64,000 nt of DNA from Promicromonospora sp. AC04 (GTDB lineage: Bacteria > Actinomycetota > Actinomycetes > Actinomycetales > Cellulomonadaceae). The first letter of the stretch is position 1. Every line of letters starts with the position of its first letter. The notes under the pieces were generated by a model. That model searched no databases and was not told where the DNA came from. It worked only from the letters and a program-made list of their open reading frames with translations. A program made the translations under genes and the position numbers. Shown here piece after piece: positions 1 through 64,000 of this stretch. Where the stretch lies: the NCBI RefSeq assembly GCF_003058225.1, contig NZ_QBUG01000014.1, positions 1 through 64,000 on the forward strand, in the 5' to 3' direction.

Positions 1-112
1 CCATCGCGTCCAGTCCAACCTCGCGTGTGTCGCCCTGGGCCACCGTGTTCGTGGCGATCAGGCCGAGGGTGCCCTTCGTCTGCAGGAGTGAGGTCACACA
101 CCTCCGTATCAG
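1..112 (-). pseudogene. drmMI: N6-adenine DNA methylase fragment (drmMI-like), truncated at both ends here
   Basis: Reading the minus strand from about 112 down to 1 gives an open frame with the signature GLIATNTVAQGDTREVGLD. I know this motif from the large Eco57I-type N6-adenine methylases that accompany class 1 DISARM. The gene would continue left, outside the window. In the family this motif lies well downstream of the catalytic NPPF/NPPY motif, so the N-terminal part should lie to the right. Instead the homology stops near 112 and a serine recombinase starts at 137. No start codon is seen in this frame beside the motif. I infer a methylase gene cut by a recombination junction. The family is well supported by the motif, but assignment to DISARM rather than another methylase-based system rests on the neighbouring drmABC genes. 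Confidence 0.6.
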
Positions 113-136
113 CGCAGGTCGGGCACAGTAGCGGTC
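105..136. other. Candidate att junction between methylase fragment and recombinase
   Basis: The methylase-like minus-strand reading becomes unrecognisable upstream of about position 112, and the recombinase GTG is at 137. The crossover should lie in this short interval. No direct repeat of it was recognised elsewhere in the window, so the partner att site is not placed. Confidence 0.35.
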
Positions 137-1471
137 GTGAATATCAGCAGAGTACGTAGATGTGTCCTCTATGCCCGGCTCAGCGTCACGAAGGAGGAGT
201 CTGTCTCGATCGCCCGTCAGCTGGAGGCTGGACGCAGGTATGCCGAGGCGCGCGGGTGGGAGGTCGTCGGCGAGTACATCGACGACGGCGTCTCGGCGAC
301 CGTCAACAGCCCCGAGGACCGCAAGGGATGGGCGGCACTTGTCGCCGCGGACGGCTTCGACGCTGTCGTCATCTGGAAGGTCGACCGGCTCGCGCGCCGC
401 GTCTTGGACTTCCTTCATGCGGACGATACGCTCCAGAAGCGCGGCGCGGGTCTCGTTGCGGTCGAGGACCCAATCGACATGACCAGCCCGCAGGGCCGTG
501 CCTTCGCTGTCATGCTCGCCGTGTTCGGGGAGATGGAGGCCGAGGGGATCCGGGCTCGCGTTCGCGCAGCGCGCGCCCACCTGATCAAGGACGGTCGCTT
601 CGTCGGCGGTGGCATTCCCTACGGCTACCGCTCAACCGCAAACCCAGATGGACCTGGCCGGATGCTGGTCAAGGATCCCGAGCGCATCCGCTGGCTCGGC
701 GAAGCCGTGCGCCTCGCACAGCGCGGCGAGACAGTAAACGCCGTCGCGACATGGCTCACCGACCGGGGCGCGCCCCTCCCCATCCGACGCAAGCCCCGGC
801 TCGACCCGGGGAACGTCGCGTGGAACCGTCAAACCGTCGAACAGTTGCTGCGCAACCCGATCCTGGCCGGGATGACGCCCCACAACCCGGGGCGGGCGAG
901 GAGCGATAAGCGGGCAGACCCGTTTGCGGTCGTCCGCGATCCTCACGGCGTCCCCGTGATCGACGAGTCGCTCGCGATCATCACCTTCGACGAGTTCACG
1001 CAGGTGCAACGCATCCTCGACGCGCGCGACAGCCCACAATCCCGCAAGCGGCCCGAGAGGGACACGACCAGCCCGTTCCTGTCGCGCGTCGCGCTCTGCG
1101 ACGACTGCGACGTGTTCATGTACCGCGGGACGAACCAGAAGAAGCCTGTCCTCTACTGCCCGAAGTGTCGGCAGACGCTGAGCCGTGTGCCGCTCGACCC
1201 ACACCTCACGAACCGGCTCCTCGCCGAGCGCGGAGACGAACCCTGCGCAGGATCCACCGTCCAGGACCGTTGGGACGCGGCCGGTACTGACGAGCTGGCC
1301 CGGCGCGAGATCCTCCGGACCCAGCTTGAGAGCCTGAGGATCCGCCGCGGCGTCGTCGGGCGCTACTTCGATGCCGAGCGTGTGTTGCTGCGGTGGCGTC
1401 CGGGAACCGTGCCTGCCGGAGCGCATGGGGCCGCGCGGGCCAAGCCGGCCCCCACACCTACCGCCGGATAG
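137..1471 (+). CDS. Large serine recombinase (site-specific integrase), 444 aa
   Basis: It starts at GTG. The N-terminal resolvase domain (about residues 8-150) shows the nucleophile region YARLS (Ser16) and the arginine-containing VDRLAR motif. A Recombinase domain follows (GGGIPYGYR near residue 157), then a zinc ribbon with CDDC and CPKC cysteine pairs around residues 323-345. At 444 aa it is short for a large serine integrase, and the usual long C-terminal coiled-coil region is reduced. Such integrases catalyse unidirectional attP x attB recombination through a 5'-phosphoserine link, and their genes often lie beside an att site. Here the gene starts about 25 bp from the broken methylase frame, which makes that junction the likely att site. 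No excisionase-like gene is seen next to it. Confidence 0.9.
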   Translation: MNISRVRRCVLYARLSVTKEESVSIARQLEAGRRYAEARGWEVVGEYIDDGVSATVNSPEDRKGWAALVAADGFDAVVIWKVDRLARRVLDFLHADDTLQKRGAGLVAVEDPIDMTSPQGRAFAVMLAVFGEMEAEGIRARVRAARAHLIKDGRFVGGGIPYGYRSTANPDGPGRMLVKDPERIRWLGEAVRLAQRGETVNAVATWLTDRGAPLPIRRKPRLDPGNVAWNRQTVEQLLRNPILAGMTPHNPGRARSDKRADPFAVVRDPHGVPVIDESLAIITFDEFTQVQRILDARDSPQSRKRPERDTTSPFLSRVALCDDCDVFMYRGTNQKKPVLYCPKCRQTLSRVPLDPHLTNRLLAERGDEPCAGSTVQDRWDAAGTDELARREILRTQLESLRIRRGVVGRYFDAERVLLRWRPGTVPAGAHGAARAKPAPTPTAG

Positions 1472-1539
1472 CTGCCCGAGTGGGGATCCCGGACCGGCCC
1501 CTGGAACTCAACCACGCTCGCGCCGCCGAGTAGCCGCGG

Positions 1540-2061
1540 TCAGACCTCGTCGGTCTCTTGCTTGCTCGCCGGACGTCCCTTCCGGATCTCCGTGAGGTGG
1601 GGGTGCGGGGTCTCGACGGGGATCGTAATCGGGCATCCCGGAACGGCGGCCAGCAGGGTCCGTGCCGTGAGTGCTAGGTGGTCGTAGAGAGCATGTGACG
1701 CCCACGGCCCAAGCGATTTGAGAAGTGCGTTGGCTCCGTCAACGTTTGGAGCGGGGGCGTCAGTCCTGTTCCTAAAGAGGAGGGCGCTGCTGGCGGAGAC
1801 AGCGAGAAACCAAGGACCCTTGGAGACCTGGAGGTCGGAGATAAGAGCGAAGGACGCTTCGTCTCCGTCTTCGGCAGGCACGCAGAACATGTGCAGATTC
1901 AGGTCTTGCTCGTCCGACGCAGGCCGTCCACCAGGGAGCCGGCCCTGAATGGTTGCCTGGAATACCTGCACCCCTCCGAGTGCCGCGGACGGGGAACCAT
2001 CGGGAAACACGTTGACCGGGTTCTTAGCAGAACTGCCCATGGGTGCGGTGCTGTCAGTCAT
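1540..2061 (-). CDS. Third gene of the HigBA-like operon; possible SecB-like chaperone, 173 aa
   Basis: The ATG at 2061 lies inside the last codons of the upstream antitoxin gene (8-base overlap), so the two are translationally coupled. I chose it over longer in-frame extensions because those antisense the antitoxin gene. Length (173 aa) and position after higB-higA match the SecB-like chaperone of toxin-antitoxin-chaperone (TAC) modules such as M. tuberculosis HigB1-HigA1-Rv1957. The middle (residues about 65-95) could be the beta-sheet of a SecB fold. The helix and tail around ALYDHLALTARTLLAAVPG followed by a PITIPVETP stretch resemble the SecB C-terminus. The match is distant and by eye only. 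If not SecB-like, it is an unknown protein tied to this TA pair. Confidence 0.45.
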   Translation of the reverse strand: MTDSTAPMGSSAKNPVNVFPDGSPSAALGGVQVFQATIQGRLPGGRPASDEQDLNLHMFCVPAEDGDEASFALISDLQVSKGPWFLAVSASSALLFRNRTDAPAPNVDGANALLKSLGPWASHALYDHLALTARTLLAAVPGCPITIPVETPHPHLTEIRKGRPASKQETDEV

Positions 2062-2500
2062 GGCTTGCCCCGACGTTGTACTCACCCGCACTGGCGGGGA
2101 GGGGCTCCCATTGCTCGACGAAGGTACTCGGCACTTGAGCGCCCCACGCTGCGGCAGCTGTTGGCGCGCTCGAGACACCCTCGGTGCTGAAATGTGTGAT
2201 GGACTCCGAAGCGCTCGTGTCCCCACAGCCTGCCGGGTCGACCTTGTGATGGACCATCGCTTCGAGCGCGCGTGCGTACCGACGAACGGTCGACATCCGA
2301 GGGTCGTTTCCGACACGCTCGAACAGGCTGACAGCAGCCTGGCTCACACCCATGCGTTCAGCGACAGCCGCCTGGGACAGGCCGAGCTCACGACGCAGCA
2401 TGACCAGCGAATGCAGGAGGTGCTGGTCCTCTTGCGCGAGTGCTTCTGCCAGGGCCGTCTCAGGCGATGCCAGTAGGGCATCGATCTCATCCGGGTTCAT
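2054..2500 (-). CDS. XRE-family antitoxin (HigA-like), 148 aa
   Basis: The ATG at 2500 has a strong upstream AGGAGGTGG ribosome site. An HTH_3 domain spans about residues 35-95, with the recognition helix region AAVAERMGVSQAAVSLFERV, followed by a proline/alanine-rich C-terminal tail of about 50 residues. In HigBA systems this protein binds and neutralises the toxin and represses its own operon. Here it lies downstream of the toxin gene with a 76 bp gap that contains an inverted repeat, so it may have its own autoregulated promoter. Its 3' end overlaps the third gene. Confidence 0.8.
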   Translation of the reverse strand: MNPDEIDALLASPETALAEALAQEDQHLLHSLVMLRRELGLSQAAVAERMGVSQAAVSLFERVGNDPRMSTVRRYARALEAMVHHKVDPAGCGDTSASESITHFSTEGVSSAPTAAAAWGAQVPSTFVEQWEPLPASAGEYNVGASHD

Positions 2501-2515
2501 GTAGCCACCTCCTAG

Positions 2516-2533
2516 TACAAGGTAAACCTTATA
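2516..2533. promoter_or_regulatory. Inverted repeat upstream of the antitoxin gene (candidate operator)
   Basis: TACAAGGT-AA-ACCTTATA forms 8-base arms with one mismatch around a 2-base centre, 16 bp before the antitoxin ATG. It is AT-rich against a GC-rich background. This fits an XRE autorepression site overlapping a promoter; the role is inferred. Confidence 0.55.
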
Positions 2534-2576
2534 TCGTGCCGCGCGCTCGCGATACCCTGCTGAGAGTTGATCCGCA

Positions 2577-3038
2577 TCACGGCAGCCCCCACCTGGTGGC
2601 ATGCCCGAGCGCCAGCCGCCTGCTGGCGATGTCGATCTCGGCGTTCTGCAGGTCGGCAGTCTCGTCGTCGGTGACTCCAATGACCTTCTGGTGCACGTGC
2701 AGCGCAAGCACGTGGTGCGGGAGCTCCGGGAGTTCTGCTGTGTAGATGCGGATCAGAAGGCCGAAGGACTCGAGCTGGAATCGAACCTCGAACAGGTTCC
2801 GGTCACGCGTGATGTTCTTGACGTCATCCGGATCGATAGCCTGACACGTCGTGATGCGCTGCAAGACCGCCTTGATGTCGGCGATGGCGTCCGGCAAGGC
2901 GGCGCGTGGGACGTGCGGCAGCACGGCGGTGACCAGCTCGCGTTCCACCCTGGTGTCGCTGACGACAGCCCAGTGAAGTTGTTGCGGAGCGTTCGACGGA
3001 TCCGTGCACCTCGACATCCGGTAGTCGCGCGGGTCCAT
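2577..3038 (-). CDS. HigB/RelE-like toxin (phage Gp49-like), 153 aa
   Basis: The ATG at 3038 has an AGAAGGAGG ribosome site directly upstream, which decides the start over the longer frame. The C-terminal half contains FEVRFQLESFGLLIRIYTA followed by a basic HVHQK strand, like the beta-sheet core of RelE/HigB ribosome-dependent mRNA interferases of the Gp49 family. A negatively charged N-terminal extension of about 75 residues has no recognised function. The toxin-first order fits higBA loci. Catalytic residues were not confirmed, so toxin activity is inferred from family and context. Confidence 0.65.
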   Translation of the reverse strand: MDPRDYRMSRCTDPSNAPQQLHWAVVSDTRVERELVTAVLPHVPRAALPDAIADIKAVLQRITTCQAIDPDDVKNITRDRNLFEVRFQLESFGLLIRIYTAELPELPHHVLALHVHQKVIGVTDDETADLQNAEIDIASRRLALGHATRWGLP

Positions 3039-3066
3039 CTGCCTCCTTCTGCGCTGTTCGGTTTGC

Positions 3067-3089
3067 CGCAAGAACTCTAGTTCGTTGCG
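3067..3089. promoter_or_regulatory. Inverted repeat upstream of the toxin gene (candidate operator)
   Basis: CGCAAGAACT-CT-AGTTCGTTGCG pairs over 10 bases per arm with a single bulged G, 29 bp upstream of the toxin ATG. It differs in sequence from the repeat at 2516-2533. Probably the main operator/promoter of the toxin operon. Confidence 0.45.
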
Positions 3090-3219
3090 GAGGGGAGCGC
3101 GCGGTAGCGCGTCAGGATCATCCGGCTGAAGTTCCCCACGCCGATCCGTTCACCCGCCGAGGTCGCCAACTGCCGGGTACCGTGACGGTGACCAGCCAGT
3201 ACGCAGTGTCGACGGAAGG

Positions 3220-6200
3220 ATGATCGAGGTGAGCGGGGTCTCGACAGGCTCGACTGCCGGTACCGGCTCGACCGCCGGAGCGGCGGGTTCGGCCGCAGCG
3301 CCCGAGCTGTCCAAGGAGGCGCGCGAGTACGAGCTTTCGCACCATCCCGCGGGGGAGTGGGACTCGTGGACCGTACGGGAGAACCTGTCCGACATCCTGG
3401 AGCGCGAGCTCCTCGGTCCCGCCCACGGGGACGACGAGGCGCTCGAAGCGCAGCCTGATGCGCTCTATCTGGTGGGGCGCATCGCGCCGGCCAAGCTTGT
3501 CGGGAAGGGCCCCGTACACCAGGCCGATGCAGAAGATGCTGACGACGAGATCGTATCCGGCGATGAGGCCGACCAGCTCCGCGGTGTCCCGATGTCCACG
3601 ACAGGCGAAGACCCTGCCTCGGCGGACGACGACGGGGTCGAGGACGCTCCGATCCGCAAGGGTTTGATGATTCCGGCGTCGATGGGGCTGCGCTTTCAGG
3701 TGCCGTTGACCCAGGATCGTGTCACCGTGCACGCCTCGTGGGGCTCATACCGAGCCGAGGTCTCGGGTGAGGTCACTCCGAGCGGGCGGCAGGTCCGCCG
3801 GTATCGGCGCACGGCACATGACTACTCGAAGTCGGTCGAAGTCGGCTCGCTCACCCCGGGCGAGACGAAGAAGGTCTGGCTCGAGCAGCAGGTGCTGCTC
3901 CAGATCGACGTGGTGGACTCCGTGCACTGCCGCATCGTCGAGGTCGCGCTGTGCAACGACCGTGAGACGCCCCGGAAGATCCCGACGGACGCGTGGATGT
4001 ACCAGACACAGCTCCATGTCGAGGCGGAGGGCAGGGACGCCTTTCTTCCCGTCAACGACGTGTTGCAGGAGTCGACGCTGGACGCGGAGAACGAGCTCGC
4101 ACGGCTGCAGCTGCAGTACCGGGACAGGCTGGAGTTCGCGATCGGTCGGACCTGCTCGGTCGACTGGACGGTGGAGCCAGGGGCGCGGCGCGCCACGCAG
4201 GTTCGAACGCGTTGGCTCCCGGTCGCAGAGACCCCGCAGACGCAGGCGCGCGAGATCGAGGGCGCGCTGCTCGACATGACGATTCTGGCCTCGACGCCGG
4301 TCGAGGAGCTGAACGCAGGCCTGCGTCCGATCGTGGCGGGGTACCGGGAATGGCTCGGGACCCAGGACTCGGTGGCGGCGGAGCTGCCGGATCATCTGCG
4401 GGAGGTGGCAGAGGACGCGATCCAGGACGCCCGCAAGGTCGCCAAACAGTTAGAGCGCGGTCTGGACTTCCTGCTCGGGGACGAGGAGGCGCTGCGCTGC
4501 TTCCGGTTCATGAACCAGGTGATGGCAGACCAGCGCATCCAGTCCCAGGTTGCGGCCCTGCGCGCCGAGAAGCCGGAGCTCGACCTGGCGGCCGCGCGGT
4601 CCGAGGTCGAGAGCCGCGGACCCGAGGCGCACTCGTGGCGCACGTTCCAGCTGGCGTTCGTGCTCATGCAGGTCGAGGCGCTGGCCGTGCCTAGTCTTCC
4701 GCGGCGATCGGGGGAGGCCGCGAGCGCTGAGCTGTTGTTCTTCCCGACCGGCGGTGGCAAGACCGAGGCCTACCTCGGCCTCGCCGCTTTTGCGTTCGCG
4801 GTGCGGCGTCGGCAGGGCGTCGTCGAGAGCGTGGATGGCAAACTCGATGGTGGTGACGGTGTCGCCGTCCTTATGCGCTACACCCTGCGGCTCCTGACCG
4901 CACAGCAGTTCCAGCGCGCCACGGCGCTGATCTGCGCGGCGGAGGTGGAGCGCCGGCGGGCCCCGGAGGTGTGGGGAGACGTGCCGTTCCGGATCGGGCT
5001 GTGGGTGGGCACGTCGGTGTCGCCCAAGCGGTACAAGGAGGCCGAGGAGCAGCTCAAGAAGGCCAACGAGCTGAACAGCAAGTACGGGCTCACGGTGCTG
5101 CAGCTTCAGCGTTGCCCGTGGTGCGGCACCCTGATCGAGGGTGCCAGGCACGTCAAGGGTGATCCGGTCGCGCGGCGGGTGCTCGTGTTCTGCGGCGATG
5201 CGTTCGGGGACTGCCCGTTCGCGGAGGGCGCCGGTGACGGGGAGGGGCTGCCTGTCCTGACCGTTGACGAGGAGATCTATCGCCTCACCCCGGCGTTCGT
5301 GATCGCGACGGTCGACAAGTTCGCGCGCTTGGCTCGCGAGGGTGAGGCCGCGTCACTGTTTGGGTACGTCGGTCGTCGCTGCGATCGTCACGGATACGTG
5401 CACGAGGACTACGAGGGGTGCGATATTCAGCTGGGCGGGATGCACCCCCGCAAGGACGCGTACCCGTCGGCTCGATTGCGGCGAGCTGACCGGCTTCGTC
5501 CGCCGGACCTGATCATCCAGGACGAGCTCCACCTGATCACCGGGGCACTTGGAACGGCTGTGGGCGCGTTCGAGATGGCCGTGGACGTGCTCACCACCTG
5601 GAAGGACGCCTCGGGCTCCCCGGTACGCCCGCTTGTCGTGGCCTCGACCGCAACGGTGCGGAACGCCGTCGACCAGATCCGGGGCCTCTACGGGCGCAAG
5701 GTGACCATGTTCCCGCCGCAGGTGCTGGATGTGGCCGACACGTTCTTCTCCAGCGAGGTCCCGGTAACGCCGTCGACGCCGGGACGTCGATACGTGGGAG
5801 TAAGCACGACCGGAGTCCGGCTGACCGCGGCGGAGATCGTGGTCACGAGCAACCTGCTGTCTGCTGGGCAGCTGCTGATCGACCGAGCGGGTAAGGCTGC
5901 GGATCCGTATCTCACCCTCGTGGGGTACTTCAATGCGACACGCGAGCTCGCCGGTATGGCGCGGTATGTGGCCGACGATGTGCAGACGGCGATCCGGAAG
6001 AAGCGACCTGGCAAGTACTTCCCGACGAGGTTCGGTACTGCATTCAACTCGCTGAACGTAGCTGAGCTGACGTCGCGTGTTGCGAGCAGCGAGATCACCA
6101 CGACGCTGGACCAGATGGCCGTGGCGTTCGACCCCGCCCACGACTCGACCGAAGCGCGTCGAGAGCGTGGTGACAAGGCCAAGGCCGGGCAGACTCTTGA

Positions 6201-7005
6201 ACGGCGCGACATGAACCCGTTCGACGTCGTGCTGGCCACGTCGATGCTGCAGGTGGGTGTCGATGTGACGCGACTGGGCCTCATGCTGATGGTGGGGCAG
6301 CCCAAGAACACGGCGGAGTACATCCAGGCATCCTCCCGTGTTGGCCGGGATCCCCGCTGGCCAGGTCTCGTGGTAGCCCTCGGCAACTGGGCTCGGCCGC
6401 GCGACCTGGCGCACTTCGAGCAGTTCCGGCACTACCACGAGACGTTCTACTCGCAGGTGGAACCGCTGTCGGTTACGCCATACTCGCTGACGTCCCTTGA
6501 GAGGTCCTTGGACGGCGTTCTCATCAGTGCTGCTCGAGTCCTCGAGGCGCCCCGTGAGAACGGTTTGTCGCCGGAAAGGGCTGCCGGACGTATCGATGAT
6601 GCTGCCCCGCGCGTCGAGGAACTGATCGAACGGATCGTTGCCCGTGCAGCGATTGCTGGGGGTGAGGCAGCCGCTTACGAGGTCTCCGAGCGGTTGAAGA
6701 ACAGGCTCGGGCAGTGGCTTGCGCGTCGCAAGGTCGTGGCACAGAAGCACCACGGCCTGGTCTATGAGAAGGTGCGGGACGAAACCAAACAGAGCGCCCT
6801 CCTGTTATCGCCTGAGAACTCCCGAGCGGACCAAGGGATCGACAGCGTTCCGTTCACCGTGGCCAACTCGATGCGTGAGGTGCAGCCGGAGATCAATCTC
6901 CTCGTGAGTCCGATCAACGAAAAGCTCATGGCGGGAGAGCTGTACGCAGAACCGGAGTGGATGATTGCGACTCCTGGCGAGACGAACGGTGGCGCAGATG
7001 ACTGA
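3220..7005 (+). CDS. drmA: DISARM helicase DrmA, 1261 aa
   Basis: This is a superfamily 2 helicase. The N-terminus has the DrmA-type pattern VRENLSDILERELLGP and YLVGRIAP. Walker A is FPTGGGKTEAYLG (near residue 508) and the DEAH-like box is IIQDELHL (near 767). Motif III is VVASTATVR, and motifs V/VI are VVLATSMLQVGVDV and IQASSRVGRDPR (near 1036). Cysteines between about 630 and 665 (CPWC, then C and C) may form a zinc knuckle. DrmA with DrmB forms the DNA-loading core of the DISARM anti-phage system. ATG 3220 and GTG 3229 are both possible starts; GGAAGG at 3214-3219 is better spaced for the GTG. Residues about 7-19 are encoded by a REP-like palindrome. Two TTA leucine codons, rare at this GC, hint at transfer. 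The stop overlaps drmB by 8 bp. Confidence 0.92.
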   Translation: MIEVSGVSTGSTAGTGSTAGAAGSAAAPELSKEAREYELSHHPAGEWDSWTVRENLSDILERELLGPAHGDDEALEAQPDALYLVGRIAPAKLVGKGPVHQADAEDADDEIVSGDEADQLRGVPMSTTGEDPASADDDGVEDAPIRKGLMIPASMGLRFQVPLTQDRVTVHASWGSYRAEVSGEVTPSGRQVRRYRRTAHDYSKSVEVGSLTPGETKKVWLEQQVLLQIDVVDSVHCRIVEVALCNDRETPRKIPTDAWMYQTQLHVEAEGRDAFLPVNDVLQESTLDAENELARLQLQYRDRLEFAIGRTCSVDWTVEPGARRATQVRTRWLPVAETPQTQAREIEGALLDMTILASTPVEELNAGLRPIVAGYREWLGTQDSVAAELPDHLREVAEDAIQDARKVAKQLERGLDFLLGDEEALRCFRFMNQVMADQRIQSQVAALRAEKPELDLAAARSEVESRGPEAHSWRTFQLAFVLMQVEALAVPSLPRRSGEAASAELLFFPTGGGKTEAYLGLAAFAFAVRRRQGVVESVDGKLDGGDGVAVLMRYTLRLLTAQQFQRATALICAAEVERRRAPEVWGDVPFRIGLWVGTSVSPKRYKEAEEQLKKANELNSKYGLTVLQLQRCPWCGTLIEGARHVKGDPVARRVLVFCGDAFGDCPFAEGAGDGEGLPVLTVDEEIYRLTPAFVIATVDKFARLAREGEAASLFGYVGRRCDRHGYVHEDYEGCDIQLGGMHPRKDAYPSARLRRADRLRPPDLIIQDELHLITGALGTAVGAFEMAVDVLTTWKDASGSPVRPLVVASTATVRNAVDQIRGLYGRKVTMFPPQVLDVADTFFSSEVPVTPSTPGRRYVGVSTTGVRLTAAEIVVTSNLLSAGQLLIDRAGKAADPYLTLVGYFNATRELAGMARYVADDVQTAIRKKRPGKYFPTRFGTAFNSLNVAELTSRVASSEITTTLDQMAVAFDPAHDSTEARRERGDKAKAGQTLERRDMNPFDVVLATSMLQVGVDVTRLGLMLMVGQPKNTAEYIQASSRVGRDPRWPGLVVALGNWARPRDLAHFEQFRHYHETFYSQVEPLSVTPYSLTSLERSLDGVLISAARVLEAPRENGLSPERAAGRIDDAAPRVEELIERIVARAAIAGGEAAAYEVSERLKNRLGQWLARRKVVAQKHHGLVYEKVRDETKQSALLLSPENSRADQGIDSVPFTVANSMREVQPEINLLVSPINEKLMAGELYAEPEWMIATPGETNGGADD
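3237..3278. repeat. REP-like palindromic element inside the 5' end of drmA
   Basis: Positions 3237-3260 resemble the short GGTxTCGACAxGCTCxACxxCCGG repeat that I recall as abundant in Micrococcales genomes. A second partial copy (GGCTCGACCGCCGG) ends at 3278. It is read in frame as Gly/Ser/Thr/Ala residues, so it lengthens the drmA N-terminus without breaking it. Confidence 0.45.
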
Positions 7006-9037
7006 CACCCTTGATGAGCCCGTGGGCGACATCCTCGATCCGCTCGGCGATCTCGATGCGGTCGATTCGCAGAAGGCGACCAAGAACCGTGCCAGGGTCG
7101 GCTCGGCACGACCGTCGAACCTGCTCTACAACTACGGCCCGGGCGCGATCATGGACCTCCCGCACTTCACCGTGATGCCTGCAGGGCTCGATGACTGGGA
7201 CCGGATCTGGGCGCGCCGTGGCAGCATCCCCACCGTCTACGCGCCGCGCCTCCTCGATGCCGTTCGACGATTTCCGGGGCAGTTCAGCGTTCGGGAGCTG
7301 AGGCCCTTTCCGTGGGCACCGAAGCGGAACCAGGCGTCCAAGGAGGGTGACGATCTTGGGGTGCCGTCGAGGGTGTTTCCGCAGTGGCTGCGCTGCACCG
7401 GCTGTGACCTCCTCGCGCCGCTGACCCGGTTCAACTACGTCAACACCAATCCGTTCCGGCCTGACATGGCCCGCTTCGAACACGCGAAGTGCCCAGGGCA
7501 TCGCGGGAAGCCGAGCAAGGTTCCCCGGCAGGCAGTGCCTGCTCGATTCCTGTTGGCCTGCCCGGACGGTCACATCGACGAGTTCCCCTACGACTGGTGG
7601 GTTCACCACGGTGAGGCTTGCCCGGCGGGTGTCGAGCGCGCGCCGCTGAAGATGACTGAGCGCACGGTGGGTAAGGGCGCGTCGGCGACTGTGCACTGTG
7701 GCGCCTGCGGTCAGTCCCGTCCGATGAACGCTGCTCAGGGCGAGGCCGGCCGGGACAAGCTGCCGCGGTGCCGCGGGCGGCACCCGCACCTCGGTATGTT
7801 CGATCCCAGGGGCTGCAGAAATGCCACGCGGCTGATGTTGCTCGGCGCGTCGAACCTATGGTTCCCTGCGACGCAATCGATCGTGGTGATGCCGGAGTCC
7901 GAGTCGGCTGGTGCGGCGGCCAATGACCTGGGGTATCTCTTGGTCACGGAGGCAGGGCACAAGCGGGTCGAGAAGTACCAGGACAGGCTTGACCGAATCC
8001 GCGAGTTCCTGGAGGACGAAGACTCGGAGCTCGCGGCATGGTCGGATGAGCAGCTTCGCACGGCTGTGGAACAGGCTCTGGCGCCTGAGCCAACCGAGGA
8101 GGAGGTGTACGAGGCTCTCGAGAAGTGGGACCCGATCGACCTCCTTGTCCCGGAGTGGAACTACCTGCAGCAGGAGCCGCTTGGGCCACAGCACGAGGCC
8201 GACAAGCAGAGTGGGCTTGCGCTGACGAAGCAGGACGTTCAGGTCGAACTGGAGAAGTTTTCGGTCTCACGGGTGCTCTCGATCGACCGGTTGCGGAAGG
8301 TGAACGCAGTCGTCGGCTTCACACGGATCGACGAGATGGAACGGGCCAACGACATGCCCGCGCGCATCGCTCCACTGACCCGGAGTGGTCGACCTACGTG
8401 GGCGGTGGCGACCGAGGATCGTGGCGAGGGAATCTACCTTCAGCTCGACGAGGACGCCGTCGGGCGGTGGGAGACGAAGATCGAGGCGACCGACCTGTGG
8501 AAAGCGCACCGCGCCGCCCACGAGCGGAACTTCAACGCGAGGTACTCGGAGACCTCCAAGGACGTAGACCCGGACAGCAGGCTCCTGCCCCCGCGGTACT
8601 GGCTGCTGCACACCCTCTCGCACGTGCTGATCCGAGAGATGGCAATGTACTCCGGGTATTCGGCCGCGTCGCTCACGGAGCGGATCTATGCGTGGGCGCC
8701 GAACGAGGACCGGCCGCCTGCCGCAGGGCTGATGATCATCACGACGGCGTCGGACTCGGACGGGACCCTGGGTGGGCTCGTACAGCTTTCGCGGCCGGAC
8801 CAGCTATGGCGGGTGACCGAGCGGGCGCTGGAGCGAGCGAAGCGATGTTCGTCCGACCCGGTGTGTGCGCAGCGCACGCCGAAGGATCCGGAGGACTTCC
8901 TGCACGGCGCCGCGTGCCACACCTGCGCGATGGCGTCGGAGACGTCGTGCGAGCGCGCCAATCGGTTCCTCGACCGGCGATTCCTTCTGGATCTGCCTGG
9001 GGCGCCGGGGCTTGGGTTCTTTGACTTCGCGGGCTGA
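6998..9037 (+). CDS. drmB: DISARM protein DrmB (DUF1998), 679 aa
   Basis: The ATG at 6998 overlaps the drmA stop (ATGACTGA), so translation is coupled. The N-terminus has RPSNLLYNYGPGAIMDLP, the conserved start of this family. Cysteine pairs (CTGC near 132, CGAC further on, and later CxxC/CxH groups) suggest zinc binding. The DUF1998 domain is C-terminal (about 520-660), with YWLLHTLSHVLIREM and the cysteine set CSSDPVC, CHTC, C. In characterised DISARM, DrmB partners the DrmA helicase to bind DNA with a 5' overhang and trigger attack on phage DNA. Confidence 0.92.
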   Translation: MTDTLDEPVGDILDPLGDLDAVDSQKATKNRARVGSARPSNLLYNYGPGAIMDLPHFTVMPAGLDDWDRIWARRGSIPTVYAPRLLDAVRRFPGQFSVRELRPFPWAPKRNQASKEGDDLGVPSRVFPQWLRCTGCDLLAPLTRFNYVNTNPFRPDMARFEHAKCPGHRGKPSKVPRQAVPARFLLACPDGHIDEFPYDWWVHHGEACPAGVERAPLKMTERTVGKGASATVHCGACGQSRPMNAAQGEAGRDKLPRCRGRHPHLGMFDPRGCRNATRLMLLGASNLWFPATQSIVVMPESESAGAAANDLGYLLVTEAGHKRVEKYQDRLDRIREFLEDEDSELAAWSDEQLRTAVEQALAPEPTEEEVYEALEKWDPIDLLVPEWNYLQQEPLGPQHEADKQSGLALTKQDVQVELEKFSVSRVLSIDRLRKVNAVVGFTRIDEMERANDMPARIAPLTRSGRPTWAVATEDRGEGIYLQLDEDAVGRWETKIEATDLWKAHRAAHERNFNARYSETSKDVDPDSRLLPPRYWLLHTLSHVLIREMAMYSGYSAASLTERIYAWAPNEDRPPAAGLMIITTASDSDGTLGGLVQLSRPDQLWRVTERALERAKRCSSDPVCAQRTPKDPEDFLHGAACHTCAMASETSCERANRFLDRRFLLDLPGAPGLGFFDFAG

Positions 9038-9749
9038 GGCGCTGCGCGCTCTCGGCGCCCTCCTGACCGGGACCGAGGCGCGGCTTGTCGCGACGGCTTT
9101 GGAAGACGAGGAGTCTGTGTCGTCAGCGTTCTCGATGGTGGACCTGGAGCGGCGACCCCGGGCGCTGGAGCTGGTGTCTGTCGCTGGGCTGCGCCTCGAC
9201 CGGGACCTGCTCGTGGCCGTGCTGCGCGGCGTCGAAGGCGCGCGCTCGGTGACGCGGCGCGTCGAGACAATTTGGACGATGCCCGGCCACCTTGCAGGCG
9301 GAGGCGGCCTGACCACCTCGCTGGTGCGTCTGGTCGAGGGCGCGCGGGAATCGGTGGTGTGCTCGACGTTCAACTTCCAACGGTCCTCGGGGATGTGGGG
9401 CGCGCTGCAGGCTGCTTCACGGCGGTCCGGGGTTGGGGTGCGCGTGTACGTCGACGCTGGTGCAAGCGCTGATGCGTCTGGTCCCTCGGCCGGTGAACTT
9501 GCGGAGTGGTTGGCGCCTGGGGAGGTGTTCCGGACTCGGGACTTTGACGGGAAGCCGGTGCGCAATCACGCGAAGTTTCTCTCGGTGGACCACCGGTTCG
9601 TGGTGGTCACCAGCGCGAACTTCTCCTGGAGCGCCGAGAATGGGAACGTCGAGCTCGGGGTGCGAATCGACGATCCGGGCCTGGCCGATCGTGTGGAGCG
9701 GGAGATGCGGGACGCGGAGGACGTGCTGTACGAGGTCGTCGAGCGCTGA
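9021..9749 (+). CDS. drmC: DISARM phospholipase D-like protein DrmC, 242 aa
   Basis: I start it at TTG 9021, 17 bp inside drmB, because upstream codons are only a shadow of drmB; no good ATG exists nearby. The product is a single-HKD phospholipase D fold protein. HAKFLSVD (H, K, D near residues 183-190), followed by SANFSW and a conserved N and E, forms the catalytic motif. An N-terminal helical half precedes VVCSTFNFQ. The usual DrmC length is about 240 aa, which fits. DrmC is dispensable for protection by some DISARM systems. It converges on the helicase gene with a 9 bp gap. Confidence 0.88.
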   Translation: MTSRAEALRALGALLTGTEARLVATALEDEESVSSAFSMVDLERRPRALELVSVAGLRLDRDLLVAVLRGVEGARSVTRRVETIWTMPGHLAGGGGLTTSLVRLVEGARESVVCSTFNFQRSSGMWGALQAASRRSGVGVRVYVDAGASADASGPSAGELAEWLAPGEVFRTRDFDGKPVRNHAKFLSVDHRFVVVTSANFSWSAENGNVELGVRIDDPGLADRVEREMRDAEDVLYEVVER

Positions 9750-9758
9750 CGTGGGGCC

Positions 9759-11993
9759 CTACTCCGTATTGGGAAGTAGTTCGCTCTTCTTGCCGTCCCA
9801 GATGATCACGAGTTGGTCCCGGGCCCGGGTGGCGGCCACATACAGCAAGGAACGCTCCTGCTGCAGCTTCTCCGTGCGTTCGTCGTGCGGAACCTTGTCG
9901 ACACCGGCCGGCATGACATCGGATGACACACCGAACAACAGCACCCGCCGGAACTCCATGCCCTTGGCGCGGTGCATCGTCATGACCGGGACGTTGCCCT
10001 TGCCCAGTGCGACGCGGTTCCCGACGTACTTGGCGGGGAGCCCACGCTCGACGAGGTCGATGGACAGGTTCTCCCCTTCTTGTCGGTTACGGATGAGTAC
10101 CGCCAGATTCGAAGGATCGTCATCTGCCCCGAGCCAGTCCCGCAGAATGTTCGCGGCGGCCTCGTACGCCTCGTCTGGCTGGTCAAAGCCATACTCCTGA
10201 GGCGGGGGGCCCACACGTGAGGAGCGGTAGCCAAGAGAGGAGGTGTCGGTCTCCTCCATATCGATCATGGGCTCGCCGCCGAGCACGCCCACCGCGTACC
10301 GGAGTGTCTGTGCTGTTGTGCGGTAGTTCAGGGTGAGCCTGCGCGACCGGCCCGTCAGGTGGATGCCCAGGTGGCTGGGAACCACATGCTGGCTATAGAT
10401 GCGTTGCTGGGAGTCCTCTGCGACGAACAGGTCGTTGCTGCCGGGCGCAACCAGTGCCCGCAGGAGCAGGAGCCTGCTGGGGCTGAGGTCCTGGGCTTCG
10501 TCGACGAGCACGTGATCGGCGAGCCGAGGACGTCCGTTGGCAGCCAGCATGTCCAGGGCGGAAGCGACGATCAGTGCCCGCTCGTCGTAGTCCGTTGTCC
10601 CCGCGTGGGCCGACCGGGTGCGGTACGCCTCGATCACGTCCCAGACTGCTGAGCGATGCTGCCTGCTCAGCCGAACGCCCCGACCCTCACGGTTCGTGCG
10701 CAGGTAATCGTCACGTGTCGTCATGCGGCCGGGCAGGACCACATGCGCGTACTCGGCAGAAACGAATGGAACGGCGCGGAGCGATTCGGGAAGTTCCCAG
10801 CCCGCCTCCTTGAGCGCCGCTCGCCATACCTGCTCCTTCGTGGTGTCCAGGAGCGACCCCTGCCGTGGTCCGCCGATCACACTGAGCGCAGCATGGACCG
10901 GAAGTCCGATCCGTGCCGCGCTGTCTACCAGATGCCAGGTGATGGCATCGACGGTGCCCACGTAGATCCCGGGTTCCCCCGGGGTGGTCGCAATGGGGGC
11001 GGAGGGGGCGAGGAGCGCCAGCTGCGCTCGCAGCGTCTCGGCGAGGGTGCGGTTGAACGTGGTCAGCACGATCCGCGCTGTGGGGTTCGACGCCGCAAGC
11101 CGGTGTGCTCGATGCAGCAGCACCACCGTCTTGCCGGTGCCCGCACCTCCCGACAACCGGAACGAGCCGCTCATCGACTGCTCCGCATAACGGCTCTGCT
11201 CCGGATGGAGGAACAGGCGCCAGCGTCCGAAGTCCGGATCCTCGATGGCGTCACGGAGCACCGCATCGTCCTCGACGTAGGCGAACTCCATACGGGTGGC
11301 ACGGCGTTCAAGGGCCTCGAGCACGCTCTGGTCCGACGTCGGGTCTCCGGCAGACGGGCGTAGGTCGTAGAGGGCACGTACCTCCGCCAAGGGAGTGCCC
11401 GCGGCCAGTTCGAGCAGTGCCTCACCCTGCCACGTGGCTGGGGCGTTATCCGTGAGATCCGCCAGCGCGTTCTCGTCGGCCTCGGTGATCACCCGGTCAG
11501 CGAGGTCCTCGGCGATGCCGAGGTCCAGCAGGTCGGCGCGAGAGATGCCGTAGCGCGCGAGGATCGCCGGACGGCCGGTGGCAGGTGATGCACTCGGCGG
11601 CGCGCTCCAGTCGCTCGGCTGATCGGGCAGCCAGCTGTCGGATGACGGGGCGGGGGCTTGCTCCCGTAGCAGCTCAAGAACGCCGCTCGCCGGGTTCACC
11701 TGCAGGCGGGCCTTCTTCGCAAAGGCGATCGCATCGTCGTGCGGGTAGGTGCCGAGGTAGATGTAGTGGGCCTCACCGCTGCTCGACGCGGTCAGCTTCA
11801 CCAGGACAGCGCGCCAAAATTGGTCGACGCGTCCGGTGCGTACACGTGGGTCGGAGGTCCCCGTGATTGGCTCGATGTGCAGGCCAGACGTGGTGTCGTC
11901 CGTTCGGAGCTTCTCGAGGAACGTGAACGCTTTTCCGCGCACGCTTCCGTCGAGTACAGGGCGCTGCGGCGGTCCGAGTGTCACGTGGGGCAC
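9759..11993 (-). CDS. UvrD-type DNA helicase with N-terminal RelE-like domain, 744 aa
   Basis: This superfamily 1 helicase has Walker A GGAGTGKT (near residue 281), VDEAQD (near 496), AEDSQQRIY, LNYRTT, IRNRQEG, MHRAKGMEF and YVAATRARDQL, the full set of UvrD/PcrA motifs. The first 110 residues are separate. Segments such as FTFLEKLR, GLHIEPI and DPRVRTGRVDQFWRAVLVKL, then a YIYLGTYPHDDAIAFA strand, look like a RelE/ParE toxin fold. A helix-hairpin-helix-like segment (RADLLDLGIAEDLADRVI) lies near residue 160. The start is GTG at 11993 with a weak ribosome site. It sits between DISARM and an ATPase/TOPRIM pair, so a defence role is inferred. Confidence 0.85.
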   Translation of the reverse strand: MPHVTLGPPQRPVLDGSVRGKAFTFLEKLRTDDTTSGLHIEPITGTSDPRVRTGRVDQFWRAVLVKLTASSSGEAHYIYLGTYPHDDAIAFAKKARLQVNPASGVLELLREQAPAPSSDSWLPDQPSDWSAPPSASPATGRPAILARYGISRADLLDLGIAEDLADRVITEADENALADLTDNAPATWQGEALLELAAGTPLAEVRALYDLRPSAGDPTSDQSVLEALERRATRMEFAYVEDDAVLRDAIEDPDFGRWRLFLHPEQSRYAEQSMSGSFRLSGGAGTGKTVVLLHRAHRLAASNPTARIVLTTFNRTLAETLRAQLALLAPSAPIATTPGEPGIYVGTVDAITWHLVDSAARIGLPVHAALSVIGGPRQGSLLDTTKEQVWRAALKEAGWELPESLRAVPFVSAEYAHVVLPGRMTTRDDYLRTNREGRGVRLSRQHRSAVWDVIEAYRTRSAHAGTTDYDERALIVASALDMLAANGRPRLADHVLVDEAQDLSPSRLLLLRALVAPGSNDLFVAEDSQQRIYSQHVVPSHLGIHLTGRSRRLTLNYRTTAQTLRYAVGVLGGEPMIDMEETDTSSLGYRSSRVGPPPQEYGFDQPDEAYEAAANILRDWLGADDDPSNLAVLIRNRQEGENLSIDLVERGLPAKYVGNRVALGKGNVPVMTMHRAKGMEFRRVLLFGVSSDVMPAGVDKVPHDERTEKLQQERSLLYVAATRARDQLVIIWDGKKSELLPNTE

Positions 11994-12067
11994 ACCAGGC
12001 AGGATACGTCGCCCGGATCCGGAAATCTCGGCTTAGGTGCCGCTGGTCGTGATGTTGAGCAGCAGGT

Positions 12068-12688
12068 TTACCCGCGCAGGGAACGAACTGCCCGCTCGGT
12101 GTCCTCGACCAGGTGACGGAACGAGGTCAGCTCGGTGACCGGACCGTCGAGGTCGAGCCGGTCGAGCAAGACGCGACGGTGATCGTTGAACCGGCCGCGT
12201 GCCTGCTTCAGACGCCTTCCGCTCGCCTCGCTGGCTCGGACACACGCGTCCGCAAGAATCTCCTTGGGGTTGCTGGTCTGCTCGATCCTTCTGACGCTCG
12301 GCAGGCCGAGTGCTGCGCGTCCACGGCTGCGCCCGACGACGTCGCGGATCGCCTGCTCGTCGGTGAGTAGCCACGCCTCCGTCTCCTGGACCGGGACCAC
12401 GGGCACACCCCTGATCCCCTGTTCGGTGAGCGCGGTGCGCACCTCTTCGATCCGCGGAGTCGGGTCCATGGAATCGGCATCGCGATGCAGGAAGACAAGG
12501 TCAAAGGGCGTGGCTGTGTCCTTGGTGAGCTCAGCGAGCTTCTCCCTCGAGGAGCCGGGCCACTGTCGCGGCAGCCCCTCCACCTCGTCCGCGCCGGCTC
12601 GTCTGACCAGCTCGCTCAGGATGCCGACCAATGGGTAGTCGCTTGTGCCCTCACCGATGAACACGAACGAGACTGAACGGAGCCCCAT
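12068..12688 (-). CDS. TOPRIM-like DUF4276 protein, 206 aa
   Basis: The ATG at 12688 shares one base with the stop of the upstream ATPase gene (TGATG). The sequence has the TOPRIM-type acidic residues FIGEGTSD (Glu) near the N-terminus, HRDADSMDP (DxD) near residue 72, and VPVQETEAWLL, typical of DUF4276. Such proteins are predicted nucleases or nickases, encoded next to ABC-type ATPases in OLD- and PARIS-like defence pairs. I infer it is the effector whose activity the ATPase controls. Substrate and trigger are unknown. Confidence 0.75.
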   Translation of the reverse strand: MGLRSVSFVFIGEGTSDYPLVGILSELVRRAGADEVEGLPRQWPGSSREKLAELTKDTATPFDLVFLHRDADSMDPTPRIEEVRTALTEQGIRGVPVVPVQETEAWLLTDEQAIRDVVGRSRGRAALGLPSVRRIEQTSNPKEILADACVRASEASGRRLKQARGRFNDHRRVLLDRLDLDGPVTELTSFRHLVEDTERAVRSLRG

Positions 12689-14100
12689 CAAGCGTCGGCT
12701 CCGGTGCCGGTGGTCAAGTCGACGACGAGCTGATCATCGTCTTGCGTGACCAGGTACGCCTCGACGTCAGCCTTGGACAGGGCGAGGCGCGCCCTCTCGG
12801 CGCGCCAGCTACCGCGCATGGGATGGAGGCGAAGTGTTGTGGCCGCGCGATTAGCCCGGGTGACCGTGGTGTTGAGCGCCAAGACGAGGTCTTCGGCGTT
12901 CTGCATGCTTACGAACCGCGGCGAGTGGGTGTTCACGATGACCTGGCGCACGGGGTTGGCGGAGTCAAGAGGCTCGTCAGGGTCCACAGCCAGGCTGCGG
13001 ACGAGGTCGACCATGGCACGCATCCGAGCGGGATGGATGCCGTTCTCAGGTTCTTCCATACAGATCACGCCGCCGAAGTCAGGATCCTCGACCATGATGC
13101 AGAGGGCCAGGAACCGCAGGGTTCCATCGGACAAGTTGCGGGCGGGGACCGTTCGCCCCGGGCCTATGCCTGCGTACAGGGTGAGTAGCTCGCGCTTCTC
13201 ATCAGAGTCGACATCGACCTCGCGGACGTCGGTCAACCCCGAGGCTGTGGCCTTGACTCGTTCGTACGCCGCGCCGTCGTCGAGCGCGGCCATCCGGCTC
13301 AGCGCCGAGGCCATATGCGCGCCGTTCTCGGAGATCGTCGTCGGTGAAGTGACCTCGTCAGGTTGCCGCATCGCGGAAGGCTCCAGCGCCAACAGGCTCC
13401 AGAGCCGCATCTCATTGCGGGCCGCGAGGATGGTGGGCGCCTCAATCGTCGTCGTTGTGCTCACCGCGGTCCGAGGTGCTCTGCGTGCGGGGGACTTCTG
13501 GGGCCGGCCGTCGTGACCGTCTGGATGAACGAGAACAGCGACTTCACCGTCATCCTCCGTGAGCGTCGAGATGAGGTCGGTGCCCTCACTCCCGCTCGTG
13601 ATCAGGGCTTGACGGAACTTGTCGCGTCTGCGTAGCCACGGCATCCTTTTGCCCGGGATGTCTGTAGTGAGGCTGGTCAGGCTCTCGTGCAGGAGCCGGA
13701 TCCCACCCGTGCGGCCATGGGACTCTACGGCCGTCGGTACGTCCTCGAGCTCGAGTTCGTAGCGGAGATACGTCGTCGTCGTAGCGCCCAGCCGTCCGAA
13801 GTCGTCGGTGACCTCTCGGGGCACGATCATCTCGGCAGCGAGCCTCATCTTCCGGGGCTCGCCGGGCTTTGCCCCGTCCCAGAACAACAGGGATAGGTCG
13901 GGCGGCCCGCCATCGATGGCGCGTACTCGCGAGGCAGCCTCGATGAACGTGGTGTCCGCCAGCATCGACAGGAACCGGATTGCGTCGAAGATGTTCGACT
14001 TGCCGACCGCGTTAGGCCCGGCAATGCAGGTGTACGGACCGAAGTCCGCTTCGAATCCGAGCAGGTTCTTGAACCCGTCGATCTCCAGTCGGGTCAGCAC
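12688..14100 (-). CDS. AAA_21/AAA_15 ATPase (OLD-like), 470 aa
   Basis: It starts at GTG 14100. The N-terminus LEIDGFKNLLGFEADFGPYTCIAGPNAVGKSNIFDAIRF holds Walker A of the SMC/RecF-like AAA_21 family (GPNAVGKS, near residue 29). The C-terminal half has the ABC signature-like LSDGTLRFLAL, Walker B ICMEEPENGIHP, and the VNTHSP histidine switch. A lid of about 200 residues lies between. The gene overlaps the DUF4276 gene by one base, giving a two-gene ATPase/TOPRIM unit. By analogy the ATPase senses infection and restrains or activates the nuclease partner. Confidence 0.82.
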   Translation of the reverse strand: MLTRLEIDGFKNLLGFEADFGPYTCIAGPNAVGKSNIFDAIRFLSMLADTTFIEAASRVRAIDGGPPDLSLLFWDGAKPGEPRKMRLAAEMIVPREVTDDFGRLGATTTTYLRYELELEDVPTAVESHGRTGGIRLLHESLTSLTTDIPGKRMPWLRRRDKFRQALITSGSEGTDLISTLTEDDGEVAVLVHPDGHDGRPQKSPARRAPRTAVSTTTTIEAPTILAARNEMRLWSLLALEPSAMRQPDEVTSPTTISENGAHMASALSRMAALDDGAAYERVKATASGLTDVREVDVDSDEKRELLTLYAGIGPGRTVPARNLSDGTLRFLALCIMVEDPDFGGVICMEEPENGIHPARMRAMVDLVRSLAVDPDEPLDSANPVRQVIVNTHSPRFVSMQNAEDLVLALNTTVTRANRAATTLRLHPMRGSWRAERARLALSKADVEAYLVTQDDDQLVVDLTTGTGADA

Positions 14101-14321
14101 GGATCGACCCTACCTGTGGGGTCACTGACCGGCTCTGTTGTGGCGGTCCGCGTGTCGGTTGCCTTTACCGGTTTCCGCTACCCGACCGGTGCGTGCGAAC
14201 GGGTGTATGCCTCGGTTCCATTCCCCGCGGGGATGTACTCCGCAACAACAAGGGGTCTCCGCATCTTGTCGTGTGGCTTTCCACAGTCTTCTCCTGGCCC
14301 CGTTTTCCTAGGTTGAACGGC
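14101..14321. other. Intergenic, right border of the defence island
   Basis: About 220 bp between the divergent ATPase gene and a pseudogene. No tRNA, direct repeat or clear promoter was recognised. It marks where defence genes give way to ordinary chromosomal genes. Confidence 0.4.
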
Positions 14322-15438
14322 ATGTCTACGACTCCCAGACCTCGCCGTGCCCGGCGTGTCATCGCGGTCCTCCTGGTCGTCGCTGTCGCGGCGACAACAG
14401 CGGTAGGCGTCTCCCTGACGTTCGCGCGCAGGCAGGTGCTCGCCGCAGTCACGGCGAGCGCGGCGGCGTCGACCTCGTCGACCCTCCTCACCGCCACCGA
14501 ACCGGGGCCCTGCCAGCACCTGGACGTCCGGCTCCCCACAGCCAAGCGGCACCGCGCTGCCGTCGGGCACAGAACACTTCCGGATCGGCAGCATCACCAA
14601 GACCTTCGTGGCAACGGCGATCCTGCAGCTCGTCGACGAAGGCAGGATCAACCTCGACGCCCCCATCGGGACCTACCTACCCGGGGTCGTGCCGAACGGC
14701 GCCAACATCACCGTGCGGCAGATCCTCAACCACACCAGCGGGCTGTACGACTACATGAAGGGGGAGGGCTGGTCCACCAACCGGTGGCGCGGCGATGCGC
14801 GCTTCGCCACCTTCTCGCCCGACCAGCTGCTGGACGCCGCCATCGGGCACAAGCCGTACTTCGCGCCGGGAGCGGATTTCCGCTACTCGAACACCAACTA
14901 CATCGTGGCGGGCAAGCTCATCGAGGCTGTCACCGGGCACCCGTACAGCAGCGTGATCGAGCACCGGATCCTCCGGCCATTGAACCTGACAGGGACCTCG
15001 TTTCCGGGCACCGAACCAACCGTCCCAGAACCAGCCATCCACGCGACCGCAACGCTCGAGGACGGCCGGAGCGTGGACGTCACCGAGCAGAACGTCTCCC
15101 TCGACTGGGCTGCCGGCGAGATGGTCTCCACGACTCGCGACCTGCAGGTCTTCTTCGACGCGCTCCTCGGCGGCGAACTGATCAGTGAGGAGTCCCTGGC
15201 GCAGATGTGAACCACCGTCCCGATGGGCATGGGCTTTCACTACGGCCTCGGCCTGGAGCGCTTCGACCTGCCCTGTGGCGGCCAGATCTGGGGCCACGGC
15301 GGGCAGCTTCTCGGCTACGTCACCTACGCCTACCGGCGCGACGACGGCCGGAGCCTCACCATGCTGCTCGCCTCCGGCAACGGCGACGGCTTCATCTCCT
15401 TCGCGGCCGCCACCGGAGCGGCGTACTGCCTGACGTGA
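14322..15438 (+). pseudogene. Secreted serine hydrolase / D-Ala-D-Ala carboxypeptidase-like, degraded
   Basis: The frame from 14322 encodes a signal peptide (basic start, then VIAVLLVVAVAATTAVGV) but soon stops making sense. The family sequence resumes in another frame near 14550 with FRIGSITKTFVATAILQLVD, where SxxK is the catalytic Ser/Lys. It then runs through the YSN motif (YSNTNY) to ISEESLAQM. There a TGA at 15208-15210 interrupts it, and the same frame continues to 15438 with the HGG motif (WGHGGQLLGY). The segment between signal peptide and SxxK is too short for the family. So there is an internal deletion with frameshift plus a nonsense codon. The intact enzyme would be a penicillin-binding-protein/class C beta-lactamase fold hydrolase outside the membrane. 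Confidence 0.8.
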
Positions 15439-15608
15439 CGGGCAGCCAGGTCACTCCTCCGGATCAGACCACGGGCAAGCCAGACCAGGTCTGTCAACGA
15501 CCCGCGAGAGTGCACCACTCCGGCCGCCCCGGGACAGCCAGCGACCGCTGGCCATGTCCACCGTCGGCTATCGGCCATGCACCGGCAGCTCCCGTTCGGT
15601 TCAGGACC
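15439..15608. other. Intergenic, nothing recognised
   Basis: About 170 bp between the pseudogene and a convergent hypothetical gene. No hairpin or ORF of note. Confidence 0.4.
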
Positions 15609-16220
15609 TCAGAGCGGCATACCTTCGGTGATCCACTCGAAAGCCCTCGCCTTGTCGGCGCTGCCCTCGCCTGCGACATCTTCGAGCGCGCCGTCGTCGA
15701 GCGGATATGTGGTGTCGGACCACCTGGTCGCCCAGAGACTCCCGAAGAGCCTTGTGTCGCCCAGCACGTGGCGAAGGGCTCCGGTCACTTCCTCCCACTC
15801 CTCACGGGCGACAACCGCGGCCAGACCCGCCGCGGTCTCCCGCGCGCCGAAGCTGCCGTACACACCGAGCCGCTCGACCAGCCGTCCCAGGGCGATCTGG
15901 TCCAGAGCCACGGCGATCGACTGCGGTCCTGTGCCCAACGCACCTTTCCAGTTGACGCGCGCGCCGGTCGCGAGATCCGAGAAGGCCCGGACGACCGCGG
16001 TGAGGGTGAGCAGCCGACAGAGCACCTGGACCTCTTCGACGGGGTCCTGGTACGTGGTCAGGTCCTCGGACTCCAGGACGCCCCAGGCATGCTCTGCCCA
16101 GCGGAGCTCCGACCCGTCCGCCCAGGAGGCCGGCATGGCCTTCATCAGCGGCAGGATGTCATCGAGGGCAACGACGGAACCGGCGGGCAGGGACATGTCG
16201 AACACTCGCGTCGTGGACAT
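15609..16220 (-). CDS. Hypothetical protein, 203 aa
   Basis: I start at ATG 16220 (MSTTRVFDMS); a longer frame to 16277 exists. No signal peptide or membrane segment is seen. The sequence is mixed helical with many Trp, Leu and Ala residues (WADGSELRWAEHAWGVLE; FGSLWATRWSD). I recognise no family. It stands alone between a pseudogene and a two-component system, with a weak ribosome site (CGGGTC). It reads like a soluble protein, but its function is not visible. Confidence 0.6.
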   Translation of the reverse strand: MSTTRVFDMSLPAGSVVALDDILPLMKAMPASWADGSELRWAEHAWGVLESEDLTTYQDPVEEVQVLCRLLTLTAVVRAFSDLATGARVNWKGALGTGPQSIAVALDQIALGRLVERLGVYGSFGARETAAGLAAVVAREEWEEVTGALRHVLGDTRLFGSLWATRWSDTTYPLDDGALEDVAGEGSADKARAFEWITEGMPL

Positions 16221-16367
16221 GACCCGAGCATATGAGCGACGTTGGAGGTCAGCCACGAACGCGCGGTGGTTATCCACACCCCTACGGCGCCGGGTCGTGG
16301 GCAGGGAGGCGGGTTCCGCACCGCACCAGGCCGTTCCACGATCGTGACAGCCAGTGCCCTGTCGAGC

Positions 16368-17006
16368 TCACGACTCCAGCCACCGCAAGATCGCCAGCAC
16401 CCGCCGGTTGTACCCGTCCTCCGCCAGCAACCCGAGCTTGTCGAAGATCGCGTTCGAATGCTTCTCCACCGCCGAAGTCGACACGAACAACGCCCGAGCG
16501 ATCCCCGCATTCGTCCGCCCCTCGGCCATCAGCCCCAGCACAGCCCGCTCCCGCTCGGTCAACCCACCAAGCGCATGCGAGGTATCGCGAAGAAGCTGCC
16601 CCACCACCTCCGGATCCAGCACCAGCCCCCCGGCCCGCACCCGATCCAACGCATCCAAGAAGTCGTCGACCCCCATCACCCGGTCCTTCAGCAGGTACCC
16701 CACACCCCGCGCCTCATCACCCAGCAGCACCCGCGTAAACCCACGCTCCACATACTGCGACAGCACCAAGATCCCCACCTCCGGCCAGCGCTCGCGGATC
16801 CGCACCGCCGCCCGCACACCCTCGTCGGTATGTGTGGGCGGCATCCGCACATCCAGCACCACGACGTCGGGCCGCTCGGCCCCCAGCCGCGCCAGCAGGG
16901 GCTCAGCGGAGCCGTAGGCAGCGACGACGTCGTGCCCCTCATCCGTAAGAAGGCTCCGGATGCCCTCCCGCAGCAGGGCGGAGTCCTCCGCCAGCATCAC
17001 GCGCAC
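16368..17006 (-). CDS. NarL/LuxR-type response regulator, 212 aa
   Basis: The receiver domain (1-120) has the acidic pair in LAEDSALL, the phospho-acceptor Asp in VVVLDVRMP, a switch Ser in VLVLSQYV and Lys in YLLKDRV. A LuxR HTH follows at the C-terminus (LTERERAVLGLMAEGRTNAGIARALFVS, then VEKHSNAIFDKLGL). The kinase gene stop overlaps the start: GTG 17006 or ATG 16997 are both possible. It is the partner of the kinase directly upstream; the target genes are not evident. Confidence 0.9.
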   Translation of the reverse strand: MRVMLAEDSALLREGIRSLLTDEGHDVVAAYGSAEPLLARLGAERPDVVVLDVRMPPTHTDEGVRAAVRIRERWPEVGILVLSQYVERGFTRVLLGDEARGVGYLLKDRVMGVDDFLDALDRVRAGGLVLDPEVVGQLLRDTSHALGGLTERERAVLGLMAEGRTNAGIARALFVSTSAVEKHSNAIFDKLGLLAEDGYNRRVLAILRWLES

Positions 17007-18190
17007 GGCAGCGTCACCTCGATCCTGGTGGGCCCACCCACGGGACTGACCACGCCCAACGCCCCGCCCGCGGCAGCCACCCGCCCAGCCAGTCCCGCGA
17101 GCCCGTGGCCGGGTCGCGCCACAGCGCCGCCGACGCCGTCGTCGCTGATCACCACGTGCACGACGCCCCCGTCCGGGCGCCCGTCATCAGACCCAACAGC
17201 CTGACCAGCAACAGACACCAAGACTCTCGCCTCCCCAGCCCCCGAATGCTTCGCCACATTCGTCAGCGCCTCCGCCACCACGTAGTACACCGTCGTCTCC
17301 ACACCAGATGGCAGCCGCCCCGCCGCACCCCAGTCCAGCACCGTCGGCACCGCCGCATGCGCCACCAGCTCCCGCAGCACCGGCTCCAGCCCGTGCGTGT
17401 CCAGCGTCGTGGGCCGCACCCGCCACGCGACGTCCCGCAGGTCCGTCACCAGCCGCTCCGCCTCCCGCCCGGCCTGCTCCAGCAACAGAGCCCCAGAAGA
17501 CCCCGGAGCGACAGCCCGCCGTGCCCGGTTCACCAGCAGCCCCACGGCGACGGCGCGCTGCTGCACGCCGTCGTGCAGGTCCCGCTCGATCCGGCCGCGT
17601 TCCGCGTCCAGGGCGGCCAGCAGGTCCGCCCGGCTGACAGTCAGCGACTCGACCTGCGCCTCCAGGCGCTCGCTGCGGCTCGGAGAGAACCACCGAGCGG
17701 CCGCAGCCCGGTCGAGCAGCCCAACCCCGACCAGCCCCATCAGGTCCAGGTACAGCAGCACCAGGCCTACGGGCACCATCGCGAGCAGGGCGCCCGTCGT
17801 CAGCCCCTCGCTCGACTCCGGGTCCACGACCGTCACCCGGATGTCGAACAGCCACGACAGCAGCCCCGCCACCGCGGCGAACAGCCCGTAGGCGAGCAGC
17901 CCGAGCACCAGCGTGCCCACCAGCCCGACCCCGACCCGCGCCAGCAGATACCCGGCGGCACGTCGGGTGGTGAGCGGGGCGCCGTCGTCGGCCCAGCCGA
18001 GAAAGCGCGCCGTACGACGGCGGTGCCAGGCGACCAGGGCCCGAACCGGCCCGGGCGGCGTCGGGCGCCGCGCCCCGACGAGCGCTACGACAGCGCAGGC
18101 CAGGTCCAGCGGCCACGTCAGAGCGCCGAGGGCCGCGCCCCACAAGATGCGGGCAGGGGTGCTGCGCCATACGGGCGGGGCGGGCTTCAC
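16997..18190 (-). CDS. Sensor histidine kinase (NarL/DesK type), 397 aa
   Basis: I start at GTG 18190, because codons upstream read through the promoter region. The N-terminal half has about four membrane segments, including a duplicated sensor-like region (LTWPLDLACAVVALVG; LVGTLVLGLLAYGLFAAVAGLL). The HisKA_3 domain carries the phospho-acceptor in RIERDLHDGVQQR. The ATPase domain has the N-box EALTNVAKHSGA and a G-rich lid GHGLAGLAGRV. It autophosphorylates and passes phosphate to the response regulator encoded immediately downstream (stop overlaps its start). The signal is unknown; the sensor region has few extracellular residues. Confidence 0.88.
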   Translation of the reverse strand: MKPAPPVWRSTPARILWGAALGALTWPLDLACAVVALVGARRPTPPGPVRALVAWHRRRTARFLGWADDGAPLTTRRAAGYLLARVGVGLVGTLVLGLLAYGLFAAVAGLLSWLFDIRVTVVDPESSEGLTTGALLAMVPVGLVLLYLDLMGLVGVGLLDRAAAARWFSPSRSERLEAQVESLTVSRADLLAALDAERGRIERDLHDGVQQRAVAVGLLVNRARRAVAPGSSGALLLEQAGREAERLVTDLRDVAWRVRPTTLDTHGLEPVLRELVAHAAVPTVLDWGAAGRLPSGVETTVYYVVAEALTNVAKHSGAGEARVLVSVAGQAVGSDDGRPDGGVVHVVISDDGVGGAVARPGHGLAGLAGRVAAAGGALGVVSPVGGPTRIEVTLPCA

Positions 18191-18201
18191 CTCGCCAGGA
18201 T

Positions 18202-18239
18202 AGGGACGACGCCGGCCGCGCGGACTGCGGTAAACCACA
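18202..18239 (+). repeat. 38-bp dispersed repeat, copy A
   Basis: This stretch contains GGCCGCGCGGACTGCGG followed by TAAACC. It matches 24344-24381 at 34 of 38 positions. It lies 12 bp upstream of the kinase GTG (minus strand) and about 155 bp before the divergent lyase gene. It could be a shared regulator site or a small repeat. Confidence 0.5.
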
Positions 18240-18395
18240 GCGCGCCCAGGCGGGGGAGACGTGCCCGCTATGGGTTGAAAATCACCCATACGAAGGCTAC
18301 GGTGACATCCGGGAAAACGTTCCCACGTTGGGCCGCCGAGGGCGCACGGCGACATTGCCCCGGCATCGCAACGCCGCTTGATGCAAAGGAGCATC

Positions 18396-20069
18396 ATGTC
18401 CCATCGCGATAGTCACGACACGACCGACCAGCAGGATAACGTTCTCCTCGGCATGCCCGTCCGACGGCGGGACCTGCTCACCGGCGCCCTCGCGGTCGGG
18501 GGACTGGCCGCCGCCGGGCTGGGCGGCCTCACGATCGGCGCGCCCGCCGCGCAGGCCGCATCCCATCCCGGCATGCTGCACACGCAGGCCGACTTCGACC
18601 GCATGTACGCGAAGGTCAGCACCAACACCCAGCCGTGGCGCGCGGGCTGGGAGAAGCTCATCGCCAACGGCCACGCCCAGTCGACCTGGGCGCCGCGGCC
18701 CACCGCCACGATCATCCGCGGCGGCGACGGTCAGAACTACCCGCAGCTCTACAACGACATTCACGCGGCCTACCAGAACGCTCTGCGGTGGAGGGTCTCG
18801 GGCAACACCGCCTACCGCGACACCGCCGTCAACATCTGCAACGCCTGGTCGGGGACCCTGACCACGCTGACCGGCAACGCGGACCGGTACCTGGCGTCGG
18901 GCATCTACGGCTACCAGTTCTGCAACGCCGCGGAGATGCTCCGCGGCGCACCGGGGTTCGACCTGGCCCGGTTCCAGCAGATGATGCTGAACGTGTTCTA
19001 CCCGCTCAGCGACCGGTTCCTGAACGAGCACAACGACGCGTGCATCACCAACTACTGGGCCAACTGGGACCTGTGCAACATGTGCAACGTCCTGGCCTGC
19101 GGCATCCTCACCGACAACAACACGCTGATCAACCGCGCCGTCGACTACTTCTGGAACGGCGGCGGCAACGGCTCGATCAACAACGCCATCCCGTTCATCC
19201 ACGGCAACCTCGCGCAGTGGCAGGAGTCGGGCCGCGACCAGGCGCACTCGATGATGGGCATCGGACTGATGGGCACGTTCATGGAGATGGCCTGGAACCA
19301 GGGCATCGACCTGTACTCGGCCCGCGGCAACGCCTTCGCGAAGGCCGCCGAGTACGTCGCCCGGTACAACCTCGGCTACGACGACCTGCCGTTCACCACG
19401 TACAGCTGGGGGACCGGCCAGAACTGCGCGTACCAGGAGCAGACGGTGCTGGGGGCGGGCGGCCGCGGCGAGGTCCGAGCGGTCTGGGAGACGGTCTACC
19501 ACCACTACTACGGCCGGCGCGGCATGGCCCTGCCGAACGTCCTGCAGATGGTCCAGCAGAACAGCCCGGAAGGCGGCGGCGGCGACTACGGCACCAACTC
19601 GGGCGGCTTCGACACCCTCGGCTTCGGCACCCTCGTCTACACGCGGGAGCGGACGCCGTCCGCGCTGAACCGGGTGCAGTCCTACAACTTCCAGGACCGG
19701 TACGTGCGGCACAGCAACTTCGACGTGCGCCTGGACGCCGCCGTCAGCCCGGCCGCGGACGCGCAGTTCCGGCTCGTGCCCGGCCTGGCGAGCTCGGCCG
19801 GGGTCTCGTTCGAGGCGTCGAACTTCCCGGGCTACTACCTGCGCCACTGGGACTTCGACTGCCGGCTGGACCCGAACGACGGATCGTCGACCTTCGCCGC
19901 CGACGCCACCTTCGCCCGGGTGGCGGGCCTGGCCGATGGCGCGTGGACCTCGTTCCGGTCCCACAACTACACCGACCGCCACCTCCGGCACGCCAACAAC
20001 CTGCTGCGGATCGACCCGATCAGCGACGCGACCGGGCGCGCTGACGCGACCTTCCGGGTCACCACCTGA
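18396..20069 (+). CDS. Tat-exported alginate lyase-like enzyme with C-terminal CBM42 (AbfB), 557 aa
   Basis: AAAGGAG upstream decides the ATG at 18396. A twin-arginine signal (RRRDLLTGALAVGGLAAAGLGG, cut near APAAQA) indicates folded export. Residues about 45-390 form an alpha-helical toroid like the alginate_lyase (PF05426) family, with NACITNYWANWDL- and AHSMMGIGLMG-type segments typical of chain-cleaving lyases of uronic-acid polymers. Residues about 420-557 have the repeated FQDRYVRHxNF..RLD pattern of CBM42, an arabinofuranose-binding module. The likely role is binding plant arabinan-containing material and degrading an acidic glycan. The actual substrate is not certain. Two two-component systems flank it. 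Confidence 0.8.
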   Translation: MSHRDSHDTTDQQDNVLLGMPVRRRDLLTGALAVGGLAAAGLGGLTIGAPAAQAASHPGMLHTQADFDRMYAKVSTNTQPWRAGWEKLIANGHAQSTWAPRPTATIIRGGDGQNYPQLYNDIHAAYQNALRWRVSGNTAYRDTAVNICNAWSGTLTTLTGNADRYLASGIYGYQFCNAAEMLRGAPGFDLARFQQMMLNVFYPLSDRFLNEHNDACITNYWANWDLCNMCNVLACGILTDNNTLINRAVDYFWNGGGNGSINNAIPFIHGNLAQWQESGRDQAHSMMGIGLMGTFMEMAWNQGIDLYSARGNAFAKAAEYVARYNLGYDDLPFTTYSWGTGQNCAYQEQTVLGAGGRGEVRAVWETVYHHYYGRRGMALPNVLQMVQQNSPEGGGGDYGTNSGGFDTLGFGTLVYTRERTPSALNRVQSYNFQDRYVRHSNFDVRLDAAVSPAADAQFRLVPGLASSAGVSFEASNFPGYYLRHWDFDCRLDPNDGSSTFAADATFARVAGLADGAWTSFRSHNYTDRHLRHANNLLRIDPISDATGRADATFRVTT

Positions 20070-20090
20070 ACCCGTAGCGGTGGTGCTCCG

Positions 20091-20744
20091 CTACCGCTGC
20101 GCGGTCAGCCCTGCCCGGTCCACCAGCACGGCCAGCTCGGCCCGCGTGTTCAGGCCGAGCTTGGCCAGGGCGCTGCTGAGATGCTGCTTCACCGTCGAGG
20201 CGGACAGGTGGACCCGGGCCGCGATCTGGTCGTTCGTCAGCTCACCCGCCCAGGCGGCGACGTCCCGCTCGCGGTCGGTGAGGGCGGCGAGACGGCGGAC
20301 GGCGTCCGCGCGGCGGGTGTCGCGCCCGTCGGCGACGATGCGGTCGACCACTATCCGGGCGGCTGCGCCGTCCAGGGCGCCGTGCCCCGCCGCGGCGTCG
20401 CGGACGGCGTCGGCGATCTTCTCGGGGTTCTCGTCCTTGACAAGAAAGCCGACGGCGCCCGCCCGCAGCGCGTCGTGCACCGCCTCGTCCTGCGCGAACG
20501 AGGTCAGCGCGACGATCCTTGGCGGGTTCGCGCGCCGCTGCAGGGCGCTGATCGCCTCGATACCGCCCACGCGGCGCATGACGAGGTCCATGAGCACCAC
20601 GTCGGGGTGGTGCAGGTCTACGGCCTCGGCGACCTCGTCGCCGTCCGACACCTGGCCGACCACGTCGATGCCCTGCCGGGTGAGGATCGTGGCCAGCAGC
20701 GACCGGGCGAAAGGGTCGTCGTCGACGAGGAGTACGCGCGTCAC
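20091..20744 (-). CDS. NarL/LuxR-type response regulator, 217 aa
   Basis: The receiver domain has LLVDDDPFA, the phospho-acceptor Asp in VVLMDLVMR, and Lys in GFLVKDE. The LuxR HTH is near the C-terminus (LTDRERDVAAWAGELTNDQIAARVHLSASTVKQHLSSALAKL). It lies 42 bp downstream of the kinase gene on the same strand and forms a pair with it. The gene ends 22 bp from the end of the convergent lyase gene. Confidence 0.9.
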   Translation of the reverse strand: MTRVLLVDDDPFARSLLATILTRQGIDVVGQVSDGDEVAEAVDLHHPDVVLMDLVMRRVGGIEAISALQRRANPPRIVALTSFAQDEAVHDALRAGAVGFLVKDENPEKIADAVRDAAAGHGALDGAAARIVVDRIVADGRDTRRADAVRRLAALTDRERDVAAWAGELTNDQIAARVHLSASTVKQHLSSALAKLGLNTRAELAVLVDRAGLTAQR

Positions 20745-20786
20745 ACGGGCAGCCTAGGGGGGTTTTCGGCATCGTCGCAGGTAAGG

Positions 20787-22121
20787 CTAGTCAGTCACCT
20801 CCTGCCGGACCCAGGGCAGGTGAGCCTGGACCGTGAAGACGCCGCCGACGTGCCGGGTCTCGAGCAGGCCGCCGATCCGGTCCGCGCGTTCCCGCATGCC
20901 GGTGATGCCGGAACCGGTGCCGACAGTCTGGATCGCCGCGCCCGGGGTCGTGGGGTTGACCACGGTGATCGACACGCCGTCGGCCGGCGTGGCACGGACG
21001 GTGACGTCGACCGGCCGGCCGGGCGCATGCTTGAGCGCATTGACCATCGATTCCTGCACGATCCGGTACACCGCTCGCGCCAGTACCGGCGCGGCTGTCT
21101 GCCCGTCGGTGACGAAGATCGAGGCGCTGACGAGGCCGCCCTGCTCGCGCAGGTTCGTCAGGAGCGTGGTCAGGCTCTCGAACGTGCTCCCGCCGCCCTC
21201 GCTGCCCGAGCGCAGCAGGCTGAGCAGGGCGCGCAGCTCGGAGTTCGCCTTCTGCGACGCCGACCGCATGCGGCGCGCAGCTTCCGCGACCTCGTCGTCG
21301 TCGGCGTGTGGCCCCACCTCGAGGGCGGACGCCTCCAGGGAGATCTGGCCGAGGGCGTAGGCCACGGTGTCGTGCACCTCCCGCGAGATGAGATCGCGCT
21401 CCTCCTGCCGGTTCATCCGGTCACGCAGGACGGCGGTCGCCGCCTCCTGGGTGACGCTCCGCGCCTCGGCGACCGCGGCCCGACGTCGGACCCGCAGGGC
21501 GTAGCCGACACCGAACGCGACCGCAAGGGACAGCACGCCGATGGCGACGAACGTGCCGGGCAACGGGTAGGACAGCTCGCCCGTGGCCGGGTCCGTGGTG
21601 GTCCAGATCATGTCCGTCGGATCTCCGGCGGCGTCGCGCAGGGTTGCCGCGGCGGTGGCCGCACCAGCGGCGACCGTGCACCAGACGACGGTGCGCCAGG
21701 GCCGGGTCGCCACCACGGTCACGAGCGCGACCAGGGCGGTGAGGGAGTCGTAGGGCAGCGCGAGCGGGATCGCGGACGCGACCAGGGTGAGCTGGACGGG
21801 GTACCGCTTGCGCACGACGACGCCCCAGGACAGAAGCGGCAGGACGAGCATCGCGAGGATGCCGGTGACGCCGAACGCGGGTGCGCCGTCCTGCAGCGGC
21901 ACCCCGAACGACCAGGCGACCACGGAGCTGAACAAGCACAGGAGCGCCAGGACGCACGTCCAGACGACCGACCAGACCGTGGGATGCGTCGTGGCGATCG
22001 CCGACGGCACCCAGCGGGGCCACCACGCCGCACGCTCGTCCGGCGGGGTGCGGGACGACGCCGCCGGGGTGCGGGACGACGCCGCCGGCGGGGAGCCGTG
22101 GAACGGCTGTGGGTCGTGCAT
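20787..22121 (-). CDS. Sensor histidine kinase (DesK-like), 444 aa
   Basis: I start at ATG 22121 (MHDPQPFHG). A short duplicated stretch near the N-terminus repeats SSRTPAA. About five or six membrane segments span residues 40-210. HisKA_3 has RDLISREVHDTVAYALGQ (phospho-His). The ATPase domain has VQESMVNALKHAPG (N box) and GSGITGMRERADRIGG (G box). No large extracellular domain is visible, so it probably senses a membrane or intramembrane signal and phosphorylates the downstream response regulator. Confidence 0.88.
   Translation of the reverse strand: MHDPQPFHGSPPAASSRTPAASSRTPPDERAAWWPRWVPSAIATTHPTVWSVVWTCVLALLCLFSSVVAWSFGVPLQDGAPAFGVTGILAMLVLPLLSWGVVVRKRYPVQLTLVASAIPLALPYDSLTALVALVTVVATRPWRTVVWCTVAAGAATAAATLRDAAGDPTDMIWTTTDPATGELSYPLPGTFVAIGVLSLAVAFGVGYALRVRRRAAVAEARSVTQEAATAVLRDRMNRQEERDLISREVHDTVAYALGQISLEASALEVGPHADDDEVAEAARRMRSASQKANSELRALLSLLRSGSEGGGSTFESLTTLLTNLREQGGLVSASIFVTDGQTAAPVLARAVYRIVQESMVNALKHAPGRPVDVTVRATPADGVSITVVNPTTPGAAIQTVGTGSGITGMRERADRIGGLLETRHVGGVFTVQAHLPWVRQEVTD
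22047..22090. repeat. Tandem duplication of about 21 bp in the kinase 5' end
   Basis: The motif GGTGCGGGACGACGCCGCCG occurs twice in a row, in frame, and gives the repeated Ser-Arg-Thr-Pro-Ala stretch of the kinase N-terminus. Confidence 0.6.
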
Positions 22122-22326
22122 GCGGCGACAGTACGGCCGGCCCGCGGTGCCGCGCGCCGTCCTCGCGGGTGAACTTGGCCGGCGGCGACCTGCCCGTCCG
22201 GGCGGTCCGAGGTGCCCGTTCGGGTGACCGTCCGTACCCGGTCGTCCGATGTGCCGTGCGGCGGCGCCCGGAAGGGTGGTCCCACTGGCAGCCGAGAGGG
22301 TTGCTGACCACACCCAGGAGATCGAG

Positions 22327-22881
22327 ATGAACCAGCTGAAGAACGGAATCAGGCCGCGGGCACTCAGGCTGCTCGCGGGCATGCTCGCCCTCGGCGCGGC
22401 CGCCACGGTCATGGCCGCCGCTCCGGCCAGCGCCGCCACGTGGGAGGACGACCTCGTGGTGCGCGACTCGTACGTCAACTTCTACACGGGCGAGCTCGTC
22501 GAAGCGCGCTGCCGCGTCGACGTCTACCCGATCGCGGCCAAGAACCTGCCCGGCTACGTCACCGTCCAGGGCAAGGTGCGGTGCAACCACCGCATGCTCG
22601 CCGGGGGAGGCCTGGCCTTCTACGTCGGCAGCCACGGGGGCGACGCCGCGTACGTGGTCGCGGACCTGCGCCGCATCCGCACCGGCAGCTCGCCCGACAA
22701 GAACGCGACGTTCTCGGAGCGGATCTACATCTCGCCCGCTGACTACCGCAACGTGGGGGGTTCAGGTACCTGGGCGGTGCGGGGCCTGGACCTTGGAGTC
22801 AGTGTTCGCACGCTCGACAACAGCCGCCTGTTCCTCTGGGGCTACGGCAACAACACGGTCGAGACGTTCCGCGCGTACTGA
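22327..22881 (+). CDS. Secreted protein of unknown function, 184 aa
   Basis: CCAGGAGATCGAG precedes the ATG. A signal peptide (LRLLAGMLALGAAATVMAAAPASA, cut after ASA-A) leaves a mature protein of about 148 residues. It looks beta-rich, with two cysteines (ARCRVDV, KVRCNHR) that could form a disulfide. YVTVQGKVRCN, ISPADYRNV and a Trp/Tyr-rich tail are notable. I recognise no domain. It is divergent from the kinase gene and may belong to that regulon. Confidence 0.75.
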   Translation: MNQLKNGIRPRALRLLAGMLALGAAATVMAAAPASAATWEDDLVVRDSYVNFYTGELVEARCRVDVYPIAAKNLPGYVTVQGKVRCNHRMLAGGGLAFYVGSHGGDAAYVVADLRRIRTGSSPDKNATFSERIYISPADYRNVGGSGTWAVRGLDLGVSVRTLDNSRLFLWGYGNNTVETFRAY

Positions 22882-22991
22882 TCGGTCTGCACGGAGCGGC
22901 CCTGGCGCGAGCCGGGGCCGCTCGCACGTCAGCTCGCGGGCGGACCCGGCGACGGGGCATGGGCGGCCGGGTAGCTGCTGGACCAGCCTGA

Positions 22992-23399
22992 TCAGGGGCG
23001 AGTCGAGATCTGCTGGACACCCCATGAGTTGCCGTCGGGGTCGTTGAAGAAGCAGAACCCCACGTTGTCGAGCGGCTCCGGCATCGGCGTCGGGTTCTCG
23101 CCGAGGACCTGGACCTCGGTCACGTCCACGCCTCGTCCGGCTAGCTCCGCCCGAGCCTTCGTGACGTCGTTGACGACGAGCTGCAGGCCTTTGAGCGATC
23201 CTGGCGGCATGGCCGGCACGACTCCTTCGCCGATGACGACCGAACATCCCGAGCCGGGCGGGGTCAGCTGTACGACGCGCTGGCCCTCGCCGATCTTCGT
23301 GTCGTGGTCGACGTGGAAGCCGAGCTTGTCGCTGTAGAAAGCTTTGGCGCGGTCGACGTCGGATACCGGCACGATGACGACTTCAAGTGTCCACTTCAT
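22992..23399 (-). CDS. VOC/glyoxalase family protein, 135 aa
   Basis: It has the two-repeat vicinal-oxygen-chelate pattern: VIVPVSDVDRAKAFYSDKLGF at the N-terminus and GFCFFNDPDGNSWGV at the C-terminus. It overlaps the AHSA1 gene by ATGA, so it is the last of three coupled genes (arsR-AHSA1-VOC). This combination is common in actinobacteria. The VOC protein may bind or detoxify a small molecule. The substrate is unknown. Confidence 0.85.
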   Translation of the reverse strand: MKWTLEVVIVPVSDVDRAKAFYSDKLGFHVDHDTKIGEGQRVVQLTPPGSGCSVVIGEGVVPAMPPGSLKGLQLVVNDVTKARAELAGRGVDVTEVQVLGENPTPMPEPLDNVGFCFFNDPDGNSWGVQQISTRP

Positions 23400-23899
23400 G
23401 GTTGCTCCTTGTGCGGGTGGGTGAGCTCGGTGAGGACTGCGTCGAGCCGGTCGTATGCCTGACCGACTCCTCGCGTCATGGGGTAGCGGAGCACGATCTC
23501 GCGTGCCTCCGGAGACGGGTAGCGCAAGGTGCTGGTCAGCGTCGTGGTGTTGTCCAGCTCGGTGAGCTGGTGCGCGATCAGGGTCTCGCCGGGATAGGAC
23601 TGGTCGTCGAACACCTCGGTGTATACGAGCCGCGACGGCCGCTCGACCTCGCGGTACATTCCGGACTGGACCAGCTCGGCGTCGTCCGGGCCGCGGGAGA
23701 CGAACCGGTAGCGCCCGCCGACGCGCAGGTCGACCGTGCAGCCGACGAGACTCCAGCCGCGGGCGCCGTACCAGCGGGTCAGCAGATGTGGTGTGGTCAA
23801 CGCGTCGAAGACGAGGCCGGCGGGAGCGCCGAACGTCCGCGAGAGCACGATCTCGCGATCGCCCGGCGCGGCGACGGTCAGGCGCTCGTCGGCACTCAC
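23396..23899 (-). CDS. SRPBCC/AHSA1-like protein, 167 aa
   Basis: It shows the START-like helix-grip motifs of the AHSA1 family: LSRTFGAPAGLVFDALTTPHLLTRWYG, DLRVGGRYRFVSR, then TLTSTLRYPSPEAREIVL and a final helix YDRLDAVLTEL. Such proteins have a hydrophobic pocket. The bacterial ones are often paired with an ArsR repressor, as here. ATGA overlaps exist on both sides, so it is co-translated with its neighbours. Confidence 0.85.
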   Translation of the reverse strand: MSADERLTVAAPGDREIVLSRTFGAPAGLVFDALTTPHLLTRWYGARGWSLVGCTVDLRVGGRYRFVSRGPDDAELVQSGMYREVERPSRLVYTEVFDDQSYPGETLIAHQLTELDNTTTLTSTLRYPSPEAREIVLRYPMTRGVGQAYDRLDAVLTELTHPHKEQP

Positions 23900-24267
23900 G
23901 ACAGGCCGCCCTGCGGGGGAGCGGTTGACTCCCCGTCGGCGGTGAGGTCGGCGAGCAGCGCATCGAGCTGTTCATAGCTCTCGCCCCAGTAGTCGCGGTA
24001 GTTCGCGAGCCACGCGGTGACGTCCCGCAGCGGTGCCGCCTGGAGCCGGCACGGTCGGCGTTGCGCGTCTCGGCCGCGGGTGACCAGTCCCGCTCTCTCG
24101 AGCACCTTCACGTGCTTCGAGATGGCGGGCTGGCTGATGTCGAACGGTGCGGCCAGCTCGGTGACCGTCGCCTCGCCTGTGGCGAGCCGGGCCACGATGG
24201 CGCGTCGTGTCGGGTCGGCGAGGGCTGCGAACGTGGCGTCGAGCCGCTCAGCGGTGACCGTGCCCAT
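23896..24267 (-). CDS. ArsR-family repressor, 123 aa
   Basis: The ATG at 24267 is chosen; TTG 24273 is two codons earlier. The winged helix has FAALADPTRRAIVARLATGEATVTELAAPFDISQPAISKHVKVLERAGLV, a near-classic ArsR HTH. No cysteine metal site is seen, so it is not a metal sensor of the ArsR type. It probably autoregulates the three-gene operon through the palindrome just upstream. Confidence 0.9.
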   Translation of the reverse strand: MGTVTAERLDATFAALADPTRRAIVARLATGEATVTELAAPFDISQPAISKHVKVLERAGLVTRGRDAQRRPCRLQAAPLRDVTAWLANYRDYWGESYEQLDALLADLTADGESTAPPQGGLS

Positions 24268-24284
24268 AACCAATCGGTTTCATA

Positions 24285-24294
24285 ACCATATGGT
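24285..24294. promoter_or_regulatory. Palindrome upstream of the ArsR operon (candidate operator)
   Basis: ACCATATGGT is a perfect 10-bp palindrome 18 bp upstream of the arsR ATG. An AACC-AATC-GGTT half-symmetric sequence lies between the two. Both are AT-rich for this genome and suit an ArsR operator/promoter. Confidence 0.45.
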
Positions 24295-24343
24295 GATGGA
24301 ATCGCACTGGCGGTCGGCTTGTCAAGGCCTGGGTCGGCCTGAC

Positions 24344-24381
24344 AGGGACGGCGTCGGCCGCGCGGACTGCGGGAAACCGCA
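24344..24381 (+). repeat. 38-bp dispersed repeat, copy B
   Basis: It matches the element at 18202-18239 at 34 of 38 positions, with the same core GGCCGCGCGGACTGCGG and then AAACC. It lies between the arsR promoter and the dedA gene. Confidence 0.5.
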
Positions 24382-24460
24382 CCCCCTCGTGCGGCTCGCC
24401 ACCAGGCTCAGGGGGATGAGCGCAGCAGGCCTCCCGCCCACACCCGACTAGCGTTGAGGC

Positions 24461-25114
24461 ATGACGACACAAAGCCTCGCCACCACCGTCGCCGACTGGG
24501 CCATCGGCCTCATGGAGACCCTCGGCGCACCGGGCGCAGGCGTTGCGATCGCCCTCGAGAACCTGTTCCCGCCCCTGCCGAGCGAGGTGATCCTGCCCCT
24601 GGCCGGGTTCACGGCGTCGCAGGGCACCCTCGTGCTCTGGCAGGTCCTGGTCTGGACGACGGCGGGGTCCGTGGTCGGCGCGGTCCTCCTGTACGGGCTG
24701 GGCGCGTGGCTGGGCCGCGACCGGCTCCGCAACATCGTGGACCGGATGCCGCTGGTGAAGCTGGAGGACGTCGACAAGGCCGAGAGCTGGTTCAACAAGC
24801 ACGGCGACTGGGCGGTGCTCATCGGCCGGCTCATCCCGATCGTGCGCAGCCTCATCTCCATCCCCGCCGGCGTGGAGCGCATGTCGCTGGGGCGCTTCCT
24901 TGCGTTCACGACGCTCGGCTCCGGCGTCTGGAACACGATCCTGGTCGGTGCCGGATACCTGCTGGGGGACCAGTGGCACATCGTCGAGGAGAGCGTCGGC
25001 GTGTTCCAGAAGGTCGTCATCGTGGTGGTGGTCCTGCTGGTGGTGTGGTGGCTGGTCAAGACGCTGCGCGACCGCCAGGACCAGGACACGCCGCGGCACG
25101 TACGGAAGCGTTGA
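24461..25114 (+). CDS. DedA/SNARE-associated family membrane protein, 217 aa
   Basis: It shows the DedA signature: ALENLFPPLPSEVILPLAGF near the N-terminus, YGLGAWLGRDRL, then the conserved GRLIPIVRSLISIPAGVERMSLGRFLAFTTLGSGVWN. Four to five membrane segments are present. DedA proteins are undecaprenyl-phosphate or phospholipid translocases at the cytoplasmic membrane. Monocistronic; short gaps on both sides. Confidence 0.92.
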   Translation: MTTQSLATTVADWAIGLMETLGAPGAGVAIALENLFPPLPSEVILPLAGFTASQGTLVLWQVLVWTTAGSVVGAVLLYGLGAWLGRDRLRNIVDRMPLVKLEDVDKAESWFNKHGDWAVLIGRLIPIVRSLISIPAGVERMSLGRFLAFTTLGSGVWNTILVGAGYLLGDQWHIVEESVGVFQKVVIVVVVLLVVWWLVKTLRDRQDQDTPRHVRKR

Positions 25115-25184
25115 GGACGAGCCGCGACTCAGTCAGCTGGGCTCGGCGGCTTCCAGCCGCTCGATCAGCTGGTAAAGAGTCATT

Positions 25185-26777
25185 TCACTTCACTGGAATC
25201 GACTGCTCGTGATGGAAGATGTCCGCAGGATCCCAGCGATGCTTGACGGCAACGAGGTTCCGCTCGTTCTTGCGGAAATTGTCGAGGAAGTAGAGCCACA
25301 GAGCGTCATCGACGTTGCCCTTGGCGTGTGTGCCGAGAACGCTGTCCGGGTAGTTGTAGTACGCGCCTGCGACCGTCCCGCTCGGATCATTGGCTGGGTC
25401 GGGGGTCCCGCCGTACTCGGCATAGACGTCCCGGTAGAACTCGTTGACCCATCCCACGTGCGCGTCGGCCTGGGCGTCGTAGGGAGCCTGGTGTCCCTTG
25501 CCAGGACGCGAGGCATTGAGCCAGTAGGTCTGATACTGCAGCTTCATGATGGCGCCACGCTGGGGAACAGCGGTCGCGCCGGGAGCGACCCGATTGATGG
25601 CCCCACCGTAGCTGTCGACCTGCAAGAGGCTCTGGCTCATGTCCGACTCGGAAACGCCTCTCGGCGTCGTGTTGAGCCAGCGGTAGATCTTCATGCCTTG
25701 ATCCGAGGGAAAGGCCTTGTTCATGTACGCGGACTTGTACTTGCCGAACTGGTTGGGGCCCGAACCGTTCATGGTCTGCAGCGCTTCGAGGTAGGTGACG
25801 TGCTGCACGCTCTCGTTGCCAACGAGACCTGTCGTCCACCCGGGATGGCCGCCGAGCGGGTTCCGCAACGGCGTATGGTCGACGATCGCCCCGAAACGCG
25901 TTCGCGTATCTCGGTACCGTCGCTCGGCCTCGGCCCGGTGGTCGAGGTAGGTGGTCCCTGCGGGGGACACGGCTTGGACGATCATGCCGAGCTGCCCGGA
26001 CGACACATGCGTCAGCTTCAGCAAGCTGAACTCGGTCTCGGGCATGTCACTCACGAACTCCGCGTAGCAGGCAAGCAGGTCCGCGAAGGAAGCCGTGTCG
26101 ATCGATGACCAGTCCCAGGAGAGGGTGTAGATCGAGGCGAACTCCGGGGCCTCGGGCAAATCGTCAAAGTAGTAGCGCAGGATGACACCGAAGTTGCCGC
26201 ATCCGGCCCCCCGGAGGGCCCAGAAGAGGTCTTGTTCGTCCTTCGTGCCGCTCGTCGCCGACACGTGGTGCAGCTCAGCACTGTCCGACGACGCGTTCCA
26301 GGTCACGATGTCGACCGCGCTGAGGTGGTCGACGACCAGACCGTGCAGTCGCGACAGGAGCCCGTATCCACCGCCGGTGATGTGCCCACCGGCGCCGACG
26401 GAGTAGCAGGATCCTCCGGGTAGCGTCTTGTTGAAGCCGTTCAGCAAGGCTCGGTAGCCGGACCAGTTCTCACAACCTGCCTCGACGAAGAACGCAGGCC
26501 GCCGTTCATCCCAGCCGACCCGGTTCATCGAAGACATGTCGATGATGGCCCTGGTCGTGTCGTTGTAGATGAAGTTCTCGTAGCAGTGGCGTCCGGACAC
26601 GACCTTGACGTCGCGCCCGTAACGGGAGATGGCGTCGTTGATCTGGGTGACCGCCTCGGCATCGTTCTTGGGGACATAGACCGCCTCGAGCTTCGAGGCG
26701 AACCAGCGCCGGTCGAATCCTTGTCGGTCGCTGAGCACGACGGGACGTGAACCGATGCCTGCAGGCGAGGTAGACAT
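25185..26777 (-). CDS. Berberine-bridge-like FAD oxidoreductase, 530 aa
   Basis: FAD_binding_4 domain with both flavin-attachment residues of the bicovalent group: SGRHCYE (His64) and GGSCYSVGAGGHITGGGYG (Cys124). The substrate domain follows, and a BBE motif closes the protein (NYPDS, DALWLYFLDNFRKNERNLVAVKHRWDPADIFHHEQSI). No signal peptide is seen, so it acts in the cytoplasm. Such enzymes oxidise alcohols, sugars or amines with O2. The gene lies 51 bp downstream of the tandem-SIS gene on the same strand and is probably cotranscribed, which hints at a sugar-derived substrate (inference). Confidence 0.85.
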   Translation of the reverse strand: MSTSPAGIGSRPVVLSDRQGFDRRWFASKLEAVYVPKNDAEAVTQINDAISRYGRDVKVVSGRHCYENFIYNDTTRAIIDMSSMNRVGWDERRPAFFVEAGCENWSGYRALLNGFNKTLPGGSCYSVGAGGHITGGGYGLLSRLHGLVVDHLSAVDIVTWNASSDSAELHHVSATSGTKDEQDLFWALRGAGCGNFGVILRYYFDDLPEAPEFASIYTLSWDWSSIDTASFADLLACYAEFVSDMPETEFSLLKLTHVSSGQLGMIVQAVSPAGTTYLDHRAEAERRYRDTRTRFGAIVDHTPLRNPLGGHPGWTTGLVGNESVQHVTYLEALQTMNGSGPNQFGKYKSAYMNKAFPSDQGMKIYRWLNTTPRGVSESDMSQSLLQVDSYGGAINRVAPGATAVPQRGAIMKLQYQTYWLNASRPGKGHQAPYDAQADAHVGWVNEFYRDVYAEYGGTPDPANDPSGTVAGAYYNYPDSVLGTHAKGNVDDALWLYFLDNFRKNERNLVAVKHRWDPADIFHHEQSIPVK

Positions 26778-26829
26778 GTTGAGGACTCCAGGATCGACGG
26801 GATGGTTGCGGAGCGCTGTCGAGAGGGCC

Positions 26830-28158
26830 TCAGTAGCCGCGCTCCAGAAAGCTGGCTTGTGCCTGGTCGTCGTATTCGCTCGCCCCGACTTCCCAGTAGT
26901 TCTGCCAGTAGTTGGGCGTCTGGTTGCGTTCGACCATGCGATAGGTCCATTGAGCAGTCAGAAGCCAGAGCACCAGATTCCCTGAAAGCCCGCTGACCGG
27001 ACACACCGGCTCGTCAAAGCCCGGGATGTCGAGGACGCCCGCACCGTCGCCGCTGTGCGTGTTGATGGCGACATCCACATAATCGCTGAGCGAGCCGGCA
27101 CCTCCATCTCCGTCGAAGGGGCCGAACGCGACGACCATCGCGCCGATCTGCCTGGCGTACTTCGCGACCTGGATCTCGTCGCTGTTGTCGGGGCTGATCG
27201 CGCCGATGAGCACCATGTCGGCGGCCGTGAGCTGCGTCTTGTACAACTCGTAGGGCTGCATGATCATGCTGCCGGCGGCCGTCTCGTAGGCCTCATTGAC
27301 AAACATGTTCTGAGTGCCTTCGTAGGGCGTTCCGGCCTGCGAGTGCCCGTACACGAGAAGTCGCGGGTGATCTGCGTCCTTCGCGAAGAGAAGGACGCGG
27401 TCGGTCCAGGCGCGCGCCACGCGATCGATCACCTCGAATTCGTGTTCGCGGACAAGCTCAAAGCTCCTCAGGGCGTTGTCCAGGTATTCAAGAGCCGCGT
27501 CGGCGCCATCATCGGACCCCTCGGTGCTGATCTGCTTGCACAACGCGGCCGTGCAGGCCCAATAGACCAGGAATTGCGAGAGCCCGCTGGAAGAGATGAT
27601 CTTGAACTCGGGAATCGCTGGAGTCGAGATCACGCCGCAGCTCCATGTGCAGCCGCTGTCGAGCACACGATCGCAGACCTGCTCGAGGGAGGTGCTCATC
27701 TTGACCGGCAGGAAAGCCCCGACAGGGGTCTTGTAGAAGCGGGCGTAGCTGCAGGTGATGCCGACGGTGTACGCACCTCGGGCGCGAGCCTCGTCCGGGC
27801 CGACATCGGGAATTGTTCCCTTGTCGGGGTTGATGAGCGACGCACCGTTCGTGAGCAGGAAGTCACCCGGTCTCATCTGGTTGTAATCCGCTGAGATGTT
27901 CCGATCGGCACGCTGTGGCAGCACCGAGGGCTGACCAGGAAGACCAGGGCTTGCCGCGAACATGGCGAAGTGTCCCACCAGGACGTGCGAGAAGATCTGG
28001 CCGCCGGAGGCCCGGCACTCGTAGGCGACCTTCATCGCCTCACAGATTCCAGTGATCTGCGTGTCTCGAATATGTAGACCGATGCGCTCGATCTCGGCGT
28101 AGAAGAGATCCATGTAGGACGTGCCGGAGAGCAGAGGGGAAACGGAAGGGTCGTTCAT
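26830..28158 (-). CDS. Tandem SIS-domain-like protein, 442 aa
   Basis: The N-terminal helix (MDLFYAEIERIGLHIRDTQITGICEAMKVAYEC) resembles sugar-isomerase-type SIS proteins. The first SIS-like unit has MRPGDFLLTNGASLIN, then ARARGAYTVGITCSYARFY. The second has RLLVYGHSQAGTPYEGTQN, AADMVLIGAISPDNSDEIQVAKYARQIGAMVVAFGP and a C-terminal VCPVSGLSGNLVLWLL. SIS domains bind or isomerise phosphosugars. Several cysteines (CDRVLDSGCTWSCG) are unusual for the family. It precedes the FAD oxidase gene and its start overlaps a small upstream frame. The exact reaction is unknown. Confidence 0.6.
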   Translation of the reverse strand: MNDPSVSPLLSGTSYMDLFYAEIERIGLHIRDTQITGICEAMKVAYECRASGGQIFSHVLVGHFAMFAASPGLPGQPSVLPQRADRNISADYNQMRPGDFLLTNGASLINPDKGTIPDVGPDEARARGAYTVGITCSYARFYKTPVGAFLPVKMSTSLEQVCDRVLDSGCTWSCGVISTPAIPEFKIISSSGLSQFLVYWACTAALCKQISTEGSDDGADAALEYLDNALRSFELVREHEFEVIDRVARAWTDRVLLFAKDADHPRLLVYGHSQAGTPYEGTQNMFVNEAYETAAGSMIMQPYELYKTQLTAADMVLIGAISPDNSDEIQVAKYARQIGAMVVAFGPFDGDGGAGSLSDYVDVAINTHSGDGAGVLDIPGFDEPVCPVSGLSGNLVLWLLTAQWTYRMVERNQTPNYWQNYWEVGASEYDDQAQASFLERGY

Positions 28159-28292
28159 GCGTGTTTCCTTTCAGGTTTCGCGGCTGGGTCACCTGATCGG
28201 GGGGGGGCTGTTCGGTGATCGCGTGGGGCGAGGCTTCCGCTGCCGGTTATGCCGTCGATGGAGTCCAACAAGTCTTCCAAGATGATGCACAC
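28155..28292 (-). CDS. Possible small ORF upstream of the SIS gene, 45 aa
   Basis: A minus-strand frame begins at GTG 28292 and ends with a TGA that overlaps the SIS ATG (ATGA), the usual coupling in this window. It encodes an acidic helix-like N-terminus (CIILEDLLDSIDGITGSGS) and a basic proline-rich tail ending RKHA. A GGAGG lies one base before the GTG, too close for a good ribosome site. The frame is open upstream to a stop at 28362-28364 but has no other start. A run of nine G (28199-28207) lies inside it. It may be a leader peptide, a precursor peptide, or chance. Confidence 0.3.
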   Translation of the reverse strand: MCIILEDLLDSIDGITGSGSLAPRDHRTAPPRSGDPAAKPERKHA

Positions 28293-28661
28293 GCCTCCGA
28301 TGATTGCCGGATCGATGCTCCGGTCAGTGGGGGAGGCGGAAGCGCACGCATTCGTGCGGCCTCATTGCCTTGACGAATCTGGAGATTTGAAGAGTGCTGC
28401 GCATTCGGCTCTGGATCAAGAGTCGCACGTCGCGCCGCGCGTGCAAGGCGGAGCGCTGCTGCGACACCAGACGCGGATGTCGTGCGGTGACGGGTCCCAA
28501 GGAAGGCGCCGGCACTGCGACATGGCGTTCGGCGGACTGGCCACCGGCTCCCGGACCTGCGTCGGGCGGGCTGTCGGCAGATTGTGTGTGACTCTTTGCC
28601 CCGCTTCCGGCATCGTGCTGCCTGGCGCCATTGGAGGCGCCGCCAGACCCGAGAGGAACCC
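28293..28661. other. Intergenic region with no convincing gene
   Basis: About 370 bp between the SIS operon and the divergent hydrolase gene. Several overlapping frames exist, but none has protein-like composition or a ribosome site. The AT-richer part near 28365-28400 is the best place for the promoter of the minus-strand operon. Confidence 0.4.
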
Positions 28662-30140
28662 GTGACCGAGGACCGCACCGCCCAGACCCTCCGTTCGATC
28701 GCCCCCTACCTCGCCGAGTGGGCCTCCTTCCAGGCCGCCTACCACGGCATCCCGGGCCTCCAGCTGGCCGTCGGACGGCGCGGCGAGGTCTTCGTGGACC
28801 TGGCCTGGGGCAAGGCCGACGTCGAGACCGGTGAGGACCTCACTAGCGACCACCTGTTCCGCATCGCGTCCCACTCCAAGACGTTCACCGGCGTCCTCGT
28901 GATGCAGCTCGTCGAGCGCGGCGAGCTGCGCCTGGACGACGCCGTGGGCGACCTCGTGCCGGAGCTCGACGGCTCGCGCGCCGCCGGCATCACCGTCCGC
29001 GAGCTGCTCGGCCACCAGGCCGGGATCATCCGCGACTCCTCCGACGGCGACTTCTGGCAGCACCACAAGCCCTTCCTCGACCGCGCGGAGGTGCTCGAGT
29101 GCGTGCGCGCCGAGGGCGTCGTGTTCGAGCCCAACGAGCACTTCAAGTACACGAACATCGGCTACAGCCTGCTCGGCATCGTCATCGAGCAGGTCACCGG
29201 CAAGACGTACGACGAGGTGGCGCGCGCCGCCGTCGTCGAACCGCTGGGGCTGACCCGGACCGGGACCGAGCTGGACCCCGCCCGCGCCGCTGAGTACGCC
29301 GCCGGCCACACCGGCCGCATCACGCACGACGACGCCCGCCGCGTCATCCCGCACGTCGACACCCGCGCCATGGCCGCCGCCACCGGCTGGTACTCCACAG
29401 CCCTGGAGATGGTCCGCTACGGCGCCGCCCACGTGTTCGGCGACACCACCCTGATCAGCGACGCCAGCAAGCGCATCATGCAGCGCGAGGAGTCCCGCCT
29501 GGTGGTGCGCGGCAAGGAGGTCGGCCGGTACGGCGTCGGCATGGGACTCAGGACGATCGGGGACCGCGAGCTCGTCGGGCACTCCGGCGGATACCCCGGG
29601 CACATCACGCGCACGCACATCGACCCGGTCGACGGGCTCGTGGTCTCCTCCCTGACCAACGCCGTCGACGGCGCCGCCGAGCAGATCGCCACCGGCGTCA
29701 TCCAGCTGATCAACCTGGCGCTCGCGGCTGCGGCCGAGGTCGCCGCCGTGGAGACGGCGGGCGGGGCCGGGGTCGGCGCAGCCGGGAAGGGTGCCGACGG
29801 GAAGGGTGCCGACGGCGACCCGGTGCCGGCGATCCCGGCCGACGCGCCCCTCGGGCGCTTCGCCAACCTGTGGGGTGTCGTCGACGTCGTGGACCTCGGC
29901 GGGATCCTGCACGTGATCAACCCTCGCGCGGCGGAGCCCGCCGAGGTCGTGGAGCGGCTGGTCGTGTCCGAGGGCCGCCTGGTGCATGAGCCCGTCGCCG
30001 GGTTCGGCACGGTCGGCGAGCCGGTCCAGGTCGAGCGCGACGCCGACGGCGCCATCGTCTCCGCCCGGATCGGCGCCATGACGTCGTGGCCGGTCGAAGA
30101 CTTCCGGGCCCGCGGTCCGGTCCCGGATCGGCAGGGCTGA
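28662..30140 (+). CDS. Cytoplasmic serine hydrolase of the beta-lactamase/esterase fold, 492 aa
   Basis: It starts at GTG 28662 with GAGAGGAA before it. Catalytic motifs are S70-H-S-K73 in FRIASHSKTF, YTNIGYSLLG (YxN), and HSGGYPG. The C-terminal 130 residues form an extra domain after an Ala/Gly-rich linker (GVGAAGKGADGKGADGD), probably a beta-barrel like the ones in D-aminopeptidase/EstB relatives. No signal peptide is present, unlike most penicillin-binding relatives, so it probably acts as an esterase or amidase in the cytoplasm. It converges on the MBL gene with a 19 bp gap. Confidence 0.85.
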   Translation: MTEDRTAQTLRSIAPYLAEWASFQAAYHGIPGLQLAVGRRGEVFVDLAWGKADVETGEDLTSDHLFRIASHSKTFTGVLVMQLVERGELRLDDAVGDLVPELDGSRAAGITVRELLGHQAGIIRDSSDGDFWQHHKPFLDRAEVLECVRAEGVVFEPNEHFKYTNIGYSLLGIVIEQVTGKTYDEVARAAVVEPLGLTRTGTELDPARAAEYAAGHTGRITHDDARRVIPHVDTRAMAAATGWYSTALEMVRYGAAHVFGDTTLISDASKRIMQREESRLVVRGKEVGRYGVGMGLRTIGDRELVGHSGGYPGHITRTHIDPVDGLVVSSLTNAVDGAAEQIATGVIQLINLALAAAAEVAAVETAGGAGVGAAGKGADGKGADGDPVPAIPADAPLGRFANLWGVVDVVDLGGILHVINPRAAEPAEVVERLVVSEGRLVHEPVAGFGTVGEPVQVERDADGAIVSARIGAMTSWPVEDFRARGPVPDRQG

Positions 30141-30159
30141 CCAGAACCCGGTCTCCCCA

Positions 30160-31206
30160 CTACTGGCCGAGCCGGTCGCGCACCATCAGCTCCAGCACCT
30201 TCATGAAGCGGTGCGTGCCGGCTCGGCCAAGGACGAACGGGTTGCGTGCCCCAGTCGTCCCGTCGCGCAGCGCCCGCAGGCGGGCGAGCCCGTAGTCGGT
30301 CTGGGGGTGGTTGTTCAGCTCGACGTCGACGCCGGAGCGGTGCATCAGGGCGGCGTACTCGATCACCGAGCGCAGGTAGTCGCGCCTGCCCGACGTCGGC
30401 TTCGGGAGCCCCGTGCCGCCCCAGAGCATCGCCGTGTGCCGCCGCCCGTGCCACCACACGGGGAAGATCGGCGAGACGGTACCGGGGGTGTGGCCCGGCG
30501 TGTACGGGAGGTGGACGGTGGTGCCGCCCAGCGTGAGCCGCTGCCCGTCTGATATCTCCAGGTCGCGCTCGGGCACGTCGGGCGAGGGGTCCGTAGCGGC
30601 GAGGTCCCAGTCGGCGGGGCTCATCAGCACGCGGGCCCCGTACCGGTCGGCGAGGTACTGCGCCCCGCCGAAGTGGTCGGCATGCCCGTGGGCCACCACC
30701 ACGTACCGGATCCGCGCGGGGTCCACGCCCAGCGCCCGCAGCTCCGGGACCAGGATGTCCGCGGCCTGGTCCCGGGACTCCAGCGCGTCGACGAGGAGCA
30801 CGCCGTCGGCAGTCTCCACGGCCGTCGCCGAGACGAAGTCCGTGCCGACCACCGTGACGTTGTCGAATACCCGCGTGGGCTCCGGGTCCGGGGCGGACGG
30901 CGGCGGCCCGCCCGAGGTGAACGCCGCGATCAGCGCGAGCAGCACGGGATCGTCGCCCGCCAGCCGAGCGGCGCGCTCGGCCGGCGTGCCGGAACCGGAT
31001 CCAGGCGACGCGGTATCGGTCGCCGTTGCGCCGGATCCTGCCGCGTCGGCCGGTGGCGCGGTCGACCGCGGGGAATCGGACGGCCGCGCGCCGGACGACA
31101 GGCTCGCGCTCTCCGCCGGTTCCTTGGCGCAAGCGGCCAGGGCGACAAGCGCCGCCGCGGCGAGGAGGGCGCGACGCGAGAGCTCGGCATGACGCGGGAG
31201 ATCCAT
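30160..31206 (-). CDS. MBL-fold metallohydrolase lipoprotein, 348 aa
   Basis: I start at ATG 31206. The N-terminus has SRRALLAAAALVALAACAKE, a signal with twin arginine and the lipobox LAAC, so it is probably a membrane-anchored lipoprotein. A Ser/Pro-rich linker follows. The metallo-beta-lactamase domain carries VVAHGHADHFGG (HxHxDH), a TPGHTPGT histidine and a final GVDVELNNHPQTD histidine. It likely hydrolyses an ester or lactone outside the cell. The substrate is unknown. Confidence 0.85.
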   Translation of the reverse strand: MDLPRHAELSRRALLAAAALVALAACAKEPAESASLSSGARPSDSPRSTAPPADAAGSGATATDTASPGSGSGTPAERAARLAGDDPVLLALIAAFTSGGPPPSAPDPEPTRVFDNVTVVGTDFVSATAVETADGVLLVDALESRDQAADILVPELRALGVDPARIRYVVVAHGHADHFGGAQYLADRYGARVLMSPADWDLAATDPSPDVPERDLEISDGQRLTLGGTTVHLPYTPGHTPGTVSPIFPVWWHGRRHTAMLWGGTGLPKPTSGRRDYLRSVIEYAALMHRSGVDVELNNHPQTDYGLARLRALRDGTTGARNPFVLGRAGTHRFMKVLELMVRDRLGQ

Positions 31207-31288
31207 CGGCCGATCGTACGAAGGACCCTCCCGGCCTGCCGGTCGGCGCGCGAGGCCGACGCCAGGTCGAGGCCGTTGCCGCACGAGA

Positions 31289-31332
31289 TGTGTTGCTCCG
31301 AGTGGACATCGTCTACGCAGGGCAACACACTC
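31289..31332. repeat. Dispersed hairpin element, imperfect copy
   Basis: TGTGTTGCTCCGAGTGGAC pairs with GTCTACGCAGGGCAACACA at 15 of 19 positions around a short loop. The same element, with a perfect stem, is at 38550-38608. Here it lies in the divergent gap between the MBL and YpfJ-type genes, where a terminator is not expected. Confidence 0.6.
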
Positions 31333-31423
31333 CCCGCGCGTGGGGCTTTCCGCGGCCCGCCTCGGAGCCGCACCCTGGTCCCGGAACCCGGGCGACCCTC
31401 GCCGGTCGCGGTAGCGTTGTCAG

Positions 31424-32314
31424 GTGACTTTCAGCGAGGGCGGGCAGTTCGAAGGCGGCCGGGTACGCAAGGGTGGCGGACGGCGCGGCGGAGTGGCCGT
31501 GGGCGGCGGCGGCGTCGTCGTGATCGTCATTGCGCTGGCGTACATGCTGCTGACCGGCAACAGCCCGGCGGACATCCTCGGCGGGACCACCTCCGACGCC
31601 GGGGGTGCCGGCGAGGAGGGCTACGTCGGCGACTGCACAGCGGAGCAGGCCAACACCGACGCCGAGTGCCGGCTGAACGCGGCCGTCCAGTCGCTCGACG
31701 CCTACTGGGCCGCGACGCTCCCGGAGCAGGGCGGCGTCGACTACGAGCTGCCCGAGGTCGTCAGCTTCACCTCCGCTGTCGACACCGGGTGCGGGTCTGC
31801 GACGTCGTCCACGGGGCCGTTCTACTGCCCGGCCGACACCACCGTGTACGAGGACCTCGCGTTCTACGACCAGCTCTCCAGCCAGTTCGGGGCCGAGGGC
31901 GGCCCGCTCGCGGAGATGTACGTGACGGCGCACGAGTTCGGGCACCACATCGAGAACCAGCTCGGGCTGTTCGAGCGGGCCGACCGGTCGGGCACGGGCC
32001 CGGAGTCCGACTCCGTGCGCATCGAGCTGATGGCCGACTGCCTCGCCGGCATGTGGGCCGGCAACGCCGCGACCACCGAGGACCCGGACACGGGCGTCAC
32101 CTTCCTCGAACCCATCACGCGGGACGAGCTGGACCAGGCGCTGTCCGCCGCCGCTGCCGTGGGCGACGACAACATCCAGCGTCGGTCCGGTGGCGACGTC
32201 AACCCCGAGGCGTTCTCGCACGGCTCCAGCGAGCAGCGGGTCAAGTGGTTCTCGACCGGCTACAACGGCGGCACCATCCAGGACTGCAACGCGCTGGACG
32301 CGTCCACCCTCTGA
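31424..32314 (+). CDS. Neutral zinc metallopeptidase, YpfJ family, 296 aa
   Basis: It starts at GTG 31424. A basic Gly-rich cytoplasmic N-terminus (RVRKGGGRRGG) is followed by one membrane segment (VVVIVIALAYMLL). The extracellular peptidase domain (PF04228) has VTAHEFGHHIENQLG, with the HExxH-like HEFGHH zinc motif, and RIELMADCLAGMWA, whose Glu is the probable third ligand. Four conserved cysteines could form disulfides. The family is common but its substrate is not known. Confidence 0.9.
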   Translation: MTFSEGGQFEGGRVRKGGGRRGGVAVGGGGVVVIVIALAYMLLTGNSPADILGGTTSDAGGAGEEGYVGDCTAEQANTDAECRLNAAVQSLDAYWAATLPEQGGVDYELPEVVSFTSAVDTGCGSATSSTGPFYCPADTTVYEDLAFYDQLSSQFGAEGGPLAEMYVTAHEFGHHIENQLGLFERADRSGTGPESDSVRIELMADCLAGMWAGNAATTEDPDTGVTFLEPITRDELDQALSAAAAVGDDNIQRRSGGDVNPEAFSHGSSEQRVKWFSTGYNGGTIQDCNALDASTL

Positions 32315-32330
32315 CGTTACGGTTGCTGCC

Positions 32331-32381
32331 ATGTACTTCAGCGCACGCACGACGACGCCGGACCCCTCCGGCGCGCGCTGA
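32331..32381 (+). CDS. Threonine leader peptide, 16 aa (MYFSARTTTPDPSGAR)
   Basis: An ATG at 32331 encodes a 16-residue peptide with three consecutive Thr codons (ACG ACG ACG, 32349-32357). It sits 142 bp upstream of a threonyl-tRNA synthetase gene and just before a strong intrinsic terminator. TACGGT lies at a -10 spacing directly before the ATG, so the message may be leaderless. These features are those of ribosome-mediated transcription attenuation: scarce Thr-tRNA stalls the ribosome at the Thr codons and allows read-through. Confidence 0.7.
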   Translation: MYFSARTTTPDPSGAR

Positions 32382-32398
32382 TCTGCACTCAGCAACCA

Positions 32399-32428
32399 GG
32401 CCCCGGAGCTCGCTCCGGGGCCTTTGTC
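32399..32428 (+). terminator. Attenuator terminator upstream of the thrS-like gene
   Basis: GGCCCCGGAG (32399-32408), loop CTCG, CTCCGGGGCC (32413-32422), then TTT. The leader segment CTCCGG at 32366-32371 copies the right arm and can pair with the left arm, a possible antiterminator. Confidence 0.75.
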
Positions 32429-32472
32429 ATGCACGACGGCGCCGGGGCAGCTCCACCATCGAAGGAGCAACC

Positions 32473-33825
32473 ATGAACGTCCCCGCCAACGCTGTCCGTG
32501 CCGTCATCGATCATCGTGACCTCGGTCGCGACATGCGGATCTTCGACACCAGCCCGCTGGTCGGGCCCGGCCTGCCGCTCTGGCTGCCCGCCGGGGCGGC
32601 CGTGCGGTACGAGCTGGAGCAGTACGCGCGGGAGGTCGCGCTGCGCACCGGCTGCGAGCCCGTGTACTCGCCTGTGCTCGGCAAGCGGTCGCTGTTCGAG
32701 CGGTCGGGCCACTGGGCGAAGTTCGCGGACGACATGTTCCCGCCGATGTATCTCGGCGGCTCGGGTTCCGGGGCCGGTTCGGGTCCGGGAGTCGGTTCCG
32801 GGCCCGACGGCGGTCCGCAGGGCGAGGCGGGCGTCGCCGCCCCCGACTTCGACCCGCTCGTGCTGCGCCCCGCCAACTGCCCGCACCACGCGCAGATCTA
32901 CGCGTCCGAGCCCCGCTCGTACCGCGACCTGCCCGTCCGGTACTCGGAGCTCGCGCCGATGTTCCGCGCGGAGCGGTCCGGGGTGCTGTCCGGGCTGAGC
33001 CGCGTGCGGCAGATCAACCTCGACGACGCGCACGTCTTCTGCCGACCGGACCAGGTCGGGGCTGAGGTCCGTACCGCCCTGGTCGCCGTCCTGGAGGTGC
33101 TCGACACCCTGGGGATCGAGGTGTCGTACCTGCGCCTGTCAGGCCGGGACGACTCCGACAAGTGGCTGGGCGAGCCCGAGCAGTGGGCCGCGGCGGAGGA
33201 GGCACTACGGGAGGTGCTGGCTGACGTCGTCGCGCCGGCCGGGCTGCCATGGCAGGCCGAGGCGGGCGAAGCGGCGTTCTACGGTCCCAAGATCGACGTC
33301 CAGGTGCTCGACGCGCGCGGCCACGAGGAGACCCTCGCGACCGTGCAGCTCGACTTCAACCAGCCGGAGCGGTTCGACCTGACCTACGTCGCCGCCTCGG
33401 GCGAGCGTGAGCGGGTGGTGATGATCCACCGCGGCACCGTCGGGGCGATGGAGCGGATGGTCGCGTTCCTCCTGGAGCGGCACGCCGGGCGGCTCCCGTT
33501 CTGGCTCGCGCCGGTGCAGGTCTGCCTGCTTCCGGTGTCCGACGACGGGGCCGCTGCCGACGCGGCCGCGAAGCTGGCCGCCGACCTGCGCGCCCGGGGC
33601 CTGCGGGTCCGCGTCGAGCGGGACGGGTCGCTGGGCAACCGGATCCGCCTGGCCCGCAAGCGGCGGGACGCGCTGCTCGGCGTGCTCGGCCCGCGGGAGG
33701 TCGAGGCGGGGGTGCTCGCGGTGACCGACCCGGCGTCGGGCGCGAAGGCCGCCGTGCCGCTCGCGGAGCTGGGCGACCGGCTCGCGGAGGCGGCGCGGGG
33801 GCGGGTGCCGCGGGTCGCGCTCTGA
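32473..33825 (+). CDS. thrS: Short threonyl-tRNA synthetase, 450 aa
   Basis: GAAGGAG precedes the ATG. It has class II motifs FRAERSGVLSGLSRVRQINLDDAHVFC (motif 2) and RGTVGAMERMVAFLLE (motif 3). The three zinc ligands of ThrRS are present (Cys in ANCPHH, His in DDAHVFC, His in MIHRG). The C-terminal anticodon-binding domain starts near FWLAPVQVCLLPV. The TGS and N2 editing domains are absent, against about 640 aa in the usual enzyme. A Gly/Ser-rich insert of about 25 residues interrupts the catalytic domain after DDMFPPMYL. The canonical PMNCPGH reads PANCPHH. It is probably a second ThrRS, perhaps a stress- or inhibitor-tolerant copy controlled by the Thr leader. Confidence 0.88.
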   Translation: MNVPANAVRAVIDHRDLGRDMRIFDTSPLVGPGLPLWLPAGAAVRYELEQYAREVALRTGCEPVYSPVLGKRSLFERSGHWAKFADDMFPPMYLGGSGSGAGSGPGVGSGPDGGPQGEAGVAAPDFDPLVLRPANCPHHAQIYASEPRSYRDLPVRYSELAPMFRAERSGVLSGLSRVRQINLDDAHVFCRPDQVGAEVRTALVAVLEVLDTLGIEVSYLRLSGRDDSDKWLGEPEQWAAAEEALREVLADVVAPAGLPWQAEAGEAAFYGPKIDVQVLDARGHEETLATVQLDFNQPERFDLTYVAASGERERVVMIHRGTVGAMERMVAFLLERHAGRLPFWLAPVQVCLLPVSDDGAAADAAAKLAADLRARGLRVRVERDGSLGNRIRLARKRRDALLGVLGPREVEAGVLAVTDPASGAKAAVPLAELGDRLAEAARGRVPRVAL

Positions 33826-33827
33826 GA

Positions 33828-33851
33828 ACCGGCGCCGGGGGAGCGCCGGTA
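33828..33851 (+). terminator. Terminator after the thrS-like gene
   Basis: ACCGGCGC and GCGCCGGT form a stem around an 8-base loop, a few bases after the stop codon at 33825. There is no T-run, as is common in actinobacteria. Confidence 0.6.
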
Positions 33852-33931
33852 CACCGAGCGCGGAGTCGAGGAGCTGGACGGGCCGACTGTGTGTAACCGA
33901 CATTTCACCCAAAGGCGCTATCGTTCGCGCC

Positions 33932-34723
33932 GTGGAGAACCCGAGGCCAACACGCCACCTTGAGCACATCGAGCCGGCACGGGTCACCGCGCACGTGCCG
34001 GTTTCAGCACAGGGGCCGGTTCCGGTGCCTGCGTGGGACCTGGCGCCGCCGTCCGGTCCGCCCGTGGATGGTGAACCCGCGTCGTCGTCGGCGGACACCA
34101 TCGGGGCCCGTCCGGTTCCGGACCGGCCGCGCTCGCGGTGGCCGGCGGTGGTGGCCGGCGGCGTGACGCTCGCTGTCGTCGCGCTGGGCACAGGCGGGGC
34201 GATCGCGCTGGGGGGCGACCACCAGAGAGACCTCGGTGCTGCCCCGGGCAGCGCGGAAGCCGTGGACGTGCTGGTCGTCGCTCCGGATGATCAGTCACCA
34301 GAAGATGCCGCTGGACCGGAGCGGCGCGGGGCCGGGGCGCGATCCGGTCCCGCCGACGCGCCGGAGGCCGGCCAGGGCGCACAGGGGTCGACGTCGTCGA
34401 ACGGGTCCGGGGGCGCGGCGGCGGCATCCGGGACGCGGCCCGAACAGAACGGCGCAGGCGGTGCTGGCGAAGGGACCACCGAATCGGGCGGCTCCACCGG
34501 CTCGGACGGCGGCAGTACCGACACCACGGGCGGCACCGGTTCGGCAGGTGGGGCCACGGCGACGCCGACAGCCACGCCGACTCCGACAGCCACGCCGTCC
34601 CCGACCGTCGAGCCGACGCCGAGCGCAGAGCCCACGCCGGAGCCGACCCCTGACCCGACGCCGGACCCCACAGCTTCTCCCTCGGCCTCGCCCGAGCCGA
34701 CCGGCACCCCGTCGTCGTCCTGA
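33932..34723 (+). CDS. Membrane-anchored low-complexity protein, 263 aa
   Basis: It starts at GTG 33932. A Pro/Arg-rich cytoplasmic N-terminus of about 70 residues is followed by one membrane segment (WPAVVAGGVTLAVVALGTGGAIAL). The outside part is disordered: Gly/Ser/Ala-rich, then a Thr-Pro repeat tail (TPTATPTPTATPSPT, EPTPDPTPDPTASPSAS) that resembles a cell-wall spacer. No domain or sorting signal is seen. AT-richer sequence before the GTG may be its promoter. Function unknown. Confidence 0.65.
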   Translation: MENPRPTRHLEHIEPARVTAHVPVSAQGPVPVPAWDLAPPSGPPVDGEPASSSADTIGARPVPDRPRSRWPAVVAGGVTLAVVALGTGGAIALGGDHQRDLGAAPGSAEAVDVLVVAPDDQSPEDAAGPERRGAGARSGPADAPEAGQGAQGSTSSNGSGGAAAASGTRPEQNGAGGAGEGTTESGGSTGSDGGSTDTTGGTGSAGGATATPTATPTPTATPSPTVEPTPSAEPTPEPTPDPTPDPTASPSASPEPTGTPSSS

Positions 34724-34793
34724 TCCCCGCCGTCGTGCCGGATCCGGCGCAGGGGCTCTCGTCGACGGGAAGTGGTCCGGCCGGACGCTGGGC

Positions 34794-35450
34794 TCAGCCC
34801 GGCCAGGTGCGCCGGTCGCGGGCCGCCAGGTGCACGATCTCGAGCTCGCGCTCGGTGAGCATCGCCCGGCGGCTCTCGAGCCACGGCACGAGCTCGTTGT
34901 CGGTCAGCACCTCCACGCCGTCACGCGGCCCCTCGACCCGGGGCTGGTCGGCGCGGACGAAGACGATCACCGGCCGCACCGTGATCGGCACCTTCGTGGC
35001 GCGCCCCAGGATCTCCTGGGTCCGGCGCGCTTCGTACGCGGCGGCGTCGGCGGTGACGGGGAGCGTTGGCCGGTACACGGTGTGGATGGTGTAGACGCCG
35101 CCGGGCCCGATCACGAGCTGGTCGAGCTCGAGGGCGCCGCCGTCGGCCCGGACCGACTGCAGGACGCGCCAGATGGGGCGGTGCGCGACGAGCTCCCAGA
35201 GCTCCTTGGCCCCTGCGCGAGCACCGGTGATCCGGCGCCGCAGCGCGCGGTGCTGCTCGTCGGGGCGCCCGGTCAGCCGGCCGCGCAGCACGGCTGCGGT
35301 GTTCTGCCGGAAGTACGCGCGCCGCCGGGCGATCAGGTGCCTCGCCGGACGGTTGTTGGTGAGGTCCTCTCCACGGGCCAGGCGGCCCGTTCGGAGGTAA
35401 GGCAGTGCATCGGCGACAGTGACGGGAACGCTGGATGTTTCAGTGCCCAT
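34794..35450 (-). CDS. NERD-domain protein, 218 aa
   Basis: GARAGAKELWELVAHRPIWRVLQSVR and ALELDQLVIGPGGVYTIHT match the nuclease-related NERD domain at residues about 75-180. In active members the motif reads D-x-D-H and ends in a Lys; here it is LDQ and HTVY, so catalytic activity is doubtful. No membrane segment is seen. An ATG start at 35450 fits. Its role could be DNA-related, but this is inference. Confidence 0.7.
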   Translation of the reverse strand: MGTETSSVPVTVADALPYLRTGRLARGEDLTNNRPARHLIARRRAYFRQNTAAVLRGRLTGRPDEQHRALRRRITGARAGAKELWELVAHRPIWRVLQSVRADGGALELDQLVIGPGGVYTIHTVYRPTLPVTADAAAYEARRTQEILGRATKVPITVRPVIVFVRADQPRVEGPRDGVEVLTDNELVPWLESRRAMLTERELEIVHLAARDRRTWPG

Positions 35451-35511
35451 GAGCCGGACGGTACGTCCGCGACGCTGCGCGCGCGCGTTCTGGCAGTGAA
35501 GCAGAGAGACA

Positions 35512-36723
35512 TCACCCGCCGGCAGGGCCGCGCGGGAACGCCCGCCGCCCCAGCAGCACGACGACGAGCGCCGCCACCACCAGCGCCCCGCCGACGTACG
35601 GCACGACGGCGACGCCCGCGCCGTCGAGCACGAGCGCCCCGAGCGCCGCGCCGCCGCCGATGCCGATGTTCGCGGTGGCGTTGACGAGCGCGCCGACGAC
35701 GTCGGGCGAGGCGCCGCGCGTCCGGATGGCCGCCGTCTGGAAGACGGCGGCGCAGGCGCCGAAGCCGATGCTCCACACCGCCGCGGCCGCGAGCGTGCCC
35801 ACCGTCCCGGGGAAGGCGAGCCCGAGCGCGAGGACCCCGCCGGCGACGACGGCGAGGGTGACCACCGTGGTCTGCCGGAGCCGGACGTCGAGCCGGGCGG
35901 CCGCGTACGCGGCGCCGATGAGGCCGAGCGCGCCGATCAGCAGCAGGGCGGGGCCGAGCGCGGCGGTGGCGAGCCCGGCGGCCAGGAGCAGCACCGATAT
36001 GTAGGTGTAGACCGTGTAGTGGCCGAGATAGACCAGGGCGTTCGCCGTGGTGACGCCGGCGAGGGCGGTGCGGCGGGCACCGCGGGCGGCGTCGTCCGGG
36101 GGAGCGCCGCCACCCGGGACCGACGGCAGCAGCAGCGCCGTGAGCACGCCGGCAAGCGCGCACGCCCCGGCCAGGACGAAGAAGGAGGTGCGCCACCCGA
36201 CGGCGGTGCCGAGCGACGTCGACAGGGGCACGCCGAGGACGAACCCGGCTGACGCCCCCAGCGTGACGAGCGCCAGGGCGCGGCCGGCGAGGTGCGGGCG
36301 CACCAGGCGCGAGGCGTACCCGATGCTCACCGAGAAGAAGACGGCGTGGGAGGCCCCGCCCAGCGCCCGGGCCACGGCGACGAGGGCGAACGTGGGCGCG
36401 AGGGCCACGATCACGTTGCTCAGGGTGTAGATCGCGAGGGCGCCGAGGAGCACGGCCTTGCGCGGCAGCCGGCGCGTGGCCGACGTCAGGGGGAGGGCGA
36501 GCGCCGCGACCATGAACGCGTACGCGGTGACCAGGAGCCCCGCGACGGCCTCGGAGACGGTGAGGTCGTCGCTGATCAGGGGGAGCAGGCCCACCGGGAC
36601 CAGCTCCGTCGTGATGGCGACGAACGTGGCCAGGGCCAGGGCGAACAGGCCGCCGGCCGCCTCGCGGACATCGCCCGGTTGCCAGGGCGTGGGCCGGGGG
36701 CTCGAGGTTGGCATGGGTCCCAT
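35512..36723 (-). CDS. MFS transporter (DHA1 family), 403 aa
   Basis: I start at ATG 36723 (ATG 36714 is also possible); codons upstream belong to the promoter region. It has 12 membrane segments. The loop after segment 2 carries ATRRLPRKAVLLG, the motif-A region of DHA1 exporters, and ATELVPVGLLPLIS is like AraJ/arabinose-efflux relatives. It is probably a proton-coupled drug or sugar efflux pump in the cytoplasmic membrane. It is divergent from the ABC-F gene. Confidence 0.88.
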   Translation of the reverse strand: MGPMPTSSPRPTPWQPGDVREAAGGLFALALATFVAITTELVPVGLLPLISDDLTVSEAVAGLLVTAYAFMVAALALPLTSATRRLPRKAVLLGALAIYTLSNVIVALAPTFALVAVARALGGASHAVFFSVSIGYASRLVRPHLAGRALALVTLGASAGFVLGVPLSTSLGTAVGWRTSFFVLAGACALAGVLTALLLPSVPGGGAPPDDAARGARRTALAGVTTANALVYLGHYTVYTYISVLLLAAGLATAALGPALLLIGALGLIGAAYAAARLDVRLRQTTVVTLAVVAGGVLALGLAFPGTVGTLAAAAVWSIGFGACAAVFQTAAIRTRGASPDVVGALVNATANIGIGGGAALGALVLDGAGVAVVPYVGGALVVAALVVVLLGRRAFPRGPAGG

Positions 36724-36882
36724 CCCAGACGGGGCCGGCCCGAATAACAAGGCGAACTGAAGAACAGTGAGATTCGTCGCGACCCGTCCGGTGCCGGGCC
36801 CGCACCCTCTAGACTGGACCGGCCCCCGCCGCCGTGGGCCGAACGACGAGCTGCCCACCCCTTAACTGTGAGGAACACCTGC

Positions 36883-38481
36883 GTGATCACTGCCCATGGC
36901 GTCGAGCTGCGCGTCGGCGCGCGCGTGCTGCTGAGCGAGGCCACCTTCCGGGTCGCCTCGGGCGACCGGATCGGCCTCGTCGGCCGTAACGGTGCCGGCA
37001 AGACCACGCTGACCAAGACCCTCGCGGGCGAGACCCAGCCGACGGGCGGGCAGATCGTGCGCGGCACCGACATCGGCTACCTGCCGCAGGACCCGCGCAC
37101 GGGCGACCTGGAGGTCCTCGCGATGGACCGCGTGCTGTCCGCGCGCGGCCTGGACAAGGTCATCGCGAAGATGCGCGCGGCCGAGGGCGAGATGGCGTCG
37201 GCGGACCCGGCGACGCAGAACGCCGCGATGGAGCGCTATCCCAAGCTGGAGGCGCGGTTCCTGGCCGCCGGCGGGTACTCCGCCGAGTCCGAGGCGCAGA
37301 TCATCACGGCGAACCTGGGCCTGGACGACCGCGTCCTGGCGCAGCCGCTCGGCACCCTCTCCGGCGGCCAGCGCCGCCGGATCGAGCTGGCGCGCATCCT
37401 GTTCAGCGGTGTCGAGACGCTGCTGCTGGACGAGCCCACCAACCACCTCGACGCCGACTCGATCATCTGGCTGCGCGACTACCTGCGGGCGTACAACGGT
37501 GGCTTCATCGTGATCAGCCACGACGTCGACCTGCTGCGCGCCACCGTGAACAAGGTGTTCCACCTGGACGCGAACCGGGGCGAGCTCGACCAGTACAACC
37601 TGGGCTGGGACAGCTACCTGGAGCAGCGCGAGACGGACGAGCGGCGTCGTCGGCGGGAGCGGGCCAACGCCGAGAAGAAGGCAGGCACGCTGCTCGCCCA
37701 GGCCGAGAAGATGCGGGCCAAGGCGACCAAGGCGACCGCCGCGCAGAACATGATCAAGCGCGCCGAGAAGATGCTCGGCGGGCTGGAGGCCGAGCGCGCC
37801 TCGGACCGCGTGGCCAAGCTGCGCTTCCCGACGCCCGCGCCCTGCGGGCGCACGCCCCTGACCGCGAGCGGGCTGTCCAAGGCGTACGGGTCCCAGGAGG
37901 TGTTCGCCGGGGTCGACCTGGCGATCGACCGCGGGTCCCGCGTCGTCGTGCTCGGCTTCAACGGTGCGGGCAAGACGACGCTGCTGCGCATCCTGGCGGG
38001 CGTCGAGGCCCCGGACACGGGCGAGGTCGAGCCCGGCCACGGCCTCAAGCTCGGCTACTACGCCCAGGAGCACGACACGCTCGACATGAACGTGACGGTC
38101 GTGGAGAACCTGCGGCACGCCGCGCCCGACCTCACGGACACGCAGGTGCGCTCGGTGCTCGGCTCGTTCCTGTTCAGCGGGGACGACGCCGACAAGCCCA
38201 CCAGCGTGCTGTCCGGCGGCGAGAAGACGCGGCTGGCGCTTGCGACGATCGTGGTGTCCGGCGCGAACGTGCTGCTCCTGGACGAGCCGACCAACAACCT
38301 CGACCCAGCGTCGCGCGCCGAGATCCTCGGAGCCCTGAAGACGTACGAGGGCGCGGTGGTCATGGTGACCCACGACGACGGCGCCGTCGAGGCCCTGGAG
38401 CCCGAGCGCGTCCTCCTGCTGCCCGACGGCGACGAGGACCTCTGGAACGACAGCTACCAGGAGCTGGTCTCGCTCGCCTGA
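36883..38481 (+). CDS. ABC-F family ATPase, 532 aa
   Basis: It starts at GTG 36883 with GAGGAA upstream. Two ATPase domains are present: Walker A GRNGAGKTTLTKTL and GFNGAGKTTLLRIL, signatures LSGGQRRR and LSGGEKTR, and Walker B LLLDEPTNHLD and LLLDEPTNNLD. A charged helical linker (residues about 245-310, ERRRRRERANAEKKAGTLLAQAEKMRAK) joins them. There are no membrane segments. ABC-F proteins bind the ribosome E site and relieve stalled translation or antibiotic block. Which subfamily it belongs to cannot be told from here. Confidence 0.92.
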   Translation: MITAHGVELRVGARVLLSEATFRVASGDRIGLVGRNGAGKTTLTKTLAGETQPTGGQIVRGTDIGYLPQDPRTGDLEVLAMDRVLSARGLDKVIAKMRAAEGEMASADPATQNAAMERYPKLEARFLAAGGYSAESEAQIITANLGLDDRVLAQPLGTLSGGQRRRIELARILFSGVETLLLDEPTNHLDADSIIWLRDYLRAYNGGFIVISHDVDLLRATVNKVFHLDANRGELDQYNLGWDSYLEQRETDERRRRRERANAEKKAGTLLAQAEKMRAKATKATAAQNMIKRAEKMLGGLEAERASDRVAKLRFPTPAPCGRTPLTASGLSKAYGSQEVFAGVDLAIDRGSRVVVLGFNGAGKTTLLRILAGVEAPDTGEVEPGHGLKLGYYAQEHDTLDMNVTVVENLRHAAPDLTDTQVRSVLGSFLFSGDDADKPTSVLSGGEKTRLALATIVVSGANVLLLDEPTNNLDPASRAEILGALKTYEGAVVMVTHDDGAVEALEPERVLLLPDGDEDLWNDSYQELVSLA

Positions 38482-38549
38482 GCCCCGAGCGAACTGCCGG
38501 CTCAGGTGACAGAGCCGGAGCCCGGCGACGGGCCGGGGGAACCACTACA

Positions 38550-38608
38550 TCTGCGGAGTGTGTTGCTCTGCGTAGACAACGTCTACGCAGAGCAACACAC
38601 TCCGCAGA
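38550..38608. terminator. Perfect 28-bp hairpin between convergent genes
   Basis: Positions 38550-38577 and 38581-38608 are perfect reverse complements with only three bases between them. A further CTACA/TGTAG pairing lies outside. It lies between the ends of the ABC-F gene and SURF1 and can act as a bidirectional terminator. It is the perfect copy of the element at 31289-31332. Confidence 0.75.
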
Positions 38609-38711
38609 CTTGTAGTCACCCCGGCTGCCCTGGCAGCGCAGGTCGCCCTGGCCGTGAGGTCGCGACGGCTTCGGAGGCTGCGACGGCTGCGACGGCCGCG
38701 CAGGTCGCGAC

Positions 38712-38774
38712 GGTCGCGCAGGTCGCGCAGGTCGCGCAGGTCGCGCAGGTCGCGCAGGTCGCGCAGGTCGCGCA
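38712..38774. repeat. Minisatellite, 9-bp unit x 7
   Basis: GGTCGCGCA repeats seven times without change, flanked by degenerate copies. It lies in the intergenic gap between the hairpin and the SURF1 stop. The rest of the 38482-38830 gap shows no gene. Confidence 0.85.
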
Positions 38775-38830
38775 GGTCGCGACGGGCTGTTCGACCAACA
38801 GCTGCGGCTCGATCGACGGGCGCGCGCGCC

Positions 38831-39865
38831 TCAGTGCAGCTGGGCCTCGATCAGCGCGTCTTCCTCGTCCTCCGCGGTCGGACGGCGGTCGCGCGTCGGC
38901 CTGCGTGCGCGGACGCCGTCGCCGTCGGACGCCTCGCCCGAGGCCAGCAGCAGGTCGCCCGCCGATACGCTCTCGCCGCGCAGCGCCCCGCGCTCGCGGC
39001 GCCACAGCAGGATGTACCCGCCGATCGCGCCGATCGCGAAGATGCACCACTGGAAGGCGTACGACAGGTGCGAGCCGGGGTCGGTGTCCGGCTTGGGCAG
39101 GGCGGCGAGCTGGGTCTCGGGGGCCGGCTCCTCCGAGCGCAGGGCGCCATACGCGCCGACGGTGCGGCCCTCTGCCCACCCGGCGCCGTCGGGCCCTGCG
39201 GCGAGCACCTGCGCGGTCGAGATCGCCTGCACCTGCCCGGCGGGCGCGCCGCGGCTCGACGCGGGCTCGTCCGCCCGCAGGGAGGCCACCACGGTCACGG
39301 TGCCCGACGGCGGCGCGGGCACCGCATCGGGTGACGAAGCGTCGGACCCCAGCGGTACGAACCCGCGGTCGACGACGATCACGATGTCCTGCCCGGCGAG
39401 CTGCGCCTCGAACGGCACGAGCACGTGGTACCCGCCCTGCCCGCCCACGGGCCGGTTGCGGAGCAGCACGGTGGCGTCCGCGACGTACTCACCCTCGAGC
39501 TCCACCCGCTGCCAGATCTCGTCGTCCGGTACGACGGCGCCCGGCCCGTCCAGGATCTCGTCCACGGGCACGGCCGGCGCCGACCAGTTGGCGTTGATGA
39601 GGTCGATCTCGGCGTTGCGGGACTCGGACCGGTTCCACTGCCAGCGGCCCGCGACCAGGCACAGGGCGGCCAGGACCACCGCGGCCACCGCGAGGATGAC
39701 CCACTGGCGGGTCGTGCGCGGTCCACGGGCGTCGTCGGCTGCGGCGGGACCGCTGGCCTGCGGGCCGCCGGCCTGAGGACCGCCGGCCTGCGGCCCGCCG
39801 GAACCAGGGGCGTGGACGTCCGGGCCGCCGGCCTCCGGGGCGTGGGCCAACCTGCTGTCGCTCAC
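38831..39865 (-). CDS. SURF1 family protein, 344 aa
   Basis: It starts at GTG 39865 (GTGA overlap with the upstream stop). A repeated GGPQA N-terminal tail is cytoplasmic. Membrane segment 1 is WVILAVAAVVLAALCLVAGRWQW. The central domain has EYVADATVLLRNRPVGGQGGYHVLVPF and VDRGFVPL, typical SURF1 motifs. Segment 2 is near HLSYAFQWCIFAIGAIGGYILLWRRE. SURF1 helps assemble haem-copper cytochrome oxidase in the membrane. A charged C-terminal tail of about 60 residues is long for the family. Confidence 0.9.
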   Translation of the reverse strand: MSDSRLAHAPEAGGPDVHAPGSGGPQAGGPQAGGPQASGPAAADDARGPRTTRQWVILAVAAVVLAALCLVAGRWQWNRSESRNAEIDLINANWSAPAVPVDEILDGPGAVVPDDEIWQRVELEGEYVADATVLLRNRPVGGQGGYHVLVPFEAQLAGQDIVIVVDRGFVPLGSDASSPDAVPAPPSGTVTVVASLRADEPASSRGAPAGQVQAISTAQVLAAGPDGAGWAEGRTVGAYGALRSEEPAPETQLAALPKPDTDPGSHLSYAFQWCIFAIGAIGGYILLWRRERGALRGESVSAGDLLLASGEASDGDGVRARRPTRDRRPTAEDEEDALIEAQLH

Positions 39866-40113
39866 GACACCCGGTCCAGCTCGGCCACCGCCACCGTCTG
39901 CTTCCAGAACGACCGCGACGCCAGGAACTGCTCGAGGTGCTCGCGGTGCTCGTCGCACGCGAGCCACACCTTGCGCCGCTCGGGCGTGTGCAGCTTCGGG
40001 TTGTTCCAGAGCAGACCCCACGCGGCCTGCGTGCGGCAGCCCTTCGCGCTGCAGATCAGCTCGCCGTCGGGCACGGGGTCGGGTGCGGGGCCCGAGAGTC
40101 CGAGGAGGTCCAT
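39862..40113 (-). CDS. Small conserved actinobacterial protein, 83 aa
   Basis: The ATG at 40113 (MDLLGLSG) is decided by the upstream GAGG-type ribosome site on the minus strand. It has ICSAKGCRTQAAWGLLWNNPKLHTPERRKVWLACDEHREHLEQFL, with cysteines in a CxxxxC and a later CDEH arrangement that suggests zinc binding. Actinobacterial homologues are sometimes labelled acetone carboxylase, without support I know of. It is coupled to SURF1 by the GTGA overlap. Confidence 0.75.
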   Translation of the reverse strand: MDLLGLSGPAPDPVPDGELICSAKGCRTQAAWGLLWNNPKLHTPERRKVWLACDEHREHLEQFLASRSFWKQTVAVAELDRVS

Positions 40114-40124
40114 CGGTAGTCCCC

Positions 40125-40526
40125 TCAGTCGTCCACGTGATCGATGACGCGGCCTGCGCCCGGAGAGCCCGGAGAGCCCGGAGCGCCCGGAGCGCCCGGA
40201 GAGCCGGGCACATCGGGGGAGTCCGGGGTGCCGGCGGAGCCGGCGCCGTCGGGCAGCTCGGTGAGCGCCGGAGCGGCCGCGGGCGTGACGGGGGAGGTGT
40301 CGTGCGTCGCGTGGTCCCGGCCGGCGTTGGCGATGAGCACCGCCGAGTACGGCAGCACCACGGCGGCGGCCACGAGCGCCCAGCGGACCCAGCCGTCGAC
40401 CAGGACGGCGCCGATGATGCAGACCACGCGGATCGACATCTGGATGAGGTAGCTGCGCGTGCGGCGTGCCTGGTCCACCGCCAGCGGCTCGGGGGCCGAG
40501 GTGATGGAGGGTACCGGCTCGCTCAT
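40125..40526 (-). CDS. DUF3099 membrane protein, 133 aa
   Basis: The N-terminal half has DUF3099 (RRTRSYLIQMSIRVVCIIGAVLVDGWVRWALVAAAVVLPYSAVLIANAGRD), with two membrane segments. The tail contains a collagen-like (GAPGAPGSPGSPGAG) run from a 9-bp repeat. It is first of a minus-strand set with the 83-aa protein and SURF1. Function unknown, actinobacteria-specific. Confidence 0.88.
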   Translation of the reverse strand: MSEPVPSITSAPEPLAVDQARRTRSYLIQMSIRVVCIIGAVLVDGWVRWALVAAAVVLPYSAVLIANAGRDHATHDTSPVTPAAAPALTELPDGAGSAGTPDSPDVPGSPGAPGAPGSPGSPGAGRVIDHVDD

Positions 40527-40779
40527 TCCGCCAGTCTACGTGCGCGGGGAACCCGCAGGGCACGCGCCAGGCGTGCCTCGACACGCGCGGGCGGGTTGTA
40601 GGAAACCGACAAGGACCAGTGGATCACTGTGGCCCGCCGCGCGCGGCGCGGTTCCGACGCGCGGGGTAGCGTCGCAGCGGACCTGGGACGAGACCCGGGT
40701 CTCCCCAGGAATCCGGCCGCAGCCCCAGCCCCGCGCGGCCTCCATGCGAAAGCACCGTTCCAGCATCGAGGAGCCTCAG

Positions 40780-41523
40780 GTGACCACCACGCCCGCCACT
40801 CAGAGCATCGCCGACACCACCGGCCGGGTAGTCGTAGTGACGGGTGCCGCTCGCGGCATCGGCCGCGCCATCGCCGAGCGTTTTGTGGCCGACGGCGACC
40901 GCGTCGCCACGATCTACCGCGGCGGCGACCTGCCCAAGGGCGTTGAGGGCTATGTGGCCGACGTCACGGACACCGCGGCCGTCGACGCCGCGTTCACCGC
41001 CATCGAGGCGGACCTGGGCCCGGTCGAGGTGCTGGTGGCCAACGCCGGCGTGACGAAGGACCAGCTCCTCATGCGGATGAGCGACGAGGAGTTCGAGTCG
41101 GTCGTCGACGTGAACCTCACCGGGACGTTCCGCTGCGTGCGCCGCGTGTCGAAGGGCATGATCCGGGCCCGGAAGGGCCGCATCGTGCTGCTGGGCTCGA
41201 TCGTCGGCATGTCCGGCGGGCCCGGCCAGGTCAACTACTCCTCGTCCAAGGCGGCCCTGGTGGGCATGGCCCGCTCGATCACCCGTGAGCTCGGCGCGCG
41301 CGGCATCACCGCGAACGTCGTCGCGCCGGGCTACGTCGAGACCGACATGACGGCCGCGCTGTCCGAGGACCTGCGCAGCGGCTACCTCAAGACGATCCCG
41401 GCCCGCCGCTTCGCCGCGCCGGACGAGGTGGCGGCAGTGGTCGCGTTCGTCGCGTCCGAGGCCGCGGGCTACGTCTCGGGTGCGGTCATCCCCGTCGACG
41501 GTGGGCTCGGGATGGGGCACTGA
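40780..41523 (+). CDS. fabG: 3-oxoacyl-ACP reductase FabG, 247 aa
   Basis: I use GTG 40780; ATG 40744 is possible but 12 codons longer. The Rossmann fold starts VVVVTGAARGIGRAIAERF, then NAG (ANAGVTKDQLLMRM). The Ser-Tyr-Lys triad is LLGSIVGMSGGPGQVNYSSSK. The end PVDGGLGMGH is FabG-like. It reduces 3-oxoacyl-ACP with NADPH in fatty acid synthesis II. It is followed by the enoyl reductase, an order shared with mycobacterial mabA-inhA. Confidence 0.92.
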   Translation: MTTTPATQSIADTTGRVVVVTGAARGIGRAIAERFVADGDRVATIYRGGDLPKGVEGYVADVTDTAAVDAAFTAIEADLGPVEVLVANAGVTKDQLLMRMSDEEFESVVDVNLTGTFRCVRRVSKGMIRARKGRIVLLGSIVGMSGGPGQVNYSSSKAALVGMARSITRELGARGITANVVAPGYVETDMTAALSEDLRSGYLKTIPARRFAAPDEVAAVVAFVASEAAGYVSGAVIPVDGGLGMGH

Positions 41524-41684
41524 CCCGTACTCTGACGCCGCTACCTGCGGTTTCGCCCGTACATATCCAACACTCTCGACATGAAGTACGGCGCGGAGTT
41601 TCGTTCCACGCCGTGATCCGCATTACGCTCGCACCCAGCGCAGGGGTCGCCTTCGGCACGCCTGCGCCTGATCGGAAGGACAAC

Positions 41685-42455
41685 ATGGGTCTCCTCGAAG
41701 GTAAGAAGCTGCTCGTCACGGGCGTGCTGACGGACTCGTCGATCGCATTCCACGCCGCCCGGCTCGCTCAGGAGGAGGGCGCTGAGGTCGTGCTCTCGTC
41801 CTTCGGGCGGCAGATGAAGCTTACCCAGGCCTTCGCGAAGCGCCTGCCGGTGGAGGCTCCGGTGGTCGAGCTGGACGCCACCAGCCAGGAGAACCTCGAC
41901 GCGCTGGCGGACGCCGTGCGCGCGGAGGGCTTCGACCGCCTCGACGGCGTCGTGCACTCGATCGGGTTCGCGCCGCAGTCCGTCATGGGCGGCAACTTCC
42001 TGTCGGGCACCTGGGAGGACGTCGCCACCGCGCTGCACGTCTCCACGTTCTCGTACAAGTCGATCGCCGTGGCCGCCCAGCCGCTCATGACCGACGGCGG
42101 CGCCGTCGTCGGCCTGACGTTCGACGCGCAGTTCGCCTGGCCCGTCTACGACTGGATGGGCGTGGCCAAGGCGGGCCTCGAGTCCGCGAACCGCTACCTG
42201 GCGCGAGACCTCGGTCCCGAGGGCATCCGCTGCAACCTCGTCTCGGCAGGGCCGATCCGGACCACCGCCGCCAAGTCCATCCCGGGCTTCGCGACGATGG
42301 AGGATGCCTGGCCGACCCGAGCCCCGCTCGGCTGGGACCAGACCACCGCGGAGCCGGCGGCACGTGCCGTGTGCGCGCTGCTGTCGGACTGGTTCCCGGC
42401 TACCACCGGTGAGATCGTGCACGTCGACGGCGGCGTGCACGCCATGGGTCAATAG
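41685..42455 (+). CDS. fabI: Enoyl-ACP reductase (FabI/InhA type), 256 aa
   Basis: It starts at ATG 41685 after an RBS-containing stretch. It shows KKLLVTGVLTDSSIAFHAARLAQEEGAEVVLSSF, the InhA-type cofactor site with Ser-Ile. Further on are HSIGFAPQSVMGGNF, the catalytic Tyr/Lys in YDWMGVAKAGLESANRYLARDLG, and ISAGPIRT-like SAGPIRTTAAKSI. It completes fatty acid elongation with NADH. It lies 161 bp downstream of fabG on the same strand and is probably cotranscribed. Confidence 0.93.
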   Translation: MGLLEGKKLLVTGVLTDSSIAFHAARLAQEEGAEVVLSSFGRQMKLTQAFAKRLPVEAPVVELDATSQENLDALADAVRAEGFDRLDGVVHSIGFAPQSVMGGNFLSGTWEDVATALHVSTFSYKSIAVAAQPLMTDGGAVVGLTFDAQFAWPVYDWMGVAKAGLESANRYLARDLGPEGIRCNLVSAGPIRTTAAKSIPGFATMEDAWPTRAPLGWDQTTAEPAARAVCALLSDWFPATTGEIVHVDGGVHAMGQ

Positions 42456-42472
42456 ATGGGCAGGAGGCACTG

Positions 42473-43015
42473 ATGGGCAGAGCGTCGGGCACGGAGCCCA
42501 CTACGTCGCCGGTGCGGCGACTGGTGTTGCTCCGGCACGCGAAGGCGGAGCCGGCGTCGGAACTTCCCGACGAGAAGCGGCCGCTCGCCCTGCGTGGCCG
42601 GGACCAGGCAGCGAAGGTCGGTGCGGCTCTGGTCGCGTCCGGTCTCGTGCCCGACGCCGTCCTCGTCTCCGGGTCGCTCCGCACGCGGCAGACCTGGGAC
42701 CTCGCGCGCAAGCACCTGGGCGATCCGCCGGTGGCCTTCACCGACGACCTGCTGGGCGCGATGCCCCGCGGGGTGCTCGCGCTGGTGCGTGAGCTCGACC
42801 CCGCGGCCCGGACCGTCCTCGTGATCGGCCACGAGCCCGCCATGGCGGGTACGGCCGAGCTCCTGGCCGGCCCGGGCTCGGAGGACGGCGCCGTCGCGCA
42901 GGTCCGCGTCGGCGTCCCGACGGCGACGTACTCGGTCCTGGAGGCCGACCTGGCCTGGTCGGACTGGGACCGAAAAACGGCCCGCCTGACGGAGGTAACC
43001 CGCCCGAACGCCTGA
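42473..43015 (+). CDS. sixA: SixA-like histidine phosphatase, 180 aa
   Basis: RLVLLRHAKAEP has the catalytic RHG-type His of the histidine phosphatase superfamily. RTRQTW and VIGHEPAM complete the site. The length and motif set are those of the SixA branch, which removes phosphate from phospho-histidine or small phospho-esters. It lies 17 bp after fabI. Confidence 0.88.
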   Translation: MGRASGTEPTTSPVRRLVLLRHAKAEPASELPDEKRPLALRGRDQAAKVGAALVASGLVPDAVLVSGSLRTRQTWDLARKHLGDPPVAFTDDLLGAMPRGVLALVRELDPAARTVLVIGHEPAMAGTAELLAGPGSEDGAVAQVRVGVPTATYSVLEADLAWSDWDRKTARLTEVTRPNA

Positions 43016-43021
43016 CCCGCC

Positions 43022-43049
43022 AACAGCCCCCGGCGCCGGGGGCGGTTGA
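43022..43049. terminator. Terminator between sixA and serB
   Basis: GCCCCCGGC and GCCGGGGGC form a stem between the ends of the convergent sixA and serB genes, extended by CAAC/GTTG. Confidence 0.6.
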
Positions 43050-43051
43050 GG

Positions 43052-43672
43052 TCAGAGGAGGTCGAGGACGGCGTCCAGGCGGCCCTCGATCGAGTGCGGG
43101 GCCTGCTCGCGGACCACGGGCTTGGCGTTGAACGCCACGCCCACTCCCGCGATGGCGATCATGCCCAGGTCGTTCGCACCGTCGCCCACGGCGACCGTCT
43201 GCTCCAGCGGGATCCCCAGCTTCTCGGCCCACTCGCGGAGCGTCGCTGCCTTGGCCTCCCGGTCGATGACGGGGCCGATCGTGCGGCCGGTCAGCACGCC
43301 GTCGGCGACCTCGAGCCGGTTGGCCCGCACCAGCTCGATCCCCAGCTCGCTCGCGATCGGCTCGACGATCTCCGCGAACCCGCCCGAAACCAGCCCGAAC
43401 TCCCAGCCGCGGGCGTGACACTCGGCGACCAGCTCGCGGGCCCCCGGCATCAGCTCCACCGCCGCGCGCACCTCGTCCAGCGCCGTGACGGGGACGCCGG
43501 CCAGGGTCGCCACCCGCTCCCGCAGGGAGGCCGCGAAGTCGAGCTCACCCCGCATCGCGCGCTCGGTGACGGCGGCGACCTCGTCCCGGGTGCCCGCGTG
43601 CTCGGCGATCAGCTCGATGACCTCCTCGCGAAAGAAGGTCGAGTCCACGTCGGTCACGATGAGTCGCTTCAC
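43052..43672 (-). CDS. serB: Phosphoserine phosphatase, HAD family, 206 aa
   Basis: It starts at GTG 43672. The HAD motif is IVTDVDSTFF with both Asp residues. Motif II is LVSGGF, and the final acidic motif is VGDGANDLGMI. Last step of serine synthesis. The length fits the catalytic domain alone, without the ACT-type N-terminal domain. Confidence 0.9.
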   Translation of the reverse strand: MKRLIVTDVDSTFFREEVIELIAEHAGTRDEVAAVTERAMRGELDFAASLRERVATLAGVPVTALDEVRAAVELMPGARELVAECHARGWEFGLVSGGFAEIVEPIASELGIELVRANRLEVADGVLTGRTIGPVIDREAKAATLREWAEKLGIPLEQTVAVGDGANDLGMIAIAGVGVAFNAKPVVREQAPHSIEGRLDAVLDLL

Positions 43673-43736
43673 GCGCACCAGTGTGCCGGAGTGCCTCGCT
43701 GGTCCGCCCCGCCGTCCACTTCCCGCGAGGGCGAGC

Positions 43737-43796
43737 GGCGAGCGTAGGGGTAGTCGCTCTCTGAGCACTCAGAGAGCGACTACCCCTACGCTCGCC
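43737..43796. repeat. Perfect 29-bp inverted repeat, 2-bp loop
   Basis: 43737-43765 is the exact reverse complement of 43768-43796. It lies between the 3' end of glgC and the start of serB, both minus strand, and probably terminates glgC. Confidence 0.75.
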
Positions 43797-43816
43797 CCGT
43801 CGCCCCTCGCAGGCGC

Positions 43817-45058
43817 CTAGTCGACGATCGTGCCCTTCGGGACCACGACCAGGCCCGACTCCGTCACCGTGAATCCCCGCGCGCGGTCCTCGTCGTGGTC
43901 CACGCCGATGCGGGCCCGCTCGTTGATGATCACGTTCTTGTCGACGATCGCCCGGTGCACGTGCGCGTACCGGTGCACCTGGACGTCGTCCATCAGTACC
44001 GAGTTGGACACGTTCGACCACGAGTGCAGGTGCACGCCGGGGGACAGCACCGACCCGGCCGCCTGCGCACCCGAGATGAGCACGCCCGGCGACACTATCG
44101 ACTCCGCCGCGTGCCCCATCCGCCCCGGCCCCGCGTGCACGAACTTCGCCGGCGGCAGCCCCGTGTACCCCGTGTAGACGGGCCACTCGTTGTTGTAGAG
44201 GTTGAAGACGGGGTGCACGGCGATGAGGTCGGTGTGGGCGTCGTAGTAGGAGTCGAGGGTTCCGACGTCGCGCCAGTAGTCGCGGTCGCGGTCGGTCGAG
44301 CCGGGCACGTCGTTGTGGATGAAGTCGTACACGCCGGCGGTGCCCTCGGCGACGAAGGCGGGGACGATGTCGCCACCCATGTCGTGCCGCGAGTCCGGGT
44401 CGGCGGCGTCCTTGGTGACGGCCTCGACCAGCGCGTCGGCGTCGAACACGTAGTTGCCCATGGAGGCGAGGACCTCGCCGGGGGAGTCGGGCAGGCCCGT
44501 GGGGTCGGTCGGCTTCTCCAGGAACTCGCGGATCTTCGAGGGGTCGCCGGGGTCCACGTCGATGACGCCGAACTGGTCGGCCATGCCGATCGGCTGCCGG
44601 ATCGCGGCGACCGTCGCGCGCGCCCCCGACTCGATGTGCGCGTCCACCATCTGGGAGAAGTCCATGCGGTAGACGTGGTCGGCGCCGACCACGACCACGA
44701 TGTCGGGGCGCTCGTCGTCGATGATGTTCAGGCACTGGTAGATCGCGTCGGCGCTGCCGAGATACCAGTGCTTGCCGACGCGCTGCTGCGCCGGGACGGG
44801 CGCCACGAAGTTCCCCAGCAGCGGCGACATGCGCCACGTCTTGGAGATGTGGCGGTCCAGGGAGTGGGACTTGTACTGCGTCAGCACGACGACGTGCAGA
44901 TAACGCGAGTTGACGATGTTGGACAGGGCGAAATCGACCAGACGGTAGATGCCGCCGAAGGGCACTGCGGGCTTGGCGCGGGCGGCGGTCAGCGGCATCA
45001 GCCGCTTTCCCTCGCCGCCGGCGAGGACGATCGCAAGGACGCGGGGGGCGGAAGCCAT
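43817..45058 (-). CDS. glgC: Glucose-1-phosphate adenylyltransferase, 413 aa
   Basis: It has [29 protein letters not shown], the nucleotide-binding start, then [15 protein letters not shown] and [10 protein letters not shown] for catalysis. A left-handed beta-helix C-terminus ([34 protein letters not shown]) closes it. It makes ADP-glucose from glucose-1-phosphate and ATP, the committed step of glycogen synthesis. It is divergent from glgA with a 74 bp gap. Confidence 0.95.
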
Positions 45059-45132
45059 ACGGTGAGATTAAGGCTTTTCGCACCGATACGTCAGGTGGCG
45101 CGCTGTGACTTCCGGCGCGCTAGGTTTGCACC

Positions 45133-46443
45133 GTGTCCGACGTCGCCCCCGCCCCCGCCCACCGCCCAGCCCCCGGCCCCGTCCCGGACGCCGCCCAGCG
45201 GCCCTCGGACACGCTCCGTGTGGACCTGCTGACCCGCGAGTTCCCGCCGCACGTGTACGGCGGCGCGGGCGTGCACGTGGCCGAGCTGGCCGCGGTGCTG
45301 GGGCAGCACGCGGACGTGCGGGTGCGCTGCTTCGACGGCCCGCGCGACGCCGCGACCGAGGCGTCCGGCGTCACCGGCTACGCCACCCCGGCCGCCCTGG
45401 CGGGCGCGAACGCGGCGCTGGCCACCCTGGGCACGGACCTCCTGATGGCCGACGACGTCGCGGGCGCCGACCTGCTCCACTCCCACACCTGGTACGCCAA
45501 CATGGCCGGCCACCTCGGCGGCCTGCTGCACGGCGTGCCGCACGTCGTCACCGCGCACTCCCTGGAGCCGCTTCGGCCCTGGAAGGCGGAACAGCTCGGC
45601 GGCGGCTACGCGCTCTCCTCGTGGGCGGAGCGCACCGCCTACCTGGGGGCCGCGGGCGTCATCGCCGTCTCCGCGGGCATGCGGGCCGACATCCTGCGCG
45701 TCTACCCGGAGCTCGACCCGGAGCGCGTGCACGTGGTGCACAACGGCATCGACCTGTCGGGCTGGCGGCGCCCCGACGCCGGCGACGCCGCAGCGCAGGC
45801 CGCGGCCGAGGCCACGGTGCGCCGGTACGGGATCGACCCGGAGCGGCCCGCCGTCGTGTTCGTCGGCCGCATCACCCGCCAGAAGGGCCTGCCGTACCTG
45901 CTGCGAGCCGCCGCCGAGCTGCCGCCGGAGGTGCAGCTCGTGCTGTGTGCCGGCGCGCCCGACACGCCCGAGATCATGGCCGAGGTCCGGGCCCTCACCG
46001 CGGGCCTGCGGGAGTCCCGCACCGGCGTCGTCTCGATCGAGGAGATGCTCCCGCGACCAGACCTCATCGCGGTCCTGGCCGCGTGCACCGTCTTCGTGTG
46101 CCCGAGCGTCTACGAGCCGCTCGGCATCGTGAACCTGGAGGCCATGGCCGTTGGTCTGCCCGTGGTGGGCACGGCCACGGGCGGCATCCCCGAGGTGGTC
46201 GACGACGGCGTCACCGGCCTGCTGGTCCCCATCGAGCAGGCCGACGACGGCACCGGCACACCGCTGGACCCCGAGCGCTTCGTCGCCGACCTCGCCGCCG
46301 CGCTCACCCGCGCGGTGACCGACGCCGAGGGAGCAGCGGTGATGGGAGCCGCCGGCCGCCGTCGGGCCGAGGAACACTTCACCTGGTCCGCGATCGCGGA
46401 CCGCACCATGGACGTCTACCGGCAGGTGCTCGCGCAGGCCTGA
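45133..46443 (+). CDS. glgA: GT4 glycogen synthase / glycosyltransferase (GlgA/GlgM), 436 aa
   Basis: It starts at GTG 45133 after a Pro-rich leader. It shows LLTREFPPHVYGGAGVHVAELA, HSHTWYANMAG, HNGIDLSGW, FVGRITRQKG and PSVYEPLGIVNLEAMA (the EX7E donor site). In actinobacteria this GT4 enzyme, next to glgC, uses ADP-glucose to make maltose-1-phosphate (GlgM) or alpha-glucan (GlgA). The sequence alone does not separate the two. Confidence 0.9.
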   Translation: MSDVAPAPAHRPAPGPVPDAAQRPSDTLRVDLLTREFPPHVYGGAGVHVAELAAVLGQHADVRVRCFDGPRDAATEASGVTGYATPAALAGANAALATLGTDLLMADDVAGADLLHSHTWYANMAGHLGGLLHGVPHVVTAHSLEPLRPWKAEQLGGGYALSSWAERTAYLGAAGVIAVSAGMRADILRVYPELDPERVHVVHNGIDLSGWRRPDAGDAAAQAAAEATVRRYGIDPERPAVVFVGRITRQKGLPYLLRAAAELPPEVQLVLCAGAPDTPEIMAEVRALTAGLRESRTGVVSIEEMLPRPDLIAVLAACTVFVCPSVYEPLGIVNLEAMAVGLPVVGTATGGIPEVVDDGVTGLLVPIEQADDGTGTPLDPERFVADLAAALTRAVTDAEGAAVMGAAGRRRAEEHFTWSAIADRTMDVYRQVLAQA

Positions 46444-46458
46444 ACGGTCCCAAGAGGC

Positions 46459-47220
46459 TCAGGCGACCCGGCCGTAGGTGGCCGCGCTCATGGCGTGGCG
46501 GGCCGTGCGGTCCACCTCGCGCAGTGCCGTGGAGCGCTGGTCGACCTGCCAGACGTTCACGGCGCCGCCGTCGTCCACCGTGCCCAGGGCGACGATCGCG
46601 CGCAGGCGCGCGGCGAGGTCGAGCACACGGGCGCGCCGGCCGTCCAGGTGCGGCACGGGCCACGACGACGTGGTGGCGGACCGGATCCGCTCGATCGCGT
46701 CGGCGGCGTCGTCGCGCCAGCGGGCGACGTCGAGCTGGTCCAGGGCGTCCGTCGCGGTCATCAGGCTCGTGCGCAGCTCTCGCTCGGCGTCGGCGATCGA
46801 CCCGACGGTGCCGAGCACGAGGGTGGTCCACTCGGGGACCGCCAGCACCTGCCACGTCACCATGTGCCCCGGCTCGATGTGGCTGCCGAACGCCTGGACG
46901 CGCGGTATCGCGGCCCAGCTCCCGGCGGGCGTCGTGATCACCACGCACTCGCCGGCTTCGGTGGCCTCGTGGTTGGCCACGGCGGGGACACCCGCCGCGT
47001 CGCCGGGTGCGGGCAGCAGCGCGCAGACCTCGCGCGGCCCCGTCGTCCAGGCGGTGAAGAGGGTGTCGAGGTCGGTTCCGTCGGCAAAGCCGGCTAGCCC
47101 CTCCACGGTGTGCGGCTCGTCGTCGCCCACCACGGACTTCACGGCGTCCGAGGTGTCGCCTATGCCCTGCAGCCACAGGGCAAGCAGCACGCTCCGAGGG
47201 AGGTCCTGATCGGTGTCCAC
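46459..47220 (-). CDS. Conserved hypothetical protein, 253 aa
   Basis: It starts at GTG 47220. No signal, membrane segment or known motif is seen. It has a polar N-terminal helix, a central beta part (VVITTPAGSWAAIPRVQAFG, VLAVPEWTTLVLGTVGS), and a helical C-terminus (RARVLDLAARLRAIVALG). It converges on glgA. Its 5' end faces the ABC ATPase gene and they share a 43 bp gap. Function unknown. Confidence 0.7.
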   Translation of the reverse strand: MDTDQDLPRSVLLALWLQGIGDTSDAVKSVVGDDEPHTVEGLAGFADGTDLDTLFTAWTTGPREVCALLPAPGDAAGVPAVANHEATEAGECVVITTPAGSWAAIPRVQAFGSHIEPGHMVTWQVLAVPEWTTLVLGTVGSIADAERELRTSLMTATDALDQLDVARWRDDAADAIERIRSATTSSWPVPHLDGRRARVLDLAARLRAIVALGTVDDGGAVNVWQVDQRSTALREVDRTARHAMSAATYGRVA

Positions 47221-47263
47221 CGCAGAACTGTAAATGACTCCTCCTCAGGTAAGGTCGTAGCCC

Positions 47264-48049
47264 ATGAGCTCGGTTCTCCAACTCGCGGGCGTCACCGTCC
47301 GTCGCGGCACCTCCACCATCCTTGATTCCGTGGACTGGCAGGTGAACGAGGGAGAACGGTGGATCGTTCTCGGTCCCAACGGCGCGGGCAAGACAACTCT
47401 CCTCCAGATCGTCGCAGCGCGCCTGCACCCGACGTCGGGCACGGCCACCGTCCTGGACTCGACCATCGGCAAGGTCGACGTGTTCGAGCTCCGCCCGCGC
47501 ATCGGCATCTCGAGCGCGGCGCTCGCCGAGCGGCTGCCGACGGCGGAGTCGGTGCGCGACGTCGTGCTGACCGCCGCCTACGGCGTGACCGGGCGCTGGC
47601 GCGAGAGCTACGACGAGCTCGACGAGCAGCGGGCCAAGGACCTGCTGGCGGCGTTCGACGTCGACCACCTCGCCGACCGCACCTACGGCACCCTCTCGGA
47701 GGGCGAGCGCAAGCGCGTGCAGATCGCGCGTGCGCTCATGACCGACCCCGAGCTGCTGCTGCTCGACGAGCCCGGCGCAGGCCTCGACCTGGGCGGCCGC
47801 GAGGAGCTGGTGGGCGCGCTGTCCGAGCTCGCGAGCGACCCCACCTCGCCCGTGCTGGTGCACGTGACGCACCACGTCGAGGAGATCCCGCCGGGCTTCA
47901 CGCACCTGCTGCTCATGAAGAAGGCAGGCATCCAGGCCGCCGGTCCGATCGAGGAGGTCCTCACCGCGGACAACCTCTCGGCGGCGTTCGGGATCCCGCT
48001 GGTCGTGGCGCACGGCGGCGGGCGCTGGCTCGCCCGTGCCGCGCGCTGA
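47264..48049 (+). CDS. ABC transporter ATP-binding protein, 261 aa
   Basis: Single ATPase: VLGPNGAGKTTLLQI (Walker A), LSEGERKRVQIARALM (signature, unusual LSEGE), LLLLDEPGAGLDL (Walker B) and VTHHVEEIP (His switch). No permease gene adjoins, and the sequence resembles ModF/YlmA-like ATPases. An ABC-F role is unlikely with one domain. Confidence 0.9.
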   Translation: MSSVLQLAGVTVRRGTSTILDSVDWQVNEGERWIVLGPNGAGKTTLLQIVAARLHPTSGTATVLDSTIGKVDVFELRPRIGISSAALAERLPTAESVRDVVLTAAYGVTGRWRESYDELDEQRAKDLLAAFDVDHLADRTYGTLSEGERKRVQIARALMTDPELLLLDEPGAGLDLGGREELVGALSELASDPTSPVLVHVTHHVEEIPPGFTHLLLMKKAGIQAAGPIEEVLTADNLSAAFGIPLVVAHGGGRWLARAAR

Positions 48050-48316
48050 CCGACGCCGAACCGCGCGGCTCCGCCTCGCCGATCCGCTCGGCTCCGCCCC
48101 GCAGATCACGGAGGACCGCCGCGCTGAAGCTGAAATGTTCGGCGCGCTAAAGAAAACTGGTTGAAACACCGATTTTGCTACCGCAGTGTCAGTGGTCCTT
48201 GGTAAAGTCCGGGCAAAGGTCCGAGGTAGCGGCAAATTCACCGCGAGGACCCGTCGTCGGAGAGGTTCCGGCGGCGACCGGTCGCCAGCCGGAGTGGACG
48301 CTCGGAGGGAGCACCC
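48050..48316. other. Intergenic region, likely promoter of the nfeD-SPFH genes
   Basis: An AT-richer stretch around 48140-48235 (GCTAAAGAAAACTGGTTGAAAC, then TTGGTAAAGT) stands out against the GC-rich background. No ORF is seen. The usual place for a sigma-A promoter. Confidence 0.4.
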
Positions 48317-48745
48317 ATGGCGTGGTTGTGGTGGGTAGGTGCGGCGCTGATTTTCGCGCTGATCGAGCTCTTGTCGTTGGACTTCGTCTTCATCATGTTT
48401 GCGGGCGGCGCGCTGGCCGCGGCCGTCGCGAACGGAGCCGGTGCCGACCTGTGGGTGCAGGCCATCGTGTTCGTGGTCGCGTCGGTGGTGCTGCTCGTGA
48501 CGCTCCGGCCCACGCTGATCCGACACCTGCGCAACAACACGCCGAAGGCGCCCACCAACGCGGAGGCGAACATCGGCCGTACGGCGTCGGTGGTCCAGGA
48601 GGTCAGCACCGCATCGGGGCTGATCAAGCTCAGCGGAGAGGTGTGGAGCGCGCGGGCCGTGCCCGGCTCGCCCCTGCTGTCCGCCGGCACTAGCGTTCGT
48701 GTCGTCCAGATCGACGGCGCGACCGCCGTCGTCGAGCCGGAGTAG
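48317..48745 (+). CDS. NfeD-like membrane protein, 142 aa
   Basis: The ATG has GGAGGGAGCACCC before it. Two membrane segments (WLWWVGAALIFALIELLSLDFVFIMFAGGALAAAVA and QAIVFVVASVVLLVTLRP) are followed by an OB-fold domain (GRTASVVQEVSTASGLIKLSGEVWSARA). NfeD proteins partner SPFH/stomatin proteins in membrane quality control, and the SPFH gene follows. Confidence 0.9.
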   Translation: MAWLWWVGAALIFALIELLSLDFVFIMFAGGALAAAVANGAGADLWVQAIVFVVASVVLLVTLRPTLIRHLRNNTPKAPTNAEANIGRTASVVQEVSTASGLIKLSGEVWSARAVPGSPLLSAGTSVRVVQIDGATAVVEPE

Positions 48746-48776
48746 CTGCCTGGCGCCTGGGCGCGCCTTGAAGAAG

Positions 48777-48889
48777 GCGTGCCTTGAAGGCGTGCCTTGA
48801 AGTAGTCCCAGCGTGAAGAAGTTCCGGACAGCCCAAGCCAGAAGCTTGCTGTTCAAGTCAGAAGCGTGGCTGTTCAAGTCAGAAGCGTG
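48777..48889. repeat. Two tandem repeats between nfeD and the SPFH gene
   Basis: GGCGTGCCTTGAA occurs in tandem near 48777-48802. CTGTTCAAGTCAGAAGCGTG occurs at 48849-48868 and 48870-48889 (21-bp period). They fill most of the 188-bp gap before the SPFH GTG. Confidence 0.65.
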
Positions 48890-48933
48890 ATAAACCGTCC
48901 GTGCGGGCCAAGGCGCCCGCGTAAGGAGACGTC

Positions 48934-50091
48934 GTGGAGTCATTCGGGCAAGTCCTGCTCTATCTGATCATTGCCCTGGTCGTGATCGTCGGCATAGTCG
49001 CGGTGATCCGTGCCGTGCGGATCGTTCCTCAGTCGGTGGCGCTCGTGGTCGAGCGCCTGGGTCGGTACTCGAAGACGCTCGACCCGGGCCTGCACGTGCT
49101 GGTGCCGTTCGTGGACCGGGTCCGCGCCGGCGTGGACCTGCGTGAGCAGGTCGTGTCGTTCCCGCCCCAGCCCGTGATCACCAGCGACAACCTGGTGGTC
49201 GAGATCGACACCGTCATCTACTTCCAGGTGACGGACGCCAAGTCCGCGGTCTACGAGATCGCGAACTACATCACGGCCATCGAGCAGCTCACCGTCACTA
49301 CCCTGCGTAACGTCATCGGTGCGATGGACCTGGAGCAGACGCTCACCAGCCGTGACCAGATCAACGGCCAGCTGCGTGGCGTGCTCGACGAGGCGACGGG
49401 CCGCTGGGGCATCCGCGTGAACCGGGTCGAGCTCAAGTCGATCGACCCGCCGCCCTCGATCCAGGGCGCGATGGAGCAGCAGATGCGCGCCGAGCGTGAC
49501 CGCCGCGCCGCGATCCTCACCGCGGAGGGCATCAAGCAGTCGCAGATCCTCACCGCCGAGGGTGAGAAGCAGTCCGCGATCCTCAAGGCCGAGGGTGACG
49601 CCCAGTCGCAGATCCTGCGGGCCGAGGGTGAGTCGCGCGCGATCCTCCAGGTCTTCGAGGCCATCCACCGCGGCGACGCCGACCCGAAGCTGCTGGCCTA
49701 CCAGTACCTGCAGACGCTCCCGCAGATCGCGCAGGGTACGTCGAACACCACCTGGGTCATCCCCACCGAGTTCACCGCGGCGCTGGGCAGCATCGCCCAG
49801 GGCTTCGGCGGCGGTGCCGGCCCGGCCGGCCCGAGTGTCCCGCCGCCCTCGGGCGACCGCCCCACCGGTCCGCGCGAGCCCATCGACTCCGTGCTGGACG
49901 AGCCCCTGCTGCAGGACCCGAGCGAGGCCCTCGCCGAGGCGCAGCGCCAGGCCGAGGCCGCGGTGGCCGACGCAACGAGCGCGGGCACCCGGTCGGGCGA
50001 GCCGTTCGACCCGGGCTCCGAGCGCGGGCAGCGCCCCGACGGCGGCTCGACGCCGCCCCCGCCGGTGCCCCCGGCACCGCCGGCCGGCTGA
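48934..50091 (+). CDS. SPFH/band 7 (stomatin-like, paraslipin) protein, 385 aa
   Basis: It starts at GTG 48934 with AAGGAG upstream. One N-terminal membrane segment (LLYLIIALVVIVGIVAVI) is followed by a band 7 domain (RIVPQSVALVVERLGRYSKTLDPGLHVLVPFVDRV) and a coiled coil of Ala/Glu repeats (ILTAEGIKQSQILTAEGEKQSAILKAEG). The Pro/Gly-rich C-terminal tail of about 110 residues is longer than in most homologues. It scaffolds membrane microdomains with NfeD. Confidence 0.93.
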   Translation: MESFGQVLLYLIIALVVIVGIVAVIRAVRIVPQSVALVVERLGRYSKTLDPGLHVLVPFVDRVRAGVDLREQVVSFPPQPVITSDNLVVEIDTVIYFQVTDAKSAVYEIANYITAIEQLTVTTLRNVIGAMDLEQTLTSRDQINGQLRGVLDEATGRWGIRVNRVELKSIDPPPSIQGAMEQQMRAERDRRAAILTAEGIKQSQILTAEGEKQSAILKAEGDAQSQILRAEGESRAILQVFEAIHRGDADPKLLAYQYLQTLPQIAQGTSNTTWVIPTEFTAALGSIAQGFGGGAGPAGPSVPPPSGDRPTGPREPIDSVLDEPLLQDPSEALAEAQRQAEAAVADATSAGTRSGEPFDPGSERGQRPDGGSTPPPPVPPAPPAG

Positions 50092-50146
50092 CCGCCGCGC
50101 CCGGCCGGCGACGGCCGAGCTGAGCCGGCCCGTCGTCAGCAGCTGG

Positions 50147-50182
50147 CAGAAGCCCTCCGGTGCTCGCACCGGGGGGCTTCTG
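50147..50182 (+). terminator. Terminator after the SPFH gene
   Basis: A 16-bp stem (50147-50162 with 50167-50182, one G-T pair) with loop CTCG lies 56 bp after the stop. Confidence 0.75.
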
Positions 50183-50233
50183 GCGTCCCGGGATCTGCTC
50201 ACCGAAACTCTGCTCCCAGAATAATGAGTTGCG

Positions 50234-50249
50234 GAGTGAGCGCTCACTC
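50234..50249. promoter_or_regulatory. Perfect 16-bp palindrome: TetR operator
   Basis: GAGTGAGC-GCTCACTC lies 16 bp upstream of the TetR ATG. TGAGCGCTCA is a common core of TetR-family operators, so autorepression is likely. Confidence 0.7.
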
Positions 50250-50264
50250 ATTTAGTGTCGCGGC

Positions 50265-50936
50265 ATGGACAGTGCACGACGCCGGGCGGCCCCCATGGCA
50301 CCCGAGGACCGCAAGGCGGCCATCATCGACTCGGTGCTCCCGCTGGTCGCGGAGCGGGGGAACGACGTGACCTCGCGCGAGCTGGCGCAGGCCGCCGGCG
50401 TCGCGGAGGGCACCCTGTTCCGGGCGTTCGGCGACAAGCTCGAGCTCGTGGGTGCCGTCGCGGTCGAGGGTCTGCACCGGGCCGCCGCGCCCGAGGAGAC
50501 GCTGGCCGAGCTCACCGCCATCGACTCCGGCCTCCCGCTGGAGCGGCGGCTGGAGCTCGTGATCGAGACGGGCCGCGACCGCATGGCCGAGGTCATGCGG
50601 TGGATGTCCGTGCTGCGGCACCTGCGGGTCGCCCTGCCCCCGTCCCACGACGACGCCACCCGCAAGAGCATCAGCGAGTTCCGCAACGTGCTCATGGCCC
50701 AGCGCGCGAGCCAGCACGCGGCTACCGTCGAAGGCATCACCGCGGTCCTGGCGCCGGACCTGCACCGCCTGCGGGTCCCCGTCGAGGTCGCGATCTCCCT
50801 CGTCGAGGCAGCCATCGCCGGCACCCACTCGCGGCTCGACAACCTGCTCCCGGCGGTTCCCCCCGATGTCCTGGCCGACGCCCTGGTGAACGGCCTCGCC
50901 GGCCCCGAGCCCGGCTCCTCAGCCCCCCAGAACTGA
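50265..50936 (+). CDS. TetR-family repressor, 223 aa
   Basis: The HTH is at the N-terminus (RKAAIIDSVLPLVAERGNDVTSRELAQAAGVAEGTLFRAFGDKLELVGAV). The C-terminal ligand domain has no specific motif. It lies 28 bp upstream of the ABC exporter pair on the same strand and probably represses it and itself through the palindrome at 50234-50249. The inducer is unknown, but a drug or lipid exported by the pump is plausible. Confidence 0.9.
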   Translation: MDSARRRAAPMAPEDRKAAIIDSVLPLVAERGNDVTSRELAQAAGVAEGTLFRAFGDKLELVGAVAVEGLHRAAAPEETLAELTAIDSGLPLERRLELVIETGRDRMAEVMRWMSVLRHLRVALPPSHDDATRKSISEFRNVLMAQRASQHAATVEGITAVLAPDLHRLRVPVEVAISLVEAAIAGTHSRLDNLLPAVPPDVLADALVNGLAGPEPGSSAPQN

Positions 50937-50964
50937 ACCCCCAGCCCCGAAGGGAACTCTTTTC

Positions 50965-52743
50965 ATGCTTGTCACGCTTGCCCGAAAGTACTTGGGCCCG
51001 TACCGCTGGGCGGTGGTCGCGGTGCTCGTCCTGCAGCTGGTGCAGACGCTCGCGGCCCTGTATCTGCCCAGCCTGAACGCGGACATCATCGACGACGGCG
51101 TGGTGGTCGGCGACATCGGCCACATCTGGAGCACCGGCGGCTGGATGCTCGTCGTGTCGCTCGGCCAGGTCGTCGCCTCGGTGGTCGCCGTCTACTTCGG
51201 CGCCCAGGTCGCCACTGCCTTCGGCCGGGACCTCCGGCGCGACCTGTTCCACACCGTCCAGACGTACTCCGCGCGCGAGATGGCCCGGTTCGGTGCGCCG
51301 ACCCTGATCACGCGCGGCACCAACGACGTGCAGCAGGTCCAGATGACCGTGCTCATGACGTTCACCATCATGGTGATGGCCCCGATCATGCTGGTCGGCG
51401 GCGTGATCCTGGCGCTGGCGGAGGACGTCACGATGTCGGGGCTGCTGCTCATCATCGTGCCGGTGCTGGCCGCGTCGGCGGGCGTCATCGTGTGGCGCAT
51501 GGTGCCGCACTTCCGGCGGATGCAGAAGCGCATCGACGCCATCAACAGCGTGCTGCGCGAGCAGATCACCGGCCTGCGGGTGGTCCGCGCCTTCGTGCGC
51601 GAGCACCGCGAGAAGGAGCGCTTCGGCACGGTGAACGAGGAGCTGTTCGACACCTCGCTGCGCGCCGGCCGCCTCATGGCGCTCACCTTCCCGGTGGTCA
51701 TGCTGATCATGAACATGTCGTCGGTGCTCGTCCTGTGGTTCGGCGCGCACGAGATCGAGGCGGGGGGCATGCAGATCGGCTCCCTGACGGCGTTCCTGAG
51801 CTACCTCATGTACATCCTCATGGCCGTGATGATGTCGACGATGATCTTCATGATGATCCCGCGCGCCGCGGTCGCGGCGGAGCGCATCGGGGAGGTCCTG
51901 GACACCGACCCGTCCGTCGTCGACCCGGAGTCCCCGGTCGCCCTGCCCGGGGCCTCGGCCACCCAGAACGGCTCGCCCGACGGCGACGGTGCCGGCCCCC
52001 GCGGTCGGATCACCTTCGAGAACGTCGAGTTCCGTTACCCGGGCGCCGAGGAGCCCGTGCTGCACGACCTGACGTTCGCGGCCGAGCCGGGCCAGATCAC
52101 GGCGATCATCGGCTCCACGGGCGCCGGCAAGTCGACGCTGCTCAACCTGGTGCCGCGCCTGTTCGACGCGACCGGCGGCACCGTCCGCGTGGACGGCATC
52201 GACGTGCGGGACCTCCTGCAGCGCGATCTCGGCTCCCTGATGGGGCTGGTGCCGCAGAAGGCGTTCCTGTTCACCGGGACCGTCGCGGACAACCTCCGGT
52301 ACGGCAAGCCCGACGCCTCCGAGGAGGAGATGTGGGCGGCGCTCGAGGTGGCGCAGGCGCGCGACTTCGTCGAGGCGCTGCCCGACGGCCTGGAGTCCGT
52401 GGTGGCGCAGGGTGGCTCGACGTTCTCCGGCGGGCAGCGGCAGCGGCTCGCGATCGCGCGGGCAGTGATCCGCAAGCCCCGCATCTACCTGTTCGACGAC
52501 AGCTTCTCCGCCCTCGACTACGCGACCGACGCGCGGCTGCGGGCGGCTCTACGGCCACAGACCGCTGACGCGACGGTGATCGTCGTCGCGCAGCGGGTGG
52601 CGACCATCCGCGATGCCGAGCAGATCCTGGTGCTCGACCACGGCCGCATCGTCGGCCGCGGCACGCACGCGGAGCTGCTGGCCGACAACCCGACGTACCA
52701 GGAGATCGTGACGTCCCAGATGAGCCTGGAGGAGGCAGCGTGA
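50965..52743 (+). CDS. ABC exporter half, TMD-NBD, 592 aa
   Basis: The ABC membrane domain covers residues about 15-300. The NBD has IIGSTGAGKSTLLNLVPRLF (Walker A near 382), FSGGQRQRLAIARAV, and the Walker B IYLFDDSFSALD, where the catalytic Glu is replaced by Asp-Ser. This marks the degenerate site of a heterodimeric pump. It overlaps the partner gene by GTGA. Confidence 0.93.
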   Translation: MLVTLARKYLGPYRWAVVAVLVLQLVQTLAALYLPSLNADIIDDGVVVGDIGHIWSTGGWMLVVSLGQVVASVVAVYFGAQVATAFGRDLRRDLFHTVQTYSAREMARFGAPTLITRGTNDVQQVQMTVLMTFTIMVMAPIMLVGGVILALAEDVTMSGLLLIIVPVLAASAGVIVWRMVPHFRRMQKRIDAINSVLREQITGLRVVRAFVREHREKERFGTVNEELFDTSLRAGRLMALTFPVVMLIMNMSSVLVLWFGAHEIEAGGMQIGSLTAFLSYLMYILMAVMMSTMIFMMIPRAAVAAERIGEVLDTDPSVVDPESPVALPGASATQNGSPDGDGAGPRGRITFENVEFRYPGAEEPVLHDLTFAAEPGQITAIIGSTGAGKSTLLNLVPRLFDATGGTVRVDGIDVRDLLQRDLGSLMGLVPQKAFLFTGTVADNLRYGKPDASEEEMWAALEVAQARDFVEALPDGLESVVAQGGSTFSGGQRQRLAIARAVIRKPRIYLFDDSFSALDYATDARLRAALRPQTADATVIVVAQRVATIRDAEQILVLDHGRIVGRGTHAELLADNPTYQEIVTSQMSLEEAA

Positions 52744-54770
52744 GCGCGGAAGAAGACAAGCCCCAGGGCAGCACGGCCGCACCGGCGGCGCCGGCGCGCG
52801 GTCCCGGCGGACCTGGTCGCGGTCCGGGCGGCGGCGGGCCGATGGGCATGGGTATGGGCATGCCCGTGCAGAAGCCGATGGACTTCAAGGGCTCGATGCG
52901 CCGGTTCGCCGGTTCGCTGCGGCCGGAGCGCCTGAACATCGTGATCCTCATGGTGATGGGCATCGGGTCGGTGGCACTCACGGTGCTGGGGCCCAAGCTG
53001 CTCGGCAACGCGACGAACGTGATCTTCGCGGGCGTCGTGGGCGCGCAGCTGCCCTCGGGTGTGAGCACCGAGCAGGCGATCGAGGGCCTGCGCGCGCAGG
53101 GCCAGGACCAGATGGCCGACCTGCTCTCGGGCGTGGTGGGCGTCGTGCCGGGCCAGGGCATCGACTTCACGCTCCTGATGCAGACCCTCGGCTGGGTCGT
53201 GGCCGCGTACGTCGGGGCGTTCCTGTTCGGCTGGCTGCAGGCGCGCATCACCGCCGGCGTCGTGCAGCGGACCATGCGGGACCTGCGCGACCAGGTGGAG
53301 GCGAAGCTGCACCGCATCCCCCTGTCGTACGTGGACAAGCAGCAGCGCGGCGAGATCCTGTCCCGCGTCACCAACGACATCGACAACGTGGCCCAGACGA
53401 CCAACCAGACCCTCGCTCAGCTCGTGACGGCCGTGCTCACGGTGATCGGCGTGCTCGGCATGATGTTCTGGATCTCGCCGGTCCTGGCCCTCGTTGCGCT
53501 GGTGACGGTGCCGCTGTCCGTGATCCTGACGGCGCAGATCGCCAAGCGCAGCCAGCCGCAGTTCGTGGAGCAGTGGGCGGCCACGGGGCGCCTCAACGCG
53601 CACATCGAGGAGTCGTTCACGGGCCACGCGCTCGTGAAGGTCTACGGGCACCAGGAGACCACCGCCGAGGCGTTCGCCAAGGAGAACGGCGCGCTGTACT
53701 CGTCGAGCTTCAAGGCGCAGTTCATCTCGGGCACCATCCAGCCCGCCATGGGCTTCCTCGCGAACCTGAACTACGTGGTCGTGGCGGTGGTCGGCGGCCT
53801 GCGGGTCGCGTCCGGCACGCTGTCGCTGGGTGACGTGCAGGCGTTCATCCAGTACTCGCGCCAGTTCACGCAGCCGCTCACGCAGGTGGCCGCGATGATG
53901 AACCTGCTGCAGTCCGGCGTCGCCTCCGCGGAGCGGGTGTTCGAGCTCCTGGACGCGCCGGAGCAGTCGCCGGACCCGGCCGAGTCGCAGAAGGTGGAGC
54001 CGGTGCGCGGGCACGTCGCGTTCGAGGACGTCACGTTCTCCTACACGCCGGAGCAGCCGCTCATCACCGGCCTGAACCTGGTCGCGGAGCCGGGGCAGAC
54101 CATCGCCATCGTCGGCCCCACGGGCGCCGGCAAGACGACCCTGGTCAACCTCCTCATGCGGTTCTACGAGGTGGACGGCGGGCGCATCACGCTGGACGGC
54201 GTCGACACGCGCGACATGTCGCGCGACGACCTGCGCTCCTCGGTCGGGATGGTCCTGCAGGACACCTGGCTGTTCAAGGGCACCATCGAGGAGAACCTCC
54301 GCTACGGCGTGCCCGACGGCGCCACGGTCGGCGAGGAGGAGTTCCTCGCCGCGACCCGGGCCACCCACGTGGACCCGTTCGTGCGGACGCTGCCCGACGG
54401 CTACGACACCGTCGTGGACGAGGAGGGTTCGTCGGTCTCGGCGGGCGAGAAGCAGCTCCTCACGCTCGCGCGGGCCTTCCTCGCCGACCCGGCGATCCTG
54501 GTGCTCGACGAGGCGACGTCGTCCGTGGACACCCGCACCGAGGTGCTGGTGCAGGAGGCGATGAACCGGCTGCGCAAGGACCGGACGTCGTTCGTCATCG
54601 CGCACCGGCTGTCCACGATCCGCGACGCCGACGTGATCCTCGTGATGGAGCACGGCGACATCGTGGAGCAGGGCTCGCACGAGGACCTGCTGACGGCGAA
54701 CGGCGCCTACGCCCGGCTGTACGCGAGCCAGTTCGCGGCCCCGGTCGTCGAGGAGGCTGCGGCGACGTGA
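52740..54770 (+). CDS. ABC exporter half, TMD-NBD, 676 aa
   Basis: It starts at GTG 52740. A Gly/Pro-rich tail precedes the membrane domain (with a 50-residue insert after the first segment). The NBD has IVGPTGAGKTTLVNLLMRFY (near 459), SAGEKQLLTLARAFL in place of LSGGQ, and Walker B ILVLDEATSSVD with intact Glu, so this half carries the active hydrolysis site. It forms a heterodimer with the upstream protein, like TmrAB/BmrCD. Substrate unknown. Confidence 0.93.
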   Translation: MSAEEDKPQGSTAAPAAPARGPGGPGRGPGGGGPMGMGMGMPVQKPMDFKGSMRRFAGSLRPERLNIVILMVMGIGSVALTVLGPKLLGNATNVIFAGVVGAQLPSGVSTEQAIEGLRAQGQDQMADLLSGVVGVVPGQGIDFTLLMQTLGWVVAAYVGAFLFGWLQARITAGVVQRTMRDLRDQVEAKLHRIPLSYVDKQQRGEILSRVTNDIDNVAQTTNQTLAQLVTAVLTVIGVLGMMFWISPVLALVALVTVPLSVILTAQIAKRSQPQFVEQWAATGRLNAHIEESFTGHALVKVYGHQETTAEAFAKENGALYSSSFKAQFISGTIQPAMGFLANLNYVVVAVVGGLRVASGTLSLGDVQAFIQYSRQFTQPLTQVAAMMNLLQSGVASAERVFELLDAPEQSPDPAESQKVEPVRGHVAFEDVTFSYTPEQPLITGLNLVAEPGQTIAIVGPTGAGKTTLVNLLMRFYEVDGGRITLDGVDTRDMSRDDLRSSVGMVLQDTWLFKGTIEENLRYGVPDGATVGEEEFLAATRATHVDPFVRTLPDGYDTVVDEEGSSVSAGEKQLLTLARAFLADPAILVLDEATSSVDTRTEVLVQEAMNRLRKDRTSFVIAHRLSTIRDADVILVMEHGDIVEQGSHEDLLTANGAYARLYASQFAAPVVEEAAAT

Positions 54771-54814
54771 CCGGCGGCCGGCGACCCCTGGCGGTCACCA
54801 GCCGCACTCGATGT

Positions 54815-54869
54815 TGACCATGCGGTTACTCCCGGAAACGCGACCGTTCCGGGAGTAACCGCATGGTCA
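54815..54869. terminator. Bidirectional terminator, perfect 23-bp stem
   Basis: 54815-54837 pairs with 54847-54869, loop of 9 bases. It lies between the ends of the ABC exporter and the convergent SDR gene. Confidence 0.8.
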
Positions 54870-54909
54870 TGTCTTTGGGTACTCGCCAGACGACTACCTC
54901 GGCAGATGA

Positions 54910-55680
54910 CTACCTCGCGGGGGCCGCCGCGTGCGGGTCGGTGGCGTTCAGGGTTGCCACCACCGTGTCGTAGTCACCGCGGGCCTCGCCGTAGCGCAGG
55001 AACTTGACCCGCTCGACCTGGATCTCGTGCGCGTCCGGCTGGGACTCCAGGAGCGACATCACCTCGTCTACGAACTCGTCCAGCGGCATGGCGTGCGGGT
55101 CGGTGTCGTGACCGGGCATGAGCTCGGTCTGGACCGACGGCGGCACAAGCTCCACCACGGACACGCTGGTCCCGCCGAACTGCAGCCGGATGCTCTCCGA
55201 CAGCATGTGGATGGCGGCCTTGGTCGCGTTGTACGACGGCGTGATGCGCAGGGGGCTGAAGGCGAGCCCCGACGAAACGGTGACGATCGTCGCGTCCGGC
55301 CGGCTCTGCAGGTGGTTGGTGAACGCGGCGATCAGCCGGATGGGGCCGAGCACGTTGGTCGTCACGATCGCCTCGGCGTCCGGGAGGAACGTCGGCGTGC
55401 GCCAGTTCTCGGCGCGCATGATCCCCGCCATCGGGACCAGCACGTTCACCTCGGGGAACCGCTCGATCACCTCTGCGGAGGCCCTGACGATCGAGTCGGG
55501 GTCGCTGGTGTCGATCACCACGGTGCCGAAGCCGTGCTCGGCGGCCAGGGCGTCCAGCGCGGCGGCGTTGCGCCCGCCCACGATCACGGTGTTGCCCCGG
55601 GCCTGGAGGCGAGTCGCGAGGGCGAGGCCGATGCCGCGAGTCCCGCCGGGGATGAAGACGGTGTTACCGGTGATGTTCAT
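54910..55680 (-). CDS. Short-chain dehydrogenase (DltE-like), 256 aa
   Basis: Rossmann start NTVFIPGGTRGIGLALATRL, PMAGI in place of NAG, catalytic Ser/Tyr/Lys in TIVTVSSGLAFSPLRITPSYNATKAA. The C-terminal part is like DltE/YdfG-type oxidoreductases. It is divergent from the XRE regulator next to it and is probably its target. Confidence 0.88.
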   Translation of the reverse strand: MNITGNTVFIPGGTRGIGLALATRLQARGNTVIVGGRNAAALDALAAEHGFGTVVIDTSDPDSIVRASAEVIERFPEVNVLVPMAGIMRAENWRTPTFLPDAEAIVTTNVLGPIRLIAAFTNHLQSRPDATIVTVSSGLAFSPLRITPSYNATKAAIHMLSESIRLQFGGTSVSVVELVPPSVQTELMPGHDTDPHAMPLDEFVDEVMSLLESQPDAHEIQVERVKFLRYGEARGDYDTVVATLNATDPHAAAPAR

Positions 55681-55723
55681 GCCACCACCGTGCGTCCCGC
55701 GCGCCTACGGCGGGAGAGACCCG

Positions 55724-55754
55724 GTGAACCAGGGACCGGCGATCCCTGGCTCAC
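55724..55754. promoter_or_regulatory. Inverted repeat in the SDR/XRE divergent promoter
   Basis: GTGAACCAGGGA and TCCCTGGCTCAC pair at 11 of 12 positions around a 7-base spacer, 28 bp upstream of the XRE ATG. Probable operator of the regulator controlling both genes. Confidence 0.55.
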
Positions 55755-55781
55755 CTCGGCCGCACGACGCACGATGGGCAC

Positions 55782-56615
55782 ATGAACCGCGCTGCCCTCG
55801 CCGACTTCCTCCGCCGACGCCGCGAAGCCCTGCGCCCGTCCGACGTCGGACTGGTGCCGGGGCCGCGCCGTCGGGCACCGGGCCTGCGCCGGGAGGAGGT
55901 CGCCGCCCTCACCGGGATGTCCGTGGACTACTACGCGCGGCTCGAGCAGCAGCGCGGGCCGCAGCCGTCGGAGCAGATGCTCGCCGCGCTCGCGCGGGCG
56001 CTCCGGCTGACCGTCGAGGAGCGCGACTACATGTTCCGGCTCGCCGGGCACGGCGTGCCGCGCCGCGCGCCGCTCGACTCCCACGTGGCGCCCGCCCTGC
56101 TGCGCGTGCTCGACCGGCTGGAAGACACCCCGGCCCTGATCCTGACGGGCCCGGGCGAGACGCTCGTGCAGAACCGCCTCGCCGAGGCGATCTTCGGCGC
56201 GCCGCCGGCCAGCGGCCTGGGCCGTAGCTCGGTGTACCGGTGGTTCACCGATCCGGACTCCAGGAACGTGTACCCGCCCGACGACCACGAGCGGCAGGGC
56301 CGTAGCCAGGTCGCCTCCCTGCGGGCCGCGCACGCGGCGGCCTGTCCGGGCTCGTTCGCCGACGACGTGCTGCGCGCCCTCCTGAGGGAGAGCCCCGAGT
56401 TCGTCCGGGTGTGGGAGCTGCACGAGGTGTCCCGGCGGTTCGAGGACCACAAGACGCTGGTGCACCCCGAGCTCGGCCGGATCGATGTGGACTGCCAGCC
56501 GCTGTTCACCGAGGACCAGTCCCAGGCCCTCCTGGTCCTGACCCCGGCGCCGAGCAGCGAGGCGGAGGAGAAGATCCGCCTCCTGGCGGTCTTGGGCCAC
56601 GAGACGTTCGCGTAA
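55782..56615 (+). CDS. XRE regulator with MmyB-like ligand domain, 277 aa
   Basis: The HTH has LADFLRRRREALRPSDVGL and RRAPGLRREEVAALTGMSVDYYARLEQQRG, the typical start of this actinobacterial family. The C-terminal MLTR/MmyB ligand domain covers residues about 100-277, with WFTDPDSRNVYPPDDHER and FTEDQSQALLVLTPAPSSEAEEKIRLLAVLG. Such proteins often control the adjacent divergent SDR and may respond to fatty acids. Confidence 0.92.
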   Translation: MNRAALADFLRRRREALRPSDVGLVPGPRRRAPGLRREEVAALTGMSVDYYARLEQQRGPQPSEQMLAALARALRLTVEERDYMFRLAGHGVPRRAPLDSHVAPALLRVLDRLEDTPALILTGPGETLVQNRLAEAIFGAPPASGLGRSSVYRWFTDPDSRNVYPPDDHERQGRSQVASLRAAHAAACPGSFADDVLRALLRESPEFVRVWELHEVSRRFEDHKTLVHPELGRIDVDCQPLFTEDQSQALLVLTPAPSSEAEEKIRLLAVLGHETFA

Positions 56616-56662
56616 CTGGCCGCCGGCCGCCGCCATGCGCCCCACTGCGTTACGGTCCGCCC

Positions 56663-56784
56663 GCCGAACCGCAACTTCCCCGTGTCCTGCTTTGCCGAAC
56701 CGCAACGACACGCCGGTGCGGTGCGAAACTTCGGCGTGTCGCTTCGGTTCGACGAGCGGGCGCGTAGGTAACTTGCGGTTCGGC
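56663..56784. repeat. Compound palindromic element of about 120 bp
   Basis: GCCGAACCGCAAC occurs at 56663-56675 and 56694-56706. Its reverse complement GTTCGGC-type copy is at 56771-56784. CGACACGCCG (56706-56715) is inverted at 56732-56741. The whole can fold into nested hairpins in the gap before the YchJ-like gene. Confidence 0.6.
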
Positions 56785-56811
56785 GTGGGTGGGCGGTGGG
56801 AGGATCGTCCC

Positions 56812-57213
56812 GTGCACGACGACGACCGCTGCCCCTGCCTCTCCGGCGACACCTACGGCGCCTGCTGCGGGCGCTACCACTCCGGCGCCGCGACCGCCCC
56901 GACGGCCGAGGCGTTGATGCGCTCGCGGTACTCCGCGTTCGCCGTCGGCGACGGCGCGTACCTGCTGGCGACGTGGGCGCCGGAGACCCGGCCGGACACC
57001 GCCGGGATCGGCGACGAGCAGTGGCGTCGCCTCGACATCCACCGCACCGAGCGGGGCGGCCCGTTCGACACCACCGGCGTCGTCGAGTTCACGGCCTACT
57101 ACCGCTACCCGGCCACCGGCGAGCGGGGCAGCCTGCACGAGACCAGCCGCTTCGTCCGCGAGGGCGGGCGTTGGTACTACGTCGACGGCGCCCGGGAAGC
57201 CCACGACCGCTAG
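56812..57213 (+). CDS. YchJ/UPF0225-like protein, 133 aa
   Basis: It starts at GTG 56812. It has the SEC-C-like cysteine set CPCLSGDTYGACCGRYHSG, then MRSRYSAFAVGDGAYLLATW, which is the UPF0225/YchJ signature, and an NTF2-like fold ending RWYYVDG. Cellular role unknown; the cysteines probably bind zinc. Confidence 0.88.
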   Translation: MHDDDRCPCLSGDTYGACCGRYHSGAATAPTAEALMRSRYSAFAVGDGAYLLATWAPETRPDTAGIGDEQWRRLDIHRTERGGPFDTTGVVEFTAYYRYPATGERGSLHETSRFVREGGRWYYVDGAREAHDR

Positions 57214-57327
57214 GTCCGCCGCCGACCGAAGCGAGTGTGCACCCGCTTCGTGGTTGCGCCACATCGAGTTGACTCGTCGCGGACGGCCCTGCTTGGCTGG
57301 GCCGCCGCCGCCGAAGAGGAGCCTTCT

Positions 57328-58257
57328 TTGACCACCCTGCGCAGCATCAGCCCGGATGAGACAGACCTGCTCAGCGAGGGCGAGACCGCGGAGAAGGCCG
57401 CAAGCCTGCGGGCATATGTGGACGGTCAGCTCGAAGCCGGCAGCATCCGGCCCGAGTGGTGCTTTGTCGCCGAGCGCGAGGGCAGGCAGTTCGGCAGCGC
57501 TGCGCTCTACGCCCTGCCAGGCGCGGACGTGCCGGCGTCGGTCGCGCTGCTGGAGACCTCCTGGGAGGAGCCGGCCGCCGGGCCGGAAGTGCTCCGGCTG
57601 GTTGCCGCGAAAGCCCGTGACCTCGGTGCCACCGAGCTGGAGTACGCGCTGGACACGCCGCCGAGCGCACCGCGGTTCCAGTACCACCCGGCCGAGCGGG
57701 AGGCGGCACTGCGCGCCGCCGGTTTCCGGCTCCTCCGGGACGGGATGCGCTGGCGGTGGACCACCGGTTCACCGGTGATCCCGCAGGACGACCGGCTCAC
57801 CTTCCGGCCGCTTCCGGAGGTCGGCCGCGAGACCTTCGTGGACGTGCTGGGACGCACGATGGAGGGCACCGCCGACACCGACCTGGCCGACGGTGTCGCC
57901 AAGTACAGCCTGCGCGGCGCCGGCGAATGGATCTTCGACCTGATGGCGAAGTTCGACCACCGTGACGAGTGGTTCGAGATCGGCTTCGCCCCCGACGGCA
58001 GCCCCGCCGCGGTCAGCATGCCGGCACGCAATCCCAGCGTGGCCGTCATCGGGCACGTCGGCGTGGTCCCCGAGCACCGTCGCCGCGGATACGCCACCGC
58101 CGTGGTCGCCCGCGGTGTCGCCGTCCTCGCTGCGGCCGGGGCCACGTCCATCGTCGGCGACTGCGATGCCGCCAACACCGGCATCGCCCGCGCCTTCGCC
58201 ACGAACGGCTTCGACAACTTCGTCAGCCGCCGCGAGTTCGGCCTCTCCCTCGCATAG
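57328..58257 (+). CDS. GNAT-family N-acetyltransferase, 309 aa
   Basis: TTG 57328 has AAGAGGAG six bases before it, better than upstream codons. The protein has two GNAT-like halves: the N-terminal one is degenerate (FVAEREGRQFGSAALYALP). The C-terminal one carries IGHVGVVPEHRRRGYATAVVARGVAVLAAAG, the acetyl-CoA-binding V/GxGxG/A region. Substrate unknown. Confidence 0.8.
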   Translation: MTTLRSISPDETDLLSEGETAEKAASLRAYVDGQLEAGSIRPEWCFVAEREGRQFGSAALYALPGADVPASVALLETSWEEPAAGPEVLRLVAAKARDLGATELEYALDTPPSAPRFQYHPAEREAALRAAGFRLLRDGMRWRWTTGSPVIPQDDRLTFRPLPEVGRETFVDVLGRTMEGTADTDLADGVAKYSLRGAGEWIFDLMAKFDHRDEWFEIGFAPDGSPAAVSMPARNPSVAVIGHVGVVPEHRRRGYATAVVARGVAVLAAAGATSIVGDCDAANTGIARAFATNGFDNFVSRREFGLSLA

Positions 58258-58260
58258 CGG

Positions 58261-58872
58261 TCAGATCCAGCCTTCCTCCCAGGCGTGGTGGGCGGCCGCG
58301 TGGCGCGTGGCGACGCCGAGCTTGGCCATCGCTGACGACAGGTAGTTGCGCACGGTCCCCGGCGCGAGGTGCACGGCGGCCGCGATGTCCGCCACGGGGG
58401 CGCCGGTGCGCGCCTCCCGCAGGACCTCCAGCTCGCGGTCCGTCAGCGGGCACTCGTTCTCCGTGAGCGCGGACGCCGCGATCTCCGGGTCCACGTACCG
58501 GTGCCCGACGGCGACGTCGCGCACGATCTGCGCGAGCCGCGCCGCCGGCGTCGACTTGGGCACGAACCCGCTCACCCCGGCGGCCAGCGCCCGGCGCAGG
58601 ACGGCGGGGCGGGCGTGCCGCGTGACGATGATGATCCGGGGCGGCGTGCCGTCGGCCCGGGCCAGGATCTGCCCGGCCGCGTGCAGCCCGTCGGTGGGCG
58701 GCATCTCGAGGTCGAGCACGGCGACGTCCGGCCGGTGCTGCTCGGCGAGCCGCACCGCGTGGGTGGTGGTGGCGGCCTCGGCCACGACCTGCAGGTCGTC
58801 CTCGAGGTCGAGGAGGGCGCGCAGCGCTCCGCGCAGCAGCTCCTCGTCGTCGGCCAGCAGCAGGCGGATCAT
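58261..58872 (-). CDS. NarL/LuxR-type response regulator, 203 aa
   Basis: Receiver: LLLADDEELL, VAVLDLEMPP (phospho-Asp) and GFVPKST. HTH: LTDRELEVLREARTGAPVADIAAAVHLAPGTVRNYLSSAMAKLGV. It overlaps the kinase gene by ATGA. It resembles DesR, the membrane-fluidity regulator, but the same form serves many signals. Confidence 0.92.
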   Translation of the reverse strand: MIRLLLADDEELLRGALRALLDLEDDLQVVAEAATTTHAVRLAEQHRPDVAVLDLEMPPTDGLHAAGQILARADGTPPRIIIVTRHARPAVLRRALAAGVSGFVPKSTPAARLAQIVRDVAVGHRYVDPEIAASALTENECPLTDRELEVLREARTGAPVADIAAAVHLAPGTVRNYLSSAMAKLGVATRHAAAHHAWEEGWI

Positions 58873-60173
58873 CCGGCCACCGTCGCGGTGACCACGAAGC
58901 GGTCGTCGTCGCTGACCCAGGACAGGCGCCCGCCGACGGCGTCGAGCCGCTCCGCGAGGGACGCGAGCCCCGTGCCGTCGCCGGACCCAACGGCGCGTGG
59001 GCCGGTACCGGCGGGTCGGTCGGCGGCCCGCGCCCCGGCCCCGGCAGGTCCGTCGCCAGCCCGGATGCCGGCCACGGCGGGTCCGTCGCCAGCCCGGACG
59101 CCGGCCCCGCCAGGTCCGTCGCCCGGCCCGGCCCGACGCGCGCCGTCGTTGTCGATCACGAGGCGGGCGCCGGCGTCGTCGGGCACCAGGACTATCGCCG
59201 CGCGGGTGGCGCTGCTGTGCCGCAGCACGTTGGTGGTGGCCTCGCGCACCACCAGGCCGAGCAGGCTGCGCGGCGCCTGGGGGAGGGATGCCGCGAGGCC
59301 CGCGTCGACGTCGGCCCGGACCGTCACGCCCGCCGCGGCCAGGACCTTGGATGCGTTGGCGATCTCTGCGGAGAGAGTGGTCCGCCGGTAGCCCTGCACC
59401 AGGGCGCGGGTCTCGCGCAGGGCGTCCCCGGCGAGCTGCTGCACCTCGCGCATCTGCTCGGCCGCCCGCGCCGGGTCGGCCTGCGCCAGGCGCGCCGCGA
59501 GCTCGCTCTTCAGGGCGATCACCTGGAGGTGGTGGCCCTGGATGTCGTGCAGGTCGGCGGCGAACCGGAGGCGTTCGTCCGCGACGGCGAGCTCCCCGGC
59601 GAGGCGCCGGGCGTCGTCGAGGCGGGCCGCCACCTGCCAGCCGTGGAGCATGCCGAGCATGGCCGGGCCGAACGCCACGACCATCAGGGCGGGCATCCAC
59701 GTCGCGTGCGCCACGCGGGGCTCGCCCATGGCCAGGGCCGTGACCAGGCCCACCGCCGGCAGGACGACCAGCGCGGCGCCCAGCACGAGCCACGCCCGGC
59801 GGGCGGGCAGGAACAGGACCAGTACCGAGATGGTGGCGGCGGGCGCGATCGACCAGATCCCGAAGTTGCCGACGGCGAGCGGCACCGCGGCGGCGACCGC
59901 CGCCGCGCAGCCGGCGGTCGCGAGCCAGATGGCCGACGGCGCCTCGTCCCGGATCCGCTGCCCCAGCAGGGCGCCGCACGCCACGATCGTGGCCGCCGTC
60001 GACAGACCCGTGACGGCGCGCACGCCGGCATCGACGTCCGGGTCCAGCACCCAGTCGCCGACGGCGAAGCCCAGCACGGACGCGACGGTGCCCGCGAGGC
60101 CCCACCAGAGGTTGCGGCGGAGACTCACGAGGCCGCTGCCGCCGTCGTCCGCGACGGTCCTGGTGGCGCTCAT
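58869..60173 (-). CDS. DesK-like sensor histidine kinase, 434 aa
   Basis: I start at ATG 60173 (MSATRTV). Five membrane segments are followed by HisKA_3 RFAADLHDIQGHHLQVIALKSEL (phospho-His). The ATPase N box is VREATTNVLRHSS. Between the N box and the GDGTGLASLAERLDAVGG lid sits an insert of about 45 residues made of a repeated RAGDGPA-type unit, from a 30-bp tandem repeat. It phosphorylates the response regulator encoded downstream. Confidence 0.9.
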   Translation of the reverse strand: MSATRTVADDGGSGLVSLRRNLWWGLAGTVASVLGFAVGDWVLDPDVDAGVRAVTGLSTAATIVACGALLGQRIRDEAPSAIWLATAGCAAAVAAAVPLAVGNFGIWSIAPAATISVLVLFLPARRAWLVLGAALVVLPAVGLVTALAMGEPRVAHATWMPALMVVAFGPAMLGMLHGWQVAARLDDARRLAGELAVADERLRFAADLHDIQGHHLQVIALKSELAARLAQADPARAAEQMREVQQLAGDALRETRALVQGYRRTTLSAEIANASKVLAAAGVTVRADVDAGLAASLPQAPRSLLGLVVREATTNVLRHSSATRAAIVLVPDDAGARLVIDNDGARRAGPGDGPGGAGVRAGDGPAVAGIRAGDGPAGAGARAADRPAGTGPRAVGSGDGTGLASLAERLDAVGGRLSWVSDDDRFVVTATVAG

Positions 60174-60355
60174 GCCGCCCATCCTGCCAGCGCCGACGCC
60201 CCTGAGGGGCGGCCTGCGGGTCCTGCATGACATCTGTCATGCGAGGTCGTGACATGTGCCCGCGCGCGGGTGCGGTCCGGCACTACTGGCCCCGGACGCC
60301 GTCCGACAGCGTGGAGACCAGCGGCGAGGAGCGCCGCCGGAGCGAGGAGACGGCG

Positions 60356-61066
60356 ATGACGGAGACGACAGGTCGGGCCGCGGCGGGGCAGGCGCGCGTT
60401 GCGCACGGGACCAGGCACGGAGCGGTAGACGGGACGGGGCACGGGACGGGGCACGGGGCCGGCCACGGGGCCGGGAACGGGGCGGGGAACGGGGCGGGAG
60501 GTGGGGCCACGGACGGGGCAGGGCACGGGACGGCGCACGGGACGGGGCAGGGGACGGCGTCCAGGGAGGGGGACGGGGCGGCGGACGTGGCTGCGCCCGG
60601 GCCTGGGCCCGCGACAGTGCCCGCGACAGAGCCCGTGACGCGGGGGCGCAAGGTGCTGAGGTTCGTCGTGCACCTGGCCGAGATGGTCGTGGTGATGGTG
60701 CTCGGGATGATGCTGCTGGCGCCAGTGTGGGACTGGGCGGGCGCGGCCCTCGGGATCGAGGCGGTGCTGGGCCGGCCTGACGTCGCCGCGGCAGTGATGG
60801 TGCTCGACATGGTGGTCGCCATGACCGCCTGGATGCGCGTCCGGGGGCACGGCTGGGCCGCCACCTGGGAGATGAACGCGGCGATGGCGGCGCCGTTCGC
60901 GGTGCTGCTCGTGCTGTTCTGGACCAGCGTCGTCACGGCGAGCGACATGATGCTCTGGGGGCACGTGCTGATGGTGCCCGCGATGGCGGGAGCGATGCTG
61001 CTGCGGCGGGCCGAGTACACGGAGCACGTCCACGGCTTCCACCGGGTGCGGCCGGCGCACCGGTGA
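60356..61066 (+). CDS. Met-rich membrane protein with His-Gly repeat N-terminus, 236 aa
   Basis: I start at ATG 60356. Residues about 15-70 are a Gly/His/Ala/Thr/Asn repeat (GTGHGTGHGAGHGAGNGAGNG), possibly metal-binding. Three or four membrane segments follow (VVVMVLGMMLLAPVWDW, AAVMVLDMVVAMTAWM, MAAPFAVLLVLFW, MMLWGHVLMVPAMAGAMLL), very rich in Met. The C-terminus has EHVHGFH. A role in metal or lipid handling is guesswork. It converges on the GH5 gene. Confidence 0.65.
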   Translation: MTETTGRAAAGQARVAHGTRHGAVDGTGHGTGHGAGHGAGNGAGNGAGGGATDGAGHGTAHGTGQGTASREGDGAADVAAPGPGPATVPATEPVTRGRKVLRFVVHLAEMVVVMVLGMMLLAPVWDWAGAALGIEAVLGRPDVAAAVMVLDMVVAMTAWMRVRGHGWAATWEMNAAMAAPFAVLLVLFWTSVVTASDMMLWGHVLMVPAMAGAMLLRRAEYTEHVHGFHRVRPAHR

Positions 61067-61152
61067 CCCACCGGTGGCGGGGCACAGGTGACGGGGCACA
61101 GGTGACAGGCAGCTCGTAGCCGGACGCCGATGACCGGCCGCTGACAGCGACA

Positions 61153-61195
61153 AGCGACGATGAGCGGGACCCCGACGGCCCCGCTCATCGTCGCT
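61153..61195. terminator. Bidirectional terminator, perfect 16-bp stem
   Basis: 61153-61168 pairs with 61180-61195, loop of 11. It lies between the convergent Met-rich protein and GH5 genes. Confidence 0.75.
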
Positions 61196-61234
61196 CGCTC
61201 GTCAGCGCAGACGCTCGTCAGCGCAGGGGAGCGG

Positions 61235-62734
61235 TCACAGGGTCCAGCGCTGGTTCGCGCCTCCGTTGCACGCGTACTGCGTCAGCCGCACGCTGTTCGC
61301 CGTCGACGAGCCCGGCACGTCGAGGCACTTGCCCGAGTGCCGCGCCACGATCTCGACGTAGCCGCCGCTCACGCTGCGCAGCTGCCACTGCTGGTTGGTG
61401 CCGCTGCCGCACGTGTACTGGATGACCGCCGCGCCGTCGGCCGTCGAGGCGTTGTTGACGTCCAGGCACTTGCCCGAGTGCTGCGCGACGAGGTTGTAGT
61501 AGCCGTTGCCGAGGTCGTGCATGGCCCACAGCTGGTTGGCCGCCCCGCCGCAGGTGTACTGGATCACCTCGGCGGCGTTCGCCGTCGAGGCGCTGACCAC
61601 GTCGACGCACTTGCCGGAGCTCTGGTTCACGATGTCCGTGGCGCCGCTGCCTGCGTTGCCCGCGTTCGGGTCGACGTTGTCGCCCCAGGCCCAGCGCAGG
61701 CGGTTGGCTCCGGACGCGTTGCGGACCGTGAGCGAGAGGTTGGTGCCGCTGCCGCCCTTGATGTACATCGAGTAGCCGTCGTAGCCGATGGTTCCGGGCT
61801 TGCCGCCGATCGCCGGCCAGTAGGTACCGCCCATCTGGTTCTCGCGCATGACGTCGGTGACCGCGCGGATGTGCCGGACGAAGTTGTCGGAGCTGTTGGG
61901 GTCGCCGTAGTTCAGGCCGCTGTTCATGGCCGCGCCGAACTCCGTCATCACGGCGCGGGAGGCGCAGCTGCCCAGGCGGGTGATGACGTGGTTGCGCCAG
62001 CCCTCGTAGGTGTTGGTGCCGTAGAAGAACGCGTAGTGGTGGTAGGACAGCAGCGTCCCGCTGAAGCGGCTGTCGTTGCACACGTCCCGCAGGTCCTGGC
62101 TGTAGCCGGTGCCGCCGATCAGGACCCGGCTGGGCACCGCGGAGTAGTGGTAGTCGAGCCAGTCGGCGGCGACGTCGCGCCACTCGGCGGAGCTGTAGCC
62201 GTGCGGCTCGTTCATGGGCTCGAAGTAGACGTTGCCGTTCGACCCGTACTGCGACGTCACGGTCGACCACATCGTGTTCCACGCGGCGTAGTCGGTGACC
62301 CGGCCGCCGGAGGCGGCGCCGTCCTCCCAGTAGGCCAGGATGACCTTGAACCCGCGTGCGGTCGCCGCGTCGATCGCGCCGCGGTAGTTGTTCCACCAGG
62401 CGGTGCCGACCGTGTGCGTGTTGACGGGCAGGCGGACGGTGTTGACGCCGAGCGTGGCCGCCATGTCGTCGTACACGGCGTTGGCCTTGGCCTGCACGGT
62501 CGCGTAGCTGTCGGAGCTGCTCAGCCCGTCGAGGACGAGCGGCCCGGTGCTGAAGTTGTCGCCCAGCACCGCCCAGTTCATGCCGCGGAACTGGCTGGTG
62601 GCGGCCGTCGCCGGGGTGGCGAGGGACAGTGCGGTGATCGGCAGCAGGACCAGGACGGCCAGCATGCTGACCAGCCTCCGGTGCAGGGGCTGTCGGGTGG
62701 GCGGAGCGGTGCGGTGGTGGCGGAGTGCGTTCAT
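61235..62734 (-). CDS. Secreted GH5 glycoside hydrolase with CBM13, 499 aa
   Basis: A signal peptide (LVSMLAVLVLLPITALSLATPATA) ends near residue 45. The GH5 domain (about 48-335) has FEPMNEPHG (acid/base Glu) and AVMTEFGAAM (nucleophile Glu). The C-terminal ricin-type CBM13 (about 365-499) has three units with SGKCVDV/SGKCLDV and QLW, QQW and QRW triads. It cleaves beta-1,4-glucan or mannan outside the cell. The presumed operator lies upstream. Confidence 0.93.
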   Translation of the reverse strand: MNALRHHRTAPPTRQPLHRRLVSMLAVLVLLPITALSLATPATAATSQFRGMNWAVLGDNFSTGPLVLDGLSSSDSYATVQAKANAVYDDMAATLGVNTVRLPVNTHTVGTAWWNNYRGAIDAATARGFKVILAYWEDGAASGGRVTDYAAWNTMWSTVTSQYGSNGNVYFEPMNEPHGYSSAEWRDVAADWLDYHYSAVPSRVLIGGTGYSQDLRDVCNDSRFSGTLLSYHHYAFFYGTNTYEGWRNHVITRLGSCASRAVMTEFGAAMNSGLNYGDPNSSDNFVRHIRAVTDVMRENQMGGTYWPAIGGKPGTIGYDGYSMYIKGGSGTNLSLTVRNASGANRLRWAWGDNVDPNAGNAGSGATDIVNQSSGKCVDVVSASTANAAEVIQYTCGGAANQLWAMHDLGNGYYNLVAQHSGKCLDVNNASTADGAAVIQYTCGSGTNQQWQLRSVSGGYVEIVARHSGKCLDVPGSSTANSVRLTQYACNGGANQRWTL

Positions 62735-62805
62735 GGCGTCGACCTATCTCGTGCGTCGTTGCACGTAGTGGGACTTGAACTGGGGATCATGCGGACATAA
62801 CGGTA

Positions 62806-62815
62806 TTAACGTTAA
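62806..62815. promoter_or_regulatory. Palindrome upstream of the GH5 gene (candidate LacI-type operator)
   Basis: TTAACGTTAA is a perfect 10-bp palindrome 72 bp upstream of the GH5 ATG in an AT-rich spot. It also lies 63 bp upstream of the divergent gene. The form fits a LacI-family sugar repressor site. Confidence 0.5.
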
Positions 62816-62877
62816 CATTCCGGGGACGTGCGTGGCGGTGTGCGCGGCACTGCTCGGTAGCCCTACTTTTGGGCGCT

Positions 62878-64000
62878 ATGGAACGCGCGCAGCAACCCAG
62901 CCCGCAGCCCAGCGTCCTCGAGCTGCGCATCCATGGCGTCGCGAACACGGCCCCGCACCTCACGCTCGGCCTGCCGCGCGAAGAGGTGGTGCAGTCCGAC
63001 GGCGACGGCCTGGGCAGCTTCTGGATCCCGAGGCCGGACGTCGAGGCGCGGGACAAGGCGCTCCCGCCGGGCGACGTGCGCGCGATCCGGCCCGACGTGC
63101 GCCGCGAGGCGTACTCGTGGGGTGCGATGGCGCGGCTCGGCGGCCTCCCGTTCGGCAGCGTGCTGGGGATCGTGGGGACGGTGGCGGTGCGCCTCCTGTG
63201 GGCGGCGATGGTCCCGTTCGGCCTGGCGAACGCCGCCTACTGGGCCCGCCGCATCCCGGCCCCGGAGTCCGGCGCCGACGGTCCGACGTCGGGCAGCCTG
63301 CGCCCCGAGGCGACCGCCGCGCTGACCCGGGTGTTCGCGCTCGGGCTGACGCTCCTGTTCGTGTCGGCCGTGGCGACGGTCTCGATGTCGGTGATCGGCA
63401 CGCGCTGCATCGGCCTGGCGACGCCCGGGCCCGACTCGGTGGTCCCCGTCTGCGCCCGCATCCCGAGCATGCTGTACGGCCTGGCGCGGATGGACGTCGG
63501 CGACCGCCTGGCGCTCCTGTCCCTCGCCCCGGTGCTGCTGGTCGCGGTGCTGGTGGCGGTGGCGCACAACGGCCAGGTCCGGTTCGAGTCGAAGTTCTCG
63601 GTGATCCGCGCCGGGCGCACGGTGCCGCCGTCGGGCCCGCCCCTGCACCGGGCCGGCTTCTGGTCACAGCGTTCGGGCTCGGGCCTGCTCTGGGCGCACC
63701 TGGGTGCGGCCCTCGCCCTGACCGGGCAGTTCCTCACCTGGACCCGGTACGCCGACGCCGGCCTGCCGATGCCCGGCCTGCCCCTGGTGGCCATGGCCGT
63801 GATCCTGGGGGCGTGCGTCTTCGTCGCCCTGCGCACCGACGACGACGGCGTCCAGGCCCTCACCTCCCGCTGGAAGGGCCGGGCCGGTCTCGGCGTGTTC
63901 GCTGCCGGGCTGCTGGTCTGGCTGCTGGCCTGCGTCGCGTGTGTCGCCGGGCCGCAGCCGGAGCGGATGCCGGCCCTGATCGGCCTGGACCTGGTGCCCG
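62878..64000 (+). CDS. Large membrane protein, N-terminal part (runs off the window)
   Basis: It starts at ATG 62878 and is open to the window end. The N-terminus has VLELRIHGVANTAPHLTLGLP, a motif I associate with actinobacterial membrane proteins of about 700-800 aa that have an alpha/beta-hydrolase-like start. Several membrane segments follow (SVLGIVGTVAVRLLWAAMVPFG, VFALGLTLLFVSAVATVSM, LLSLAPVLLVAVLVAVA, LVAMAVILGACVFVAL). Function unknown. Confidence 0.75.
   Translation, partial: MERAQQPSPQPSVLELRIHGVANTAPHLTLGLPREEVVQSDGDGLGSFWIPRPDVEARDKALPPGDVRAIRPDVRREAYSWGAMARLGGLPFGSVLGIVGTVAVRLLWAAMVPFGLANAAYWARRIPAPESGADGPTSGSLRPEATAALTRVFALGLTLLFVSAVATVSMSVIGTRCIGLATPGPDSVVPVCARIPSMLYGLARMDVGDRLALLSLAPVLLVAVLVAVAHNGQVRFESKFSVIRAGRTVPPSGPPLHRAGFWSQRSGSGLLWAHLGAALALTGQFLTWTRYADAGLPMPGLPLVAMAVILGACVFVALRTDDDGVQALTSRWKGRAGLGVFAAGLLVWLLACVACVAGPQPERMPALIGLDLVP

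Follow-up and report, generated by a model that had tools for sequence, protein, structure and literature searches.

A conserved threonine-specific leader-peptide attenuator predicted before the accessory threonyl-tRNA synthetase gene of Promicromonospora and other actinobacteria

The gene of an accessory threonyl-tRNA synthetase (ThrRS) in Promicromonospora sp. AC04 is preceded by a member of a real, conserved and Thr-specific attenuator family, which represents a known mechanism in a new, well-defined setting. The element lies in the analyzed stretch of 64,000 nucleotides (contig NZ_QBUG01000014.1, positions 1 to 64,000; hereafter the window), where a run of Thr codons, mutually exclusive RNA arms and a terminator between leader and gene, three of the features by which attenuators are recognized, are present. 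As judged from the sequence, it is very probably a ribosome-mediated, Thr-tRNA-specific transcription attenuator controlling an inducible accessory enzyme. The transcript would begin with the A of the start codon ATG of the leader, and this leaderless message would be loaded with a ribosome. With plentiful Thr-tRNA the ribosome would reach the stop codon and cover arm 2, leaving arms 3 and 4 to form the terminator; with no ribosome loaded, arm 2 would be held by arm 1 and the terminator would form too. With Thr-tRNA made scarce by threonine shortage or because the housekeeping ThrRS fails or is inhibited, the ribosome would stall on Thr-Thr-Thr and cover arm 1, and arm 3 would be captured by arm 2 while arm 4 has yet to be transcribed. 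The resulting antiterminator (arm 2 with arm 3) would allow readthrough of RNA polymerase into the accessory ThrRS gene, the product of which presumably serves as a backup for charging.

All parts of the element, including the ThrRS gene, are located on the plus strand. The leader ORF (32331-32381) consists of 16 codons and a stop, encodes the peptide MYFSARTTTPDPSGAR, is conserved in relatives, and contains the Thr codons ACG ACG ACG at 32349-32357, so that the 16-codon Thr-Thr-Thr ORF reported in the preliminary description is borne out. A -10 box TACGGT (32318-32323) ends 7 nt upstream of the leader ATG, the distance required for a leaderless start, and a weak -35-like CTGGAC, read by eye, is located 18 nt upstream of it (32294-32299). 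The leaderless message suggested in the same description remains a prediction, now strengthened by conservation of this spacing in relatives. Directly upstream of the leader, on the same strand, lies a gene of a neutral zinc metallopeptidase of the KPN_02809 family (31424-32314).

Arm 1, GCCGGA (32357-32362), folds with arm 2 and lies, in the masking model described below, under a ribosome stalled at the Thr codons. Arm 2, CTCCGGC (32366-32372), has either arm 1 or arm 3 as a partner according to folding, permutation and masking. Arms 3 and 4, AGGCCCCGGAG (32398-32408) and CTCCGGGGCCT (32413-32423), were assigned by folding as the left and right arms of the terminator, the antiterminator partner being part of the former (32403-32408). 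A short U-rich tail (32424-32431, 4 U in 8 nt) follows. Three classical alternatives arise from the CCGG cores of arms 1 to 3 and their complement in arm 4: 1:2 (32357-32362 with 32367-32372), 2:3 (CTCCGG at 32366-32371 with CCGGAG at 32403-32408) and 3:4 (32398-32408 with 32413-32423). The terminator hairpin, 32398-32423, has 11 bp and a 4-nt loop, is followed by UUGUC and amounts to -23.9 kcal/mol, while the whole RNA 32331-32430 folds with -53 kcal/mol vs -33.6 (sd 3.4) in shuffled sequences, none of 200 being as low. Thus, the strong intrinsic terminator noticed earlier after the leader was recovered with its U-rich tail, as was the leader copy of part of its right arm (CTCCGG, 32366-32371); the antiterminator, previously only proposed as possible, is supported computationally by the complementarity of this copy to CCGGAG of the left arm, which is conserved in relatives. 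Further downstream, segment 5, AGCTCC (32449-32454), complements 32405-32410 and, partly, the Shine-Dalgarno sequence AAGGAG of the ThrRS gene (32462-32467). In the Rfam search of the window no family reached its gathering score, and the T-box riboswitch was absent even among the weak matches at 32200-32600.

The product of the regulated gene (32473-33825, 450 aa) matches TIGR00418 with 395 bits (cut-off 383.65) from model position 171 on. Pfam analysis revealed just two domains, the class II core and one for anticodon binding, and found neither TGS nor editing domains in the 450-aa protein. A full-length ThrRS is encoded elsewhere in the genome and shares 44% identity with the window protein across most of the core. 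The gene after the leader is therefore a ThrRS gene, as initially supposed, and the initial view has to be changed in that its product is an accessory enzyme beside a housekeeping one. The nearest named relatives of the window ThrRS belong to Promicromonospora, and 12 of the 13 genomes of this genus in the family search, the present one included, possess it (genome G117 does not). Among 394 genomes of the class, the accessory type scored 482-692 bits, with the next matches not exceeding 411; by row count it occurs in 62 genomes, again including the present one, each with at least one further ThrRS match. In the midpoint-rooted tree of 60 ThrRS core sequences, 30 accessory representatives formed one clade (support 0.939) and 27 canonical ones another (0.957), which also takes in the protein from Acetothermia. 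The ThrRS of locus L153 (genome G740) fell just outside the accessory clade; it has a Thr-Thr-Thr-Pro leader as well, and may represent an early branch. The association described here would link charging stress to a widespread second ThrRS that has been little studied, and it opens to testing the question why a ThrRS devoid of an editing domain is retained by many actinobacteria.

Conservation of the leader was analyzed in 116 fetched loci: the family search contributed 19 and the class search 61, and a further 36 were taken from the 39 named loci. L070-L072 (archaeal and Chloroflexota, distant partial matches with no leader) and G490, whose locus lies 57 nt from the contig start, stand outside this set; 80 of 81 references were aligned, L091 being omitted. 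A leader ORF with three Thr codons precedes the accessory gene in 114 of the 116 loci, duplicates included; since some loci were fetched twice (the window, for example, is both L001 and L073), the 98 distinct leaders are the better number. The two loci with no leader are L066, from a non-actinobacterial Acetothermia MAG, and L133, where the contig end leaves about 110 nt. Retention of the Thr codons in relatives, which the preliminary description had named as a check, was found in 19/19 same-family and 35/36 named loci, the exception being the non-actinobacterial MAG. All 98 distinct leaders have three Thr codons (ACG ACG ACG in 91), followed by Pro in 97 and by Ser in one. TANNNT is located 6-7 nt before the leader start in 97/98, a figure favored by our preference for an in-frame start with a -10 box where several starts existed. 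This start-choice bias is countered by the fact that only 154 short ORFs with leaderless spacing occur in the 116 loci (449 kb, both strands), and 113 of them encode Thr-Thr-Thr-Pro/Ser. As a control, upstream regions of canonical thrS genes (sets of 12 and 29) were inspected, and a Thr-Thr-Thr leader was detected in 2 of the 41. The phylum search added two high-scoring loci with such a leader, L151 and L153; none was found at its loci L154 (477 bits), L155 and L156.

RNAalifold applied to the MAFFT alignment returned a consensus structure (R1) of 3 bp only, because MAFFT had misregistered the arms, and a covariance model, R2, was built on a structure set by hand. In this structure 84.1% of the cells pair, vs 81.4% in shuffles and 38-53% when it is slid. 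The R2 search of 197 genomes of the class gave 28 matches at E <= 2.2e-10 (8 of them had been model seeds), and comparison of coordinates placed all 28 directly upstream of the accessory ThrRS. A further 26 weak matches, scoring below 37 bits with E of 3e-4 to 0.01, were taken as chance; as 16 candidates per genome were scored, weak relatives elsewhere may be missed. These results add a conserved regulatory RNA family, one that had no Rfam match in the window, and its predicted signal is uncharged tRNA-Thr.

A hairpin follows the leader in all 98 cases, the best ones averaging -25.6 kcal/mol (range -36.1 to -8.7). At least 3 U occur in the next 8 nt in 60 leaders, and fewer than 3 in 38. Beyond CCGG the 2:3 helix varies on both sides between clades, its second position being C-G, U-A or U-G and its third C-G, U-A or G-C. 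The extension beyond CCGG amounts to 2.23 pairs for a leader's own arms vs 1.65 for permuted ones (0/10000 permutations as high, relatedness uncorrected), as calculated for 35 distinct combinations from 97 leaders, L075 not being placed. Whole-duplex energies discriminate weakly, since they are noisy in GC-rich RNA: own arms beat swapped ones in 12 of 17 clades only, and shuffled leaders were often equal. In the masking model, which hides the ribosome footprint from pairing and ends the transcript immediately behind the terminator loop, pairing of arm 3 with arm 2 was predicted for 6/98 leaders with no ribosome, for 90, 88 and 83 of 98 with the ribosome stalled at the first, second and third Thr codon, respectively, and for 4/98 with the ribosome at the stop codon. 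The window leader behaves as a clean switch over these five states (0, 1, 1, 1, 0). The full three-state pattern was obtained with 80 of the 98 leaders, compared to 297/980 after shuffling of the leader 3' half; that is, 18 of 98 leaders fail the test and 30% of shuffled GC-rich sequence passes it. Equilibrium energies favor the terminator in every ribosome state, which means that the switch must be kinetic. Such a compact leaderless switch is offered for study.

An additional input may act at the promoter. GAAAW occurs at -70 to -33 of the leader start in 29/98 leaders (L085, L087 and L096 among them), vs 5/828 control windows, and begins 32-34 nt before the -10 box in 28 of the 29. This fixed distance fits the WblC/WhiB7 motif GAAAWY, which sits 3 nt upstream of the -35 element in the published description of the motif (PMC7157823). 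The site was found in none of the 12 Promicromonospora leaders, the window included. A further observation concerns loci L135 (genome G575) and L136 (genome G552), where a leaderless Thr-Thr-Thr-Pro leader with a terminator precedes a canonical full-length thrS. Both genomes belong to one family and contain one ThrRS match each, hence no accessory gene. Their enzymes nest inside the canonical clade, and the attenuator apparently shifted to, or arose anew on, the housekeeping thrS where the spare is missing; as the two are neighbors in the tree, one event is possible. An attenuator on one or other of two paralogous genes is exemplified here. Tentatively, and somewhat short of probable in our estimation, the data could be combined into a class-wide two-input system, in which an editing-less spare ThrRS is governed by a Thr attenuator and, in many lineages, a WhiB7-type promoter, with the attenuator sometimes on the housekeeping thrS. 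If so, the spare ThrRS would be made only under translation stress together with Thr-tRNA shortage, for example upon attack by ThrRS-targeting natural products.

It is possible, albeit rather unlikely, that the spare ThrRS chiefly provides resistance to ThrRS inhibitors such as borrelidin and obafluorin, with the attenuator as its inducible control. Second ThrRS copies confer such resistance elsewhere, as described in the published account of ObaO (PMC11252418), and thrS2 is listed among the WblC-activated genes of S. coelicolor, i.e., within its antibiotic-stress regulon, in the WblC study cited above (PMC7157823). The position of E. coli Leu489 is occupied by Gln in 74/80 accessory proteins (loci fetched twice counted twice), but Gln is present there in the housekeeping ThrRS of the same organism as well (among 11 other canonical enzymes of this family, Leu is found in 8 and Glu in 3), and Gly463 is kept in the accessory ThrRS. 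Gln at this position was not taken as a resistance marker, and no resistance claim is made. This explanation concerns the role of the enzyme; it is compatible with the attenuator and does not exclude it.

Control at the level of translation was considered as well: stalling would alter the pairing between the Shine-Dalgarno sequence and segment 5, and in some lineages at least the hairpin would not act as a terminator. Covariation links segment 5 to the left arm and loop of the terminator (29 of 31 representatives above the swapped mean, 0/10000 permutations) and, in 20 of 31 representatives (4/10000), to the Shine-Dalgarno region, two of the 33 chosen representatives having been dropped; the absence of a U tail in several leaders (L102, L103, L112, L116) also points in this direction. 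On the other hand, Shine-Dalgarno accessibility remained at 0.26-0.27 in every ribosome-masked state, pairing of this sequence barely exceeded that in shuffles (0.75 vs 0.70), and the window hairpin, with its U-rich tail, makes a good terminator. We regard translational control as improbable on these grounds, and Shine-Dalgarno switching via segment 5 was set aside as folding predicts no accessibility change between the states. The leaders with no U tail after the hairpin, namely L102, L103, L112, L116 and similar ones, have perhaps shifted to translational control. Positions 32405-32410, in the terminator left arm and loop, and 32449-32454 stay complementary across clades. Finally, that the short ORF is non-regulatory and the hairpin merely the terminator of the metallopeptidase gene ending at 32314 is hardly credible: that gene is on the same strand with the hairpin within the gap, and its transcript may end there too, but the entire leader-hairpin unit accompanies the accessory ThrRS in many genera, which contradicts a terminator-only role.

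Transcription attenuation by a Thr leader, the explanation preferred here, has several parallels. Thr codons in the leader peptide control the terminator of E. coli thrLABC, but this is a biosynthetic operon, whose leader combines Thr and Ile codons and has its own ribosome-binding site. Leaderless polycysteine short ORFs of mycobacteria, reportedly characterized as attenuators by Canestrari in 2020, share with our element the leaderless start and the codon run for the sensed amino acid, but respond to cysteine and control operons rather than a synthetase. The second TrpRS of S. coelicolor, an enzyme under attenuation control, is reportedly inducible by indolmycin (Kitabatake, 2002); it is likewise an accessory synthetase, induced when the housekeeping paralogue fails, and differs in that tryptophan is the amino acid and that resistance is reported for it. 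A comparative study of such attenuators was reportedly made by Lopatovskaya in 2010 and may contain further cases.

Among published sequences, attenuators were predicted for trpS2 and leuS in Streptomyces (PMC1262725). As far as described there, these are likewise classical attenuators of actinobacterial aminoacyl-tRNA synthetase genes, and trpS2 is, similarly to the accessory ThrRS, one of two synthetase genes, but the amino acids are other than Thr; in front of threonine operons the authors of the same paper noticed no conserved structure. A precedent from actinobacteria is S. lividans TK24, where thrL encodes a Thr leader in front of a threonine-tRNA ligase gene and was found to be leaderless by RNA-seq (PMC8079986, Table 4). 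Counted by eye, its peptide, MKRVRPFLETTPGFVPAR, and the L087 leader coincide at 13 of 18 positions, and thrL is probably a member of the Thr-Thr-Thr leader family; the printed peptide suggests that the gene following it encodes the accessory ThrRS. Two Thr codons in a row are given for thrL, compared to three here, and the authors report one hairpin with no U tract, calling termination unclear; the sections of that account dealing with thrL name no antiterminator, conservation or accessory enzyme (PMC8079986). The earlier remark that no actinobacterial thr attenuator of this form was known thus does not stand in full, as thrL was in print, and holds in that, to judge from those sections, the family, the antiterminator and a clear terminator were not part of it. 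Apart from thrL, the literature searched, which included few subscription papers, yielded no Thr attenuator reported upstream of a ThrRS gene in actinobacteria. Anabaena likewise has a second ThrRS, T2, whose proofreading is impaired and which is induced alongside the housekeeping one, but the inducer is low zinc, and no leader peptide is mentioned in the relevant portion of the article (PMC4787780).

Several further genes surround this locus in the window. Matches to a class C beta-lactamase-related serine hydrolase, a metallo-beta-lactamase-fold protein and an MFS transporter (28671-31284 and 35512-36858) all score below the curated cut-offs. At 36868-38478 an ABC-F ATPase is encoded, which at 383.6 bits lies just above the cut-off of 380 for ribosomal protection-like ABC-F proteins.
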